The notes beneath the pieces were generated by a model. It was not told the origin of the DNA. It made no database searches and saw only the letters and a list, made by a program, of their open reading frames with translations. A DNA stretch of 64,000 nucleotides, taken from NCBI RefSeq assembly GCF_900107645.1, contig NZ_FNQN01000009.1:62001-126000 (forward strand), given 5' to 3'. The position numbers and the translations under genes were made by a program. Origin of the DNA: Desulfuromusa kysingii. Its GTDB lineage: Bacteria; Desulfobacterota; Desulfuromonadia; Desulfuromonadales; Geopsychrobacteraceae. How positions within the stretch are numbered: the first letter of the stretch is position 1; every line of letters begins with the position of its first letter. Positions 1-64,000 of this stretch are shown one piece after another.

Positions 1-108
1 GAAGAGCCGTTCTCCCTCGAACAACTGGATGAGTTACGCAATCTGGCGCTGCAAGGGTGTCGAGAGCTGACCTCATTGCAACGACAATCACTGGATTTGG
101 AATCATGA
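1..108 (+). CDS. rph: Ribonuclease PH, C-terminal end (partial)
   Basis: The window opens inside a reading frame that ends at the TGA at 106-108. The 35 visible residues ([20 protein letters not shown] and onward) resemble the C-terminal helix of RNase PH, the phosphorolytic exonuclease that trims tRNA 3' ends. The call rests mainly on the neighbour: rph-rdgB is a very common pair, and here the stop overlaps the rdgB start by four bases (ATGA), which implies translational coupling. The core of the enzyme is outside the window. Confidence 0.7.
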
Positions 109-701
109 AGTTGTTGATTGCAACTGGAAATCAAGGAAAATTGAGGGAGATCCGCACCCTTTTGGACGATTCGGGCATTGAAATTGTGGGTCTTGATCAA
201 TATGAAGAGGCTCCAGACGTTATTGAGGACGGCGCAACTTTTTTGGAGAATGCCCGTAAAAAAGCTGTGGAAATGGCTCAATTCAGCGGCTTACTCACTC
301 TGGCAGATGATAGCGGTCTTAGCGTCAATGCTCTGGCTGGAGAACCAGGGGTATTTTCTGCGCGCTATGCCGGTGAACAATGTGATGACAAAGAAAATAA
401 TCGGAAATTGCTGCGGGAAATGGATGCCATCTTAGATGAGCAAAGGCAAGCAGCGTTTCACTGTGTCATAGCTCTGGCTTGGCCAGATGGTCGTTGTCAG
501 ACATACAGCGGGCAAGTTTCAGGTTTGATTATGCGTGGCGAACGTGGATCAGGTGGTTTCGGCTATGATCCGCTGTTTATGGTTCCAGAATATGGGAAAA
601 CTATGGCAGAGCTACCTGCTAGCATAAAAAATCGAATCAGTCACCGGGGGATGGCATTGCGGAAAGTCATCCCATCACTAAAGCAGTTGGCAACCGAGTA
701 A
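105..701 (+). CDS. rdgB: dITP/XTP pyrophosphatase (RdgB/HAM1 family)
   Basis: Hydrolyses non-canonical purine triphosphates (dITP, XTP, ITP) to monophosphates plus pyrophosphate in the cytoplasm, keeping them out of DNA and RNA. The 198-residue product has the family length and motifs: ATGNQGKL near residues 6-13 (substrate loop), LADDSGL near 68-74 (metal-binding acidic residues), GFGYDPLF near 150 and SHRGMAL near the C-terminus. The frame is open upstream, but ATG at 105 gives the standard N-terminus ([12 protein letters not shown]) and overlaps the rph stop by four bases, so I take it as the start. It is probably co-transcribed with rph. Confidence 0.95.
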
Positions 702-723
702 CTCTGGCTTAATGGTTAATATC

Positions 724-752
724 TTGACAGCTGGGTAGTCTGATGTTAAAAA
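724..752 (+). promoter_or_regulatory. Candidate sigma70 promoter for ndk
   Basis: A perfect TTGACA at 724-729 is followed 17 bases later by TAAAAA (747-752, 4/6 match to TATAAT), about 35 bases before the ndk start. It lies in the rdgB-ndk gap and could give ndk its own transcript. Confidence 0.45.
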
Positions 753-790
753 CCGCCTCGATTTATATAACACTATAAGGAGAAAATATT

Positions 791-1204
791 ATGGAGAGAA
801 CATTTGCAATCATAAAACCGGATGCTTTTGCGGCAGGATCAGCCGGAAAAATTTTGGCACGGATTTATGCTGAAGGGTTTAAAGTTGTCGGCTTAAAAAA
901 ACTCTATTTAAGTAAAGTTGAAGCTGAAGGTTTTTATGCCGTTCACAGCGAGCGCCCATTCTTTGGTGAATTGACAGATTTTATGAGTAGTGGTCCCTGT
1001 ATTGTTATGGCTCTTGAGGCTGAGAATGCAATCTCCAAGTGGCGTGATTTGATGGGTGCTACAAATCCTGCTGAAGCGGCTGAAGGGACTCTGCGGAAAG
1101 AGTTTGGTAGCAATATCGGTGAGAATGCAACTCACGGCTCTGATGCTCCAGAGACCGCAGCTTTTGAATTAGGATATTTCTTTAACGGTATGGAATTGCT
1201 TTAG
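791..1204 (+). CDS. ndk: Nucleoside diphosphate kinase
   Basis: Transfers the gamma phosphate of ATP to NDPs and dNDPs through a phosphohistidine, balancing NTP pools. The 137 residues match the family length. The active-site histidine is visible at about residue 115 in [10 protein letters not shown], and the N-terminus ([12 protein letters not shown]) carries the nucleotide-binding lysine. An AAGGAG Shine-Dalgarno lies about seven bases before the ATG. The gene sits between rdgB, also a nucleotide-pool enzyme, and a terminator, and has a candidate promoter of its own, so it may be monocistronic. Confidence 0.97.
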
Positions 1205-1236
1205 ATTTCCGTCCCTACTTGTTGGTTTTAACAGCG

Positions 1237-1265
1237 CCCTGCAGACTCATTCTGCGGGGTTTTCT
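1237..1265 (+). terminator. Rho-independent terminator after ndk
   Basis: Stem CCCTGCAG (1237-1244) pairs with CTGCGGGG (1252-1259) with one G-U pair and a 7-base loop, followed by TTTTCT. It closes the ndk transcript just before the convergent CDF gene. Confidence 0.75.
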
Positions 1266-1309
1266 GTTTGAACCTGAAGTTCAGCTGTGCGGTGGTTGTC
1301 TCCATTTAA

Positions 1310-2257
1310 TCAGTGTTCCTGAAACCTTCTGGGCACTCTGCTTTTACCAATTTCACAATTCTCTACACCAGGACAATCTTCAACTGGGCAGGGCTCGATG
1401 TGGATAATCACATTGGCACCGGGAATCTCTTTTTCTATCTTTTTCTCCAGACTATCGGCGAGTGCATGCGCTTCAGCGACGCTCATGTCTTTGCAAACTT
1501 CCAAATGGAAATCCATGATTTTCAAAGATCCTGCGCGTCTGGTGCGTAAGCCGTGGTAGCCTGCTAATGGGCCGCTGTGGTTACTGATGAGCTGATGGAC
1601 CTGTTGCTGGATTTCATCGGGGAGTTCATGGTCGAGGATATCTGTCAAGCTCCGTTTAATCAGTTGTAATGCTTCATGGAGAATGTAAGAAGCCACGAGA
1701 ATTGATAACGCAGGGTCAAGCCAGGAGATATTAAACCAGCGGACCATCAGCAGTCCGGCCATCAGGCCAAGATTGCTGTAGATATCCATACGGAAATGGA
1801 GTGAATCCGCTTCCAGGGCTGAAGAGTCTGTCTCTTTGGCAACTTTACTTAAGTAGCTGGCGATAAACCAGGAGACGATGGCACTGAACGCCAAAACTCC
1901 AATACCCTGATCAATATTTTCAAGGGCGTTATTCTGGGATAAGCGGACGATAGACTCATAAATAATCCAGCCACCAGAACCACTGATGACCAATGCTTGA
2001 AACAGCGTCGCCAGAGTTTCATACTTTCCGTGCCCAAAAGGGTGGGACTGGTCAGGAGGTTGTTCCGCATGGCGGATAGCCATAAAGTTCACCCCGGACA
2101 TGAGGATATCCAGTAATGAATCGATTGCTGATGCCATGACGGCCATAGAGCCACTGAAAAATGCCACCACCAATTTAATGGCAGCAAGGGTAAAGGCTCC
2201 ACAGATTGAAAATGCCGCTGCCTTGACTTTAGGGTTCGACTTTTTAGTCACGGTCAA
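1310..2257 (-). CDS. Cation diffusion facilitator (FieF/YiiP-like divalent metal exporter)
   Basis: Inner-membrane Zn/Fe(II)-proton antiporter of the CDF family. The 315-residue protein has about six hydrophobic segments in residues 15-205 and a cytoplasmic ferredoxin-like C-terminal domain. The transport-site ligands are visible: D46 and D50 in the DSLLD motif and H154 and D158 in HFRMD, the DD-HD pattern of FieF. HPFGHGKYE (72-80) is also typical. The C-terminus adds a short Cys-rich tail (CPVEDC, ENC) that might bind metal. The longest frame begins with TTG at 2257, overlapping the upstream stop (TTGA). GTG at 2251 has better spacing from an AGAGG ribosome site and may be the true start. 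The substrate metal cannot be read from sequence. Confidence 0.88.
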   Translation of the reverse strand: MTVTKKSNPKVKAAAFSICGAFTLAAIKLVVAFFSGSMAVMASAIDSLLDILMSGVNFMAIRHAEQPPDQSHPFGHGKYETLATLFQALVISGSGGWIIYESIVRLSQNNALENIDQGIGVLAFSAIVSWFIASYLSKVAKETDSSALEADSLHFRMDIYSNLGLMAGLLMVRWFNISWLDPALSILVASYILHEALQLIKRSLTDILDHELPDEIQQQVHQLISNHSGPLAGYHGLRTRRAGSLKIMDFHLEVCKDMSVAEAHALADSLEKKIEKEIPGANVIIHIEPCPVEDCPGVENCEIGKSRVPRRFQEH

Positions 2258-2775
2258 CCTCTGTTGCGTAACGGACAGGCTTTATTCCAAGCGATATAAC
2301 CGTCGCCGGAGATCGCGTTAAAACTCTCAATTCGTTGCTGATAGTACTCGGTCTGGCCACAAGACTGAGAAATTTCTGCGGCGACCGTTTTGGTAACGAG
2401 TTCTTTTTCAACACAAAAACGGTAGAAATGACGGATGCCGATCAAGACACTCTCAAGTTCTCCCATATTGGGTTCGATTGTGTTGATGATATACCAGTTC
2501 CCCGCAAAACTGTGCACCAGTTCTGCGGATATTTCAAAAATATTGCAGCGCCGATGATCGATCATATAATCACGTAAATAATAATCTGCGCCACTCGCCA
2601 TACTCCCTGCTTCTAACGGGGGCATTGCCATATCATTCAGTAAGTAAGCATGGAAGTGTTGAAGCAGCGCTTTACAATGGTTGTCGGCCCTTATTTCATC
2701 TTCAAGGGTTCTGATCTCATAATTCTGCCGATTGAACGGATCTTTCTGGCTTGCTGCTGTCTTTGAGTGATTCAT
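2254..2775 (-). CDS. Conserved-looking protein of unknown function upstream of the CDF exporter
   Basis: 173-residue soluble protein I do not recognise. It has no signal peptide or membrane segment and is mostly helical by composition. Visible features are a central block rich in aromatic residues (SGADYYLRDYMIDH, FAGNWYIINTIEPN, IRHFYRFCVEK) and four scattered cysteines. The block around residues 60-135 superficially recalls the helical core-binding domain of tyrosine recombinases, but no catalytic domain follows. It ends in a four-base overlap with the CDF gene, so the two form one reverse-strand operon transcribed divergently from mutS. A metal-related role would be a guess from context only. 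Confidence 0.7.
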   Translation of the reverse strand: MNHSKTAASQKDPFNRQNYEIRTLEDEIRADNHCKALLQHFHAYLLNDMAMPPLEAGSMASGADYYLRDYMIDHRRCNIFEISAELVHSFAGNWYIINTIEPNMGELESVLIGIRHFYRFCVEKELVTKTVAAEISQSCGQTEYYQQRIESFNAISGDGYIAWNKACPLRNRG

Positions 2776-2982
2776 GGTTTTCCTGAAAGAAGAGATTCAC
2801 CTGCTTATTATGACTATAATCGGTAAAGTTTTCTAACATCAGACTAGCGACATGGTCAAGCAGTACAATATGCTATAGTCAACGCTCTATTTACTTACCG
2901 GGGTGCCTTTGTTAGGATACTGCGCCTTGTGTGATCACTCGTAATTATCTTATTTATCCAGACGTAAAATCAGGATGTTAGC

Positions 2983-5598
2983 ATGTCAACAACAACCCCA
3001 GTAATGCGCCAGTATTTAGAAATAAAAGCAGATTATCAGGATGCCATCCTGTTTTTCCGCTTGGGAGATTTCTATGAAATGTTTATGGAGGACGCCGTTC
3101 TGGCTTCCCGGGTTTTAGGCATTACGTTGACTTCCAGAAACAAGGGGGTGGCAGACGCAGTGCCATTATGTGGAGTCCCTTACCATAGCAGTCAGGGGTA
3201 TATCTCCAAGTTGATTGCTGCGGGTCACAAGGTTGCTATCTGCGAGCAGGTGGAAAACCCGAAAACTGCCAAGGGGATCGTCAAGCGTGAAGTCGTCAGA
3301 GTCGTGACTCCTGGCTTGGTGACCGATACTGAAACCTTAGAGCCCAAGGAGAACAATTATCTCCTCGCTATTGTTAAAAATAAAGATTCATACGGGCTAG
3401 CCCATATCGATATTACGACTGGAGAGTTTCGGGTGACCGAAGTTGAGACTCTGCAGCAAATCGAGAGTGAGTTGGGTTCCTTGCGACCACGGGAGGTTCT
3501 TTTCAGTGATTCACAACCCAGTCGCGAGTTAAAACAGCAGATAGGTACCCCTCTTGACGGGGTTATGTGCAGTTTTTTGCCCGAGTGGGTCTGTGAAGAG
3601 GATTATGCCCAGGAACAGCTCTGTACGTTTTTTGGTGTCACCGGTCTCCAGGCTTTTGGTTGTCATGAGTTGTTGGCTGCACAACAGGCTGCTTCAGTTG
3701 TCCTTTATTATCTGCACCAGACCCAAAAAGAAGAACTTCACCATATTCAGGCGTTACAGACTTATCACCCCCAAAACTATATGGTGTTGGATGATTCTAC
3801 GCGGAGAAATCTGGAGCTGACAGCAACGCTCCAGGATGGTAAAAAGCGTGGTTCTCTGCTGGGAGTTCTGGATCGCACCATGACGGCTATGGGAGGCCGG
3901 ACCCTGAGGCACTGGATTCATTATCCGTTGATAGACCAGTATCAGATTCTGCAACGGCAACGGGCCATTGCTGAGTTGGTTGATGATAGTTTGCAACGAC
4001 TGGATCTCATAGAAGCTCTTGACGGGGTGTATGACTTAGAGAGGTTGAACAGCAAGATCGCTATGGCGAGCGCAAATGCAAAAGATCTTGTCGCTTTACG
4101 CTCTTCGCTTGGAAAACTGCCCCGCTTTGAAGACCTTCTCAGTCCGCTGCAGAGCGAATACCTTACCCAATTGCGTGAAAATATTGATCTGCTCCCAGAA
4201 TTGGTCACGCTGCTCGATCAGGCTATTACTGATGACCCGCCATTTGTCCTGCGTGATGGTGGAATTATCAAAGACGGCTTTAATGAAGAACTTGACGAGC
4301 TAAGGGTCATTAGTCGTGATGGTAAAAGCTGGATTGCTGCACTGGAACAACAGGAGCGGGAGCGAACTGGGATTCCAACCTTAAAAGTTAAATATAATAA
4401 GGTGTTTGGATATTTCATTGAAGTGACTCATAGAAATTTGGATCGAGTCCCGGACGAATATCATCGCAAGCAGACCTTGACCAATGCTGAACGCTTTATC
4501 ACCCCTCAGTTAAAAGAGTATGAAGATAAGATTCTTGGCGCTGAAGATCGGATCGTCGAGCTGGAATATAATTTGTTTCAGCAAATCCGTCTCAAGGCGT
4601 CCGCAGAAGGGCGGAGAATTCAACAGAGTGCTGATATCTTGGCTACTCTTGATGCGCTCCTTTCACTGGCAGATCTTGCCCATGAGCGCAATTATGTGTG
4701 TCCACAGATCGATGAATCTGGGGCGATCTACATTGAAGGGGGACGTCATCCAGTTGTCGAAGGGATGCCCCTTAAAGAGGCTTTCGTCCCCAATGATGTT
4801 GAACTGGATACCGAAACCAATCAATTGTTGATTGTCACTGGCCCCAATATGGCCGGTAAATCAACTTTTATGCGTCAAGTTGCATTGATAACGCTGATGG
4901 CGCAATTAGGGAGTTTTGTCCCCGCTGAAAAGGCACGCATTGGAGTTGTTGACCGGATCTTTACTCGAGTTGGCGCAAATGATAACCTTGCAAAGGGTGA
5001 GTCAACATTCATGGTGGAGATGAATGAGACGGCAAATATCCTGCGCCATGCGACGCAGAAGAGCCTGATCATCCTTGATGAGATCGGGCGTGGAACTTCG
5101 ACCTTTGATGGCGTCAGTATTGCCTGGGCGGTTGCAGAGTATCTCCATGATAATCCAAAAATTGCGGCAAAGACTTTATTTGCAACCCACTATCATGAAT
5201 TGACTGACTTGCCCCTGACGCGGGAACGGGTCAAGAATTACAATGTTGCCGTCAAGGAATGGAATGACCAGATTATTTTTCTGCGGAAGATCATTCCTGG
5301 CAGCGCCAGCCGCTCTTATGGCATTCAGGTAGGTCGATTGGCTGGCTTGCCGGACGCTGTTATCACCCGGGCCAAAGAGATTTTGCATAATCTTGAAGCT
5401 GGGGAGTTCGTCCGTTCTGGCGAACCGCGGTTGGGCGAGGGTAAAAATAAACTTAAAAGACAAGATAATAGACAAATGTCTCTGTTTCAGGGACAACAAG
5501 AAGACAAAATCCGCATGCGTCTGGAAGCACTCGATGTGAGTAGCACCACCCCGATTGAGGCGTTGACCTTGCTTGATGAACTTAAAAAGATGCTTTAA
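2983..5598 (+). CDS. mutS: DNA mismatch repair protein MutS
   Basis: Recognises base mismatches and small loops as a dimer and starts repair with MutL. The 871 residues show the full MutS1 layout: mismatch-binding domain with the Phe-x-Glu wedge at F30-Y31-E32 (DFYEMF), connector, lever and clamp, then the ATPase with Walker A GPNMAGKST near residue 620, Walker B DEIGRGTS near 697 and the signature around STFMVEMNE. The C-terminus keeps the short helical dimerisation tail (IEALTLLDELKKML). ATG at 2983 follows an AGGA ribosome site. The amidase gene follows after three bases. Confidence 0.98.
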   Translation: MSTTTPVMRQYLEIKADYQDAILFFRLGDFYEMFMEDAVLASRVLGITLTSRNKGVADAVPLCGVPYHSSQGYISKLIAAGHKVAICEQVENPKTAKGIVKREVVRVVTPGLVTDTETLEPKENNYLLAIVKNKDSYGLAHIDITTGEFRVTEVETLQQIESELGSLRPREVLFSDSQPSRELKQQIGTPLDGVMCSFLPEWVCEEDYAQEQLCTFFGVTGLQAFGCHELLAAQQAASVVLYYLHQTQKEELHHIQALQTYHPQNYMVLDDSTRRNLELTATLQDGKKRGSLLGVLDRTMTAMGGRTLRHWIHYPLIDQYQILQRQRAIAELVDDSLQRLDLIEALDGVYDLERLNSKIAMASANAKDLVALRSSLGKLPRFEDLLSPLQSEYLTQLRENIDLLPELVTLLDQAITDDPPFVLRDGGIIKDGFNEELDELRVISRDGKSWIAALEQQERERTGIPTLKVKYNKVFGYFIEVTHRNLDRVPDEYHRKQTLTNAERFITPQLKEYEDKILGAEDRIVELEYNLFQQIRLKASAEGRRIQQSADILATLDALLSLADLAHERNYVCPQIDESGAIYIEGGRHPVVEGMPLKEAFVPNDVELDTETNQLLIVTGPNMAGKSTFMRQVALITLMAQLGSFVPAEKARIGVVDRIFTRVGANDNLAKGESTFMVEMNETANILRHATQKSLIILDEIGRGTSTFDGVSIAWAVAEYLHDNPKIAAKTLFATHYHELTDLPLTRERVKNYNVAVKEWNDQIIFLRKIIPGSASRSYGIQVGRLAGLPDAVITRAKEILHNLEAGEFVRSGEPRLGEGKNKLKRQDNRQMSLFQGQQEDKIRMRLEALDVSSTTPIEALTLLDELKKML

Positions 5599-5601
5599 AT
5601 A

Positions 5602-7308
5602 ATGAAATTTAAAACCTGTTTTCTTTTAATCCTCTTGTTCTCGGTGTTGGCAACCTTGCCCTGTAATACTTTTGCCGAAAGCTACTCTGGCTTGCGACAA
5701 GAGTATCAGCAGTTAATGAAGTCTTCTCAGTTGCAACGGCAGCGGGCTAATTGGGATAAACTTATTGCCAGATTCGATCGCTTCGTGGTTCAGCAGCCGC
5801 AGAATAAAGATCTTGAAAGAGCCCTGTTTCTCAAGGCAAGGCTCTGGGATGGCCTTTCCAGTGCATCAGGCAGCGGTCGGGATGCGCGGGAAGCAATCGA
5901 TCAATATCAGGTCATGGCCAAGCGTTTTCCCCGCAGTCGCCTCGCCGATGATGCTTTGTTCTTAGCCGGGCAGATTGCTGAGAATAAACTGAACGATCAA
6001 GCCTTTGCTTATGGCCTTTATCAACAACTGGTTGCGCAGATGCCCGCAGGTGATATGGTCGCTGAGGCGAAAAAACGGATTGCTGTGTTGCCAGCACCAA
6101 AAGTCCCACGCCCCGTCGTCGCTGAGCAAGATTATGCTGATGACCGGTCGGTCGGGGATGCTCCCAGACTGGTTAAAATCCGCTATTGGAGCGGCCCCCA
6201 ATATACCCGGATTGTTCTTGACCTCAGCGCTCCCGTTGTCGCAAAACCAAACTATCTCAAAGGTGAGAACCCGCGCCTCTATTTTGACCTTCTTTATACC
6301 AAGGTTGTCAGTGGCTTACCATCAACTATCGCTATTGGTAATGGTCTGATCAGACAGGTTCGTGCCAGTCAGTTTGATGGACAGCGGACCCGAGTGGTTC
6401 TGGATTTGAACCGGGTCGCTGATTATGAGTTGACGACTCTTGAAAATCCACATCGTCTCGTTATTGATATCAAGGGACAACCAACTGGGGTTGCATTGAG
6501 CCGTCAGCCTCCGGGGGCGCAGGTTGCATCTGCTGCGGCGGACGATTCAATTGCCTCAATCCTAAATAGCTCCTCTGACCGCCAGGTTGCCGTTCATATC
6601 CCGCATAAAGAGCATGATGAAGGGATCCGTTTGGTTGTGATTGATGCCGGACATGGTGGCCGGGATCCGGGCGCTATTGGGCCCAATAAGACTTATGAAA
6701 AAAATGTCACTCTGGCGATGGCGAAGGCTTTGGCCAAAAAACTGCGACAGGAACTGGGGGTTAAGGTTCTTTTGACCCGTTCAGATGATCGCTATCTAAA
6801 GTTACGTGAAAGAACTGAATATGCAAATCAGGTTGGGGCAGATTTGTTTATCTCTTTGCATGCTAACGCGACAGCCAATGGTAAGGCTTCAGGCGTCGAA
6901 ACCTATTTTTTAAACCTGTCAAAAAACAATCAGGCTGCAGAAGTCGCCGCCCGCGAGAACGGCACCACATTGCAAGAGGTGGGAAATTTGGAAGCCATTC
7001 TGTTTGACTTGATGGCCAATGCAAAAATTAATGAATCAAGCCGGCTCGCTGCTGAGGTGCAACAATCCCTCATTAGCGGACTACGATCACGTTATAGCCG
7101 CGTTAATGATCATGGTGTTAAGCAGGGCCCGTTTCATGTTTTGCTTGGAGCGACCATGCCATCAGTCCTAATTGAAGCGGGATTTATCAGTAATTCACGT
7201 GATGAAAAGCGTTTAATTTCTAGCAATTATCAGAAGCATGTAGCTGCGGCAATAACGGCAGGTGTCAAGAATTATTCCTCGACGATAGATCAGGTTGCAA
7301 AACGATGA
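5602..7308 (+). CDS. amiC: N-acetylmuramoyl-L-alanine amidase, AMIN + Amidase_3 (AmiC type)
   Basis: Periplasmic zinc amidase that cuts the lactyl-L-Ala bond of peptidoglycan, usually for daughter-cell separation. The 568-residue precursor has a signal peptide (1 to about 25, cleavage after TFA), a TPR-like helical stretch (about 30-160) not found in E. coli AmiC, an AMIN domain (about 190-290, targeting to peptidoglycan or septum) and an Amidase_3 domain (about 345-560). Zinc and catalytic residues are present: His in DAGHGG, Glu in YEKN, His in SLHANA and Glu in IEAGF. It lies three bases after mutS and overlaps glnD by ATGA. Its likely activator, an NlpD-like protein, is encoded at 61.4 kb. 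Confidence 0.93.
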   Translation: MKFKTCFLLILLFSVLATLPCNTFAESYSGLRQEYQQLMKSSQLQRQRANWDKLIARFDRFVVQQPQNKDLERALFLKARLWDGLSSASGSGRDAREAIDQYQVMAKRFPRSRLADDALFLAGQIAENKLNDQAFAYGLYQQLVAQMPAGDMVAEAKKRIAVLPAPKVPRPVVAEQDYADDRSVGDAPRLVKIRYWSGPQYTRIVLDLSAPVVAKPNYLKGENPRLYFDLLYTKVVSGLPSTIAIGNGLIRQVRASQFDGQRTRVVLDLNRVADYELTTLENPHRLVIDIKGQPTGVALSRQPPGAQVASAAADDSIASILNSSSDRQVAVHIPHKEHDEGIRLVVIDAGHGGRDPGAIGPNKTYEKNVTLAMAKALAKKLRQELGVKVLLTRSDDRYLKLRERTEYANQVGADLFISLHANATANGKASGVETYFLNLSKNNQAAEVAARENGTTLQEVGNLEAILFDLMANAKINESSRLAAEVQQSLISGLRSRYSRVNDHGVKQGPFHVLLGATMPSVLIEAGFISNSRDEKRLISSNYQKHVAAAITAGVKNYSSTIDQVAKR

Positions 7309-10001
7309 TTACTGCAAAAGAAGGGGCCATCCAAGAAGTGTTCCCGCCACATATCCTTGACGGCGCTCGTGATTATGACGCTTGCCGGGAGTCTCTTCTG
7401 GATGCAGCGCGCCTGTTTTTGGATGCGCATCTGCAACGCATTCACCAACTAAATGATCAGGGCGCTTCAGGACGTGACGTTGTCCGTGAATTAACCTTCG
7501 TCTTTGATCAATTCAATAGCAGCCTATATAAGGCCGTCACTGTTGATTTGAGTGCGGAAGCCCTGGCGGGCTGTGCCCTGATCGCCTTGGGCGGTTATGG
7601 CCGGGCAGAAATGAACCCCCGTTCAGACCTTGATCTGATGTTTTTTTATGAACCATCCGGGCAGGAAGCCGCGAGGATTATTTCTGACCGGATGCTCTAT
7701 CTGCTCTGGGATTTACGTTTGGACGTCGGATACAGTGTTCGCTCGAGCGAATCCTGCTTAGAGGAGTCGCATGACAGTACCGTCCGGTCCGCTTTGTTGG
7801 ATGCGCGGTTAATTTCTGGAAACGCGAAAGTATATGCGGCCTTTCGGTCGACAGTGAGTCGACAGATGTTGAGTCGGGAACCACAAAAGTATATTAAACT
7901 GAAGTTGGATGAACGCATTGAGCGGAAGAAGAAATATGGTTCATCGGTCTATGTGCTTGAACCTAACCTGAAAGAGGGGGAGGGCGGTCTCAGAGAGTTA
8001 CAGGAGGCACTGTGGATTGCGCGGGTCAAGTTTAAATCCAGCGGGATCAAAGAGTTGCTTACCAAAGGGGTGATTACCGAAAAAGAGCTTGAGGAGTACT
8101 CTCAGGCGCTTGATTATCTATGGAAAATCCGCAATTTTCTCCACTTTAAGGGGCAGCGCAAAAGTGATCAGTTGACCTTTGATTTACAACCACAGTTGGC
8201 AGTAGCGTTTGGCTTTAAAGATAACCGCCGCGCTTCAGCAGTCGAACAGTTTATGCAGGCCTATTACGCTCATGCGATTAAAGTAGAACATCTGTCGACC
8301 CAGCTAATCCTCAACGCGACTCAAGCTCCAGCGACTCCACGGCGCGGGGTATTTAAGTTTCTTGCCAAGCGGAATCTCGAAGATGGTTTTTATATTATCC
8401 GCGGTGAACTGCGTGCCAAAGTCGATCAACAGTTACTTGATGATCCGGCGCTGATGATGGTTGCTTTTGAACTGGCACAAAAGCATGAAGTGTCGATATG
8501 TTTTGAGCTGAAACAGTTGATCAGAGATAACGCTCATCTGATTCATGATAAAATTCGTCGTTCCAGCCGGATCAACCGTTCCTTTATGAATATTTTACGT
8601 CACCCTAAAGGGATTAGTCATATCTTGCGAAAAATGCATCATTTACAATTTCTGAATGCATTTATCCCTGAATATAAAAAAATTTATTGTCGTGTTCAGT
8701 TCGACCTGTATCATATCTATACGGTTGATACCCACACCTTGTTTGCTATTGAACAGATAGAAAAGCTCTGGGCCGGGGATTATGCCAACGAGCAGCCTTT
8801 GTTGACCGAGGTTGCCAATAATATTGAAAAGCGCGAGTTATTACTGCTGGCCATTTTATTCCATGATATCGGTAAGGGGAGCGGTAAAGATCACAGTATT
8901 CGCGGTGCTGAAATGATTCCAACGATAGCTCGCCGACTGCGTTTAAACCGTGAAGATAGTCAACGATTGCAGTTCCTTGTGTTGCATCACCTGAAGATGG
9001 CTCATATCTCACAACGACGAGATTTGCAAGATTTCAAGATGATAGCTCAATTCTCTCAGCTCATGGGGATGAGCGAAACCTTGCGCATGCTATACCTTCT
9101 GACTTTTGCCGATATTAAGGCTGTTGGCCCCGATGTCTGGACTGAATGGAAGGGAAGTCTGCTCCGTGAACTCTATGAAAAGGCTTATGATACCTTAGAG
9201 AAAAATGAATTTTATCAAGAGAAACGGTCTCAAAAAGTACGCAACAGAAAACGCCACATCCGCCAGGCGTTATTGGAAGATTATACGGAAAGCAAAGTCA
9301 ATAGAATCTTAAAAAGTCTCAACACTCGTTATTTGATGAGTTATCGTTCTGAAGAGATTATTCCTCACTTGCGTTTGGCCCTCAGCCGTGGCAAAAAAAC
9401 GCTGGTCATGCAGGTTGATCATAAACGTGAGCTAAATTATACCGAATTGACTCTAGCTACGATTGACAGCCCAGGGCTTTTTTCACAAATCGCCGGGGTT
9501 TTGGCCGCCCATTCGATCAATATTCTTGGCGCACAAATTCACACCAGAAAAACCGGGACCGTGTTAGATATTTTGCAAGTCAATAGTGCGATTGGTGATG
9601 TTGTAGATAAGCCCCAAAAATGGGCTCGCGTGGAGACTGATTTAAGTAAAGTGATCTCCGGACAAATTTTTGTTGAAGAATTGTTTGATACAAGTCAGCA
9701 ACCTGCTTATCTCAATTCAACTACTGGGCGCTCTCAGCGTGCAAACAAGGTTGAAATTGATAATGAAGTTTCTGACCGCTATACTGTCGTCGACATCTTT
9801 GCTCATGACAAGGTTGGCCTTCTTTATGACATTACCCGGACCCTAAATGAGTTAGGGCTGTATATCGCGGTCTCCAAGATATCAACCAAGGTTGATCAAG
9901 CGGCTGACGTTTTTTATGTCTGTGATATTTTTGGGCAGAAGGTCACTGATCCGATAAAATTGGCAGAGATTCGTTCGACAATGTTAGCCGGCCTTGAGTA
10001 G
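7305..10001 (+). CDS. glnD: [Protein-PII] uridylyltransferase / uridylyl-removing enzyme
   Basis: Bifunctional nitrogen sensor that adds or removes UMP on PII according to glutamine level. The 898 residues show, in order, a nucleotidyltransferase domain (GGYGRAEMNPRSDLDLMF near 95, with the G-x-S/D-x-D metal motif), the helical GlnD/GlnE linker, an HD hydrolase domain (LFHDIGKG near 517) and two C-terminal ACT domains (starting near 715 and 825) that bind glutamine. All catalytic elements look intact. The ATG overlaps the amidase stop by four bases. No glnB or glnK is present in this window. Confidence 0.96.
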   Translation: MITAKEGAIQEVFPPHILDGARDYDACRESLLDAARLFLDAHLQRIHQLNDQGASGRDVVRELTFVFDQFNSSLYKAVTVDLSAEALAGCALIALGGYGRAEMNPRSDLDLMFFYEPSGQEAARIISDRMLYLLWDLRLDVGYSVRSSESCLEESHDSTVRSALLDARLISGNAKVYAAFRSTVSRQMLSREPQKYIKLKLDERIERKKKYGSSVYVLEPNLKEGEGGLRELQEALWIARVKFKSSGIKELLTKGVITEKELEEYSQALDYLWKIRNFLHFKGQRKSDQLTFDLQPQLAVAFGFKDNRRASAVEQFMQAYYAHAIKVEHLSTQLILNATQAPATPRRGVFKFLAKRNLEDGFYIIRGELRAKVDQQLLDDPALMMVAFELAQKHEVSICFELKQLIRDNAHLIHDKIRRSSRINRSFMNILRHPKGISHILRKMHHLQFLNAFIPEYKKIYCRVQFDLYHIYTVDTHTLFAIEQIEKLWAGDYANEQPLLTEVANNIEKRELLLLAILFHDIGKGSGKDHSIRGAEMIPTIARRLRLNREDSQRLQFLVLHHLKMAHISQRRDLQDFKMIAQFSQLMGMSETLRMLYLLTFADIKAVGPDVWTEWKGSLLRELYEKAYDTLEKNEFYQEKRSQKVRNRKRHIRQALLEDYTESKVNRILKSLNTRYLMSYRSEEIIPHLRLALSRGKKTLVMQVDHKRELNYTELTLATIDSPGLFSQIAGVLAAHSINILGAQIHTRKTGTVLDILQVNSAIGDVVDKPQKWARVETDLSKVISGQIFVEELFDTSQQPAYLNSTTGRSQRANKVEIDNEVSDRYTVVDIFAHDKVGLLYDITRTLNELGLYIAVSKISTKVDQAADVFYVCDIFGQKVTDPIKLAEIRSTMLAGLE

Positions 10002-10013
10002 ACGTTGGGGAAA

Positions 10014-10904
10014 ATGGATCAATACCTTGATTATTATTTTAACTTTTTAGCTGTAGAAAAAGGCCTCTCGGATAATACTTTAAGTGCTTATAGTCGGGAT
10101 TTGACCTCCTACTCTGCGTATCTGAGTCAAAAGGAGCAGGTGACCGATCCTGACAATATCACGCAATCGATGTTACTTGGTTATTTAACGGCGTTAAAAA
10201 GTAATGGTCATTCACCGCGGAGTCGGGCTCGTGTTCTCAGCTCTTTACGCGGGTTTCATCGGTTTTTACTCCGGGAACAATACGCAAACCACGACCCTTC
10301 CATCCTGATCGAGTCGCCGCGTACCTTGTCATCGCTACCAAGACTGCTTTCGCAAAAAGAGGTCGAACGCCTGTTGCTGGCACCGACTGGTGACAGTCCG
10401 ATTGCGGTTCGTGACCGGGCAATGCTTGAAGTGTTGTATGCCACCGGGATGCGCGTTTCGGAGTTGATCGGATTGCGTCTTGGCGATCTGAAACTTGATA
10501 TTGGCTGTCTCAATGCGTTTGGCAAAGGCTCCAAGCAGAGATTAATCCCCCTGGGAGAGGATGCCCTTGATGTTCTTCAAGAATACTTGCAGAATGGACG
10601 CCAGAAGTTGTTAAAAAAAGGATTAAGTGATGAGGTTTTTCTCAATGTGCGTGGCAAAAAACTCAGTCGGCAGGGGGTTTGGAAGAACCTGCATGCTTAT
10701 GCAATAAAAGCTGGAATCAAACAGAAAGTTTATCCGCATATGTTACGGCATTCATTTGCAACCCATTTGTTGGAAAATGGTGCGGATCTGCGTTCGGTAC
10801 AAACGATGCTGGGACATGTTGATATTTCTACAACCCAGATTTACACCCACGTTATTCAATCGCGGTTAAAGAAAATTCATCAACAATATCATCCGCGTGG
10901 CTAA
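10014..10904 (+). CDS. xerD: Tyrosine recombinase XerD (chromosome dimer resolution)
   Basis: Site-specific recombinase that acts with XerC at dif to resolve chromosome dimers. The 296-residue protein has the N-terminal SAM-like core-binding domain (about 1-85) and a catalytic domain with the conserved residues: Arg in ATGMRVSEL, Lys in GKGSKQR, His/Arg in HMLRHSFATH, His in LGHVDISTTQ and the nucleophile Tyr in IYTHV. TTG at 10005 extends the frame by three codons, but ATG at 10014 gives the usual MDQYLDYY-type start. XerD rather than XerC is judged from overall style. There are no flanking mobile features, so a housekeeping role is likely. Confidence 0.9.
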   Translation: MDQYLDYYFNFLAVEKGLSDNTLSAYSRDLTSYSAYLSQKEQVTDPDNITQSMLLGYLTALKSNGHSPRSRARVLSSLRGFHRFLLREQYANHDPSILIESPRTLSSLPRLLSQKEVERLLLAPTGDSPIAVRDRAMLEVLYATGMRVSELIGLRLGDLKLDIGCLNAFGKGSKQRLIPLGEDALDVLQEYLQNGRQKLLKKGLSDEVFLNVRGKKLSRQGVWKNLHAYAIKAGIKQKVYPHMLRHSFATHLLENGADLRSVQTMLGHVDISTTQIYTHVIQSRLKKIHQQYHPRG

Positions 10905-10924
10905 CTGCTAAGGTAGAGGAAAAG

Positions 10925-12133
10925 ATGAAATATATTATTTTGCTTGGTGACGGAATGGCGGATGAACCCATTGCGGAACTGGGAGGAAAAACCCCGCTGG
11001 AAGTTGCACATACACCCAATATGGATCGTTTGGCACAAACCGGAATAATCGGCTTGGCGGCAACGGTACCGGAAGGTTATCCCCCGGGAAGTGATGTCGC
11101 AAATCTTTCGGTTTTTGGTTACGACCCCGCTGATTGTTACACTGGGCGATCACCTCTGGAAGCCGCAAGTATGGGAGTTGATCTGGGTCCTGACGACGTT
11201 GCTTTTCGTCTGAATTTTGTCTGGCTGGAAGCCCATTACGGTAAGCTCTATATGGGGGATTTTTCTGCTGGTCATATCTCTACAGATGAAGCCAGCGTGT
11301 TGATAGCCACGCTTCAGGATGAGTTAGGCGGGGATCAGTTCAACTTTTATCCAGGGGTTTCCTATCGTCACCTCATGGTCTGGAAGAATGGCAAGGACGC
11401 CCTTAGTTTTACCCCGCCCCATGATATTTCAACGTACAGCATTGAAGATCACCTGCCACAGGGCGATGGTGCTGATGTTCTCCAGGATTTGACCAATTCA
11501 GCGCAAATGTTGTTGAATATCCATCCGGTGAACAACCAGCGGATTGCTGAAAATAAACTCCCGGCAAATTCGGTGTGGTTCTGGGGGCATGGACGTAAGC
11601 CGGTGATGGAGACTTACCAGCAACGTTACGGTTTGACTGGATCGGTGATTTCGGCCGTCGATCTGATCAAGGGGATTGGTATCAATGCCGGGTTGGAGAT
11701 CATTGAGGTTCCGGGCGCGACAGGTTACCTCGATACTAACTACCGTGGTAAAGGCGAATACGCGGTTGCGGCTCTTAAAGACAAAGATTTTGTTTACGTC
11801 CATGTCGAGGCCCCTGACGAAGCGGGTCACGGTGGATTATTGCAGGAGAAAATCAAGGCGATAGAGAGTTTTGACCGTGATGTTGTCGGGACGGTTCTTG
11901 ACAACATCGACGCCATTGGTGATTGCCGTATCCTGATTGCCCCTGACCATCCGACTCCCGTAGAAAAAAGGACGCACACTTCTGACCCGGTTCCTTATAT
12001 CCTGTTTGACTCCCGTCAGTCGTTGGCTTCGCAGGCAACCGCATATTCGGAATCTGAAGCTAAGCGTTGTGGTGGGATTATCCCCGGCCATCAACTTCTC
12101 TCACTGTTGATGGCTGACCGTGAATCAGCATGA
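10925..12133 (+). CDS. apgM: ApgM-family metalloenzyme: cofactor-independent phosphoglycerate mutase or proposed homoserine kinase
   Basis: 402-residue member of the alkaline-phosphatase superfamily branch that includes archaeal 2,3-BPG-independent phosphoglycerate mutase. Metal and catalytic motifs are visible: LGDGMAD (7-13, Asp ligand), PPGSDVANLS with candidate nucleophile S56, HVEAPDEAGHGG and PDHPTPVEKRTHTSDPVPY near the C-terminus. In many Deltaproteobacteria this subgroup has been proposed to serve as homoserine kinase, because those genomes lack ThrB. A homoserine dehydrogenase gene lies at 48.2 kb here. Sequence alone cannot choose between the two activities. It overlaps the next gene by 14 bases if that gene starts at GTG 12120. 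Confidence 0.85.
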   Translation: MKYIILLGDGMADEPIAELGGKTPLEVAHTPNMDRLAQTGIIGLAATVPEGYPPGSDVANLSVFGYDPADCYTGRSPLEAASMGVDLGPDDVAFRLNFVWLEAHYGKLYMGDFSAGHISTDEASVLIATLQDELGGDQFNFYPGVSYRHLMVWKNGKDALSFTPPHDISTYSIEDHLPQGDGADVLQDLTNSAQMLLNIHPVNNQRIAENKLPANSVWFWGHGRKPVMETYQQRYGLTGSVISAVDLIKGIGINAGLEIIEVPGATGYLDTNYRGKGEYAVAALKDKDFVYVHVEAPDEAGHGGLLQEKIKAIESFDRDVVGTVLDNIDAIGDCRILIAPDHPTPVEKRTHTSDPVPYILFDSRQSLASQATAYSESEAKRCGGIIPGHQLLSLLMADRESA

Positions 12134-12911
12134 GGCTTTAGAAGCTAAAGATATGACGCCGTTACAACTGAGTGTTGTCTTGGTCGAGCCTCAAGGTGCG
12201 CTAAATATCGGTTCTGCTTGTCGGGCGATGCTTAATTTTGGTTGTTCCAGCCTGCGCCTGGTCAACCCTCAAGTGGATCATCTCTCCCGTGATGCACGAC
12301 TGATGGCGGTCAAGGCTGCGTCTGTCCTCGAAAGCGCCCGTGTCTTTGAAAGCTTAGAAGATGCGCTGTCTGATACTGTTTTGAGTTTTGGAACAACGCG
12401 TCGTTTCGGACGTTATCGAGAAGGATTACTGCATCCTGATGAGGCGGCAGACCGTTTACTGTCGGTAGCACAAAAAGATTCCGTCGCCTTGGTCTTTGGT
12501 CGTGAAGACAGAGGGTTGTTTACCTCAGAGTTGGATCTCTGTCAGCATTTTATCACGATTCCGACCAATGAGAATTTACCGTCGATGAATCTGGCGCAAG
12601 CTGTCTCCATTTGTCTGTATGAAGTGAGCAGAGCCAAAGGGCGCTCTGCAGGTCTGAGTTATGGTCGCAAAGGATTGGCAAATAATGCCGCCTTAGAATC
12701 AATGTATCAACATATGCGTCAGACATTACTTGATATTGGTTACCTCGATCCACAAAATCCCGACCATATATTGCGCAGCTTTCGCCGTATCTTGAGTCGT
12801 TCCGGGTTGAATGACCGTGAAGTTCGAATTCTTCGTGGTCTTTTCAATCAGATCGATATTTATTCGGGACGCAAGCTGTCACGACGTTCAACAGATGGCG
12901 ATCATGAGTAA
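12120..12911 (+). CDS. trmJ: TrmJ-like tRNA 2'-O-methyltransferase (SPOUT family)
   Basis: SAM-dependent ribose methylase of the TrmH/SpoU superfamily. It most resembles TrmJ, which methylates position 32 of the tRNA anticodon loop. The 263 residues contain the three SPOUT motifs: VLVEPQGALNIGSACRAM (N-terminal), VFGREDRGL and LPSMNLAQAVSICLYE (the knotted SAM site), followed by a C-terminal helical extension. The start is uncertain: GTG at 12120 overlaps apgM by 14 bases, while ATG at 12153 would start directly before the conserved LQLSVVLVEPQ. The substrate assignment to tRNA position 32 is by family. Confidence 0.85.
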   Translation: MNQHEALEAKDMTPLQLSVVLVEPQGALNIGSACRAMLNFGCSSLRLVNPQVDHLSRDARLMAVKAASVLESARVFESLEDALSDTVLSFGTTRRFGRYREGLLHPDEAADRLLSVAQKDSVALVFGREDRGLFTSELDLCQHFITIPTNENLPSMNLAQAVSICLYEVSRAKGRSAGLSYGRKGLANNAALESMYQHMRQTLLDIGYLDPQNPDHILRSFRRILSRSGLNDREVRILRGLFNQIDIYSGRKLSRRSTDGDHE

Positions 12912-13272
12912 AACAAGTAAAAGTTTTCAGCTTGAAAATGGTGTGAGCGTTGAATTTGTTCCTCAGGAGAACCGCTATTTTGGCGATTACCATCGGCTGC
13001 AGATAGATGTCATTGCCAAGATCCCTCTAGACTCAGGTTCATTACCTGCTGATTTAATCGAGGTGGCAGAAAAGTATTCAGGATCTATTAAATATGAAAA
13101 AACCCTGGAACGCATGGGAGTTGCTAGCAATCAACTCGATATCGCAACACAATCAATGATTGATGGTTTCATGCAAACGGTTGGTTGTTATCTCGCAAAC
13201 AAGAGTTTTGCGGAACATTTACTTCGAAAAACATTGACCACGCGCGCACATCGAAACCGTTTCAGCCGGTAA
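12895..13272 (+). CDS. Small unknown protein after trmJ
   Basis: About 125-residue protein with no domain I recognise. It is soluble, has no signal peptide and has a plausible alpha/beta pattern (FQLENGVSVEFVPQ, HRLQIDVIAKIPL, then helical SMIDGFMQTVGCYL). The frame is open further upstream, but the ATG codons at 12895 and 12904 overlap the trmJ end by 17 or 8 bases and avoid an implausible N-terminus, so one of these is the start. It is the last gene before a transcription terminator at 13345, which places it in the apgM-trmJ operon. Function unknown. Confidence 0.7.
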   Translation: MAIMSKTSKSFQLENGVSVEFVPQENRYFGDYHRLQIDVIAKIPLDSGSLPADLIEVAEKYSGSIKYEKTLERMGVASNQLDIATQSMIDGFMQTVGCYLANKSFAEHLLRKTLTTRAHRNRFSR

Positions 13273-13287
13273 TAATTAAAATTCTTC

Positions 13288-13316
13288 TTGATTTAATCCC
13301 GTCAGAGTGTTAAATA
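13288..13316 (+). promoter_or_regulatory. Candidate promoter for the rimP-nusA-infB operon
   Basis: TTGATT (13288-13293), a 17-base spacer and TAAATA (13311-13316). Transcription would start near 13323, upstream of the terminator-like hairpin at 13345, so the hairpin would lie in the operon leader. The match is moderate. Confidence 0.35.
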
Positions 13317-13344
13317 ATAACGGTTTTGATGTTGTTTATTGGAA

Positions 13345-13367
13345 GTGAGCCCCGGCTCACTTTTTTT
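13345..13367 (+). terminator. Terminator or attenuator 17 bases before rimP
   Basis: GTGAGC (13345-13350), loop CCCG, GCTCAC (13355-13360), then seven T residues: a textbook intrinsic terminator. It ends only 17 bases before the rimP GTG, leaving no room for a promoter after it. It therefore either ends the upstream operon while the rimP promoter reads through it, or works as an attenuator for the nusA operon. Confidence 0.85.
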
Positions 13368-13384
13368 ATTATCCAGAGGCGACC

Positions 13385-13864
13385 GTGGCACAACTTTTAG
13401 AAAAAATTGAAGAACTGGTTCTCCCCATCATAGAAGACCTTGGTTGCGAATTGGTTGATATTGAGTATCAACGCGAGGATCGTGGATGGGTTTTGCGGTT
13501 TTTTCTGGACAAAGATGGTGGAATCAATCTTGATGACTGTGCCACTGCCAGTCGTGAGATTAGCTCAATGCTTGACGTTGAAAATGTGATCAGCACAGCG
13601 TATAGTCTGGAAGTTTCGTCCCCGGGGATTGAGCGGCCTTTAAAGAAACCTGAGGATTTTATCCGCTTTACTGGACAACTTGCTAAAATTAAAACCCACG
13701 AAGCCATTGATCCCGATGGTTCAGGTCGAAACAGAAAGACCTTTGTTGGCACCCTGTCGGGTTTTGAGGGTGATGAAGTCCTGTTGTTATTGAAAAAAAA
13801 ACCAGTGGCAGTGCGTATTGCGCTACCACAGATAGATAAAGCAAACTTAAAATTTGAGTTTTGA
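13385..13864 (+). CDS. rimP: Ribosome maturation factor RimP
   Basis: Cytoplasmic factor for late 30S subunit assembly. The 159 residues show the two-domain RimP form: N-terminal alpha/beta domain (LVDIEYQREDRGWVLRFFLDK with DGGINLDDCA) and the SH3-like C-terminal domain starting near SPGIERPLKKPEDF. GTG at 13385 is the start, with an AGAGGC ribosome site seven bases upstream. It is the first gene of the conserved rimP-nusA-ylxR-infB-rbfA-nrnA-truB transcription/translation operon. Confidence 0.95.
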   Translation: MAQLLEKIEELVLPIIEDLGCELVDIEYQREDRGWVLRFFLDKDGGINLDDCATASREISSMLDVENVISTAYSLEVSSPGIERPLKKPEDFIRFTGQLAKIKTHEAIDPDGSGRNRKTFVGTLSGFEGDEVLLLLKKKPVAVRIALPQIDKANLKFEF

Positions 13865-13940
13865 ATCCTGCCATGGGTTCATTGATTATCACTCGTTGAC
13901 ATGGTCTGTCAGCCAAAACTTTTAATAAGGGGTATGCAAG

Positions 13941-15131
13941 ATGGTGGGTAACCTCAATCACATCATCGATCAGGTGGTTAAGGATAAAGGGATCGATCGT
14001 GACGTGCTGGTAGATGCACTTGAGTCTGCGGTCCTGTCTGCAGCCAATAAAAAATTCAGAAATACGCGTGATCTGGAAGCTCACTTCAATGAAGAACTTG
14101 GAGAGGTTGAGGTTTTTGAATTTGTTACTGTCGTTGATGAAGTTGTTGATTCATACAGAGAGATTGATTTGGAAGAGGCACGGGAAGTTGATCCCGATGT
14201 TGAAGTCAACGATTCTTTGGGGATGATGCTCGAGGCGGGTAGCTTCAGCCGCATTGCCGCACAAACGGCAAAGCAGGTTATTATTCAGAAGGTCCGTGAA
14301 GCTGAACGTGAAGGCGTCTATAATGAATTTAAGGACCGTGTTGGTGAGATCGTCAATGGGATCGTGCGTCGCTATGAACGTGGTGATTTGATTATTGATC
14401 TTGGTCGCGCAGAAGCTTTGTTGCCCAATCGGGAGCAGGCCCCGCGTGAAAATTACCGTCAATCAGATCGCGTTCGTGCTTATATCTCTGAAGTTAAGAT
14501 GTCTGCCAAAGGACCGCAAATTATCCTTTCGCGCACGCATCCAGGGTTGTTGATCGCTTTATTTAAATCGGAAGTGCCTGAAGTTTCTGAAGGTATCGTT
14601 GAGATTAAAAATGCTGTCCGTGAGCCGGGAAGTCGAGCTAAAATCGCTGTGACCTCGCATGATATTGATGTTGATCCTGTCGGCGCGTGTGTCGGTATGC
14701 GCGGGTCGCGGGTGCAAAATGTCGTAACCGAGTTGCGTGGTGAAAGAATCGACATTATTCCTTGGACTCCAGACCCTGCAAGGTTTGCTTGTGCGGCCCT
14801 TGCACCTGCAGATGTATCGCGGGTGTATATTGATGAGGACGGCAAGTCCATGGAGATAATCGTTCCTGATGACCAATTATCTTTGGCTATTGGCAAGAAG
14901 GGGCAGAATGTCCGTCTTGCAGCGAAACTGATTGGTTGGAAAATCGATATCAAGAGCGAATCCCGTGCTCAAGAAGAAGAACAGGAAGAGAGTGCTTCTG
15001 AAGGTGCAGAAACTGCAGAAACAGAAACTCCTTCTGAAGTATCGGTTGCCGATGATGCTGCAACAACGGCTATAGATCAACAAGATGATGTTGATGATGA
15101 TGGTGCTGCTGCAGACACAGAGAAGGATTGA
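13941..15131 (+). CDS. nusA: Transcription elongation/termination factor NusA
   Basis: RNA polymerase-associated factor controlling pausing, termination and antitermination. The 396-residue protein has the N-terminal RNAP-binding domain (about 1-130), an S1 domain (about 135-200, [20 protein letters not shown]) and two KH domains ([15 protein letters not shown] and [18 protein letters not shown]). It lacks the acidic repeat domains of E. coli NusA (495 aa) and instead ends in a roughly 50-residue Glu/Asp/Thr/Ala-rich tail, presumably disordered. The start is ATG at 13941 after an AAGGGG-type ribosome site. It may regulate its own operon through the hairpin at 13345. Confidence 0.96.
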
Positions 15132-15142
15132 TTCGCTGACTT

Positions 15143-15739
15143 ATGACTGCTGCTGAAAAAGGGCCGCAACGCACTTGTATCGCTTGCCGTAAGGCCGGTG
15201 ACAAAAAACAATTTGTTCGTTATGTTGTGGCTCCTGATGGTGAAGTTTTGGTTGATTATCGGCAGCGATTACCTGGCCGTGGGGCTTACACTTGTATCTC
15301 ATGGGACTGTTTGCAGACTGCGGTTGCCAGGAATAGTTTTCAGCGTAGTTTTAAGGGGCAGTGTCATGACGTTGACGCAACATCATTGTTGGAGCAATTG
15401 AACGCTGCTGTGGAGCAAAAGATATTTAATCTGATTGGCATGTCACGCAAGTCGAAACAATTTATAGCTGGCAGTAATGCCGTAGTTGATGCGCTTAAAA
15501 AAGGGACATCATTGGCACTTATTGTTATGGCGACAGATATATCGACTTCGATAAAAACGAAAATTGAAACATTGGCAATAAAGAAAAAAATATATACTGC
15601 GCATTTATCTGATAAACAGAAAATAGGGCAGATGTTAGGTAAAGAAGAGCGGAGTGTTATGGCTGTTCAGCCGGGTTTGTTAGCTGATTCGCTGTTGACT
15701 GAATTACATGTGTACAGGCGACTGGTAAGGGAGAATTGA
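15143..15739 (+). CDS. ylxR: YlxR (DUF448) fused to an L7Ae-family RNA-binding domain
   Basis: 198-residue fusion of two domains that are separate proteins (YlxR and YlxQ) in Bacillus. Residues 1-75 are Ylx[27 protein letters not shown] and the pair of Cys clusters. Residues about 95-195 are L7Ae/L30e-like: [17 protein letters not shown], a central beta/alpha core and [12 protein letters not shown]. YlxR (RnpM) is reported to bind and modulate RNase P RNA, while L7Ae-type domains bind kink-turn RNA. The gene sits between nusA and infB as usual, 11 bases after nusA and overlapping the infB ATG by one base. An RNA-binding regulatory role is likely; its target is unknown. Confidence 0.9.
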
Positions 15740-18582
15740 TGGGCAAGGTAAGGGTATACGAACTCGCGAAGAACATGGGTCTGGAAAACAAAGATTTGCT
15801 GGCTAAACTGGAAGAAGCAGGCATTGATGTGGCGTCACATTCAAGTTCTCTGGCTGAGGAAGATCTACGTAAATTTGAAGATTTCGTCAATCCCCCGGTA
15901 CAGAAAATTGAAGAAGCTCGCATAAAACCAGGGATAATACGGCGACGACGGACTGTTGTACGTGAACCTGTTGAGCAGACGCCTGTCGCTGCTGAAGACA
16001 CTGTTACAGTGGCTGCGAATGAAAAGGCCGAACCCTCAGTTACTGCCGAGGTTGACACCCCTGAACCTGAAGAGATTCCCCAACCAGAGGAACAGAAGGT
16101 CACACCGCCTGCAATAGAACCACCTGTGGTTGAATCTGTTGAAGAGGTTGCTTCTCCTGTAGCGACTACTAATGAAGCTCAAGCCGAATCTGAGCCTGAA
16201 ATTAAAGCAGAAGCCGTCACAACGTCAAAGAAAGAAGTGAAAACTGAAGTTAAGGTTGATGCTGATAAACCAAAAGTCTCCGAGAAAAAAGTTGCAGAGA
16301 CGGAAGCTGTAGCAACGGATAAAGGTAAAAAAGAAAAGCCACCCGTTGTTGAGAGAGCTACCGGTGATCGTGCCAAAATTCTTGGACGGGTTGAATTGCC
16401 ACAAACGCCACCCCACGGACAGCGAAAAACCAGAAATTCAGCACGCCCTGCGCGGCAGGATGCACGACCAGCAAGAGCGGGTGAACGACCTGGTGGTCGC
16501 CCGGCTGCTCGGCCTGGAACTGCACCAACAGGAAGAACTCCTGCGCGTCCTGGATCGACTCCAAGCCGTGGAAATAAGAGGGTTGATCCAGCCCCTTTGG
16601 CGCCTTTGGAACAGCCGCTTCCTGAAAAGGAAGGGCGTAATAAAAAGCGTAACAAAGGACGTCGTGGTGATAATAACGACAATCAGGACGGTCGGGTATC
16701 GCGTCGCGGACGGCGGGTCGAAGTTTTCGAACCAGGCCGTGCGGGTCAAAAAAAGAAGCGTGGCGGTAAGAACTCCAAACAGGCGAAACATACTGAGGTA
16801 ACTGTCAGTAAAGCGATTAAGCGGATTGTCAGAATCAGTGATTCAATTACTGTTGGTGAACTGGCAAAGCGGATGGGGGTCAAAGCGAATGAATTGATCG
16901 CTGAATTGATGCGTCAGGGGTCAATGGTGACGATCAATCATCCACTAGACTATGAATCTGCGGCAATCTTAGCGGCTGAATTCAACCATGAAGTTGAAAA
17001 TGTCGCTTTTGATGAAGAGACAATTCTTGAAGTTGAGCCTTCCAAAGAGGCCGAAGATAATGTTGAAGATCTTGAAGTTCGCCCTCCAGTTGTTACCATT
17101 ATGGGGCATGTCGATCATGGTAAAACCAGCCTTCTGGATGCGATTCGTGAAGCGAACGTCACTGAAGGTGAAGCTGGAGGTATAACCCAGCATATTGGTG
17201 CTTATGATGTTGAACTGGATGGCAAAAAGGTGACTTTCCTTGATACTCCGGGACATGAGGCATTTACCGCGATGCGGGCTCGTGGTGCTGGAGTAACCGA
17301 CATTGTTATCTTGGTTGTCGCTGCTGATGATGGGGTGATGCCTCAGACAAAAGAGGCTATCAGTCATTCGAAAGCTGCTGGTGTGCCGATGATTGTTGCT
17401 GTCAATAAAATCGACAAACCGGACGCAAACCCTGAGAAGGTAAAACAAGAACTCACAGAGTTTGAACTTGTTCCAGAAGAGTGGGGCGGCGATACGATCT
17501 TTGTTGAGGTTTCTGCCAAGCAACAGACGAATCTTGATACCTTGCTGGAAATGATTTTGTTGCAAGCAGAAGTTCTGGAGTTAAAGGCTAACCCGAATAA
17601 ACGTGCCAAAGGATCAATTGTTGAGGCACGCCTTGATAAAGGGCGCGGGCCGATAGCGACGGTGTTGGTTCAGGATGGAACCTTAAAAATTGGCGACGCT
17701 ATTGTTGCTGGACTGCATTACGGTCGGGTTCGTTCAATGACCACAGCGACAGGTTCTCAAGTCAAAGAGGCTGGACCATCCTTCCCGGTTGAAGTGACTG
17801 GACTGGGTGGTGTCCCCAATGCCGGTGATACTTTCCATGCCGTTGAAAACGAAAAAGCCGCAAAAGATGTTTCGCATCATCGTCAGTCCAAACAACGTGA
17901 AATTGATCTGTCTCGAAACAGTAAGGTCTCTTTAGATCAACTGTTTGAAAAAATGCAACAAGGTGTTGTTGAGGAGCTTTCAGTTATTGTTAAAGCTGAT
18001 GTACAAGGTTCGTTGGAAGCCGTACGCGATGCTCTGGAAAAACTATCCACGGACGCTTGTCGGTTGAATATAATCCATACTGGCGTGGGTGGTATTTCTG
18101 AAAGTGACATTACTTTGGCGACGGCATCAAATGCAATCGTCCTTGGTTTTAATGTTCGACCTGAGACCAAGGCCAAAGTGTTAGCTGAGGTAGAAAAAGT
18201 CGATATCAGGTTGTATTCAGTGATTTACGACGCTGTTAATGATATTCGTGACGCAATGGAAGGTCTGTTAGCACCGACCTTGAAGGAAAAAGAGTTGGGT
18301 CGTGTTGAGATTCGCGATACTTTCCACGTGTCGCGTGTTGGTACGATTGCTGGCTGTTTTGTTGTTGAAGGGAAAATCATTCGTAATGCTCAAACTCGAC
18401 TGGTCCGCGATAATGTCGTTGTCTGGCAGGGTAAACTCAGTTCATTGAAGCGCTTCAAGGATGATGTTAAAGAAGTCGGCAATGGTTATGAGTGCGGTAT
18501 TGGTTTGGAAAAATACAACGATATAAAAATTGGTGATGTTCTTGAAGTCTTTGAAATCGAAGAAGTTAAGACTTCACTGTAG
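15739..18582 (+). CDS. infB: Translation initiation factor IF-2
   Basis: GTPase that brings fMet-tRNA to the 30S subunit and promotes 50S joining. The 947 residues comprise an IF2_N domain ([20 protein letters not shown]), a long low-complexity Pro/Glu/Val then Arg/Gly/Pro-rich linker (about 60-360), a second IF2_N-like domain, the G domain (GHVDHGKTS near 455, [13 protein letters not shown]) and domains II-IV. The frame can be extended by one TTG codon, but ATG at 15739, sharing one base with the ylxR stop and preceded by AAGGGAG, is the start. The linker's repetitive Arg/Gly/Pro codons create long open shadows in other frames that are not genes. Confidence 0.97.
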
Positions 18583-18621
18583 CCCCGACAATGAATCTTT
18601 ACCCTATGGAGCCGAAGTAAG

Positions 18622-18990
18622 TTGAGTAGTTATCGTCCAGAACGAGTTGGTGAGCAGATCCACAAAGAGGTGACCCGATTGTTGATGTACAACATCAAAG
18701 ATCCCCGTGTGTCTCCAGTAACGTTGACTGGGGTGCAGATGTCACGTGATATTGGTTCTGCTAAGATATATTATACGGTTCAAGGTGATTCTGCTGAACG
18801 TAAAGAGGCAGAAAAAGGGCTTAAAAGCGCATCTCCATATATCCGTAGAGAATTAGGGAAAATTATGAATCTCAGATTTGTCCCTAATCTCTATTTTAAA
18901 TTTGACGAATCTGTCAATTATGGACAAAAGATTGATGCCTTGTTGTATCAGGTACGAGAAGACTTAGATGATCATTCAACAGATAATTGA
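18622..18990 (+). CDS. rbfA: Ribosome-binding factor A
   Basis: Binds 30S precursors near the 5' helix of 16S rRNA and is needed for late maturation and cold adaptation. The 122-residue product has the single KH-like fold pattern: YRPERVGEQIHKEVTRLL at the N-terminus, DPRVSPVTLTGVQMSRD and the C-terminal LRFVPNLYFKFDESV. TTG at 18622 is the only sensible start (MSSYRPERVG), with GGAG about ten bases upstream. Use of TTG may keep its level low. It overlaps nrnA by 23 bases. Confidence 0.94.
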   Translation: MSSYRPERVGEQIHKEVTRLLMYNIKDPRVSPVTLTGVQMSRDIGSAKIYYTVQGDSAERKEAEKGLKSASPYIRRELGKIMNLRFVPNLYFKFDESVNYGQKIDALLYQVREDLDDHSTDN

Positions 18991-19918
18991 AATTATAAAT
19001 ACGAATCAGACATTTTTGGTTGTCGCACATGAAAATCCAGATGGTGACGCGATAGGTTCAACCCTTGGTCTCGCACTGGCTTTACGTGACATGGGTAAAG
19101 AGGTCGTTGCCTATAATGTTAATAGTGTCCCAGCTGTTATGCGTTTTTTACCCGAGTCTGACTTTATATCAAACAGCCTGCCTGAAAACGCTGGTTTCGA
19201 TGTCGCTTTTGTTTTGGATGCTGGTGATCTGGAAAGGACCACATTACCTGTTAAGGATCTATGTCAAACCCTGATTAATATTGATCATCATCCTGATTCT
19301 ACATTTGGTGATCCATGTTATCTTGATACCACTGCCTGTGCGACAGCGGTCTTAATTTACCGCTTGTTGTCAGCTTGTCAGTACCCCATGAGTTTGCCTG
19401 TTGCTAAAGCTCTCTATTTGGGAATCCTATCTGATACCGGCTCTTTCCGTTACTCCAGTGCCAACCAGGAGGCCTTTCTGGTTGCAGGAGAGTTGGTTGG
19501 GCTGGGAGTAGATCCTTGGGAAGTTTCTAGCAACCTCTATGAAAGCCATGCTCCTGAGCGGATGAAATTGCTTGGCATGGTCCTCCCCACTTTACATATT
19601 GCCGCTTCCGGGCGTTATGCTTCCGTTGTCTTGACTCTGGACGCTCTTAAAAAATCTGGTGCCTTGGAGGAACATGCTGACGGGTTTGTGAACTATCCAC
19701 GTTCAATCTCAGGTGTTGAAGTCGCTCTATTTTTTAACCAAATTTCCAGTGACCTCTATAAGATTAGCTTCCGGTCTCGTGGTAACATTGATGTTGGCAG
19801 TCTTGCCCACAAGTTGGGTGGTGGGGGACATCATAACGCTGCTGGTGCCAAACTCAGTGGATCACTGGATGAAGTGAAAACATCAGTATTCACCTTGCTT
19901 GACCAACTTCTCAGTTAA
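18968..19918 (+). CDS. nrnA: Bifunctional oligoribonuclease / pAp phosphatase NrnA (DHH family)
   Basis: Mn-dependent DHH-DHHA1 phosphoesterase that degrades short RNA oligonucleotides and can hydrolyse 3'-phosphoadenosine 5'-phosphate. The 316 residues contain the metal motifs ENPDGDAIGS (motif I), VLDAGD (motif II), NIDHHPDS (the DHH motif) and SDTGSFRYS (motif IV), then the DHHA1 motif GGGGHHNAAG. The start is ATG at 18968 inside the end of rbfA. Placement between rbfA and truB is standard for the group. Confidence 0.94.
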   Translation: MIIQQIIEIINTNQTFLVVAHENPDGDAIGSTLGLALALRDMGKEVVAYNVNSVPAVMRFLPESDFISNSLPENAGFDVAFVLDAGDLERTTLPVKDLCQTLINIDHHPDSTFGDPCYLDTTACATAVLIYRLLSACQYPMSLPVAKALYLGILSDTGSFRYSSANQEAFLVAGELVGLGVDPWEVSSNLYESHAPERMKLLGMVLPTLHIAASGRYASVVLTLDALKKSGALEEHADGFVNYPRSISGVEVALFFNQISSDLYKISFRSRGNIDVGSLAHKLGGGGHHNAAGAKLSGSLDEVKTSVFTLLDQLLS

Positions 19919-19922
19919 TATC

Positions 19923-20828
19923 TTGCACGGACTCCTTCTTATTGATAAAAGCGCGGGGATGACCTCTCACGATGTCGTCAGAAAAGTCAGGCGTATTTTC
20001 AAAACCCGTAAAGTTGGGCATGCTGGAACTCTTGACCCCTTGGCAACGGGTGTTTTACCGGTTGCGATTGGGGATGGAACCAAGATTCTCCAATTCTTGC
20101 TTGCAGAAGATAAGTCCTACCGGGCGACATTTAAATTTGGGTTCACTACGGACACTCTTGATATTGATGGACAAATTCTTTTACAACGGCTTGTCCCTGA
20201 ATTTGACCTCACTGATTTGGAACAAATTTGTGCCGAATTTCGTGGCAATATTGAACAGCTCCCACCGATGTTTTCTGCCCTTAAAAAAGATGGCGTTCCG
20301 CTTTATAAGCTTGCACGCCAAGGAAAGACTGTTGAACGTCAACATCGACAAGTCACGATCAAGCGGCTCGAAATTATCAACTGCAAAGCCCATGAAGTCA
20401 CTATTGAAGTTGATTGTTCGAAGGGGACCTATATTCGTTCTCTTGTTAGCGATATCGGTGAGCGACTCGGGTGTGGTGCCTGTTTGACAGGATTACGCCG
20501 TATCCGCAGCGGTGAATTTGCTATCGATCAATGTCACACTTTGGAAAGTTTGCAACAGTTGGATGACCTTTCGACGTCACTCCTGTCACTTGACGATGCT
20601 TTGGCTTGTTGCCCAGCGGTGCAATTAAATGAACCCGCTGCCGCCGCGTTAAAGTTTGGTATCCCTCCACAGTTAAGTCAGACCCAAGTGGATGCCGAGA
20701 TTGTCGATGGCGATCTGTTGCGTTTACAAGTTGACTCGAAATTAGCTGCCGTCGCGCGCTATGCCCCTTTGCGCAATAAGGAAAAACGCGGCGATTTTGA
20801 ACTGATCAGAGTCTTTGGTAGTCACTGA
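19923..20828 (+). CDS. truB: tRNA pseudouridine-55 synthase
   Basis: Converts U55 in the T loop of tRNAs to pseudouridine. About 301 residues; the catalytic Asp lies in GHAGTLDPLATGVLP, with IDKSAGMTSHDVV at the N-terminus and KGTYIRSLVSDIG in the second half. The C-terminal domain is PUA-like but divergent. No ATG is available. TTG at 19923 gives the standard MHGLLLIDK start and clears the nrnA stop by four bases, while TTG at 19899 would add eight residues and overlap nrnA. Neither has a strong ribosome site, so coupling to nrnA translation is likely. Confidence 0.92.
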   Translation: MHGLLLIDKSAGMTSHDVVRKVRRIFKTRKVGHAGTLDPLATGVLPVAIGDGTKILQFLLAEDKSYRATFKFGFTTDTLDIDGQILLQRLVPEFDLTDLEQICAEFRGNIEQLPPMFSALKKDGVPLYKLARQGKTVERQHRQVTIKRLEIINCKAHEVTIEVDCSKGTYIRSLVSDIGERLGCGACLTGLRRIRSGEFAIDQCHTLESLQQLDDLSTSLLSLDDALACCPAVQLNEPAAAALKFGIPPQLSQTQVDAEIVDGDLLRLQVDSKLAAVARYAPLRNKEKRGDFELIRVFGSH

Positions 20829-20970
20829 ATGGTTATTGGTTGGTTGTGTGGAGATCTTAGTCTTATAGAGTCAGTATGGCCCTATAGGAGCATCGTTGTG
20901 GTGTGTTTAATCTTTACAGACGATCTTGAATTGTGGTAGAAATCGCAACCTATAGACATTTGTCAAAAAC

Positions 20971-20992
20971 AGCCACGCCACTGGCTTTTATT
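20971..20992 (+). terminator. Weak hairpin between truB and rpsO
   Basis: AGCCA (20971-20975), six-base loop, TGGCT (20982-20986), then TTTATT. The stem is only five base pairs. It could partially end the nusA-truB transcript before rpsO. Confidence 0.35.
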
Positions 20993-21014
20993 GGACTTGA
21001 AAAGGAGAACTATC

Positions 21015-21281
21015 GTGCTTGGCACAGACTGTAAACAGGAAATTATCAATACCTATAAGCGTCATGAAGGTGACACCGGTTCACCAGAAGTGCAGATCGC
21101 CCTTCTAAGTGAACGAATTACCTACCTGACAGAGCATTTTAAAACCCATAAGAAAGATCATCATTCCCGTCGAGGTCTTCTGAAAATGGTCGGCCAACGT
21201 CGTCGATTGCTTGATTATCTCTTTAAGCAAGACGTCGAACGATACAAGACGATTATTCAAGCTCTCGGTCTTCGCCGTTAA
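21015..21281 (+). CDS. rpsO: 30S ribosomal protein S15
   Basis: Primary 16S rRNA-binding protein of the 30S platform. 88 residues from GTG at 21015, the normal S15 length, with the typical [31 protein letters not shown] and LLDYL blocks. AAGGAG at 21003-21008 sits seven bases before this GTG. The frame is open from a TTG at 20991, but starting there would precede the ribosome site. rpsO-pnp is a conserved pair, and a strong hairpin separates the two. Confidence 0.97.
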
Positions 21282-21285
21282 AAAG

Positions 21286-21325
21286 AGCAGCATGCCTGAT
21301 TGGGCATGCTGCTTTTATTTTTTTA
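21286..21325 (+). terminator. Rho-independent terminator between rpsO and pnp
   Basis: An 11-bp perfect stem, AGCAGCATGCC (21286-21296) with GGCATGCTGCT (21303-21313), six-base loop, then a T-rich tract. It starts five bases after the rpsO stop and would separate or reduce transcription into pnp, as in E. coli. Confidence 0.85.
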
Positions 21326-21347
21326 TGTCGGCTGTAGAGGCTGTCCG

Positions 21348-21383
21348 GAGAGAACCCCTGGCAATTGTGGCGGGGGTTGTCTC
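21348..21383 (+). promoter_or_regulatory. Stem-loop in the pnp leader
   Basis: GAGA (21348-21351) and AACCCC (21353-21358) pair with GGGGTT (21373-21378) and TCTC (21380-21383), with one G-G mismatch between the two helices. The hairpin lies about 75 bases before pnp. In enterobacteria a long leader stem cut by RNase III mediates pnp autoregulation; a similar role here is inferred. Confidence 0.45.
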
Positions 21384-21456
21384 AGGCCATCCTCTTATAG
21401 CTTTTACACAAGCAACGGTTCCATATGGATGGAATCAATTTTAAAAGGAGAACTAC

Positions 21457-23556
21457 ATGGCCTATCATAAGGTTGAAGTAGAATTTAATGGACAACCCTT
21501 GACGATTGAAACAGGCAAAGTTGCCCGTCAGGCAGACGGAGCAGTTATTGTAACTTATGGTGAAACTAAGGTGCTTTGTACTGTGGTTTCAGCCAAAAAA
21601 ATGCGTGAAGGTCAGGACTTCTTTCCTTTAACCGTCAACTACGCTGAAAAGTTTTATGCCGCTGGGAAGATTCCTGGTTCATTCTTCCGTCGTGAACGTG
21701 GTTCCACTGAGCGTGAAACCCTGATCTGTCGGCTGATTGATCGCCCCATGCGTCCTCTCTTTCCAAAGGGTTACATGTTTGAAACCCAGATTATGCCATC
21801 TGTTATTTCTGCTGATCTGGTTAATGATCCTGATACATTAGCAATGGTTGCTGCTTCAGCTTCTGTTGCCGTTTCAGATATCCCTTTTGAAGGACCTATT
21901 GCTGCGGTTCGTGTTGGTCGCGTTGATGGTCAACTCGTGGCGAACCCAACCAATGAACAGATTGCCGAAAGTGATTTAGAGATTGTTATTTCAGGCTCTA
22001 AAGATGCGGTAATGATGGTGGAAGGTGAGTCGGCGTTTTTTACTGAAGCTGAGATGCTTGAAGCTATTTTCTTTGGTCATGCTGCGCTGCAACCGCTGAT
22101 TGAGTTGCAAGAGGAGTTGGCCAACTTAGTCGGTAAAGATAAGCGGGCTTTTGAGGTTGCTGTTGCTGATGAAGCTCTTGTTTCTAAGGTCACTGAATTA
22201 GCTGAGGCCAAAGTCATCGAGGCAGTTCGCATTCACAGTAAACAGGATCGTTATGCAGCTCTCGCTGAAAATCGTGCTCAGGTTCAAGAGCAGCTGGCAG
22301 ACGAGTTTGCTGGCCGTGAAGGTGAAATTTCTGCTGCCCTTGGTGCTGTAGAAAAAAGAGTCGTCCGGCAGATGGTGACGAAAGAGCGGATCCGTATTGA
22401 TGGTCGTGACATGACAACGATCCGTCCTATCAGTTGTGAAGTGGGTGTTCTGCCCCGTTCTCATGGGAGTGCCCTGTTTACCCGTGGAGAAACCCAAGCT
22501 CTGGTTGCCGCTACTTTAGGGACCGGTACTGATGAGCAACGGATGGATAATATCCAAGGGATGGAATTCAAGAAGTTTATGCTGCATTACAATTTCCCTC
22601 CATTTTGTGTTGGTGAAACCAGTATGCGTCTTTTTCCGGGTCGTCGGGAAATTGGTCATGGCATGCTTGCAGAGCGCAGCGCCGCGCAAATTTTGCCCAA
22701 GCATGAGGATTTCCCTTACACTATCCGGGTGGTGTCAGACATTCTTGAATCAAATGGATCGTCATCAATGGCCTCAGTTTGTGGTGCCTCTCTATCTTTG
22801 ATGGACGCTGGGGTGCCAGTTTCTGAAGCGATCTCCGGGATTGCTATGGGGCTGATTAAAGAAGGGGATGATGTTGCTGTCTTGTCGGATATCCTTGGTG
22901 ATGAAGATCATCTTGGTGATATGGACTTCAAAGTCACAGGTTCTGCGAGGGGAATTACTGCTTTGCAGATGGATATCAAAATTACCGGTGTGACCAGAGA
23001 AATTATGCAACAAGCGCTGGAGCAGGCGCGCGAAGGGCGGATTCATATCCTTGGCGAAATGGCTAAAGCTATTGATGCTCCACGTGCTGAACTTTCTGAA
23101 CATGCACCACAGATCACCAGTATTAAGGTGAAATCTGATCAGGTCAGAACAGTTATTGGTTCTGGTGGTAAAAATATCCGTGGCATTATTGATGCGACAG
23201 GTTGTGCCATTGATATTGAGGATGATGGTACTATCAAGATTGCGTCATCTGATGGCCTGGCAGCGAAAGAGGCGATTAAGATGATCCGTGATTTGACCCA
23301 GGAAGCTGAAGTTGACAAGCTTTACATGGGAAAAGTTAAAAAAATCATGGAATTTGGTGCTTTTGTAGAAATTTTCCCAGGGACAGACGGTCTGGTTCAC
23401 GTCTCTGAACTGGCAAAAGAGCGGGTACGCAATGTCACTGATGTTCTTAATGAAGGGGACGAAGTATTGGTGAAGTGTATCGGCGTCGATCGTCAAGGGA
23501 AAATAAAACTTTCCCGTAAGGCCGCTTTAGGACTGGAATTACCCGAAGAGGGTTAA
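21457..23556 (+). CDS. pnp: Polyribonucleotide nucleotidyltransferase (PNPase)
   Basis: 3'-5' phosphorolytic exoribonuclease and degradosome component. The 699 residues contain two RNase PH-like halves joined by an all-alpha domain, with the C-terminal half active: [14 protein letters not shown] and [19 protein letters not shown], and Mg ligands in the [13 protein letters not shown] region. These are followed by a KH domain ([15 protein letters not shown]) and an S1 domain ([15 protein letters not shown]). AAAGGAG precedes the ATG by about seven bases. The gene follows rpsO behind a terminator and a leader stem. Confidence 0.98.
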
Positions 23557-23592
23557 TCCCCTTTTTAATTTTCAGTAAAATATTATTATCAT

Positions 23593-23631
23593 GGCCGGTG
23601 AAGAGTGCTTATTTCTTCATCGGCCCTTTTT
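23593..23631 (+). terminator. Rho-independent terminator after pnp
   Basis: A 12-bp stem (23593-23604 with 23614-23625) containing one G-U pair and a 9-base loop, followed by C and five T residues. It ends only 15 bases before the dut ATG. Confidence 0.85.
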
Positions 23632-23645
23632 GATTGGACGGTATT

Positions 23646-24104
23646 ATGTTGAAGCCTCAGGTTATGATAAAAAAACTTCATCCACAGGCTGTTATTCCCA
23701 AGTATATGACCGAATTAGCGGCTGGGATGGATGTGTGTGCCTTCATGCAAGAACCTCTTCAGCTTCAACCGGGGCAACGGGCACTGATCCCCACAGGGTT
23801 ATCATTTGCACTCCCTGCGGGATTTGAAATTCAGGTGCGACCTCGCTCCGGACTCGCCATTAAACATGGAATCGCCTTGGTCAATTCACCGGGGACGATC
23901 GATGCTGATTATCGCGGAGAAGTTGCTATTATTTTGATTAATCATGGTCAAGAGCCCTTTACGGTCAATTCAGGAGATCGTATTGCCCAACTTGTCGTCG
24001 CTCCTATCTGCCAAGCTGATCTCATTGAAGTTTCCGAACTCTCAGAGACGTTGCGTGGTGCAGGTGGCTTTGGCCATACGGGGAGTCACAATGAAAAAGT
24101 CTAA
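23646..24104 (+). CDS. dut: dUTP diphosphatase
   Basis: Trimeric dUTPase that hydrolyses dUTP to dUMP plus pyrophosphate, preventing uracil in DNA and feeding dTMP synthesis. 152 residues from ATG 23646, with all five family motifs: [10 protein letters not shown] (I), [11 protein letters not shown] (II), [11 protein letters not shown] (III), GDRIAQLV (IV) and [10 protein letters not shown] (V, the mobile C-terminal lid). The frame opens at TTG 23634, but that codon is inside the preceding terminator region, so the ATG is preferred. It overlaps ybeD by 14 bases. Confidence 0.96.
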
Positions 24105-24360
24105 TCCTGCGGATTTATTCGAATTTCCCTGTCAGTACCAGTTTAAAGCCATGGGACTTGCGGGTGATGATTTTCGAGAAGCTATTGTTGCTGCTGTTGC
24201 TGAGCATGTTCCTGTCGCAACCGATGCCGTCCTCTGTCGCCCCAGCGGTCAAGGAACCTACCAATCGGTTTCACTCCTGGTGACCCTGCATAGCTATGAG
24301 CAACTCACCGCTATCTATGCGGATATGCGTCTTGTCAACGGGTTGAAGATGTTGCTTTAA
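24091..24360 (+). CDS. ybeD: YbeD/DUF493 family protein
   Basis: 89-residue small alpha/beta protein of the YbeD (DUF493) family, whose structure resembles ACT-like regulatory domains. Biochemical function is not established. Family pattern: [19 protein letters not shown] at the start and [20 protein letters not shown] near the C-terminus. The start ATG at 24091 lies within the end of dut and follows GGGGAG. The frame is open upstream in dut only by chance. Confidence 0.85.
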
Positions 24361-24417
24361 TCCCATTTTAGGATTATTATCGATCGTTAAAATATTTGTT
24401 TAGAGGAGAAAACGACG

Positions 24418-25026
24418 ATGTTTTTATCAATTAATCCTGATAATCCTCAACCACGGTTAATCAAACAGGTTGTTGCCTGTCTGCAACAAGGGGGGGTCAT
24501 TATCTATCCGACGGATACGACCTATGGACTTGGTTGTGATATTTTTAATCGCAAGGGCGTCAAAAAGATATTCCAGATCAAGCAGCGCGATCAACGTAAG
24601 CCTTTCTCTTTTATCTGTAATGATCTTGCCGAAATCTCTAATTATGCTCAAGTGAGTAATTTTGCCTTTAAAATTATGAAGAGATATCTTCCCGGAGCTT
24701 TTACTTTTGTCCTTGACGCGACAAAAATTGTTCCTGATTCCCTCAGCACTAAACAAAAAACCGTAGGTGTACGTATCCCTGAGAATGAAATCTGTCGCGC
24801 GATTGTCAAAGAACTTGGCCATCCTTTGGTGACGACCAGTGCCAATACCTCTGGAGAAAACACTCCTCAAGATCCAGTTGAGATCGAAGAGACCATGGGT
24901 CATTTGGTCGATTTTGTCATTGACGGTGGAATATCTATGCAAGAGGCTTCAACGGTAATCAGTCTGGTTGATGATCAAATTGAGATTATCCGCCAAGGCA
25001 GCGGTGACACCTCCTGGATCGAATAA
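24418..25026 (+). CDS. yciO: YciO/TsaC/Sua5-family protein, probable threonylcarbamoyl-AMP synthase
   Basis: 202-residue YrdC-fold protein. The N-terminus (INPDNPQPRLIKQVV) and length are those of the YciO subgroup rather than E. coli TsaC. Residues typical of the active TsaC site are kept: PTDTTYGLGCD, the KQRDQRKPF basic motif and TTSANTSGE. TsaC-type enzymes make threonylcarbamoyl-AMP from Thr, bicarbonate and ATP for the t6A37 modification of tRNAs. Whether this copy or another genomic TsaC does so cannot be decided here. A TTAGAGGAG ribosome site precedes the ATG, and tRNA-related cca follows. Confidence 0.87.
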   Translation: MFLSINPDNPQPRLIKQVVACLQQGGVIIYPTDTTYGLGCDIFNRKGVKKIFQIKQRDQRKPFSFICNDLAEISNYAQVSNFAFKIMKRYLPGAFTFVLDATKIVPDSLSTKQKTVGVRIPENEICRAIVKELGHPLVTTSANTSGENTPQDPVEIEETMGHLVDFVIDGGISMQEASTVISLVDDQIEIIRQGSGDTSWIE

Positions 25027-25079
25027 ATTCACCATCCAAGGCAACTGTTCCACAGATTTTAATTGCGGAGTCTGTCAAC

Positions 25080-26393
25080 GTGTCTCCAAGTTTACGCCCG
25101 CTGATCAATTTTATTCATGGTCATGCTGAGTTAAATATCCTTGTTCACAGTATGCAGAAAAGTGAAGCGAGTTATTGGCTCGTTGGTGGATGTCTGCGTA
25201 ATTCACTTTTAAATTTGCCCCAAGTTGATATTGATATTGCCTGCTCTTACGATCCAACTCCTCTTGTACGTGACTGGAGTTCACAAGTTTCTGGACACTG
25301 GTTCTGGTTGGATTCTGAACGGAGACAGAGTCGTGTCATTTTGACATCCGGTTTAGCTTTGGACTTTGCCCCATTGCGGTCAACTTCAATCAGTAACGAT
25401 TTACGTTTACGCGATTTCACCGTCAATGCATTAGCCCTGCCTGTCGATGAATTGTACCCGAACTCCCCCCTCTTAGACCCACTGAACGGGATAAATCACC
25501 TTAATGATCGACAACTATTTTGTTGTTCGGAACAAAGTTTCATCGATGATCCGCTGCGGATGTTAAAAGGTGTTCGGCATGCGGTGACCCTTAATTTTGA
25601 ACTTGCAGTGGAGACGCTGCGTCTGATTGCTGCATCGCAGGAACTTCTTAAATGTTCCGCGGGTGAAAGGATTAGGGATGAGTTCGCCAAAATATTTAAC
25701 TCAGAAAATGTCGTTGGCGGAGTGCAACTCCTTTTTACCAGTGGTTTACTTGCTGTCTTGTTTGGACCCGCAGGTGAGGATTGGGACTTTCATTCGGCGC
25801 TGAGTAAGATCGATGAACTGCGTGATAAAATTGATGCTGGTAGATCAGCGCAAGTGGAATCTTTATCTGTAACAACAAAACAGGGCTCATTTTCTCTTCG
25901 CGGACTGTTAATATTTTCTCTCTTGATAAAGCTCTATCAACCAGAAAATCTGCCGGAGTTGTTGCATGGACGGTTACGCCTGAGTCGGCGCGATAAGGCT
26001 TTGATCATTGCCCTTCAAGCAGCACTGGATTTAGAGACGCTATCTCTGCTGGAAACAATCACCGGAAAGAGACGAGAAGCGTTGCTGGCTGAAAGCCTCG
26101 GTCCTTTTTATTTTGAACGGGTCCTTTTGTGGGGAGTCTATCCTGCGCTTATATCCCTTGATCGCTTGATTGAGATACAGAGATCTTTCGACCATGAACA
26201 GGTCTCAGGAGTGGTCCCAGCCTTGTTGAATGGTCGACAGATTGCCGCTTTTTTGGCGCCTCAGCGAGGCGTTAAAATAGGGGAGTGGCTGGGCAAGATT
26301 AAACTAGCTGAAATTAAAGGGGAAATATCAAGTGTTTTAGAGGCTGAAAAGTGGTTGAAAAGCAAATTAATATTTGACAAAAAAGAGGCCTAA
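25080..26393 (+). CDS. cca: CCA tRNA nucleotidyltransferase / poly(A) polymerase family protein
   Basis: Class II nucleotidyltransferase that adds or repairs CCA at tRNA 3' ends, or possibly a poly(A) polymerase. The 437 residues begin with the head domain: [12 protein letters not shown], metal Asp pair in [17 protein letters not shown], then the RNA-binding neck ([12 protein letters not shown]). The C-terminal half is poorly conserved helical body without a recognisable HD motif. GTG at 25080 is the start, with GCGGAG ten bases upstream. Since all three tRNAs in this window already encode CCA, repair or polyadenylation is plausible. The last codons contain the tRNA-Gly promoter. Confidence 0.88.
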
Positions 26394-26403
26394 TCACTAT
26401 ACT
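26374..26403 (+). promoter_or_regulatory. Promoter for tRNA-Gly, inside the cca coding end
   Basis: Perfect TTGACA (26374-26379), 18-base spacer, TATACT (26398-26403, 5/6). The predicted start lies about seven bases before the tRNA 5' end. The -35 box and most of the spacer are within the last codons of cca. Confidence 0.7.
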
Positions 26404-26416
26404 GCGCAGCACCCAT

Positions 26417-26492
<76 letters not shown>

Positions 26493-26503
26493 ATTTAAAA
26501 AAT

Positions 26504-26531
26504 GCCCTGGATCTAAGATCCGGGGCTTTTT
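26504..26531 (+). terminator. Terminator of the tRNA-Gly transcript
   Basis: GCCCTGGATC (26504-26513), three-base loop, GATCCGGGGC (26517-26526), one G-U pair, then TTTTT. It starts 12 bases after the tRNA CCA end. Confidence 0.85.
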
Positions 26532-26581
26532 ACTCTGTGCTGGCGGTTTCTTTTTATTCCGGTAGCCGTTATAGTGAGTTT

Positions 26582-26755
26582 ATGAACAATTTAGAAGTTA
26601 AATGTCCCCGTTGTGGCAAGAAAACCATTTGGAGTGAAAATCCGGCGCGACCCTTCTGTTCTGAGCAATGTCGTATCATTGATCTTGGATGCTGGGCGAC
26701 TGAAGAGTATCGGGTCGTCGGTGACAAGGCTCCAGAAGTGGATCAAGATTCTTAA
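26582..26755 (+). CDS. yacG: DNA gyrase inhibitor YacG (zinc protein)
   Basis: 57-residue zinc protein; in E. coli YacG binds GyrB and blocks DNA binding by gyrase. Four zinc cysteines are visible: C8 and C11 (CPRC) and C26 and C30 (CSEQC), followed by the family block [13 protein letters not shown]. The frame is open upstream through the tRNA-Gly gene, which cannot be coding. ATG at 26582 gives the normal family N-terminus. It is 15 bases before queD and possibly co-transcribed with it. Confidence 0.92.
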
Positions 26756-26770
26756 ATATCAGGAGATAAT

Positions 26771-27142
26771 ATGTACCACTTGACGATTTTAACCCATTTT
26801 GCTGCGGCACATAACCTGTTGAATTATCAGGGTGACTGTGAAAATTTACATGGACATAACTGGAAAATTGAGGTCACTGTCAATACGGAAGAGCTGAATG
26901 ACGCAGGGTTGGGCATTGACTTTAAAATACTGAAAAAACATACCAAAGAAGTCATGAACTATCTTGATCATAAATATCTTAATGATTTAGAGGCATTTAA
27001 AGGGATTAGTCCCTCATCAGAGCACATTGCGAAATTTATTTATGATCGACTGCTTGAGAGTTTGTCCCCTTATGCTGTTCATTTAGAAAAAATCACGGTC
27101 TGGGAATCGGATAATGCATATGCCACTTACACCCAAAGCTGA
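26771..27142 (+). CDS. queD: 6-carboxytetrahydropterin synthase QueD
   Basis: Converts dihydroneopterin triphosphate to 6-carboxy-5,6,7,8-tetrahydropterin, an early step of queuosine (tRNA) synthesis. The 123-residue protein has the T-fold family residues: zinc histidines H14, H27 and H29 (FAAAHN, NLHGHNW), catalytic C23 and the distal SSEHIAKFI and VWESDN blocks. An AGGAG ribosome site lies before the ATG. It overlaps queE by 29 bases, a strong sign of a functional pair. Confidence 0.95.
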   Translation: MYHLTILTHFAAAHNLLNYQGDCENLHGHNWKIEVTVNTEELNDAGLGIDFKILKKHTKEVMNYLDHKYLNDLEAFKGISPSSEHIAKFIYDRLLESLSPYAVHLEKITVWESDNAYATYTQS

Positions 27143-27869
27143 TCTCATCGAGATCTTTTCCTCCATTCAGGGGGAGGGGATCCTGGTTGGTTGTCGACAA
27201 ATTTTCTTACGTTTTTGTGGTTGTAATTTAAGTTGTCGCTATTGTGATACCAATTTTGAGAAAACTGATAAATGTCTGATCGAATCGATACCTGGTTCGG
27301 GCGAGTTGGATACCCTGAACAATCCTTTAAGTTTAGCTCAGGTCGAAACATTGCTGGATTCGTGGAATTCGGAGTTGCCTTCAGCTCACCACTCCATCAG
27401 TATTACCGGAGGAGAGCCATTGCTTCAGGCTGATCTTTTATTGTCCTGGTTGCCGACATTAAGGAAAGCCTTACCCATACATCTTGAAACCAATGGTACG
27501 TTGCCTGCTCAACTTGGAAAAGTCATCCAACATCTTGATTGGGTCTCGATGGATATTAAGCTGCACTCACAGACAGGTGAAAGGACCGAATGGGATCTTC
27601 ATCGTCAGTTTCTGGAGATTGCCAATCAAACTGACTGCTATGTAAAGCTGGTAGTTGGTGAGAATACTCCTGATCTGGAGATGCAACTTGCCGCTGATCT
27701 AGTCGCTACTGTCTCAAAATATATTCCAATTGTTTTGCAACCGGTGACCATGGATGGAAGGATTCAAGTATCTACCAGGCGGCTGTTACAGATGCAGGCA
27801 ATTATTGCTGAAGAGATCCCAAGTGTGCGAGTGATTCCGCAAACACATAGGTTCATGGGACTGTTATAG
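27114..27869 (+). CDS. queE: 7-carboxy-7-deazaguanine synthase QueE (radical SAM)
   Basis: Radical SAM enzyme that rearranges carboxytetrahydropterin to 7-carboxy-7-deazaguanine for queuosine. 251 residues, with the 4Fe-4S cysteine motif C37-x3-C41-x2-C44 (CNLSCRYC), substrate/SAM motifs FSSIQGEG and SITGGEPLLQ, and HLETNGT. It starts at ATG 27114 or 27120 inside queD. queC and queF are not in this window. It converges on coaD with only about 20 bases between stops. Confidence 0.95.
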   Translation: MHMPLTPKADLIEIFSSIQGEGILVGCRQIFLRFCGCNLSCRYCDTNFEKTDKCLIESIPGSGELDTLNNPLSLAQVETLLDSWNSELPSAHHSISITGGEPLLQADLLLSWLPTLRKALPIHLETNGTLPAQLGKVIQHLDWVSMDIKLHSQTGERTEWDLHRQFLEIANQTDCYVKLVVGENTPDLEMQLAADLVATVSKYIPIVLQPVTMDGRIQVSTRRLLQMQAIIAEEIPSVRVIPQTHRFMGLL

Positions 27870-27888
27870 CTATCAGTAAGCTGCTTGC

Positions 27889-28380
27889 TTATTTATTATC
27901 TGCAAACTTATTAACTAGTTTTTCCCTGACCAGTGGGGGAACAAATTTACTGATATCACCACCAAGTCGACCAACTTCTTTGACGATTGACGAACTCAGA
28001 TAGGCAAAATTGGGCGAAGTCATCATGAACAGAGTCTCTACTTGTTGACAGACTGTGTGGTTCATTTGTGCCAATTGAAATTCAAATTCAAAGTCGGTCA
28101 CTGCTCTCAATCCCCGCAGAATAACCCTTGCCTTCTTTTCAACGACATAATTGACCAATAGCCCGTCAAATGTTTCTACCTTCAGACGTGGATTGTCTGC
28201 AGTCAGGCTCATCAACATGTCGATTCTTTCAGAGACAGAGAACAAACTGTTTTTGTCGGAATTACTTGCTACGGCAATCACGACCGTGTCAAAAATTTCC
28301 AGCCCACGTTGAGCAATATCCAGATGACCATTGGTAAATGGATCAAATGATCCAGGATAGATGGCAATATGACGGTTCAT
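27889..28380 (-). CDS. coaD: Phosphopantetheine adenylyltransferase
   Basis: Penultimate step of coenzyme A synthesis: ATP + 4'-phosphopantetheine to dephospho-CoA. 163 residues with the nucleotidyltransferase motif GSFDPFTNGHLDI, the RGLRAVTDFEFEFQLA block and YLSSSIVKEV (ISSTxxR-type motif). ATG at 28380 has AAGGA seven bases upstream. The frame could extend to 28401, but that would enter rsmD. rsmD-coaD is a conserved pair, 8 bases apart here. Confidence 0.96.
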   Translation of the reverse strand: MNRHIAIYPGSFDPFTNGHLDIAQRGLEIFDTVVIAVASNSDKNSLFSVSERIDMLMSLTADNPRLKVETFDGLLVNYVVEKKARVILRGLRAVTDFEFEFQLAQMNHTVCQQVETLFMMTSPNFAYLSSSIVKEVGRLGGDISKFVPPLVREKLVNKFADNK

Positions 28381-28388
28381 AGGAGTCC

Positions 28389-28943
28389 TTAAGTTAAACA
28401 AAGAAAATGGATTTTGGAGGAGCCGTAGGTTCTCTCATCCATTAATCTGAGAGTTTTAAAGTCACATAATGATTCATCTTTGCAAGATTCGGCGCAGATT
28501 ATTCCCTTTTTACCGAGGAGCTTCAAGTGTTCTATTTGTTCGATTGCGTTTGCAAGAAGGTTCTGATGATAGGGCGGGTCAAGTAGGATCAGGTCAAAAG
28601 GTGCCATGGTGATGAGTTGCGGCAGTGTTGCAAAAACGTCCTGATTAATTACCCTTGTCTCTGCTTCAAAGCGGCAGCGTTTAATATTCTCAATCATGAC
28701 CTTGGCTGCCGTTTTACCCGAGTCAACCAGGGTCGCACACTTTGCCCCGCGACTTAATGCTTCGAGCGATTGAGCACCACTTCCAGCAAAAAGTTCCAGG
28801 ACGTTGGTACCATGAAATGTCTCCAGTTTGCTGGTGAGGATGCTGAAGATGGCCTCACGAACACGGTCTGGCGTGGGGCGAATATCCAAACCTGAGAACG
28901 TCGCTAGTTGCCTTCCACGGGCAATTCCACTGATGATGCGCAT
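28389..28943 (-). CDS. rsmD: 16S rRNA m2G966 methyltransferase RsmD
   Basis: Methylates N2 of G966 in 16S rRNA on the small subunit. 184 residues; the SAM-binding motif LELFAGSGAQSLEALSRGA and catalytic LLDPPY are present, with the usual N-terminus MRIISGIARGR and RPTPDRVREAIFSIL. The ATG at 28943 lies one base after the stop of a possible small upstream frame (28945-29154), suggesting coupling to something upstream. Confidence 0.95.
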   Translation of the reverse strand: MRIISGIARGRQLATFSGLDIRPTPDRVREAIFSILTSKLETFHGTNVLELFAGSGAQSLEALSRGAKCATLVDSGKTAAKVMIENIKRCRFEAETRVINQDVFATLPQLITMAPFDLILLDPPYHQNLLANAIEQIEHLKLLGKKGIICAESCKDESLCDFKTLRLMDERTYGSSKIHFLCLT

Positions 28944-29506
28944 ATTAACTGATACCTACGAGACGAGCTGTAACATTATCCGCGATGGATAGCCAGTGGT
29001 CGGTGTGTGAAGAGCGTGTTGACATGTTACCCCAGTCAAAATTCTGAAATTCATTCAGCGGCCTATTGCCTTTTATCGGCAAATATTGTGACCACTTGCA
29101 AGTGAATTGATAAGCAGTTTTGAATAAATAACACGATATAAAGGAAACAACCAATACCGAAAAATAAATTTATAAATTTTATAATGACCCAATAGATGGC
29201 GATTCTTTTATTCCTAACTGGTTCCGATTGCGGTATTGCCAACGTTAATATTGGTTCATCTGCTACTGCGATTGGTGAGTCTTTGGTGGTGCAAAAGGGG
29301 ACCTGAATCGGGTTCAGATGGCTGAATGTTGTCATCAGTTTGCCGTTGGCACAGGGAATCAAATTGAACCTTTGAACTCATCATTTTAACGCAACCCCTT
29401 CAATAGATTGAATATTGTCTTGTAAGTATGATGATAGTGTACTATTTTTCAGAGGTCGATCTTCAAGATAGACAATCATTTTTTACATCTCTGGAAAATA
29501 TCATCA
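28944..29506. other. 563-base AT-rich region without a confident gene
   Basis: Between the divergent rsmD and the ABC ATPase gene. The reverse strand carries two overlapping weak frames (29063-29362, about 99 codons with one hydrophobic segment, and 28945-29154) that I treat as a possible broken gene. No tRNA, terminator or repeat was seen, and no strong sigma70 promoter for the ABC operon, though 29400-29500 must hold one. Confidence 0.5.
28945..29362 (-). pseudogene. Possible frameshifted small membrane-protein gene upstream of rsmD
   Basis: The upstream frame (29362 to 29063) encodes a polar start and one hydrophobic segment (WVIIKFINLFFGIGCFLYIV); the downstream frame (to the TAA at 28945) ends one base before the rsmD ATG. 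They overlap, and one frameshift near 29065-29150 would join them into one protein of about 135 residues. I recognise no family. The tight junction to rsmD favours coding in the second frame, but the whole region may be non-coding. Confidence 0.25.
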
Positions 29507-30241
29507 ATGAAAGACCCTATAATCCGTATCGAGAATGTTTCAAAGCAATTTGGAACACTCAAGGCCCTTGATGGCGTGACAAACCAGATTCAGCGTGGTG
29601 AAGTTGTTGTTATTATCGGTCCCAGTGGCTCTGGTAAGAGTACCCTGCTGAGAACCTTGAACGGTCTTGAAACTGTCAGTGAGGGGAATGTCTATATTGA
29701 TGGTGTCAATATTGTTGATACTCGTGTCAATATCAATAAATTGCGCTCCAAGGTTGGCATGGTGTTTCAACATTTTAACCTGTTTCGACATAAAACCGCA
29801 CTCGATAATATCATCATGCCACAAACGGTGGTTCTTAACCGCAAGCGGAAAGAAGCTGAAGATGTCGCCCGTAAGTTGTTAGAAAAAGTTGGCATCCCCG
29901 AAAAAGCCGGGAATTATCCTGACCAACTCTCAGGTGGTCAGCAGCAACGTGTAGCTATTGCCAGGTCTCTGGCAATGCACCCCAAGATTATGCTGTTTGA
30001 TGAAGCGACATCTGCATTAGACCCCGAAACTGTTGGTGGGGTGTTGCAATTGATGAAAGATCTGGCCACGGAAGGGATGACGATGGTTGTCGTTACCCAT
30101 GAAATGGGATTTGCGCGCGAAGTCGCAGATCGAGTTATCTTCATGGATGGCGGACAAATCCTGGAAGAGGCGACCCCTGATGAATTCTTCGATCGGCCTA
30201 AAAATAGCAGGACGATTACCTTTTTGAGTCAAATTCTGTAA
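29507..30241 (+). CDS. glnQ: Polar amino-acid ABC transporter, ATP-binding protein (GlnQ type)
   Basis: Cytoplasmic ATPase of a polar amino-acid importer. The 244 residues contain Walker [11 protein letters not shown]-loop [11 protein letters not shown], signature LSGGQQQR, Walker [13 protein letters not shown] and the switch His in VVTHEMGFA. Length and N-terminus ([19 protein letters not shown]) match GlnQ/HisP. It is the first gene of a four-gene import operon with a binding protein and two permeases. The amino acid cannot be read from the ATPase. Confidence 0.95.
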
Positions 30242-30268
30242 TTTAATCACACCTGAAAGGAAAATAAC

Positions 30269-31063
30269 ATGACCACATTAAAACGGACGCTAGTGTTAAT
30301 GATGCTTGCTATGTTCAGCCTTGCATCGACATCTTTTGCTGCATCAACAATGGAAAAAATTGTAAAGTCGGGAGAGCTGATTGTTGCTGTCCAGACGCAA
30401 GGACCACCAGTCAGTTTTATTGATAAGACCGGACAAAGAACCGGTCTGGTTATCGATATTATGGAGATGATGGCTGCTGATATGGGGGTTAAACTGATTC
30501 TACAAGATTATGATTGGAAAGGGTTGATCCCCGCTTTGACATCCGGTAAGGCCGATGTTATTGCTGCAGATATGACTCCAACGGCCAAACGGCACATGCA
30601 GGTCATTTTTACTGAGCCTGTTTTCTTTGCTGAAAACATTGTCTACTCGCTGAAGGATAGAGACTTTGTCTCTTGGAAAGATGTTAATAAGCCAGAGTTT
30701 ACCGTTGGTGCGACACAAGCTTCTTCATACGCTGAAGTTGCTAAAAAGTTTTTACCTGCAGCAAAATTAAAGGAATATTCGGGTGGTAATCCACAAACAT
30801 TTCAAGCCTTAGTCTCTGGCCGTGTGGATGCTGGGGTTTCGGATAGAGCAAGTGTTTCCGGGCTCATCAGTCAAAATCCGAATGTCAAGGTTCTGGAAGG
30901 AACCGTGAATAAAGAACCTCTTGGTTTTGCTGTCCGTCCAGACTCAATCCACCTGCTACATGCGCTGAACAACTACATGCGCCTGATCCGTCATGACGGC
31001 CGTTTGGACAGATTGCTTGATTACTGGTGGAATTCTACCGTTTGGGAAGCTGATCATAAATAA
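30269..31063 (+). CDS. Periplasmic amino-acid-binding protein (SBP family 3)
   Basis: 264-residue precursor with a clear signal peptide (1 to about 24, cleavage after SFA), then an SBP_bac_3 two-lobed domain: SGELIVAVQTQGPPVSFID, the ligand-site region DYDWKGLIPALTSGKADVIAADMTPTA and the hinge and second lobe to the C-terminus. The Asp/Arg pattern fits polar amino acids. AAGGAAA precedes the ATG. A 15-bp hairpin after the gene may raise its mRNA level over that of the permeases. The ligand is unknown. Confidence 0.93.
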   Translation: MTTLKRTLVLMMLAMFSLASTSFAASTMEKIVKSGELIVAVQTQGPPVSFIDKTGQRTGLVIDIMEMMAADMGVKLILQDYDWKGLIPALTSGKADVIAADMTPTAKRHMQVIFTEPVFFAENIVYSLKDRDFVSWKDVNKPEFTVGATQASSYAEVAKKFLPAAKLKEYSGGNPQTFQALVSGRVDAGVSDRASVSGLISQNPNVKVLEGTVNKEPLGFAVRPDSIHLLHALNNYMRLIRHDGRLDRLLDYWWNSTVWEADHK

Positions 31064-31088
31064 CCCTTAAGGTTGATTATGATTTATG

Positions 31089-31125
31089 ACAAGAAAGGCC
31101 TGCTTTGACCGCAGGCTTTTCTTGT
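31089..31125 (+). terminator. Long intercistronic hairpin between binding protein and permeases
   Basis: The left arm (31089-31103) pairs with the right arm (31111-31125) over 15 bp with one G-U pair and a 7-base loop. T residues lie within the right arm rather than after it. It probably acts as a partial terminator or a 3' stabiliser that sets the binding-protein:permease ratio. Confidence 0.65.
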
Positions 31126-31154
31126 CCAGACTTATATGATGAGGATGTCAGTGC

Positions 31155-31847
31155 ATGCTTTGGCTCAATGGTTTTTATAATTTTCGTATAGTGGGACAGT
31201 ATCTCAATGTTTTCATTGATGGGATGCTAACGACCATATGGCTTTCATTGCTCTGTCTCGTGATGTCTTTTTTCTTTGGTATTTTTATTGCGTTGATGCG
31301 GATGTCAACACTTGGTTTTGTCTGGCGCATTGCAGCAGCTTACATTCAACTCATTCGTTCAACCCCGCTACTTATTCAAATCTACTTGATCTATTACGGG
31401 CTTCCAGCCTTGTTGCCATTCGGTAATATTTTTGATGAAACACAAACAGCGATTATCGCTTTAACAATTCATACGACCCCCTATATGGGGGAGATTATCC
31501 GGACTGGAATACAGTCTGTTGATAAGGGGCAAAAAGAAGGTGCTCAGGCAGTCGGTCTAAACTCATTCCAAAGTATGTATTACATCATTTTACCTCAGGC
31601 CATTGCCAATATCACTCCGCCGCTGATCGGTCAAACAGCAATCTTGATTAAGGACACCGCCCTCTTCAGTATTATCGCTGTGCCGGAACTGATGGGGGCA
31701 GGATTGACAATGTTTTCTGAAACTGTTGTGGCGACAGAAAGTTATGTGACGACTGGCATCTGTTATCTCTTGATCTATCTCTTAACTCTCATTTTGTCTG
31801 GTTATGCCCAAAACCGGCTTGGCGGCACAGCATGGCGGTCAAATTGA
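31155..31847 (+). CDS. Amino-acid ABC transporter permease (first)
   Basis: 230-residue inner-membrane permease of the His/Glu/Gln/Arg/opine family with about five hydrophobic segments. The EAA loop that contacts the ATPase is visible near residues 120-140 (GQKEGAQAVGLNSFQSMYYIILPQA), and the N-terminal family motif DGMLTTIWLSLLC is present. It forms a heterodimer with the next permease, whose start overlaps this stop by about 16 bases. Confidence 0.93.
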   Translation: MLWLNGFYNFRIVGQYLNVFIDGMLTTIWLSLLCLVMSFFFGIFIALMRMSTLGFVWRIAAAYIQLIRSTPLLIQIYLIYYGLPALLPFGNIFDETQTAIIALTIHTTPYMGEIIRTGIQSVDKGQKEGAQAVGLNSFQSMYYIILPQAIANITPPLIGQTAILIKDTALFSIIAVPELMGAGLTMFSETVVATESYVTTGICYLLIYLLTLILSGYAQNRLGGTAWRSN

Positions 31848-32566
31848 TGGGCGGGATGTTGGAAATGGCGGATATTGTCCTTGCAAAAATACAGATAACC
31901 ATCAATCTGATGCCCTTTTTGATGCAGGGTCTGCTGATGACTTTCAAAGTGTCAATATTGGCCATTCTCTTTGGTTCCTTGTTAGGTTTTGTTCTCGGGG
32001 TGGTGCGGACCCTGGGGTATCGACCTCTGACAGCCATCATTGGTATTTATTTGCATATTTTTCGAGGTACGCCTTATCTAGTGCAGCTTTATATTATCTA
32101 TTTTGTGTTTCCCTCTTTTGGGGTCGGATTTCTGAATTTCGACAGTTTTACTGCGGCGATCGTTTCTTTGTCGCTGTACACATCAAGTTATGTCACTGAA
32201 ATTACCACAGCAGCTATTTATGCGATTCCAAGAGGACAGGAAGAGGCGGCACGTTCATGTGGCATGTCAAAGGCGGAGGCCCTCATTTACGTGGTTCTCC
32301 CACAATCTTTAAAGATGATGATTCCACCGATGGCCAGTATTTATGTTGTCATCATTAAAAGTACTGCGATCCTCTCGATTATTGGTATTTCAGAATTGAC
32401 CCGTCAGGGGGAGGTTGCGATCTTACGGATGCCCGGGGATATCATGTTTGTTTATGGTTTAATCGCGACGATGTATTTTATCTATTGTTATCCGGTTTTG
32501 CGTTTTGCCAAGTGGGCGGAAGGGGCATTTGGTTCAATTGGGAGTGTTCAGGATCAAGAGTCATAG
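31832..32566 (+). CDS. Amino-acid ABC transporter permease (second)
   Basis: Up to 244 residues, same family as the preceding permease: MPFLMQGLLMTFKVSILAI, RGTPYLVQLYIIYF and the EAA loop RGQEEAARSCGMSKAEALIYVVLPQ. The start is uncertain. ATG at 31832, 31847, 31856 and 31865 are all in frame; 31847 shares one base with the stop of the first permease. None has a strong ribosome site, consistent with coupling. It completes the importer and converges on the dapF-like gene. Confidence 0.92.
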   Translation: MAVKLMGGMLEMADIVLAKIQITINLMPFLMQGLLMTFKVSILAILFGSLLGFVLGVVRTLGYRPLTAIIGIYLHIFRGTPYLVQLYIIYFVFPSFGVGFLNFDSFTAAIVSLSLYTSSYVTEITTAAIYAIPRGQEEAARSCGMSKAEALIYVVLPQSLKMMIPPMASIYVVIIKSTAILSIIGISELTRQGEVAILRMPGDIMFVYGLIATMYFIYCYPVLRFAKWAEGAFGSIGSVQDQES

Positions 32567-32583
32567 CGAGATCTAACCTTCTT

Positions 32584-33468
32584 TTATTTCTCCAACAAAA
32601 AGCCTCCAAAGCAAAAGGCTACGGGGCCCGTCATGACAACTGAATCATCTGGTTGAATCGCAACTTCAATCGGTCCTGCAGGAAGCTCTACAGTCATCTT
32701 GTCCCGGTCGGTTAGTCCACGCAGTCGAGCGGCGTAAAATGCGACACAAGCGCCACTTCCGCAGGCTTCAGTCAATATCCCCGGACGCTCATAGACCGCT
32801 AATAACATATGTGAGTCAGTGACCATTTGAGCGACACCTACATTGATCTGATTCGGGAAAAGCGGATCGGTCTGAATTGCCGGGCAGAGATCCTCCATGA
32901 CAATGGTTTTCAGGTCGTTAACAAAAAAAACTACGTGAGGGTTGCCAATATTTAAAGCGACAGGGTTTTTAAGGGGGCCATTGCTAATATCGAGATGACA
33001 GGTGTCCTGTGCTTCGGAGAGGGGGATTTTCCACCAATCTTTGCTGATGTGACCCATGTTAACACTGACACGTTGTTCTCCTGCCCGCCAACATTCAAGA
33101 GTTCCGGTGATCGTTTCAAGGATAATCTTCTCAGCGTTTTTCTCCTCCAGAATGAGATATGCGACACAACGCGTAGCATTACCACAGGCTTCTGCCTCAC
33201 GACCATCAATATTAATAATTCGCATCAAGGCTTCGGCGCCTTTGTTCCTGCCCGCTGTTGTCGGATTTTCGATGATCAGGAGTTGTTCAGCTCCAACTCC
33301 TTCATGTGGGTCACAGATCCGACTGATCGCAGCGATTGTTGGTTTGAAAGGCTGCTCACGCCCATCGACAATGATGAAGTGGTTACGCAATCCGTGCATC
33401 TTAAGAAAAGGGCGCCCCATAGACCCGATTTGAGGAAGTATTTTTCGAAACGGATATTGATTCATCAT
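32584..33468 (-). CDS. dapF: Diaminopimelate epimerase family protein, divergent
   Basis: 294-residue DapF/proline-racemase-fold protein. Both catalytic cysteines are kept: C95 in EACGNATRC and C236 in EACGSGACV, and N177 in GNPHVVF and E227-R228 (YER) fit ligand-binding positions. Several usually invariant positions differ: KMHGLRNHF instead of KMHGLGNDF, GVGAEQ instead of a GIG(F/G)DQ-type motif, and ERPGI instead of ERGAG. The style (MGRPFLKMHGL, CGNATRC, AARLRGLTDR) resembles alphaproteobacterial DapF. It stands alone, not with lysA or dapA, and next to an amino-acid importer, so it may be a transferred DapF or an amino-acid epimerase of other specificity. The start may be 33468, 33465 or 33420. 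Confidence 0.8.
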   Translation of the reverse strand: MMNQYPFRKILPQIGSMGRPFLKMHGLRNHFIIVDGREQPFKPTIAAISRICDPHEGVGAEQLLIIENPTTAGRNKGAEALMRIINIDGREAEACGNATRCVAYLILEEKNAEKIILETITGTLECWRAGEQRVSVNMGHISKDWWKIPLSEAQDTCHLDISNGPLKNPVALNIGNPHVVFFVNDLKTIVMEDLCPAIQTDPLFPNQINVGVAQMVTDSHMLLAVYERPGILTEACGSGACVAFYAARLRGLTDRDKMTVELPAGPIEVAIQPDDSVVMTGPVAFCFGGFLLEK

Positions 33469-33510
33469 GGTGAATATTGACCTTTTAGATAGGTATATAG
33501 TTTGAAGCTT

Positions 33511-33903
33511 TTAGAAATGGCGAACGTTAATCTTTCCTTGTTGAATTTTCAATTCGAGCCAACGTTGTATCCAAACCTTAAAGTATTTCCGTGTTGCCGG
33601 AGTCAACAGGCAGAAACCAAAAAGATCGGTGCAGAAACCCGGGGTTAAAAGTAACAAACCTCCCGCTAAAATCATAGCTCCGTCAATCATTTCAGTGGCA
33701 GGAAGATGGTGCTGATTTAAATTCACCTGGATACGATTAATTAATTCGAATCCTTGACTTCGGGCGAGATAAGCACCAGCAATGCCAGTAACAAAAACCA
33801 TTCCAACTGTGGGTCCAAAGCCAATCTGACGACCCGCTTCTATCAGTACATATAACTCAATGACCGGCACTAATGTGAAGACAATTAAGAGTTTTATAAA
33901 CAT
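33511..33903 (-). CDS. fxsA: FxsA family membrane protein
   Basis: 130-residue inner-membrane protein with three or four hydrophobic segments; the family is named for suppression of F exclusion of phage T7 in E. coli. Family pattern: an N-terminal helix with VPVIELYVLIEAG, GARSQG-like ARSQGFELINRIQ and LLLLTPGFCTDLFGFCLLTPATR. The physiological role is unknown. It stands between dapF-like and mazG on the reverse strand, 42 bases from dapF, possibly in the same transcript. Confidence 0.88.
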   Translation of the reverse strand: MFIKLLIVFTLVPVIELYVLIEAGRQIGFGPTVGMVFVTGIAGAYLARSQGFELINRIQVNLNQHHLPATEMIDGAMILAGGLLLLTPGFCTDLFGFCLLTPATRKYFKVWIQRWLELKIQQGKINVRHF

Positions 33904-34172
33904 CTCTTGATCCTTTCATAAGAAAAAATTATATTTTTTTAGGAGTTATGTGGTATTTTCTAGCAACAACCTCTTATCGTCTGTAACTACCCGAAAATAT
34001 TACAAAATAAAACTGGTTAAAAAATAGGCAAGGTGTCGTCTTGGGCTGGTATTGTAGCGCCACTGATGTTTTCAACAGACTTGTTGACAACTTTTCCACT
34101 GTTTGTGTGGATGAAACCTAAAACCTATTGTTTTTCACGAACTTTGCAATTGTTGACTAGAAATGACCACTA

Positions 34173-34856
34173 TTAAGTGTCAGATTGTGTCATCACTTGA
34201 ATGGTTTTCATGCGTAAAATATCTTCAGCATCGCAATTTAAAGACTTCGCGATCTGGACTGTAGCAAATAATATGTCGGCGAGGATATGGTTGATTTTAT
34301 CTTGATTTATGGTCAATTCCTCTGTCGGAATTTTAAGCCTGAGTAGTTTCTTTTGGATTTTATCAATTTGGGCATTTAAATCTTGTTTTTCAATTTTGCT
34401 GGCCACTTTTGTCGCAACTTTTAGGGCCGGAAGGTTCTCTGGAATACGATCCATTAATTTGTTTTTTCCACCCTTTGTAACACGTTCTTGTTGTTTTATT
34501 TCATCCCAGCGTTTTGCATGATCGTTAACATTTTCACCAGCAAACACATGTGGGTGTCTACGGATCATTTTATTGCTGATTGAAAGTGCAACATCAGCCA
34601 GGTCAAATTGCTGTTTTTCGTTATAGATTTGCGCTATAAAGACCACTTGAAAGAGGAGATCGCCAAGTTCATCACGAATCTCAGCGGTGTCATTTTTGCT
34701 TATTGCATCAATAAGTTCGTATGCTTCTTCAAGGATGTAAGGTTTTAATGTTGCTGCCGTCTGTTTTCGGTCCCATGGGCAACCATCTGGTGCACGGAGT
34801 GCCGTCATTATTTCACTGAGTTTTGTCATCTCATCGGTGATCGATTTGGTTTTCAC
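34173..34856 (-). CDS. mazG: Nucleoside triphosphate pyrophosphohydrolase MazG, C-terminal half degenerate
   Basis: Hydrolyses NTPs/dNTPs to monophosphates plus PPi; in E. coli MazG also lowers ppGpp levels. 227 residues against about 260 for the two-domain family. The N-terminal domain is intact: DGCPWDRKQT, EEAYELIDAI and ELGDLLFQVVF. The C-terminal repeat, which carries the main activity in E. coli, is shortened and has lost the EExGD pattern (here INHILADILFATVQIA). No toxin or antitoxin genes adjoin it. Confidence 0.88.
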   Translation of the reverse strand: MKTKSITDEMTKLSEIMTALRAPDGCPWDRKQTAATLKPYILEEAYELIDAISKNDTAEIRDELGDLLFQVVFIAQIYNEKQQFDLADVALSISNKMIRRHPHVFAGENVNDHAKRWDEIKQQERVTKGGKNKLMDRIPENLPALKVATKVASKIEKQDLNAQIDKIQKKLLRLKIPTEELTINQDKINHILADILFATVQIAKSLNCDAEDILRMKTIQVMTQSDT

Positions 34857-35046
34857 GGTTCATTCCTTATGATGATAAGTGTGCTTTGAAGTAATTGATC
34901 TTTTGCTCATTAGAGATGTGTTTCCATTTATCCTTCAGATGGTATTCATTAACAGTTGTGCGAGAATATAAAAAAAACTTGCAAATCTATGGTGGATGGG
35001 CTAGAAAATGCGCCATTCTTGGCGGTTGAATTGCAATCCTTTTGAC

Positions 35047-35074
35047 TTGACATGATTTTGTCTCTCTCTATACT
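35047..35074 (+). promoter_or_regulatory. Promoter of the yceD-rpmF-plsX-fab operon
   Basis: Perfect TTGACA (35047-35052), 16-base spacer, TATACT (35069-35074, 5/6), 25 bases before the yceD GTG. The best sigma70 match outside the tRNA genes in this window. Confidence 0.7.
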
Positions 35075-35099
35075 GTATCTTTTGCCTTGGTGGTGATTC

Positions 35100-35642
35100 G
35101 TGCAAGTTGAACTGAAAGATATCAAAGGGGGTGTTCTTGAGCAAGAGTACTCCTGTTCATTAACTGATTTTCCTGATCTGAATATGCTTGCACAGGTTGA
35201 TGGTCCAAAATATCTGGATCCGCAGGTCTTTAAGTTGCGTCTACAGCGGACAGGGAAATTTGTTGAAGTTGACGGTCATCTGGATGCTGTTGTCCGTTTA
35301 AATTGTGGGCGATGCTTGCAAGACTTTGAAAAAACAGTGTCGGAATCGTTTAGCGTTACTTTTGTTCCACAGGTTGAAGACGAAGAGGTCGATGACGAGG
35401 TTGAACTTGAAGCTGATGATCTCGGCTTGGTCGTCTATGCTGAAGAGACATTAGACTTTCGTGACACTTTACAGGAGCAGCTGTTGATGGCCGTTCCTAT
35501 TAAGCCTCTATGCGCAAAAACATGTCAGGGACTTTGCCCGGAATGTGGTAAAAACCTGAATATTGAAAAGTGCAGTTGTACCAAGAAGCCTTTTAACAAT
35601 AAATTTACGGCATTAGCTGGAATAGATTTTAAGAAGACCTGA
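35100..35642 (+). CDS. yceD: YceD/DUF177 family protein
   Basis: 180-residue protein of the YceD (DUF177) family, linked to 23S rRNA accumulation and almost always encoded before rpmF. Visible: a CGRCL motif near residue 80, an acidic stretch (EDEEVDDEVELEADD) and a Cys-rich C-terminus (CAKTCQGLCPECG then CSC) that looks zinc-binding. The GTG at 35100 is the start, preceded by GGTGGTGA and a strong promoter. Likely co-transcribed with rpmF. Confidence 0.88.
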   Translation: MQVELKDIKGGVLEQEYSCSLTDFPDLNMLAQVDGPKYLDPQVFKLRLQRTGKFVEVDGHLDAVVRLNCGRCLQDFEKTVSESFSVTFVPQVEDEEVDDEVELEADDLGLVVYAEETLDFRDTLQEQLLMAVPIKPLCAKTCQGLCPECGKNLNIEKCSCTKKPFNNKFTALAGIDFKKT

Positions 35643-35721
35643 TCATTAGCGAATCAGGCATTGATTTGCAATTAATTATAACGTGAACAAAATTATTTGT
35701 TGACTTGCAAGGAGAAAGTAA

Positions 35722-35904
35722 ATGGCAGTTCCAAAGAAAAAGACCTCTAAATCTAAAAAAAATATGCGTCGCTCTCATGATGCAATCAGTACTCCAGGGT
35801 TTTCAGTGTGTTCTCAGTGTCAAGAACCTAAATTGCCACATCGCGTGTGTCCACATTGTGGAACCTATAAGGGTAAAGAAATTATTAGCAGTGACGAAGT
35901 CTGA
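35722..35904 (+). CDS. rpmF: 50S ribosomal protein L32
   Basis: 60-residue L32 with the family N-terminus [19 protein letters not shown] and a zinc ribbon formed by two CxxC pairs (CSQC and CPHC). AAGGAG lies eight bases before the ATG. yceD-rpmF-plsX is the usual arrangement and couples ribosome and membrane-lipid synthesis. Confidence 0.97.
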
Positions 35905-35923
35905 TCTGGCTTATATTTAGACT

Positions 35924-36910
35924 ATGATTGTTAAAATCGCTGTAGATGCTATGGGTGGGGATAACTCACCTGCTGTCGAGGTCGCTGGAGCTGTTGCCGC
36001 CTGTAAAGAGTGGGGGTGTGAAGTTGTTCTTGTCGGCGATACGGCGAAAATTCAGGCTGAGCTTGAAAAATATCAAACCCGCGATCTGAAGATTGAAATC
36101 CATCATGCCAGTGAAGTTGTTGGTATGCATGATTCTCCCTCTGATGCGCTGCGCAAGAAAAAAGATTCGTCGATTCGCGTCGCGTTTAATCTTGTTCAAC
36201 AAGGTGTCGCCTCGGCGGTTGTCAGTGCGGGTAATTCTGGTGCCATTATGGCGAGCGGGATGTTTGTTCTCGGTCGTGTCAAGGGGATCGAGCGTCCTGC
36301 TATTGGCACATTTCTCCCTAATCTCAATGATCAAACCATGGTCCTTGACATGGGGGCAAATGTTGACTGCAAGGCGTCACACCTCTATCAATTTGCTATT
36401 ATGGGCAGCCTCTATGTTGAGAATCTTCTTGGTAAACCTCATCCACGGGTTGGTCTTCTCTCTAATGGTGAGGAAGAAAAAAAAGGTAACGATTTAACCA
36501 GAGAAACTCACCAGCTGTTGAAGGCTTCGCAACTCAATTATCTCGGCTATGTTGAGGGCGGTGACGTTTATAATGGTGCAGTCGATGTCGTTGTCTGTGA
36601 CGGTTTTGTCGGCAATGTTCTGTTAAAGGTGTCAGAAGGTTTGGCCGTTGCTATCGGCACAATGTTAAAACAGGAGATCGAAAGCCGTTTCCTGGCAAAG
36701 CTTGGCTTCCTTTTTAGTCGACAAGCTTTTTCTGCTTTTAAAAAAAGAATTAATCCTGCGGAATATGGTGGCGCCCCCTTGTTAGGGATATCTGGTGTCG
36801 GGATTGTTTGCCATGGCAGCTCAGATCCGGTCGCTATAAGCATTGCGATCCGCCAAGCTGGCGAATATGCAAAAGTTCGGTTTGAAGAAAAACTTGCAAC
36901 TTTACTCTGA
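35924..36910 (+). CDS. plsX: Phosphate acyltransferase PlsX
   Basis: Makes acyl-phosphate from acyl-ACP for phospholipid synthesis at the membrane. The 328 residues show the family N-terminus [45 protein letters not shown] and VCDGFVGNV. It starts 19 bases after rpmF and is followed by fabH after about 50 bases, the standard order. Confidence 0.97.
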
Positions 36911-36961
36911 GTATAATGAATTCAGGATATCTAGTCTTTTGAGGCAAGGGAGCTTTCATTG

Positions 36962-37939
36962 ATGAAATCGAAAATAATTGGTACCGGTTCTTATCTTCCT
37001 GAGCAAATCCGCACGAATTATGACCTTGAACAAATGGTTGATACTACTCACGACTGGATCGTAGCTAGAACCGGCATTGAGGAGCGGCGTATTGCCGCTG
37101 ATGATGAATGTACCTCCAGCATGGCAACTATCGCTGCACAACGGGCCTTGGATATGGCCGGGGTCGCTGCTGAAGATGTCGATTTGATCGTTATGGGGAC
37201 AATCACCGGTGATTATCCCTGGCCCGCGACCGCTTGTATTGTCCAGGCTAACTTGGGGGCTAAAAACGCTTATGCCTATGATGTCTCAGCTGCTTGCAGT
37301 GGTTTTCTTTATGGACTGTCGAGTGCAAACGATTTCCTCATGTCCGGACGCGGCAAGAGAGCATTGGTTATTGGCGCTGAAACTTTAAGTCGCTCAATTG
37401 ATTGGACGGATAGAAATACCTGTGTCCTGTTCGGTGATGGTGCAGGCGCAGTTCTTCTTGAAGCGCAGGAGGGAGATTCGGGGATATTGTCCTGTCATCT
37501 CCATTCCGATGGCCATTATCTGGAACTTCTGTATCAACCGGGCTTTGGCGCTAAAAACCCCGCATCAATCGAGGGTTTTAATCAAAAACTTGGCTTCTTG
37601 AAAATGCAAGGGAACGAAGTCTTTAAGGTGGCTGTACGATCTCTGACTGAGGTCTCAAAAGAAGCTCTGGCTGCCAATAATTACACCAGTGCTGATGTGG
37701 CTCAGTTTATTCCACATCAAGCGAATCTCAGGATTCTCGAAGCGACAACGAAGCGTTTGGGTTTGACCAAAGAACAAAGCTTTGTCAATGTTAATAAATA
37801 TGGAAATACTTCCGGTGCCACCATTCCGATAGCGATTGACGAAGCTTACCATCAAGGTTTGTTGAAAGAGGGCGATCTTATCCTTTCAGCTGCTTTTGGC
37901 GGTGGATTTACCTGGGCTTCTACGTTGATCCGTTGGTAG
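36962..37939 (+). CDS. fabH: 3-oxoacyl-ACP synthase III (KAS III)
   Basis: Starts fatty-acid synthesis by condensing acetyl-CoA with malonyl-ACP. 325 residues; the catalytic triad is C112 (SAACSGFLYG), His in PHQANLRI and Asn in NKYGNTSGAT. An AAGGGAG ribosome site fits the ATG at 36962; the TTG one codon upstream is not needed. A hairpin that could partly terminate transcription follows the gene. Confidence 0.97.
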   Translation: MKSKIIGTGSYLPEQIRTNYDLEQMVDTTHDWIVARTGIEERRIAADDECTSSMATIAAQRALDMAGVAAEDVDLIVMGTITGDYPWPATACIVQANLGAKNAYAYDVSAACSGFLYGLSSANDFLMSGRGKRALVIGAETLSRSIDWTDRNTCVLFGDGAGAVLLEAQEGDSGILSCHLHSDGHYLELLYQPGFGAKNPASIEGFNQKLGFLKMQGNEVFKVAVRSLTEVSKEALAANNYTSADVAQFIPHQANLRILEATTKRLGLTKEQSFVNVNKYGNTSGATIPIAIDEAYHQGLLKEGDLILSAAFGGGFTWASTLIRW

Positions 37940-37961
37940 CTTTCTCATGTTGAAAGAATTG

Positions 37962-37998
37962 AAAGATGGTATTTTGAGTGATACCATCTTTTGTTTTT
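37962..37998 (+). terminator. Hairpin between fabH and fabD
   Basis: An 11-bp perfect stem (37962-37972 with 37981-37991) and 8-base loop, then TTGTTTTT. It lies in the middle of the fatty-acid operon, so it is probably a partial terminator. Confidence 0.7.
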
Positions 37999-38064
37999 GG
38001 CCAATCGGATTTTTTGTAGACTGGTTGAAATTGGTAAACTTAATACATCAGGAACGTAAATAAA

Positions 38065-38997
38065 ATGGATGCATTTGTTTTTCCAGGTCAAGGTTCCCAG
38101 TATCAGGGGATGGGCAAGGATCTTTCGGAAAACTTTAAAATTGCTCAACTCGTCTATGAAGAGGCCAATGATTCCTTGGGGTTTGATATCAAGGCTCTCT
38201 GCTTTTCTGGTCCTGAGGATGCCCTCAAGCTGACAGCAAATACCCAGCCAGCAATCTTGGCTACCAGTATTGCGGCTCTTCGAGTTCTTCAGGCGGAGAC
38301 AAACCTGTCCCCATCTTTTGTGGCCGGTCATTCTCTTGGTGAGTACTCAGCTCTGGTTGCTGCTGGGGCGCTCACCTTCGCTGATGCCCTAAGAATTGTG
38401 CGTAAGCGGGGCACCTACATGCAAGAAGCCGTTCCTTTCGGTGTCGGTGCAATGGCTGCGATTTTAGGGGTTGAAGGGGATGCAATTGTCGAGCTTTGTG
38501 AGCAAGCCGCAGCTGATGAGGTTGTTGCCCCTGCTAACTTTAACAGTCCTGGGCAGATTGTAATTGCTGGACATACAGCCGCTGTCAAGCGGGCCATTGA
38601 GCTGGCAAAAGAGCGTGGTGCCAAACGAGCAATGCTCTTGCCCGTGAGTGCCCCGTTTCATTCAATTTTAATGGCTCCGGCGGCACAACGATTATTGCCT
38701 GAGCTTAACCTGATTACCGTTTCGCCATTGACTTGCCCGGTTATAACAAATGTGGAAGCGCTTCCTAATGACGATGAATCGAAAGTTATTGAGCTGCTAG
38801 TGAAGCAGGTTTGTGCCCCGGTTCGTTGGGATGAGTCAATTCTGAAGATGAAAGATCTAGGGGTGACCCGGTATATTGAAATTGGCCCTGGAAAAGTTCT
38901 TTCAGGTTTGATAAAGAGGATTGATCGAGCAGCGACATTGAAAAATATTGGTGACGTTCCCAGTTTAGAAAAAATTCAGGGGTCATCTGATATATAA
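38065..38997 (+). CDS. fabD: Malonyl-CoA:ACP transacylase
   Basis: Loads malonyl groups onto ACP for chain elongation. 310 residues with the family start FVFPGQGSQ, nucleophile S90 in GHSLGEYS, Arg in IVRKRGTYM and His in APFHS. ATG at 38065. It follows the fabH hairpin and leads into fabG after 33 bases. Confidence 0.97.
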   Translation: MDAFVFPGQGSQYQGMGKDLSENFKIAQLVYEEANDSLGFDIKALCFSGPEDALKLTANTQPAILATSIAALRVLQAETNLSPSFVAGHSLGEYSALVAAGALTFADALRIVRKRGTYMQEAVPFGVGAMAAILGVEGDAIVELCEQAAADEVVAPANFNSPGQIVIAGHTAAVKRAIELAKERGAKRAMLLPVSAPFHSILMAPAAQRLLPELNLITVSPLTCPVITNVEALPNDDESKVIELLVKQVCAPVRWDESILKMKDLGVTRYIEIGPGKVLSGLIKRIDRAATLKNIGDVPSLEKIQGSSDI

Positions 38998-39030
38998 TGG
39001 CTTTAATATCTGCTACTGAAGGATAATCGT

Positions 39031-39768
39031 ATGGTTCAGGATAAAGTTGCTTTGATCACAGGGACGTCTCGTGGTATCGGTCGTGGTATCGCAACGGCAT
39101 TAGCTGCCAACGGAGCAAAGATTGTTGCTGCCGGAACAAATTTGCAAGCGACTGAAGATTTTGTCGCCGAACTTAAAGCAGCTGGTACGGAGGCTATAGC
39201 AGTGCGATGTGACGTCTCGGTCGCTGCTGAAGTTGAACAACTAGTTAAGACGGCCAAGGAGACTTTTGGCCGGATAGACATTCTGGTCAATAATGCCGGA
39301 ATTACCCGTGACGGATTACTGTTGCGGATGAAAGAAGAGGACTGGGATGCAGTTCTTGACATTAACCTAAAGGGTGCTTTTTTATGCACTCGAGCAGTGT
39401 CTAAGCTCATGACGAAACAACGCTGTGGCCGGATTATTAATATCGTTTCAGTTGTAGGTCAGACCGGAAATCCAGGACAAGCAAACTACTGTGCCAGCAA
39501 AGCGGGACTGATGGGGTTGACCCGTTCTAATGCTCAGGAGTTGGCGAAGCGAAATATTACAGTCAATGCGGTCGCTCCAGGATTTATTGCCACCGATATG
39601 ACCGATTCTCTCCCTGAAGAGCAACGTCAGGATTTGGCAGCAAGGATACCATTAGCAAGATTAGGGTCGGTTGAGGATATCTCTCATGCTGTGCTTTTTC
39701 TTGCATCTGATCATGCAGGGTATATAACAGGGCAGGTAATCGGTGTTAATGGCGGAATGTACATGTAA
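39031..39768 (+). CDS. fabG: 3-oxoacyl-ACP reductase
   Basis: NADPH-dependent reductase of the short-chain dehydrogenase family. 245 residues with the cofactor motif GTSRGIGRG, NNAG, the catalytic Ser in NIVSVVGQTG and YxxxK in YCASK, plus the C-terminal GQVIGVNGGMYM typical of FabG. It sits between fabD and acpP. Confidence 0.97.
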   Translation: MVQDKVALITGTSRGIGRGIATALAANGAKIVAAGTNLQATEDFVAELKAAGTEAIAVRCDVSVAAEVEQLVKTAKETFGRIDILVNNAGITRDGLLLRMKEEDWDAVLDINLKGAFLCTRAVSKLMTKQRCGRIINIVSVVGQTGNPGQANYCASKAGLMGLTRSNAQELAKRNITVNAVAPGFIATDMTDSLPEEQRQDLAARIPLARLGSVEDISHAVLFLASDHAGYITGQVIGVNGGMYM

Positions 39769-39819
39769 GTAACAGGCTTATTGAAAAGCCTACATAACTT
39801 AAAAAAAAGGAGAAAGTAG

Positions 39820-40053
39820 ATGGCTTCTATTGAGGAAAGAGTAAAACAGATTGTTGCTGAGCAACTTGGTGTGGATGAAGAACAGGTTGTTGATTCAGCC
39901 GCTTTTATGGATGATTTAGGCGCAGATTCTTTGGACACTGTTGAATTGGTCATGGCTTTGGAAGAAGAGTTTGATGTTGAGATTTCTGATGAAGATGCAG
40001 AAAAAATTCAAACCGTGAAAAATGCTATTGACTATATCAACAAAGCTTCCTGA
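39820..40053 (+). CDS. acpP: Acyl carrier protein
   Basis: 77-residue acidic four-helix protein carrying acyl chains on a phosphopantetheine arm attached to S37 in the [11 protein letters not shown] motif. AAAGGAG stands before the ATG. A terminator directly downstream would enrich short transcripts ending at acpP, in line with the high ACP demand. Confidence 0.98.
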
Positions 40054-40060
40054 TTAACTG

Positions 40061-40097
40061 CGGTGGTGTCGGAGTCCTAATCTGACGCCACCGTTTT
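40061..40097 (+). terminator. Rho-independent terminator after acpP
   Basis: CGGTGGTGTC (40061-40070) pairs with GACGCCACCG (40084-40093) with one G-U pair and a 13-base loop, then TTTT. The T-tract is short, so read-through into fabF is likely. Confidence 0.7.
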
Positions 40098-40150
40098 ATT
40101 TGTTTCTGTTTGATGACTAAATATTCCTCATTTTTAAAGAGAGATTTTTT

Positions 40151-41383
40151 ATGCGTAGAGTCGTAGTAACCGGACTTGGTGTCGTATCTCCCTTAGGAAC
40201 TGGTGTTGAAAAAAACTGGGCAGCGGTAACCAGTGGTCAAAGTGGCATCAGTGCGATTACCCGCTTTGATGCTTCTGAGCTACCGACCCAAATCGCCGGT
40301 GAAGTCAAAGATTTTAATGCTGAAGACTATATTGCGAAGAAGGAGATCAAGAAGATGGATCTCTTCATTCAGTATGGGCTTGCTGCTGCGGAAATGGCAC
40401 TGCAAGATTCTGGTCTTGAAATCAATGATGTTAACGCTGAACGTGTTGGGGTGTTAGTGGGTTCAGGGTTGGGAGGCCTTCCTGCAATCGAGAAATACCA
40501 TCAGGTGTTGCTTGAGCGGGGTTATAAAAAAATCACCCCCTTCTTTATTCCTATGCTGATCATCAACCTCGCTCCTGGACAGATCTCGATAAAGTTTGGT
40601 GCTAAAGGTCCAAATCTCTCTTCTGTCTCTGCGTGCGCAACGGGAACTCATTCCATTGGTGATGCGTATCATATGATCGCCAGAGGCGATGCCGATGCGA
40701 TGTTTGCCGGGGGTACGGAATCAACAATTACTCCCTTAGGGATTGGCGGTTTTAATGTTATGAAAGCGCTGTCAACCCGCAATGACAGCCCGCAGACCGC
40801 AAGCCGACCTTTTGAAAAAAATCGTGATGGTTTTATTATGGCTGAAGGTGCCGGCATTCTCATGCTTGAAGAGTATGAAAGTGCGAAGAAGCGTGGTGCG
40901 GATATCTACTGTGAGGTGGCAGGATACGGGTTAAGCAGTGACGCTCACCATTTGACGCAACCAGCTCCGGGCGGTGAAGGTGCCTCTCGGTGTATTAAGA
41001 TGGCTCTCCATAATGCGGGTTTAAATCCTGAGCAAATTGACTATGTCAATGCCCATGGAACATCTACATATTTCAATGATCTCTATGAGACGATGGCGAT
41101 AAAAAATGTTTTTGGCGATCATTCTAAAAAAATTATGGTCAGTTCTACCAAGAGTATGACGGGGCATGGACTCGGATCTGCGGGAGGTATCGAAGCTGCC
41201 TTTTCTGCTTTAGTGCTGAAGCATGGCGTGATTCCGCCAACGATCAACTATGACGAACCTGATCCTGAGTGTGATCTGGATTATGTCCCTAATCAAGCCC
41301 GACAAGTCGATTGCCAGGCGGTAATATCTAACTCATTTGGCTTTGGTGGTACGAATGCAACCCTGGCCTTTCGTAAAATCTGA
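40151..41383 (+). CDS. fabF: 3-oxoacyl-ACP synthase II (KAS II)
   Basis: Condensing enzyme for fatty-acid elongation. 410 residues with N-terminal [15 protein letters not shown], the active-site Cys in SACATGTHS, and the His residues in NAHGTST and [11 protein letters not shown] single copy in the operon, followed after eight bases by rpiB. Confidence 0.97.
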
Positions 41384-41391
41384 GGTGTTCA

Positions 41392-41841
41392 ATGTTAGTC
41401 ATTGGTAGTGATCATGGTGGATATGAATTAAAAACTGCGATTATCGAATTGTTAAAAGAGCGAGGTGTCGAGTTTGCCGATTTAGGGACGGATGGTGGCG
41501 ACTCTGTTGACTATCCAGACTTTGCTGAAAAAGTTGCAGGTGCCGTTTCTACAGGTGAGGCCGACTTAGGTATTTTAATCTGCGGCACAGGTATTGGTAT
41601 GTCGATCTCTGCCAATAAATTTGCTGGGGTTCGTGCCGCTCTGGTTCATGATGAATTTACGGCGCAGATGGCTCGGGAGCATAACAATGCCAATATCCTC
41701 GTCATGGGGGGGCGAGTTCTGTCTCTTGAGCAAGGAAAAAAATTTGTTGAAATCTGGTTAGATACTCAATTTGAAGGGGGCCGACACCAGAACCGGCTTG
41801 ACAAAATTACCGCTATTGAAAAGCGGGTTAACTCGATATAA
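41392..41841 (+). CDS. rpiB: Ribose-5-phosphate isomerase B
   Basis: Interconverts ribose-5-P and ribulose-5-P. 149 residues with the RpiB/LacAB motifs GSDHGGYELK, the active-site Cys in ICGTGIGMSISANK and a downstream NNANILVMGGR. It is often found beside glyA in this group, as here. Confidence 0.96.
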   Translation: MLVIGSDHGGYELKTAIIELLKERGVEFADLGTDGGDSVDYPDFAEKVAGAVSTGEADLGILICGTGIGMSISANKFAGVRAALVHDEFTAQMAREHNNANILVMGGRVLSLEQGKKFVEIWLDTQFEGGRHQNRLDKITAIEKRVNSI

Positions 41842-41846
41842 ATTAG

Positions 41847-41874
41847 ACGGGGCTGAGTGAATGCCTCGTTTTTT
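41847..41874 (+). terminator. Candidate terminator between rpiB and glyA
   Basis: ACGGGGC (41847-41853) pairs with GCCTCGT (41863-41869) with one G-U pair and a 9-base loop, followed by TTTTT. Confidence 0.6.
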
Positions 41875-41916
41875 ATTTAAAGCTCTTTGATTCGATGTGA
41901 GAGGATACAAACAGGT

Positions 41917-43164
41917 ATGAGCAATCTTAAAGATTTTGATCCAGAGATTTTTCAGGTGATTAACAAGGAAACGCAACGCCAAGAATACAATCTTGAGTTT
42001 ATCGCTTCAGAAAACTTTGTCAGTGAAGCGGTTATGGAGGCTCAGGGTTCGGTTCTGACCAACAAATATGCAGAAGGTTATCCCTCTAAGCGCTATTATG
42101 GCGGCTGTGAGTTTGTCGACGTCGCGGAACAATTAGCTATAGATCGTGCCAAAGAGTTATTTGGGGCTGAACATGTCAACGTGCAACCGCACTCAGGTTC
42201 TCAGGCAAATATGGCTGTCTATATGGCTGTTTGTAAGCCTGGCGACACGATCCTTGGTATGAATCTGGCCCATGGAGGGCATTTGACCCATGGCTCTTCG
42301 GTCAATTTTTCCGGGAAACTCTACAACATTGTCCCTTATGGACTAAGTGCCGAAACAGGAACGATCGACTATGAAGAGGTTGAGCGCCTTGCCAAAGAGC
42401 ACCAACCGAAGCTGATTGTTGTCGGTGCCAGCGCTTATCCGCGTGAGATTGATTTTCCTGCATTTCGTCGGATTGCTGATTCAGTCGGTGCTGCCGTAAT
42501 GGTGGATATGGCTCACATTGCTGGGTTGGTTGCTGCGGGCATCCATTCCAATCCAGTCCCCTATGCAGAATTTGTCACGACGACGACCCATAAAACCTTG
42601 CGCGGGCCTCGTGGTGGGATGATCCTGTGTACGGAGGAATGGGGTAAGAAAATCAATAGCAGTATCTTCCCTGGCATTCAGGGTGGACCACTGATGCATG
42701 TTATTGCCGCAAAGGCAGTCGCTTTTAAAGAAGCACTGCGGCCTGAATTTAAGGATTATGCGGCACAGGTGGTCAAAAATGCCCAAGCTTTGGCTGGCGC
42801 ATTGGTTGATAAAGGGTATAATCTGGTGTCTGGTGGTACTGATAACCATTTGATGTTGGTTGATTTCACTGGTACCGATATTACCGGTAAGGTTGCCGAA
42901 AAAACTCTGGAAGATGCGGGGATTACAGTCAACAAAAATGCTGTTCCTTTTGATTCCCGATCGCCATTTATTACCAGTGGAATACGGGTTGGAACGCCAG
43001 CGACAACAACACGGGGCTTAAAAGAAGCTGACATGCGGCAAGTGGCCGAATGGATCGATCGTGCTTTGCAAAATATTGATAACGCTGCGGCGTTAGCGAC
43101 GATTCGCGCTGAGGTGAAAGAGCTTTGTCTGCGGTTTCCTCTCTACGCGCATCGATTGCAGTAG
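41917..43164 (+). CDS. glyA: Serine hydroxymethyltransferase
   Basis: PLP enzyme interconverting serine and glycine with tetrahydrofolate, the main source of one-carbon units. 415 residues; the PLP lysine is in [13 protein letters not shown], and [25 protein letters not shown] and [13 protein letters not shown] are standard. ATG at 41917 gives the normal N-terminus; the ten codons upstream that remain open are not conserved in style. Confidence 0.97.
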
Positions 43165-43173
43165 GAGATATTG

Positions 43174-43632
43174 ATGAAGCGGCCAGGCTGGGATGAATAT
43201 TTTATGCAGATAACGCAACTGGTCGCTACGCGTTCAACTTGTATGCGGAGAAAAGTTGGGGCGCTGTTGGTTAAAGATAAGAATATTCTGGCAACGGGCT
43301 ATAATGGTGTGCCGAGTGGTATCACCCATTGTGATGTTACCGGATGTTTGCGCGACCAATTAAACGTCCCTTCGGGGGAGCGGCACGAACTGTGTCGCGG
43401 CCTGCACGCTGAGCAGAATGCCATCATTCAGGCCGCAAAGCATGGCGCTGGGATATCAGGTTCAATCCTCTATTGTACAGATTCACCCTGTATTATTTGT
43501 AGCAAGATGCTGATCAATGCCGGAGTGACCAAGGTGGTATTTGGTCGGGGCTATCCAGACAAGTTATCTTTAGAGATGTTAGCTGAGGCCGGAATCAGCT
43601 TTCATCAACATGTGGGAGAAGCTCAGGAATGA
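43174..43632 (+). CDS. Deoxycytidylate deaminase (ComEB-like)
   Basis: Zinc enzyme that deaminates dCMP to dUMP for dTMP synthesis. 152 residues with [10 protein letters not shown] (zinc His and catalytic Glu) and [14 protein letters not shown] (zinc CxxC). AGGAG is best spaced from ATG 43174 rather than TTG 43171. It overlaps nrdR by ATGA, linking it to dNTP supply together with dut at 23.6 kb. Confidence 0.92.
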
Positions 43633-44087
43633 ATTGTCCTTTTTGCCGTTATGCCGATACCAAGGTGGTTGATTCCCGGCTTGGGAAAGAGGGTAATAAT
43701 GTCCGTCGTAGACGGGAGTGTCCATCTTGCGAGCGTCGTTTTACGACCTACGAACGAGTTGAAGAAATTCTGCCATGGGTGATAAAAAAAGATGGTCGTC
43801 GCGAACCGTTTGATCGCACGAAGATTATTTCCGGAATGCAGCGAGCTTGTGAAAAACGTCCGGTTTCGGTCGAAGAGATAGAAGCCTTAGTAGATCAATT
43901 AGAACGACGCTTTCAGGAGTGTGGTGATAAAGAAATTGCCGCAAGTTGGATCGGTGAAGCGGTGATGGACATCCTCCATGATGTTGATGAGGTCGCCTAC
44001 GTTCGCTTTGCATCCGTGTACCGTCAGTTTAAGGATATTAACGAGTTTATGTCAGAACTCAACGATCTATTGAAAAATTCACACTGA
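43629..44087 (+). CDS. nrdR: Transcriptional repressor NrdR
   Basis: Zinc-ribbon and ATP-cone repressor of ribonucleotide reductase genes, sensing dATP/ATP. 152 residues: zinc ribbon from CPFC and CPSC within the first 40 residues, then the ATP-cone ([20 protein letters not shown]). The ATG overlaps the dCMP deaminase stop. No ribonucleotide reductase gene is in this window. I did not see a convincing pair of NrdR boxes nearby. Confidence 0.96.
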
Positions 44088-44115
44088 CAGTTCTGATTTT
44101 GTGTTAACTGTAAGT

Positions 44116-44144
44116 GCCGGAATATCCATTGGTGATATTCCGGC
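44116..44144 (+). terminator. Palindromic hairpin between nrdR and ribD
   Basis: GCCGGAATATC (44116-44126), 7-base loop, GATATTCCGGC (44134-44144): an 11-bp perfect stem followed by GTTTGCATTT, a poor T-tract. It is either a weak terminator of the nrdR transcript or a leader structure or operator for ribD, 32 bases upstream of the ribD ATG. I see no FMN riboswitch here. Confidence 0.55.
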
Positions 44145-44176
44145 GTTTGCATTTAATCCGCAGGGATTTATCAATA

Positions 44177-45292
44177 ATGACCGAGTTAAAGCATCAACAT
44201 TATATGCAGGTCGCATTGAATGCCGCTCTAAAAGGGGTCGGTCGGACGGCTCCTAACCCTCCAGTCGGTGCCGTTATCGTCAAATCAGATCAAATTGTCG
44301 GTGTTGGCTTCCATCCTCAGGCGGGCCAACCTCATGCTGAAATATTTGCTCTGGAGCAGGCCGGAGATAATGCCCGGGGGGCGGATATCTATGTGACTCT
44401 GGAGCCCTGCTCACATTATGGGAAGACACCACCTTGTGCTGATGCTTTGATTGCTGCTGGGATCAAGGCTGTTTATATCGGGGTTGTTGATCCCAATCCT
44501 CAGGTTGCTGGTAGGGGAGTTAAGAAACTTCAGAATGCTGGTGTCGTGGTGCAGACAGGAGTTCTCGAATCCGAATGCCTGCAATTGATCAAGCCTTTTC
44601 GTAAACACATTGTGACGGGTCTTCCGTTTACTATTTATAAAGCTGCCGTGACTCTGGATGGCAATACAGCGACAAAATCGGGAGATTCTCGTTGGGTCTC
44701 TGGTGAAGCAAGCCTTTTGACTGTGCATCAACTGCGTGATCGAGTTGATGCTATCATGGTTGGTATTGGTACCGTGCTTAACGACGACCCGTTGCTAAAT
44801 ACGCGTCTACCTGATGGCGATGGTCGTGACCCGATGCGAATCGTTGTTGATAGTCAGCTGCGTATTGATCCCCGTTGCCGGTTGTTGACACAGGAATCAA
44901 CAGCGCAATCGATGATTGCGACCATTTCAACTGATACTAAAAAAATTTCGATATTGCGAGATATGGGGGTAGATGTTGTTGTCCTCCCTTCAGTGTCTGG
45001 ACGTGTCTCGTTGCCTGCCTTATGGACTTACTTAGGACAACAAAATATCCAACGATTGCTTTTAGAGGGGGGAGCAACTTTGGCTACTGAGGCTCTTCAT
45101 CATGAGTTAATTGATCAACTGATGGTGTTTATTGCCCCTAAGTTGCTTGGTGGCTCCTCTTTGTTTAGACTATTTTCCGGGACCGGTTGCGACAAAATGG
45201 GAGATGCGATCCAACTGGAAAATTTAGATTATCAACAGGTTGGCGAAGACCTGCTGATTACAGGAGATATTGCGTCATGTTTACCGGATTAA
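44177..45292 (+). CDS. ribD: Bifunctional pyrimidine deaminase / reductase RibD
   Basis: Second and third steps of riboflavin synthesis: deamination then side-chain reduction of the pyrimidine from GTP. 371 residues: N-terminal deaminase (HAEIFALEQAG and CSHYGKTPPC zinc site) and C-terminal DHFR-like reductase (TLDGNTATKSGDSRWVSG, LLLEGGATLA). The frame is open from 44114 through the hairpin, but ATG 44177 with AGGGA upstream is the natural start. It overlaps ribE by 16 bases. Confidence 0.96.
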   Translation: MTELKHQHYMQVALNAALKGVGRTAPNPPVGAVIVKSDQIVGVGFHPQAGQPHAEIFALEQAGDNARGADIYVTLEPCSHYGKTPPCADALIAAGIKAVYIGVVDPNPQVAGRGVKKLQNAGVVVQTGVLESECLQLIKPFRKHIVTGLPFTIYKAAVTLDGNTATKSGDSRWVSGEASLLTVHQLRDRVDAIMVGIGTVLNDDPLLNTRLPDGDGRDPMRIVVDSQLRIDPRCRLLTQESTAQSMIATISTDTKKISILRDMGVDVVVLPSVSGRVSLPALWTYLGQQNIQRLLLEGGATLATEALHHELIDQLMVFIAPKLLGGSSLFRLFSGTGCDKMGDAIQLENLDYQQVGEDLLITGDIASCLPD

Positions 45293-45927
45293 TTCAGTCT
45301 ATCGGTCAGGTACGTGCCCTGAAGCAACAACCACGTTCCGCGCAATTGCAGATTTCCAGTAGCTTGGTCAACGAGGATTTGCAGCTCGGTGAGAGTATCG
45401 CTGTGAATGGTGCGTGCTTAACTGTCGTCTCCTGGGATAATAGTAGCTTCACTGTTGATGTTTCACCAGAAACCTTAAATTGTACAACGTTGGGTCATTT
45501 AAAAGGGGATCAGCTCGTAAATCTTGAACGGGCTTTGCGGTTGTCGGATCGTTTGGGGGGGCACCTGGTCAGCGGGCATATAGATTGTATTGCTACCGTA
45601 AAGCGCCGTTATGAGGATCAGAATGCAATTAGATTTGAATTTTCAGTCCCTCAGGAAGCGATCAGATATCTAGTCGAAAAAGGGTCAGTTGCCATTGATG
45701 GCGTCAGCCTGACCGTCAATAAAGTCGGTACAGATATGTTTTCTGTCGCGGTTATACCCCATTCCCTGGAAATGACAACATTAAAAGATTGTCGAGAAGG
45801 GTCGCAAGTGAATATCGAAACTGATTTGCTCGGGCGCTATGTCGAACGGCTACTCCATCGTGACAAGAATCAACCTAAAGAGACAAATGTTGATTTTGAC
45901 TTTCTTGCTAAAAATGGTTTTCTGTGA
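45277..45927 (+). CDS. ribE: Riboflavin synthase, alpha subunit
   Basis: Dismutates two lumazine molecules to riboflavin plus a pyrimidine. 216 residues with the internal duplication: MFTGLIQSIGQV and SVNGACLTVV in the first barrel, HLVSGHIDC and AIDGVSLTVN in the second. ATG 45277 follows CAGGAG and lies within the ribD end. Confidence 0.96.
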   Translation: MFTGLIQSIGQVRALKQQPRSAQLQISSSLVNEDLQLGESIAVNGACLTVVSWDNSSFTVDVSPETLNCTTLGHLKGDQLVNLERALRLSDRLGGHLVSGHIDCIATVKRRYEDQNAIRFEFSVPQEAIRYLVEKGSVAIDGVSLTVNKVGTDMFSVAVIPHSLEMTTLKDCREGSQVNIETDLLGRYVERLLHRDKNQPKETNVDFDFLAKNGFL

Positions 45928-45967
45928 GATAAAATCTGCTTGCAGATAACACAAAGGGATTTAAATT

Positions 45968-47173
45968 ATGCAAATTGAAAAAATAGACGCAGCGCTTGAC
46001 GATATTCGCGCTGGAAAGATGGTGATTCTTGTCGATGATGAGGATCGTGAAAACGAAGGTGATCTGGTCGTTGCTGCTGAGTTGGTGACACCTGAAATTA
46101 TCAATTTTATGGCAACCCATGGGCGCGGATTGATCTGCCTTTCATTGACAGAAGAGCGTGCTGATGAACTTGAATTACCGTTAATGGTGACGGAGAATAA
46201 CTCCTCTTTCGGCACCGCTTTTACCGTTTCTATTGAGGCACGTCAGGGGGTCACGACAGGGATTTCAGTTGCTGATCGCGCCCGGACCATTCAAGTTGCT
46301 GTTGCTGATGAGACCACGCCACAAGATTTAGCCCACCCTGGACATGTCTTTCCGTTGCGGGCTAAAAAAGGTGGAGTTATGGTGCGTACGGGACAGACAG
46401 AGGGTTCTGTTGATCTTGCGCGCTTAGCAGGGCTTAAACCTGCCGGGGTCATCTGTGAAATAATGAATGATGATGGGACCATGGCGCGCATGCCACAGCT
46501 TGAAGTGTTTGCCCAGGCACATGACATTAAAATTATTTCGGTCGCTGAAATTGTTGCCTATCGGATGCGAAAAGAGTCACTGGTACGTCGGGCTGCAGAA
46601 ACCATGATTCCAACCGAGTTTGGCGGTGAATTCAGAACGATTGTCTATGAGAACGATATCGACAATGCCCAGCACGTCGCTTTGATTAAGGGCGACGTTG
46701 ATACCGATGCGCCGGTTTTGGTTCGCGTCCATTCAGAATGCTTGACAGGTGATGTCTTTGGTTCTCAACGTTGTGATTGTGGTGAACAGCTTCATGCAGC
46801 CATGGCGCAGATTCAAAAAGAGGGGAGTGGCGTTGTTCTATATATGCGGCAAGAAGGGCGCGGCATTGGGCTGGTGAATAAAATCAAAGCTTATGCATTA
46901 CAAGATCAAGGACAAGATACTGTCGAGGCTAACCACTCTTTGGGGTTTGCCGCTGATTTGCGGGATTATGGCATTGGTGCACAAATTTTATCTGATCTAG
47001 GGATCAAAAAATTGCGTTTAATGACCAATAACCCTAAAAAGATGATCGGTCTTCAAGGCTATGGACTTGAAGTTGTTGAGCGAGTCTCAATTGAGATGGC
47101 TGCGCATAAGGAAAATCTCAGATATCTGCGCACGAAACAAAAAAGAATGGGGCATCTGCTAGAAAATCTCTAG
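45968..47173 (+). CDS. ribBA: Bifunctional DHBP synthase / GTP cyclohydrolase II RibBA
   Basis: Supplies both riboflavin precursors: 3,4-dihydroxy-2-butanone-4-P from ribulose-5-P (N-terminal domain, [21 protein letters not shown]) and the pyrimidine from GTP (C-terminal domain, [21 protein letters not shown] zinc site, RQEGRGIGL). 401 residues, the usual fusion length; catalytic residues of both domains are present. rpiB at 41.4 kb may help supply its ribulose-5-P substrate. Confidence 0.97.
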
Positions 47174-47191
47174 GGTGTTCAGGAGGTCAAT

Positions 47192-47656
47192 ATGTCGAAA
47201 ATAATTGAAGGAACGCTGGATGCGAAGAAGCATCGTTTTGGTATCATTGTGAGTCGATTTAACAGCTTTATTTCTGATCGTTTGTTAGAAGGGACCATTG
47301 ATACTTTGACACGCCATGGCGCTGATGAGAAACAGATGACCGTTGTTAAAGTGCCAGGAGCTTTCGAACTCCCTTTGGTTGCTAAGAAGATGGCGGAATC
47401 AGATCAATATGACGCGTTAATTTGTCTTGGCGCTGTTATCCGCGGTGGAACACCGCACTTTGAATATGTCAGTGCTGAAATGACCAAAGGGATTGCATCT
47501 GTATCGCTTCAGTCTGGATTACCCATTGCCTTTGGGGTGTTAACTACAGACTCGATTGAGCAGGCGATTGAGCGCGCAGGGACTAAAGCAGGAAACAAGG
47601 GGGTTGAAGCTGCGATGAGTGCCATCGAAATGGTCAATTTATTGGGAGCTGTATAA
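47192..47656 (+). CDS. ribH: 6,7-dimethyl-8-ribityllumazine synthase
   Basis: Condenses the RibD product with the RibBA butanone phosphate to lumazine; forms an icosahedral or decameric shell in many bacteria. 154 residues with [37 protein letters not shown] and [24 protein letters not shown] precedes the ATG. Last rib gene, four bases before nusB. Confidence 0.97.
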
Positions 47657-47660
47657 CCGC

Positions 47661-48137
47661 ATGTCTAATAATCGTCGTGTCGGCCGTGAATATGCGTTGA
47701 AGGTCCTATTTGCGTTACAGCTTGATAAAGGACAAGTGCAAGCAGATCAATTGCTCGCCACGTTCTTGAATAATTTCCATTTTGCGGATGACGTTTTAGG
47801 GGAGCCTTTAGATGCAGGGGATGTTTCGTTAACTACGGCAGCGCGTTTATTTACAGAGCAGATTGTCAATGGCGTTGTTGAGTATCGCTCTGTCATCGAT
47901 AAAAACATTGCTGAAGTTGCTAAAAATTGGTCGTTGGAACGAATGGCGCCTGTCGATCTGTCAATTTTAAGAATTGCGACATTTGAAATTCTTTATCAGC
48001 CCGATACCCCTGCTGCCGTTGTGATTGATGAGGCAATTGAAATTTCCAAGCGCTATGGCACCAAGGATTCACCTTCGTTTATTAATGGTTTGCTGGATAA
48101 AATTGCAAAGAACGCAAGGACAATAAACAGGTCGTAA
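47661..48137 (+). CDS. nusB: Transcription antitermination factor NusB
   Basis: With NusE/S10 binds boxA RNA for rRNA antitermination. 158 residues, all-helical: RRVGREYALKVLFALQL, ARLFTEQIVNGV, WSLERMAPVDLSILRIATFE and ISKRYGTKDSPSFINGLLDKIAK. ATG at 47661 is four bases after the ribH stop. ribH-nusB pairing is widespread. Confidence 0.95.
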   Translation: MSNNRRVGREYALKVLFALQLDKGQVQADQLLATFLNNFHFADDVLGEPLDAGDVSLTTAARLFTEQIVNGVVEYRSVIDKNIAEVAKNWSLERMAPVDLSILRIATFEILYQPDTPAAVVIDEAIEISKRYGTKDSPSFINGLLDKIAKNARTINRS

Positions 48138-48161
48138 GCAGCGGCCGAATTGAGGATGTTT

Positions 48162-49469
48162 ATGAGCACTATAAAAATTGGTCTGTTAGGATTTGGAACA
48201 GTTGGTACCGGAGTTGTCAGAAACTTTCAACGTAATGCTGTCACGATTGAAAAACGTCTTGGTCATAAAATTGAATTAGCTAAGATTGTCGATCGTGATG
48301 CCACCGCTGACCGGGGTGTCACCCTTGAACCCGGTGTGGTCACCACCGATGTGGAAGAGGTCATCAGTAATCCTGAGATAGATATTGTGATTGAACTTTT
48401 CGGCGGTTACGAGCCAGCTAAAAGTTTTATCCTTAAAGCAATTGCTAACGGCAAACACATTGTTACTGCCAATAAGGCGCTGATGGCCGTTCATGGTCAG
48501 GAAATTATTGCTGCAGCAAACCAGCAAGGTGTTTCTGTTATGTTTGAGGCTGCTGTCGCAGGTGGTATTCCCATTATATCGGCGATAAAGGAAAATCTCT
48601 GCAGCAATGAATTCAGCTCAATTCTCGGAATTCTCAATGGCACATGCAATTTTATTCTCACCAAGATGACTGAAGACGGCAGTGATTTCGCTCCTGTTCT
48701 TGATGAAGCTCAAAAGTTGGGTTACGCCGAAGCCGATCCCACCTTTGATGTAGAAGGGGTTGATACCGCCCATAAAATTGCACTGTTGTCGGCTCTTTGT
48801 TTTGGCACAACCGTAGATTTTGACCAGGTTTATACTGAAGGTATCAGCAAGATTACCTCTATGGATATCAATTTTGCTGAGCAAATGGGGTACAAAATTA
48901 AGTTATTGGCTATTGGCAAGAACTATGGTGATCAGATTGAAGTGCGTGTGCACCCAACCATGATCCCTAACTCTTATCAACTCGCAGAGGTCAATGGCGT
49001 TTTTAATGCCGTTCGCCTGACTGGTGATTTTGTTGGACCAACACTCCTTTATGGTAGTGGTGCCGGAATGGATGCGACTGCGAGCGCGGTGATGGGGGAT
49101 GTCATGGCGATCACAAGAGATAAGATCTCTGGTGCTCAGTCTCGTGTGCCGATTATGGGGTACTGTGCAGACCAGATTAAGGCTTTACCGATTAAAGCGA
49201 TGAGTGAAATTATCAGTCATTATTATTTGCGTTTCACAACCGTTGATCAGCCTGGCGTGCTTGCAAAAATTGCTGGAAGCTTAGGTAAGTATAATATCAG
49301 TATCCAATCGATGATTCAGCCCGAATCGCGTAATGTTGATACGGTGCCAATTGTGCTGATGACCCATGCGGCGAAAGAAGCCGATATCTCCTCTGCTTTG
49401 GCAGAAATTGAAACCTTGAATATTATTTCACAACCAACCTGTTTGATTCGAGTTGAACCCGATCTATAA
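48162..49469 (+). CDS. hom: Homoserine dehydrogenase
   Basis: NAD(P)H-dependent reduction of aspartate semialdehyde to homoserine for Thr and Met. 435 residues: Rossmann motif GLLGFGTVGTGVV, NKALMA, the catalytic block LNGTCNFILTKM, GYAEADPTFDVEGVDTAHKIALLS, and a C-terminal ACT domain (YYLRFTTVDQPGVLAKIAG) for feedback by threonine. GAGG before ATG 48162 supports this start over TTG 48150 or ATG 48156. Confidence 0.96.
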   Translation: MSTIKIGLLGFGTVGTGVVRNFQRNAVTIEKRLGHKIELAKIVDRDATADRGVTLEPGVVTTDVEEVISNPEIDIVIELFGGYEPAKSFILKAIANGKHIVTANKALMAVHGQEIIAAANQQGVSVMFEAAVAGGIPIISAIKENLCSNEFSSILGILNGTCNFILTKMTEDGSDFAPVLDEAQKLGYAEADPTFDVEGVDTAHKIALLSALCFGTTVDFDQVYTEGISKITSMDINFAEQMGYKIKLLAIGKNYGDQIEVRVHPTMIPNSYQLAEVNGVFNAVRLTGDFVGPTLLYGSGAGMDATASAVMGDVMAITRDKISGAQSRVPIMGYCADQIKALPIKAMSEIISHYYLRFTTVDQPGVLAKIAGSLGKYNISIQSMIQPESRNVDTVPIVLMTHAAKEADISSALAEIETLNIISQPTCLIRVEPDL

Positions 49470-49495
49470 CGGTTATGAGGTTTGAATTTGTGGTT

Positions 49496-49530
49496 AACAA
49501 GCCGCTCTATTAAGGGCGGCTTGTTGGTTT
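49496..49530. terminator. Shared terminator between convergent hom and acyl-CoA synthetase genes
   Basis: AACAAGCCGC (49496-49505) pairs perfectly with GCGGCTTGTT (49516-49525), 10-base loop, then GGTTTTA on the plus strand. The acyl-CoA synthetase stop codon lies inside the loop. Confidence 0.7.
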
Positions 49531-51399
49531 TATGCCCCCACCTGTAGAAATTTCCGGTTCCACAATATAGCGTTTAATCTTCCGCGTCGTAGTTTTTGGG
49601 AACTCATCCTCTCTTAAGGTAAACTTTTTGACTCTTTTGTAGTCGGCGAGATCCTTACCATACGTCAATACTTCTTTCCGAATTAAGGCTTCGATTTCAG
49701 CCGCACCCATAGGTCCGCTTTCCAATTCTTTATTCAAGGCAAAGAGAGCTTCCTCTTCGGGAAAGATAATGGCATAGACCTCTTCTGCGGTAGCACTGAT
49801 TTTGTGTCCGTAAACCATGATCTCAGCGATGTATGGACTTTTTAATAGGTGATTTTCGACTTCTTCAGGGTAAACATTTTTGCCATTAGGGGTGACGATA
49901 AGATTTTTCACTCGGCCACAAATCGAGAGCATGTTGTCTTCGTCAATTTTCCCTAAATCTCCAGTGTGATACCAACCATTGGAGAGGATCTCAGCGGTTG
50001 CTTTGGCATTTTTATAATAACCTAGCATCACGTTTGGACCCTTGACCAGAATTTCTCCTTCCCCCTCTGCATTGGGGTTGTCAATTTTGACCTCAATGTC
50101 TTCAAGCGGTTCGCCGACAGTCCCTGGCTTATTCTTTGTTGGACTTTCAGCGCTGATGACCGGAGAGGTCTCAGTGATGCCATAACCCTGGAGCAGGTTG
50201 AGGCCTAGATTGTGAAATCCTTCAGCAATGGCGGGGTCAAGAGCTGCACCGCCACTCACAAATGTGGTGTTGATTCCCACAGCCTGCTTGATTTTTGCGG
50301 TGACAATTTTGCGCGTTAAGGGGAATTTGTACAGAAGTCTGGAGCTTGATTTAGATTCAATGTTTTTCATAATCCTTCCGTACAGCAAACGATATACCGC
50401 CGGAACGCCAAGAAGAAAAGTCGGTTTAATCTCGTTAAGATTATCACCTAGTTTCTTAATCGATTCGGCAAAGTTGACTTCACCTCCGAGCGAAAGGGGG
50501 ACGAGGACACCACAGACCTGTTCAAATACATGGTTGATCGGTAGGAAGGAGAGGGTTTTTATGGAACTATCGAGGTTGAACCTCTGACAAGCGGCCTGAA
50601 TGTTACTGACCAGATTTTGATGGCTGAGCATTGCCCCTTTGGAGCGACCAGTCGTTCCTGATGTGTAGAGCACTACCGCGCGATCTTTTGGAATGTGAGT
50701 CGCTGGAGGAAGGGGGACATCATGAAAGATATCTTTATAGGAGTAGAGCCTCTCTTCTTTAAGTAGCCGATTGCGTGATATCTCTGTTTCAGCCAGAAAA
50801 TTGGTGGATTTATGTTGCTTGCCGTGTTGCTCTTTCTGACCAGTCAATACTAAATGAGCTTCAATTGCAGCCTCTTCCACCGGTTTGCAGAGTTCAGGAG
50901 CAATATTCAGCGTTTGAACCAGGTCTTTCCATTGTTTGGAGAGGTTGTCCATAACATCAGAAACATCACTATGATCGATAACTTCTGATAGTGACGCATC
51001 GATGAGGATAATTTTTTTGAGTTGTGGTAGATCATCAATGACATCCAGGAGGGTTTCAAACTGTGGCTGTCCTACAAAAATTGCTTGGGCATCGGAATCA
51101 TTGAGGATGTGGCGGAGTTCTGTTGCTTTAAGTTCTTTATCTATTGGAATGGCAACGCAGCCTCTGCGCAATACGGATAAGTAAGACATGACCCAGCGTG
51201 GTGAGGAGACCCCAAGGAGAGCAACGTGAGCTTTTTCTTCAATTCCAAGCTGCTGTAGCCCTGCTGCAAGTTTTTCAACGGTACTCCATAACTTGTTGTA
51301 AGTCAGGGGTTGCCACTGGCCTTTATATTTATAACGTAATGCAATCTTATCTGTATTTTTCTGACAACTTAACTGGATTAATTGATCGATCGTCTGCAC
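49510..51399 (-). CDS. Long-chain acyl-CoA synthetase (AMP-forming)
   Basis: Activates fatty acids with ATP and CoA. 629 residues of the ANL superfamily: P-loop LYTSGTTGRSKGAM, INHVFEQVCG, the A5 motif LLQGYGITETSP, GWYHTGDLGKID and the C-terminal lysine near TTRKIKR. A linker of about 60 residues before the P-loop (GQKEQHGKQHK onward) is longer than in most relatives. It stands alone on the reverse strand between hom and tRNA-Val. Substrate chain length cannot be told; it resembles FadD/FAA-type synthetases. Confidence 0.92.
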   Translation of the reverse strand: MQTIDQLIQLSCQKNTDKIALRYKYKGQWQPLTYNKLWSTVEKLAAGLQQLGIEEKAHVALLGVSSPRWVMSYLSVLRRGCVAIPIDKELKATELRHILNDSDAQAIFVGQPQFETLLDVIDDLPQLKKIILIDASLSEVIDHSDVSDVMDNLSKQWKDLVQTLNIAPELCKPVEEAAIEAHLVLTGQKEQHGKQHKSTNFLAETEISRNRLLKEERLYSYKDIFHDVPLPPATHIPKDRAVVLYTSGTTGRSKGAMLSHQNLVSNIQAACQRFNLDSSIKTLSFLPINHVFEQVCGVLVPLSLGGEVNFAESIKKLGDNLNEIKPTFLLGVPAVYRLLYGRIMKNIESKSSSRLLYKFPLTRKIVTAKIKQAVGINTTFVSGGAALDPAIAEGFHNLGLNLLQGYGITETSPVISAESPTKNKPGTVGEPLEDIEVKIDNPNAEGEGEILVKGPNVMLGYYKNAKATAEILSNGWYHTGDLGKIDEDNMLSICGRVKNLIVTPNGKNVYPEEVENHLLKSPYIAEIMVYGHKISATAEEVYAIIFPEEEALFALNKELESGPMGAAEIEALIRKEVLTYGKDLADYKRVKKFTLREDEFPKTTTRKIKRYIVEPEISTGGGIKPTSRP

Positions 51400-51559
51400 T
51401 TGAAGATTCTCCTTGCTTGGTATTATCTTTACAGCTGTTTACATCGCCTAGCATTAGGTTTACTCTAGCCTTTGTTTAATGATTCAGGCAAGCGTGAAAA
51501 TAGCTTCCAGCGGTGGAGATGGTGGATTGGAAAAAACAAAGTGAAATTGATAAAATAGC

Positions 51560-51589
51560 TTGACAGTATTGAAGCTGGTCTGCTAAATA
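51560..51589 (+). promoter_or_regulatory. Promoter of tRNA-Val
   Basis: Perfect TTGACA (51560-51565), 18-base spacer containing an extended -10 TG (51581-51582), then TAAATA (51584-51589), 20 bases before the tRNA. Confidence 0.5.
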
Positions 51590-51608
51590 AAACGCCGCAG
51601 TTCGATGT

Positions 51609-51683
51609 AGGCACGTAGCTCAGTGGGAGAGCACTTCCCTGACACGGAAGGGGTCGGCGGTTCAATCCCGCCCGTGCCTACCA
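51609..51683 (+). tRNA. tRNA-Val (anticodon GAC)
   Basis: 75-base cloverleaf with encoded CCA. Acceptor AGGCACG/CGTGCCT, D arm GCTC/GAGC, anticodon stem CTTCC/GGAAG with loop CTGACAC (anticodon GAC, reads GUC/GUU), T arm GGCGG-TTCAATC-CCGCC. It has its own promoter and terminator. Confidence 0.95.
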
Positions 51684-51717
51684 TGAACTAGCGCGACTGA
51701 ATATGACGTAGTATTCT

Positions 51718-51742
51718 GGGGCATCTTAGGATGCCTCTTTTT
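51718..51742 (+). terminator. Terminator of the tRNA-Val transcript
   Basis: GGGGCATC (51718-51725), loop TTAG, GATGCCTC (51730-51737), one G-U pair, then TTTTT. Confidence 0.8.
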
Positions 51743-51790
51743 GTTTACAATCATTATCTCTGCAAACCACGAGATTAAGGGAGAACTCAT

Positions 51791-53707
51791 ATGGCTGTAT
51801 TGCAAATTGAACTTCCTGATGGATCAATCAAAGAGATTGAATCTGGCTCAACTCCCTATGACATCGCTTCCAGTATCGGGGAAAACTTGGCCCGACAATC
51901 ACTCGCAGCACGTTTTAATGGTGATCTGATTGATATAAGTAGTCCGCTGCAAACATCGGGTAAGTTAGCTTTAATAACCCAAAATTCCCCCGAAGCACTA
52001 GAGATCATCCGTCATTCTTCTGCCCATTTGATGGCTCAGGCGGTCAAGGAGCTTTATGGTGATGAGATCCAAGTGACTATCGGTCCGGCGATCAAGGATG
52101 GGTTTTATTACGATTTTTATAGTGAAACCAAGAAATTTGTCCCTGAAGATTTCTCGATAATTGAAGCTAAGATGGCTGAACTTGCAAAAGCTGACCTGCA
52201 GGTTACCCGTGAGGTTATGAAGCGGGACGATGCTATTTCTCTGTTTCGAGGCATTGGTGAACATTATAAGGTTGAGTTGATTGAAGATCTTGATGCCGAG
52301 ACGGTTTCGCTCTACCGGCAGGGTGATTTTGTTGATCTGTGTCGAGGCCCGCATGTCCCTCGTACCGGAATGCTCAAGGTGTTCAAATTGACCAGCTTGG
52401 CTGGTGCCTATTGGCGCGGCGATGAGCATAATGCCATGTTACAACGGATTTATGCGACCGCCTTTCAGAATAAGAAAGAGCTAAAAGCCCATCTACATCG
52501 CTTGGAAGAGGCTAAAAAGCGTGATCATCGTAAACTCGGCAAAGAAATGGATCTTTTTTCCTTTAGTGAAGAGTCAGGGGCCGGATTGGTTCTTTGGCAT
52601 CCTAAAGGTGCTATGCTCAGGTCCATTATTGAGGATTTTGAGCGTAAAGAGCATTTGAAGCGTGGTTATGAGCTCGTGGTCGGCCCACAAATTTTAAAAA
52701 CCGAGCTTTGGAAGATGTCGGGCCATTTTGATAATTATCGCGAAAATATGTATTTCACTGAAGTTGACGAACAGGGTTATGGCATCAAGCCGATGAACTG
52801 TTTGGCACATATGCTGATTTATAAATCAAGACCACGTTCTTACCGTAACCTTCCGGTTCGCTACTTTGAGCTTGGAACTGTTCATCGGCATGAGAAGTCT
52901 GGTGTCCTGCATGGGTTGTTGCGTGTTCGCGGCTTTACCCAAGATGATGCCCATATTATCTGTCGACCAGATCAGATTGATGCCGAAGTCAAAGGGGTTA
53001 TGCAATTTGTTCAGGACGTTACCGCTATTTTTGGTTTTGAATATGTCATGGAGTTATCGACGCGGCCAGAGAAGTCAATCGGGAGCGATGAGGATTGGGA
53101 GCAGGCCACCAGTGCCTTGCACAGTGCTCTCAAGGATAGTGGTCAGGACTTTGAGCTTAACGAGGGGGATGGGGCTTTTTACGGTCCTAAGATTGATGTC
53201 AAAATAAAGGACGCGCTTGACAGAGAGTGGCAGTGTGCTACAATCCAGTGCGATTTTACTCTGCCTGAACGCTTTGATCTGACTTACGTCGGGTCTGATG
53301 GTGAGAAGCACCGTCCAGTCATGTTACACCGGGTGATTCTTGGATCCATTGAGCGTTTTATCGGAGTATTGATTGAGCACTATGCAGGAAGTTTCCCGCT
53401 CTGGCTTTCGCCGGTTCAGGCGATTGTCTTGAATGTGACTGATAATCAAGCTGCTTATGCGCAACAAGTTTTCGAACAACTGCGAAATGCTGGTGTCCGT
53501 GTAGAGCTTGACTTGCGTAATGAAAAGCTTGGTTTTAAAATTCGTGAAGCGCAGATGGCCAAGACTCCATACATGCTGGTTATTGGTGATCGTGAGATGG
53601 AAACACAGACGGTTGCTCCAAGGTTTAGAGATGGTGAAAATCTCGATCCTATGAGTATCTCAGCGTTTATTGAGCGGATTCAAATAGAAAGCAAGGAATA
53701 TAAATAA
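51791..53707 (+). CDS. thrS: Threonyl-tRNA synthetase
   Basis: Charges tRNA-Thr. 638 residues: TGS domain (1-60), SAD editing domain ([16 protein letters not shown] and RGPHVPRTG), class II core ([46 protein letters not shown]) and the anticodon-binding domain. ATG 51791 is preceded by AAGGGAGA. First gene of the thrS-infC-rpmI-rplT-pheST-ihfA-merR block. Confidence 0.98.
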
Positions 53708-53718
53708 TAACTTTAAAA

Positions 53719-53741
53719 GAAAGGCCCAAAGTGGGTCTTTT
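53719..53741 (+). terminator. Hairpin between thrS and infC
   Basis: AAAGGCCC (53719/20-53727) pairs with GGGTCTTT (53733-53740) with one G-U pair and a 5-base loop; T residues are mostly within the stem. Probably a partial terminator setting infC expression below or apart from thrS. Confidence 0.5.
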
Positions 53742-53788
53742 CGTTGTTAGGATTTATCCCTTTTTAACCAGAGTAGAGGAGTGTAGTC

Positions 53789-54301
53789 ATAGCTAAAGAA
53801 GCGAATATCAATGAGGCCATTAGTGCTCGTCAGGTACGGGTTATTGATGATGAAGGCGGTCAGTTGGGAGTTCTTGGCACTGAGCAGGCATTAACGCTTG
53901 CAGGCGAGAAGGGTCTTGATCTGGTCGAGGTTTCACCACAGGCTGATCCACCTGTTTGCCGCATTATGGACTACGGTAAATATAAGTACCAGCAGGCCAA
54001 ACGGGCTTCTGACGCTAGGAAAAAGCAGGTAAAGGTTGAGATTAAGGAAGTCAAAATGCGTCCGAAGACGGATGACCATGACTTCCAATTTAAAATCAAA
54101 CATGCCCGCCGCTTTCTTGAAGAGGGAAACAAGGTTAAGCTAACAATTATGTTCCGTGGTCGGGAAAATGCTCATCCGGATCAGGGGATGAAACAATTAA
54201 CAAAAGCGGTTGACGCTCTTAAAGATATTGGACAAGTTGAATCACACCCCAGCAAAATGGGGCGTTTTATGACCATGATGGTTGGGCCGCTAAAGAAATA
54301 A
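53789..54301 (+). CDS. infC: Translation initiation factor IF-3, starting with AUA
   Basis: Binds the 30S subunit, blocks premature 50S joining and rejects non-canonical start codons. The conserved IF3 N-terminus (KEANINEAISARQVRVIDDEG) lies upstream of any ATG, GTG or TTG: the frame has a TAG at 53774, and the only start placed correctly after AGAGGAG (53775-53781, 7-base spacing) is ATA at 53789. This gives 170 residues with complete N domain, linker and C domain (VKMRPKTDDHDFQFKIKHA). E. coli infC uses AUU for autoregulation, so a rare start is expected for this gene. A TTG at 53864 would delete 25 conserved residues. Confidence 0.93.
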   Translation: MAKEANINEAISARQVRVIDDEGGQLGVLGTEQALTLAGEKGLDLVEVSPQADPPVCRIMDYGKYKYQQAKRASDARKKQVKVEIKEVKMRPKTDDHDFQFKIKHARRFLEEGNKVKLTIMFRGRENAHPDQGMKQLTKAVDALKDIGQVESHPSKMGRFMTMMVGPLKK

Positions 54302-54351
54302 GTAAATAAGTCTTAAATAAACAACAAGTCGTAAAGTTACAGGAGAGACAG

Positions 54352-54549
54352 ATGCCTAAAATTAAAACAAATCGTGGTGCCGCTAAGCGTTTTCGTAAGA
54401 CAGGCACAGGAAAGATCCGTCGGAATAAGGCTTATACGAGCCACATTTTGACCAAAAAAACGACCAAAAGAAAACGTGATCTTCGTCAGTCAGTTATTGT
54501 TGCAAAGGCTGATGCACGAAATATCGCTCAACTCGTACCCTATTTGTAG
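54352..54549 (+). CDS. rpmI: 50S ribosomal protein L35
   Basis: 65-residue basic protein with the L35 pattern [24 protein letters not shown] and [23 protein letters not shown] precedes the ATG. It is followed by a structured 113-base spacer before rplT. Confidence 0.97.
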
Positions 54550-54557
54550 AGTACATT

Positions 54558-54630
54558 TCTGCCATCTGGCAGAGCGGTTGTGAACTGTGGGGACAATCTC
54601 CCCCTGCAGATCCGGCCACGGCAGATGCCG
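54558..54630 (+). promoter_or_regulatory. Structured spacer before rplT, candidate L20 control element
   Basis: Three hairpins in a row: TCTGCC/GGCAGA (54558-54573, loop ATCT), a GGGG/CCCC stem (54589-54603) and CGGC/GCCG (54619-54630, loop AGAT). The loop region CATCTG of the first can pair with CAGATG of the third, giving an alternative or pseudoknotted fold. L20 represses rpmI-rplT through such RNA structures in E. coli and Firmicutes; the role here is inferred. Confidence 0.4.
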
Positions 54631-54662
54631 AAAAAACAATCTAATTCGAAGGAGCAAGTGAG

Positions 54663-55019
54663 ATGGCAAGAGTAAAAAGAGGATTTAAGGCTAGACGTCG
54701 TCGTAATAAAGTACTGAAACTCGCTAAAGGTTACCGTGGAGCCAGGAGCAAGCTGTTCCGCTCAGCGACAGAGGCTGTTGACCGGGCCCTGAACTATGCC
54801 TATCGCGATCGCCGGGTTAAAAAACGTGATTTCAGGGCTCTCTGGATTGCACGTATTAATGCTGCTGCACGCGATAATGGTCTTTCATACAGTCGTCTGA
54901 TCCATGGTCTTAAGCTTGCTGAAGTTGGTTTGGATCGTAAAATCATGGCTGAACTTGCAGTCAATGATCCAGCAGGTTTTACTGCTGTTGTTGAAGCTGC
55001 TAAGGCAAAATTGCAATAA
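54663..55019 (+). CDS. rplT: 50S ribosomal protein L20
   Basis: 118-residue early-assembly 23S rRNA-binding protein with the classical [20 protein letters not shown] start and [13 protein letters not shown]. Also a translational repressor of its own operon in other bacteria. AAGGAG lies 9 bases before the ATG. A strong terminator follows. Confidence 0.98.
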
Positions 55020-55038
55020 ACAGTTTTTAGCCGTTCCA

Positions 55039-55073
55039 GGGAGGTGGAGTTAACGACTTCATCTCCCTTTTTT
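55039..55073 (+). terminator. Rho-independent terminator after rplT
   Basis: A 12-bp stem (55039-55050 with 55056-55067) with two G-U pairs, loop TAACG, then six T residues. It separates infC-rpmI-rplT from pheST. Confidence 0.88.
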
Positions 55074-55139
55074 GTTTCTGATTTTGTACAAGAAATTATG
55101 AAAGATTTTCATATATCCAGTTTTTTAGGATAGCTCTGA

Positions 55140-56171
<1,032 letters not shown>

Positions 56172-56193
56172 TATTGGGTAAGGATCTCAATCG

Positions 56194-58599
56194 ATGATAG
56201 TCACCTATAATTGGTTAAAAGAGTTTGTAGATTTTCAAGATTCTCCGCAGCAACTTTGTGACCGCCTCACTATGGTCGGCCTTGAAGTTGAGGCCTTAGA
56301 AGAGATCGGTGGTAACCTGGATTCAGTCATCGTTGCCAAGTTAGAATCGGTTGAGCCGCATCCAGACGCAGATCGACTCACTGTCTGTCAGGTGAATACA
56401 GGTCAAGAGGTGGTTCAGGTTGTCTGTGGTGCGACAAACCATAAAACCGGTGATCTTATTGCTCTGGCTCAGCCAGGTTCAGTTTTACCGGGTGATTTTA
56501 AAATTAAAAAATCGAAAATCCGCGGTCAGGTTTCGCAGGGGATGCTTTGCTCTGAAAAAGAGCTCGGTATGGCAGCTGAATCTCCTGGTATTATGATTCT
56601 TGCTCCTGAACTAACCTTGGGGGAACCTGTTTTTTCAGCCTTGGGGCTGAAAGATTATCAGATTGAAATCGGCCTTACCCCCAACCGTCCAGACTGTCTG
56701 AGTGTTGTTGGCATTGCCCGCGAAGTTGCCGCTCTGAGTCAACAAAAACTGAAGTTGCCATCGTCCGAAATTGAAGAAGGTAACGGTCAGATTCAAGACC
56801 AGGCTACTGTCATTGTTGAGAATTCTGAGGGTTGTCCCCGTTACGCTGCGCGCATGATTAAGGATATCAAGATTGGTCCATCTCCTGACTGGATGGTGCG
56901 TCGTCTGCAAGCGGTGGGAATGCGGTCAATCAATAATGTCGTTGATGTGACTAATTATGTGATGATGGAGCTTGGTCATCCTCTGCATGCTTTTGACTTT
57001 CGCTACCTGGATGGTGGAAAAATTATTGTCAAAAATGCCCAGCAGGGTGATAAATTTATTACCCTTGATGAAAATGAGCATACCCTGAGTGCTGAAGACC
57101 TGATGATTTGTGATGGTCAGCGTCCAGTCGCTATGGCCGGAATTATGGGTGGACTCAATTCTGAAGTCAAAGATGATACCAACACCGTTCTGCTTGAGGC
57201 GGCTTATTTCAAGCCGACGATGATAAGACGCTCCAGTAAACGTAATGGTTTGCACACTGAATCATCACATCGCTTTGAGCGCGGTGCTGATATTGACATG
57301 ATCCCTGTTGTCCTTGATCGTGCCGCAAGTTTAATTGCTGAATTGGCAGACGGTCAGGTTGTCTCAGGCGTTATCGATTGCTATCCACAACCGCTTAAAC
57401 CCATTGAGATTGAATTAAGCGCAGATAAAACCCGCAATCTTCTTGATATTGACATTGACCGCAACGAGATTCAAAGATTGTTAGAATCTATCGGCCTGAA
57501 GGCTGGGGCTGGCAGTTGTTCCGATTGCCTGCAGGTCAAAGTCCCAAGTTTTCGACCCGATATTGAACGTGAAGTCGATCTCATTGAAGAAATCGCCAGA
57601 CTCTATGGTTATGATCAGATCCCAGTCACGATGCCTGTGGGGGCAGTTGATGCTAAATTACCGTCATTACGTCAGCTGCTGCAGAAAACCCTCCGCCAAT
57701 CCATGGTTGCTGCCGGTTTTTCTGAAGCGATAAATTATTCTTTTGTTGCGACTGATAGTATCAGTAAGATTGGTATCAGCGATCAGGATAGTCGTTCTAC
57801 CCAGGTTAAAATACTCAATCCTCTATCAGAAGATCAGGCGGTTATGCGCACCAGTTTGGTGCCGAGTCTTCTGGAAACAGTCGCAAAAAATTTGAATTAC
57901 CGTAGTTCTGATTTACGGTTGTTTGAGCTGAGACCAGTCTTTTTGACTCAATCTTCTGATCAGAGTGTTGAAAAGCTGTCATTAACCGCTGTGATGTCTG
58001 GTCAACGTGAACCGGAAGGTTGGTCACAAAATTCACAGGCTGTTGATTTTTATGACATCAAAGGGGTCGTTGAAGCTGTTCTGTCTAACGCTCATATCGA
58101 AAATGTCGCTTTTGATCCGCTCGTTTCGCAACCTTATCTGCATCCGGGCAAATCGTGTCAGTTACGGTTGGGGGATCAATCCCTTGGTTTTGTTGGTGAA
58201 GTTCATCCGGAAATATTACATAAATTCGGGATTGAACAGCCTGTCTATTTATTTGAACTTGATGTTGAGACAGCTATTTCGGTGGCTGGCCAACACGCCC
58301 AGTTCAAGCCCCTGTCTAAGTTTCCTGACGTCAAACGTGACAGCGCACTTCTTCTGGATGAATCCATATCAGCAGAACAGGTTATGGATGTTATCAATCA
58401 GAGTAAGGTGCGATTTGTAGAAAGTGCCTCCATTTTTGATCTCTACACGGGGAAAGGGGTTCCTGCCGGGAAGAAGAGTCTAGCCATCCGCGTTTGTTAT
58501 CGTGATTTGGAAAAAACCTTAACGGAATCAGAAGTCACCAAGTCTCATGACAAGCTGATTCGTTCCTTGTGCCATCGGTTAGAAGCAGAAATTCGCTAA
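56194..58599 (+). CDS. pheT: Phenylalanyl-tRNA synthetase, beta subunit
   Basis: 801-residue subunit with the full layout: N-terminal TNGF-like segment, OB-fold tRNA-binding domain (residues about 40-150, VCGATNHKTGDLIALAQPG), B3/B4 editing domain (LGHPLHAFDFRYLDGG), B5 DNA-binding-like domain (EIARLYGYDQIP), the inactive synthetase-like core and the C-terminal FDX-ACB anticodon domain (PLSKFPDVKRDSALLLDE). Length is typical. Confidence 0.98.
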   Translation: MIVTYNWLKEFVDFQDSPQQLCDRLTMVGLEVEALEEIGGNLDSVIVAKLESVEPHPDADRLTVCQVNTGQEVVQVVCGATNHKTGDLIALAQPGSVLPGDFKIKKSKIRGQVSQGMLCSEKELGMAAESPGIMILAPELTLGEPVFSALGLKDYQIEIGLTPNRPDCLSVVGIAREVAALSQQKLKLPSSEIEEGNGQIQDQATVIVENSEGCPRYAARMIKDIKIGPSPDWMVRRLQAVGMRSINNVVDVTNYVMMELGHPLHAFDFRYLDGGKIIVKNAQQGDKFITLDENEHTLSAEDLMICDGQRPVAMAGIMGGLNSEVKDDTNTVLLEAAYFKPTMIRRSSKRNGLHTESSHRFERGADIDMIPVVLDRAASLIAELADGQVVSGVIDCYPQPLKPIEIELSADKTRNLLDIDIDRNEIQRLLESIGLKAGAGSCSDCLQVKVPSFRPDIEREVDLIEEIARLYGYDQIPVTMPVGAVDAKLPSLRQLLQKTLRQSMVAAGFSEAINYSFVATDSISKIGISDQDSRSTQVKILNPLSEDQAVMRTSLVPSLLETVAKNLNYRSSDLRLFELRPVFLTQSSDQSVEKLSLTAVMSGQREPEGWSQNSQAVDFYDIKGVVEAVLSNAHIENVAFDPLVSQPYLHPGKSCQLRLGDQSLGFVGEVHPEILHKFGIEQPVYLFELDVETAISVAGQHAQFKPLSKFPDVKRDSALLLDESISAEQVMDVINQSKVRFVESASIFDLYTGKGVPAGKKSLAIRVCYRDLEKTLTESEVTKSHDKLIRSLCHRLEAEIR

Positions 58600-58605
58600 A
58601 TGAAC

Positions 58606-58634
58606 TTGCAGCAGTTTGGGCAGTATGGTATAAA
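58606..58634 (+). promoter_or_regulatory. Candidate promoter of ihfA
   Basis: TTGCAG (58606-58611, weak -35), 17-base spacer, TATAAA (58629-58634, 5/6) with an extended -10 TGG before it. It lies in the 99-base pheT-ihfA gap. Confidence 0.45.
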
Positions 58635-58698
58635 TCCTGAAAAATCAGATAGATAGTTGGCTCCATAAAGCCCATGAAAATCATAAGTAGGAGGGATC

Positions 58699-58980
58699 AT
58701 GACCAAAGCAGATCTTATTGAAAGTGTTTACCTGACAACCGGTTTTTCGAAGAAAGAATCAGCTGCCATTGTTGAGATGGTTTTTGACTTGATGAAGTCG
58801 ACCTTGGAGAATGGTGAAAAAATTAAAATTGCTGGATTTGGTAATTTCGTTGTCAAAGAAAAAGCATCCCGTCGAGGCCGAAACCCTCAGACAGGGAGTG
58901 AAATCGAAATCTCAGCCCGTAAAATTTTAACTTTTAAGCCGAGCCAAGTGCTTAAAGTTGCTATTAACGAAAACTCTTAA
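58699..58980 (+). CDS. ihfA: Integration host factor, alpha subunit
   Basis: 93-residue HU/IHF-family DNA-bending protein. MTKADLIESVY start, GFGNFVVKEKASRRGRNPQTG arm with the Arg-Asn-Pro of the intercalating loop, and EISARKILTFKPSQVLK. Position directly after pheT, as in enterobacteria, supports IhfA over HU. GGAGGG stands before the ATG. Followed after 20 bases by a MerR-like gene. Confidence 0.93.
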   Translation: MTKADLIESVYLTTGFSKKESAAIVEMVFDLMKSTLENGEKIKIAGFGNFVVKEKASRRGRNPQTGSEIEISARKILTFKPSQVLKVAINENS

Positions 58981-59000
58981 TGACCTACTGAGCGGAACTG

Positions 59001-59354
59001 GTGCCACAGATACCTGATAAGCTCTATTTTAAGATCGGCGAAGTTGCGGCCCTTTTGCAACTTAAAACCCATGTATTACGTTATTGGGAGACAGAATTTA
59101 CTCTGTTGCAGCCTGTCAAAAGTCGATCAAATCAACGCCTCTACAGGCGTAAGGATGTTGAAACAGCCCTGTTGATTAAAGAGTTACTTTATCAACAGGG
59201 TTTTACTATTGCCGGCGCTCGTAAGAAGTTAAATGCTGACAAACAGTTGGGCTTACCGCTAACCGTACGGCAATCAAATGAAGATATTTTAGCTGAAATC
59301 AAAGCCGATCTGGTTCAGTTACGTAACTATTTATTAGATCCTCCTCCCCCTTAA
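59001..59354 (+). CDS. MerR-family transcriptional regulator
   Basis: 117-residue short MerR protein: N-terminal winged helix ([46 protein letters not shown]) and a short helical tail, with no Cys-rich metal site or drug-binding domain. GTG at 59001 is the start. MerR-like genes after ihfA are common in proteobacteria, but their target genes are not known. Likely in the ihfA operon. Confidence 0.88.
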
Positions 59355-59366
59355 TTATGAGTATCA

Positions 59367-60125
59367 GTGTTAATTCTAGTCACTAACGATGATGGCGTTC
59401 GCTCTCCGGGACTGCGTGCTCTTGCCTTGGCTCTTGGGGAAATTGGTGATGTTGTCGTTGTTGCCCCAGATCGAAATCGAAGCGCGGTTGGTCATGCCCT
59501 AACTTTGGACCAACCCTTACGTGCAGAAGAGATTAAGACTGATGTATTTGCTGTCGACGGGACACCCACTGATTGCGTTAATTTAGGCATTCATGGCCTC
59601 TTGTCGCAACGGCCCGATCTGGTTGTTTCTGGTATTAACGGTGGGCTTAATGTTGGGGATGATATTTCTTATTCTGGGACCGTTTGTGCAGCATTAGAGG
59701 CAACGTTAATGGGTTTGCCAGCCTTTGCAATTTCTCTTGATACCTCAGGGTGGAATAAGACCGATCTCAGTGTCGCAGCACAGTTTGCGAAAAAACTGGC
59801 GCTAGATATTATCAACCACGGCTTGCCAGAAGAGACCTTTCTTAATGTGAATATCCCTCGTGGTGGATGTTCCGGGGTCGAATTGACTACTCAAGGGAAA
59901 CGCAAATATAGCGAAACAGTGATCGTTAAGGAAGATCCTCGTGGACGTAAATATTACTGGATTGGTGGAACCGAAGCCGGTTTCGTAGATCTTTCCGGTA
60001 GCGATTGCAATGCTGTTCAGCGTGGTTTCATTTCTGTGACCCCTGTCCGGACGAATATGACCCATGAAAAATCTTATATTGTTATGCAACAAAAGTTGTT
60101 CGATTGTCTGAAGGATAATGCTTGA
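59367..60125 (+). CDS. surE: 5'/3'-nucleotidase SurE
   Basis: Metal-dependent nucleoside monophosphate phosphatase linked to stationary-phase survival. 252 residues: [14 protein letters not shown] (metal Asp pair), [28 protein letters not shown] and [22 protein letters not shown] at 59367 gives the standard [10 protein letters not shown] start. It shares one base with pcm. First gene of the surE-pcm-yqaA-nlpD-rpoS stationary-phase cluster. Confidence 0.96.
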
Positions 60126-60781
60126 TGGATTTTACAGTTGCACGGCGGCGCATGGTTGAACAACAGATCGCTGCCCGCGGGATTACTGACCCACGGGTTC
60201 TTTCCGCAATGTTAACAGTCCCCAGACATCTGTTTGTTGGGACGGGATTACAGAGTCATGCTTATAGTGATGCCTCTCTGCCAATCGGTGAAAAACAGAC
60301 AATCTCTCAACCCTATATGGTCGCCGTAATGACCGCAGCTCTTGAATTAAAAGGGGAGGAACGGATACTTGAGGTCGGTACGGGCTCAGGATATCAGACC
60401 GCAGTTTTGTCCCGATTGGTGAAGCGGGTTTATTCTGTTGAGAGGATTCCCATCCTTGCTAGTCGTGCTCGTAAAGTTCTTGATCAGTTACAGATGAGTA
60501 ATATTAATATCAAAGTGAGTGATGGCACCGTTGGTTGGCAGGATCAGGCCCCTTTTGCAGGAATTCTCGTGGCCGCTGGTTCTCCTGATGTTCCTAAAAA
60601 CTATCTTCAACAGTTGGATGTCGGTGGTAAATTAGTGTTGCCTGTTGGTGATCAGCAACACCAGGTTTTAACCCGCATCATCCGTCAGGAAGACGGTACT
60701 TTCAAACGGGAACAATTGATGGATTGCCGTTTTGTCCCTCTCATTGGTGAGCAGGGATGGCTGTCTGATGCAGTGACTTAA
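60125..60781 (+). CDS. pcm: Protein-L-isoaspartate O-methyltransferase
   Basis: Repairs aged proteins by methylating isoaspartyl residues with SAM. 218 residues with the family blocks [20 protein letters not shown], the SAM site [14 protein letters not shown] and the C-terminal [14 protein letters not shown] 60125 (sharing the A of the surE stop) follows AAGGA; the TTG one codon earlier is not needed. Confidence 0.96.
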
Positions 60782-60793
60782 TGGATAAATAAC

Positions 60794-61387
60794 ATGACAA
60801 TCCTGCGGCGACTATATGATTGGGTCCTTTCATGGGCGCAGACTCCCTATGGCGTTTTCGCACTTGCTATCCTTGCCTTTGCTGAAGCCAGCTTTTTCCC
60901 CGTACCCCCAGATGTGCTGTTGATGGCCCTTGCTCTGTCCATGCCGAAAAAAGCTTATCGCTTTGCTTTGATTGCTACGATTGGCTCTATCGTCGGTGGA
61001 GCCCTTGGCTATCTTATTGGATGGGGATTATGGGACAGCGTCGGTCCCTATTTTTATCGCTATGTCCCCGGTGTAACAGTTGAGGGTTTTGATCATATTG
61101 GTAGCCTGTTTAACCTCTATGGCTTCTGGATTATTTTTGCAGCTGGATTTACCCCTATTCCATATAAAATATTTACGATTGGCGCTGGGGTGTTTAGTGT
61201 CAATTTCCCAGTTTTTATGCTGGCCTCTTTGGTGGGGCGAAGTTTGCGATTTTTTCTGGTGGCTGGGATGTTCTATTATTTGGGCAAGCCTGCACGTGAA
61301 TTCATTGAAAAATACTTTAATCTTTTGTCTATCTTAGCGCTCCTTGTTATGATTGCGGTCATTCTTCTGTTTAAATTTTATTATTAG
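60794..61387 (+). CDS. yqaA: YqaA/DedA-superfamily inner-membrane protein
   Basis: 197-residue polytopic membrane protein with four to five hydrophobic segments of the VTT/DedA superfamily (YqaA branch): FAEASFFPVPPDVLLMALAL, GSIVGGALGYLIGWGLWDS and GFTPIPYKIFTIGAGVFSV, the last being the re-entrant-loop motif with conserved Pro. DedA relatives are implicated in lipid-carrier flipping and proton-motive force; this branch is uncharacterised. Confidence 0.88.
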   Translation: MTILRRLYDWVLSWAQTPYGVFALAILAFAEASFFPVPPDVLLMALALSMPKKAYRFALIATIGSIVGGALGYLIGWGLWDSVGPYFYRYVPGVTVEGFDHIGSLFNLYGFWIIFAAGFTPIPYKIFTIGAGVFSVNFPVFMLASLVGRSLRFFLVAGMFYYLGKPAREFIEKYFNLLSILALLVMIAVILLFKFYY

Positions 61388-61408
61388 CGTCAACATTGGT
61401 GGTTAAGG

Positions 61409-62245
61409 ATGCATAAATTTTCTTCGACAGTCTTGCTGCAGACCGTGAATTGTGTGAGGAAAGTTGGTGTGATGTCTTTGCCCTTGTTCATGACTCTTAT
61501 TCTCCTCCTGAGTGGATGTGAAGCTGGGATATATCATACTGTAAGACCAGGACAAACCCTTTATCGTATCAGTCGTACCTACAATGTTGATGAAGGCTAC
61601 CTTGCCCGGGTTAATGGCATTGGTGACCCATCACAAATTGCCATCGGCACCCGGATCTTTGTCCCCGGAGCGCAACGGGTATTGCCGGTTCAGGTTGTGA
61701 AAACCAAAACCATCAGTCAACCCAAGCAAAAGACAACCACAAAAGTCACTAAAAAACCTGCTCAAACAAATAAAAAGCCTGTGGTGGTCACGCAGAAAAA
61801 AACGACTATCAAGAAAAAACCAACTTCTTCGATCACTCAAACTAAATCTTCTAAATCAAAAGCGACTTCACTGAAGAGACTCCAATGGCCTTTGCGAGGC
61901 AAAATTGTCCGCACTTTTAGCAAGCAAGCCACAGCTGGCGGTGGCAAAGGGATAGAGATAGCTGTCCGCAGTGGTAGTGATGTCAGCGCCAGTGAAGCAG
62001 GGAAGGTCATTTATAGTGGCGATGGCGTAAATGGTTACGGATTTCTGGTGATTTTACAACACGAAAATGATTTGTTTACCGTCTATGGATTCAACCAAAA
62101 AAATCTTGTACACCAGGGTGATTTTGTCAGTAAGGGCGAACGTATTGCCTTAAGTGGTGCTCCGCCTTCGGGAGGGAAGGCGAGGCTCCACTTTGAAGTG
62201 CGCAAAGGGAAGATAGCTGTAGATCCGCTTCAATATTTGCCTTGA
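61409..62245 (+). CDS. nlpD: NlpD-like lipoprotein: LysM plus degenerate LytM (M23) domain
   Basis: Outer-membrane or periplasmic activator of cell-wall amidases. Up to 278 residues: lipoprotein signal with lipobox LLSGC, LysM domain ([21 protein letters not shown]), a Lys/Thr/Pro-rich linker (about 100-150) and a LytM domain (about 155-278). The zinc ligands of active M23 peptidases are missing: GKGIEI replaces HxGxD, YGFN replaces the YAH motif and ARLHFE replaces HLHFE, so it should be non-catalytic like E. coli NlpD. The start is 61409 or ATG 61472; both precede the lipobox. Located directly before rpoS, as in enterobacteria. Confidence 0.9.
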
Positions 62246-62303
62246 TGTTTCTTCAACATTGGATGAGTATTCAATATCAGGTTTGCTCGTTATGGAGGTG
62301 GTC

Positions 62304-63260
62304 ATGGATAAGTTTAGTGTAAAAGAGGGGAGCACGAGTTGTGATGACGAATTTGATGAATTTCTTGAAGAACAGCCGATTGCTCAAACCAGTCCGCAGA
62401 AAAACTCTGAAAAAACCTACGCTTCTGCTACGGACCAGGGAGCAACAGATGCCATCAAGCTTTATCTGAAGGACATTCAAAAAAGCAAGCTCTTGACCGC
62501 TGAAGATGAAAGAGAGCTTGCAGGACGCATTGCTAAGGGGGATAACGCCGCCCGTGAGCGGATGATTGAATCTAATCTGCGCTTAGTCGTTAAAATTGCG
62601 AAACGTTATATGAATCGTGGGCTCCCTTTTCTTGATTTGATTGAAGAGGGGAACATGGGGCTGATCAAAGCGGTTGAAAAATTCAAAGTGAGCAAGGGGT
62701 GCCGGTTTTCAACCTATGCGACCTGGTGGATTCGTCAATCGATTGAGCGTTCTATTGTTAATCAGAGTCGAACGATCCGTTTGCCAGTTCATGTTGCAGA
62801 CGACATCAACAAATTGGTGAAGGTCAGCAGAGAGTTGGTACAAAAGCTGAAACGTGAACCGGAGGTTGACGAAATTGCTGCTGTCATGGGGGTCGAAGTC
62901 AGTTATGTGCGGAGAATGCGGCTTCTGGTCAAAAAAACTTATTCTATTGAGCATCCCATGGGAGAAGGTGAAGGGTATAGCCTGATCGACACCATTGAAG
63001 ATTTAAAAGCGGTCGACCCTGAAAATAAAATTGAGGACCTGGACCGTTATAGTCATGTTCAGGAGTGGATGAATGATCTCAATGAAAATGAGCGTGAAAT
63101 ATTGTCCCTCCGTTTCGGGCTTGGAGATCGCGATCCACAGACATTGGATTTTATCGGTAAAAAATTTGGGGTGACGCGTGAGCGTATTCGTCAGATCGAA
63201 GCTAAGAGTATTGCAAAGTTAAGAAAATTCATGGAAGGTCATCTTCCAGATGACAGTTAA
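62304..63260 (+). CDS. rpoS: RNA polymerase sigma factor RpoS
   Basis: Stationary-phase/general-stress sigma factor of the sigma70 family. 318 residues without region 1.1: region 1.2 ([21 protein letters not shown]), region 2 ([43 protein letters not shown]), region 3 and region 4 ([20 protein letters not shown]). GGAGGTG (62294-62300) fixes the ATG at 62304; the 15 codons upstream that stay open are probably untranslated. The surE-pcm-nlpD context supports RpoS over other group 2 sigmas. Confidence 0.95.
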
Positions 63261-63286
63261 CAATAACGTTTTTTTGGAGTGTAAAA

Positions 63287-63802
63287 ATGGATCAACTAAA
63301 GCAAATTATCCGGGATATTCCTGATTTTCCTAAAAAAGGGATTATTTTTAAAGATATTACTACCCTACTTGCGGATGCAAAGAGCTTTCACCGGATGGTC
63401 GATCTCATGGCTCATCGCTATATCGGTGCAAAGATAGATCAGATCGTCGGGATTGAAGCCCGTGGTTTTCTGTTAGGTTCTGCTCTGGCCTATAAGTTGG
63501 GGACTGGTATCACCTTGGTCCGTAAGCCCGGTAAACTCCCTTTCCAAACTAGCAGTGTCAGCTATGATTTGGAATACGGTCGTGACACCCTGGAGATCCA
63601 TAAGGATGCCTTTAACCCCGGAGACCGGGTCATCATTGCTGACGATTTGCTGGCAACGGGGGGGACGATGGCTGCTGTCGTTGAGTTGGTCAGGAATAAT
63701 GGGGGCGTCATCCACGAATGTGCTTTTATGGCTGAGCTTGAGTTTCTGCAAGGCCGAAGAAAGTTGCCAGAGGGGATCGTTTATAGTCTGTTAAAGTTTT
63801 AA
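63287..63802 (+). CDS. apt: Adenine phosphoribosyltransferase
   Basis: Salvages adenine to AMP using PRPP. 171 residues with the APT N-terminus [35 protein letters not shown] and the PRPP site [18 protein letters not shown] precedes the ATG. It follows rpoS after 26 bases and is possibly read from the same transcript. Confidence 0.97.
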
Positions 63803-63828
63803 TTTATCCAATTATGAGCGCAAAGAAC

Positions 63829-63857
63829 TTGTCAAAATAAGTTCTCTACGCTATAAG
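63829..63857 (+). promoter_or_regulatory. Promoter of tRNA-Arg with overlapping dyad
   Basis: TTGTCA (63829-63834), 17-base spacer, TATAAG (63852-63857), nine bases before the tRNA. The -35 box sits inside an inverted repeat AGAACTT-N8-AAGTTCT (63824-63845), which could be an operator or a remnant apt terminator. Confidence 0.6.
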
Positions 63858-63866
63858 CATCCGCAC

Positions 63867-63943
63867 GGCCCCGTAGCTCAGCTGGATAGAGCGGCACCCT
63901 CCTAAGGTGATTGTCGGAGGTTCAAATCCTCCCGGGGTCGCCA
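63867..63943 (+). tRNA. tRNA-Arg (anticodon CCT)
   Basis: 77-base cloverleaf with encoded CCA. Acceptor GGCCCCG/CGGGGTC (one G-U), D arm GCTC/GAGC, anticodon stem with loop CTCCTAA (anticodon CCT, reads AGG), T arm GGAGG-TTCAAAT-CCTCC. The outermost anticodon-stem pair is G-A. It is the last feature in the window; the remaining 57 bases show nothing. Confidence 0.94.
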
Positions 63944-64000
63944 ATTTTATTGCTAAGTCATAATTTGTCCTATGACATTTCGTCTCAATTTATGATATTT

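Follow-up and report, generated by a model that had tools for sequence, protein, structure and literature searches.

We analysed a 64,000-nucleotide stretch of DNA from Desulfuromusa kysingii (Desulfuromonadia; NCBI family Geopsychrobacteraceae) (the window; all coordinates below are positions within it), in which the gene order from position 10005 is a XerD-type recombinase, apgM, trmJ, an ORF of 122 amino acids, rimP, nusA, a protein weakly matching RnpM and L7Ae, infB, rbfA, an NrnA-like protein, and truB. The RimP, RnpM/L7Ae, and NrnA matches fall under the curated cut-offs of their models; among the best 25 profile matches listed for the rimP ORF, nearly all are to RimP models. The genes and leader elements of the rimP locus are as follows:

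12904-13272, + strand: small ORF of 122 amino acids, overlapping the end of trmJ and without a Pfam family
13288-13293, + strand: -35 element TTGATT, read in the sequence (CTTG at 13287-13290)
13308-13316, + strand: extended -10 element TG-T-TAAATA, 17 bases past the -35 (TG at 13308-13309, TAAATA at 13311-13316)
13323, + strand: predicted transcription start, a G, placed from the -10 spacing about 20 bases ahead of the stem
13334-13340, + strand: GTTTATT, in the place of a competing strand (GUUCACU in many relatives)
13344-13367, + strand: intrinsic terminator or attenuator hairpin with a 7-T run, from sequence, scanner, and conservation
13375-13379, + strand: ribosome-binding site AGAGG, assigned by eye, outside the terminator
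13385-13864, + strand: rimP, GTG start; best model 187 bits, under its curated cut-off of 210
13941-15131, + strand: nusA (TIGR01953, 421 bits)
15736-18582, + strand: infB (TIGR00487, 876 bits)

The terminator consists of AGTGAGC (13344-13350), the loop CCCG (13351-13354), GCTCACT (13355-13361), and the T-run (13361-13367), so that the intervening bases 13368-13384 place its end exactly 17 bases ahead of the rimP GTG, the distance given in a preliminary description of this DNA and borne out by direct reading. The same description had put a promoter upstream of the terminator. This promoter, TTGATT-17-TAAATA with an extended -10 TG, conforms to a pattern conserved in relatives (consensus CTTG-N17-TGnTA), and the terminator starts about 27 bases after its -10, which lacks the usual final T. 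The fold of the window leader is better than that of most shuffled sequences (z -2.13; 7 of 200 as good).

Several further features were seen in the window. The single protein encoded between nusA and infB (15143-15739) matches both an RnpM and an L7Ae/YlxQ-type model, in each case with a score under the cut-off. Look-alikes of the 122-amino-acid ORF (12904-13272), recognized by eye from NRYFGD and likewise without a Pfam match, occur in two further genera of this family (L284, L285). An L20-Deltaproteobacteria ribosomal protein leader (RF03126, 50.5 bits) lies at 54576-54654. Inside rimP, TTGAAA-17-TATAGT (13578-13606) is one of the two top promoter-like sites in 10000-20000, a region in which the numbers of such sites are not above chance.

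Conservation of the promoter and the hairpin at rimP

Of the genomes searched, 38 of 44 in the family and 127 of 136 in the order contain a RimP match, as do 265 of 277 in the class sample and 62 of 69 in the phylum sample. We read 130 leaders: those of all 38 family genomes with a rimP match (one of which, G008, has a truncated rimP); 52 drawn from 89 further order genomes that have one, with 43 genera represented by one to three leaders each; 20 from 138 other class genomes, taken among the matches listed and covering 18 genera, none of family f22; and 20 from 59 genomes elsewhere in the phylum, mainly the top-listed ones.

A regular expression for the terminator recognized the hairpin in 37/38 family leaders, 52/52 from the rest of the order, and 20/20 from the rest of the class (109/110 for the class overall), as well as in 18 of the 20 from the rest of the phylum (L265 and L270 gave no match). 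The sole family leader without a match, L098, has a stem mismatch. The promoter CTTG-N17/18-TGnTA precedes the terminator in 37/37 family, 49/52 other order, and 19/20 other class leaders, and thus occurs together with the hairpin in 105 of 109 class leaders versus 6 of 18 in the rest of the phylum. The spacing between -35 and -10 is that of the window in 35/37 family leaders. In an alignment of 30 family leaders, the C-T-T-G of the -35 and T13308, G13309, T13311, and A13312 of the extended -10 are invariant, the predicted start base 13323 is G in 28, and the eight bases AAGTGAGC, GCTC, and seven T are again identical in all 30. A second genome of the window's genus (G005) carries the site at 675-698 of its contig.

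Searching for the exact hairpin pattern yielded 111 sites in 109 of 134 order genomes (G105 contributes two, its site being matched on either strand, and G119 is represented by two contigs), and all 111 lie on the upstream side of a rimP match, 20-216 bases away as counted from the lower coordinate of the site. The pattern read backward, used as a control, gave 0 matches in the 134 genomes. Eighteen order genomes with rimP lack the exact pattern; of 14 that were read, 13 carry a variant hairpin and the other is the mismatched L098. A regulon in which the hairpin is shared by other genes was considered and rejected within the order, given its 111/111 sites at rimP. Outside the clade the pattern is unspecific: among at least 120 contigs that carry it in a named collection, it directly precedes a RimP or NusA match in 31, including three of Mariprofundus type (L124, L128, L154), and lies elsewhere or in an unrecognized context in 89.

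A generic scan of 10000-20000 found 15 promoters versus 13.3 in shuffled sequence and 6 terminators versus 9.5. These totals do not exceed those of the shuffles, and a pattern match alone is therefore no evidence. The scanner lists the terminator ahead of rimP and misses the promoter because its rule requires T at the last -10 position. The weight thus falls on the comparison of the leader across related genomes, a check that the preliminary description had proposed, and throughout the class sample promoter and terminator remain linked to each other and to rimP.

Individual loci showed further peculiarities. The hairpin of L274 (G105) can be read as a terminator on either strand. L073 (G093) has approximately 160 extra bases between terminator and rimP that are absent from the sister genome G094, and the rimP frames of G123:C75 and G097:C63 contain in-frame stops, by error or as pseudogenes. 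In other classes of the phylum (L253, L256, L258, L263, L265, L270, L271), an apparent tRNA 3' end (GCCCGCTC) was seen by look before rimP, a parallel to E. coli, in which metY precedes rimP.

Since the 122-amino-acid ORF stops at 13272, only 15 bases before the -35, and any terminator would halt traffic from upstream, the hairpin might be nothing but the 3' terminator of the trmJ-ORF122 unit, with rimP driven otherwise. We compared upstream contexts by extending 16 loci upstream and scanning ten upstream proteins against Pfam. The upstream neighbor, which in the window is the 122-amino-acid ORF after trmJ, is a U5-methyltransferase in families f3, f7, and f8 and at one f17 locus, and a formate/nitrite transporter in f24; the upstream proteins of f15 and f21 have no Pfam match, and for L278, L279, L281, and L286 no clear upstream gene emerged from the ORF heuristic. 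The leader thus remains constant while upstream genes change between families. Moreover, the conserved promoter is located upstream of the hairpin, and the 17 bases between terminator and rimP start leave no room for another. A mere 3' end is accordingly very unlikely. The conserved promoter and hairpin at rimP, set against differing upstream genes, argue for an attenuator-type leader; the comparison lends good support to the promoter, the terminator, and their linkage to rimP, and with them to the attenuator ahead of rimP-nusA-infB that had been suggested for this locus.

Covariation of the stem and a possible competing hairpin

Counted from the loop, pair 3 of the stem is A-T, G-T, or G-C, with pairing kept; pair 5 is T-A, T-G, or C-G; pair 1 is C-G, T-G, or T-A; and a single C-A mismatch was found among 127 stems. 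Pair 3 is A-T in 85/109 class leaders, including 36/37 family stems, and G-T in 21/52 other order leaders. The G-C form occurs in 1/37 family, 2/20 other class, and 18/18 rest-of-phylum leaders. Because G-C stands at this pair in all 18 stems found elsewhere in the phylum, the difference between GAGC/GCTC and GGGC/GCCC is a pair swap, and by these counts the rest of the phylum has the GGGC/GCCC form described previously and the class a swapped one. Such pair swaps indicate that the terminator hairpin is selected as an RNA structure.

In many class leaders from families other than that of the window, the 5' arm of the terminator can pair with a short strand upstream of it, frequently GUUCACU. 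We took the 22 bases that precede the hairpin, folded them with the 5' arm, and compared the result with 1000 dinucleotide-preserving shuffles of those 22 bases, excluding L098, L265, and L270, which lack a regular-expression match, from the 130 leaders; in the folding of strand sequences per leader, 13 further leaders without a recognized promoter were skipped. The 72 class leaders outside the family had a mean z of -1.95, with 42 at p<=0.05. Related sequences are not independent, so a count per family is fairer: with 23 families each represented by the leader listed first, the mean z was -2.04, and p was <=0.05 for 14 and <=0.1 for 18. For the rest of the phylum (n=18), the mean z was -1.1, with 4 at p<=0.05. 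Control terminators gave a mean z of 0.48 with 1/15 at p<=0.05 in a small sample and with mononucleotide shuffles; this set comprised 15 of 31 terminators found, the 16 with a rimP-like stem being excluded.

These figures, together with the fact that different sequences form the competing hairpin (GUUCACU/AGUGAGC, ACUUUUC/GAAAAGU, and CUUUUCAU/AUGAGAAG), favor a switch of three strands (upstream strand, 5' arm, and 3' arm) in which the upstream strand would act on the 5' arm as an antiterminator, with tuning by NusA or another factor, or by pausing. The distance from GTTCAC to the arm, which is 5-11 in 49/50, also speaks for RNA pairing, being variable unlike that of a fixed DNA operator; a DNA operator formed by the GTTCAC/GTGAGC dyad was disfavored on the same grounds. 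However, the window's own family (n=37) shows nothing above chance, with a mean z of +0.2 and 2 leaders at p<=0.05. In the window itself, GUUUAUU pairs weakly with the 5' arm, at -1.5 kcal/mol, a value equalled or bettered by 11 of 100 shuffles. Families f11 (0/3), f12 (0/2), and f13 (0/1) likewise fail at p<=0.05 (0/6 together), and f7 and f3 reach 1/6 and 5/10. Hairpins of the f3/f7 type cover no more than the outer portion of the terminator arm, the mean pairing of its last six bases being 0.2-0.4 in most, and the terminator is more stable than its competitor (about -10 versus -6 kcal/mol). In addition, GUUCAC hardly varies and hence offers little covariation. As an account of the rimP leader, such a switch appears most improbable.

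For the class as a whole, we entertain a tentative and rather doubtful proposal, namely that the Desulfuromonadia leader is a three-strand switch of about 45 nt from which the window's family lost the antiterminator, leaving a terminator governed by NusA only. Loss rather than gain is inferred from the distribution of the strand, which is also present in other order families and elsewhere in the class, and not from a tree. The A-U pair that replaces G-C in the stem and the GUUCACU strand may have evolved together. If the proposal were true, switched and unswitched forms of one autoregulatory loop would provide a natural comparison.

Proposed control by NusA and comparison with known rimP leaders

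Other kinds of leader control were considered as well. An Rfam scan gave no family at gathering score at the leader, and four weak matches up to E 10 were judged to be chance. A conserved sensor domain, as expected of a riboswitch or ribosomal protein leader, was not found in the approximately 20 bases between start and stem. A helix masking the ribosome-binding site, suggested by the window fold (duplex -10.9 kcal/mol), was rejected as a conserved feature: the leaders' own pairs averaged -6.36 versus -6.18 for swapped pairs in the family (permutation p 0.31, n=36) and -5.59 versus -6.33 in the rest of the order (p 0.996, n=49), and p was 0.33 in the rest of the class (n=20).

We favor, with a probability of about 0.68, a promoter-proximal attenuator of rimP-nusA-infB at which NusA most likely raises termination and thereby limits its own synthesis. 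RNA polymerase would start near 13323 and reach the end of the T-run approximately 45 bases later, where part of the polymerases would stop at the intrinsic terminator, leaving the read-through fraction alone to transcribe the operon. By raising termination at the leader, NusA would restrain its own production, and read-through arriving from the trmJ unit would be stopped by the same terminator. We infer the start site, the partial and regulated termination, and the involvement of NusA, which by analogy with other bacteria is most likely the best candidate controller in Desulfuromusa. Alternatively, promoter and terminator might simply damp the operon, fixing its expression ratio without any regulator, as the missing sensor domain, the approximately 20 bases ahead of the stem, and the lack of an above-chance competing hairpin in the window's family would allow. 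Yet the invariance of AAGTGAGC in 30/30 family leaders goes beyond the needs of pairing alone, and autoregulation has been stated for B. subtilis in the available part of one report (PMC12288461), so that constitutive damping seems rather unlikely.

Attenuation of this operon has precedents, with feedback by NusA stated for B. subtilis and proposed for E. coli and S. agalactiae. An attenuator before rimP-nusA-infB with NusA as the candidate factor is already in print: the accessible text of the 2010 study of Naville and Gautheret names the rimP-leader the most ubiquitous attenuator and describes it as a short terminator 4-130 nt before rimP, with no sensor domain and the signature GGGc...gCCC (PMC2965389). 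The terminator described here lies within that distance. Its stem differs, being GAGC...GCTC through a compensatory pair, and the specificity for rimP holds within the order (111/111) but not outside the clade. The accessible text also reports no visible antiterminator for the general form (PMC2965389), in contrast to the possible one in many class relatives. The Gammaproteobacteria rimP leader of Rfam (RF01770) is alike in operon position, with a terminator before rimP. Its model, which matched E. coli K-12 as a positive control with 102 bits, had no gathering-score match in the window or in 19 relatives scanned and was absent up to E 10. The E. coli leader, unlike that of the window, has a second hairpin with a T-run upstream; terminators t1 and t2 before rimP and regulation by NusA of its own operon are given in the accessible part of PMC6511841. 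In S. agalactiae, transcription of rimP-nusA-infB terminates 31 nt after its start, and NusA feedback is proposed with citation of an E. coli study, as far as the available text goes (PMC4448216). That gbs0413-gbs0418 leader is equally very short and was mapped by RNA-seq, whereas the leader in the window is predicted only (PMC4448216). In B. subtilis, the portion available describes NusA autoregulation in which NusA promotes intrinsic termination within the 5' leader of its operon (PMC12288461). The leader there is 180 nt long (PMC2965389, in part), longer than that of the window, and the NusA experiment comes from B. subtilis only (PMC12288461, in part).

In the open literature on rimP leaders, nusA antiterminators, and Geobacter attenuation, we found neither a Desulfuromonadia leader nor a competing hairpin described. 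Based on these comparisons, the leader is a real and conserved attenuator of a largely known kind with a lineage-specific stem, and a possible competing hairpin is newly seen in its relatives. A little-studied attenuator is thereby extended to a class (109/110 leaders) and tied to one gene, and natural variants with and without the possible competing hairpin offer material for how NusA controls its own operon.
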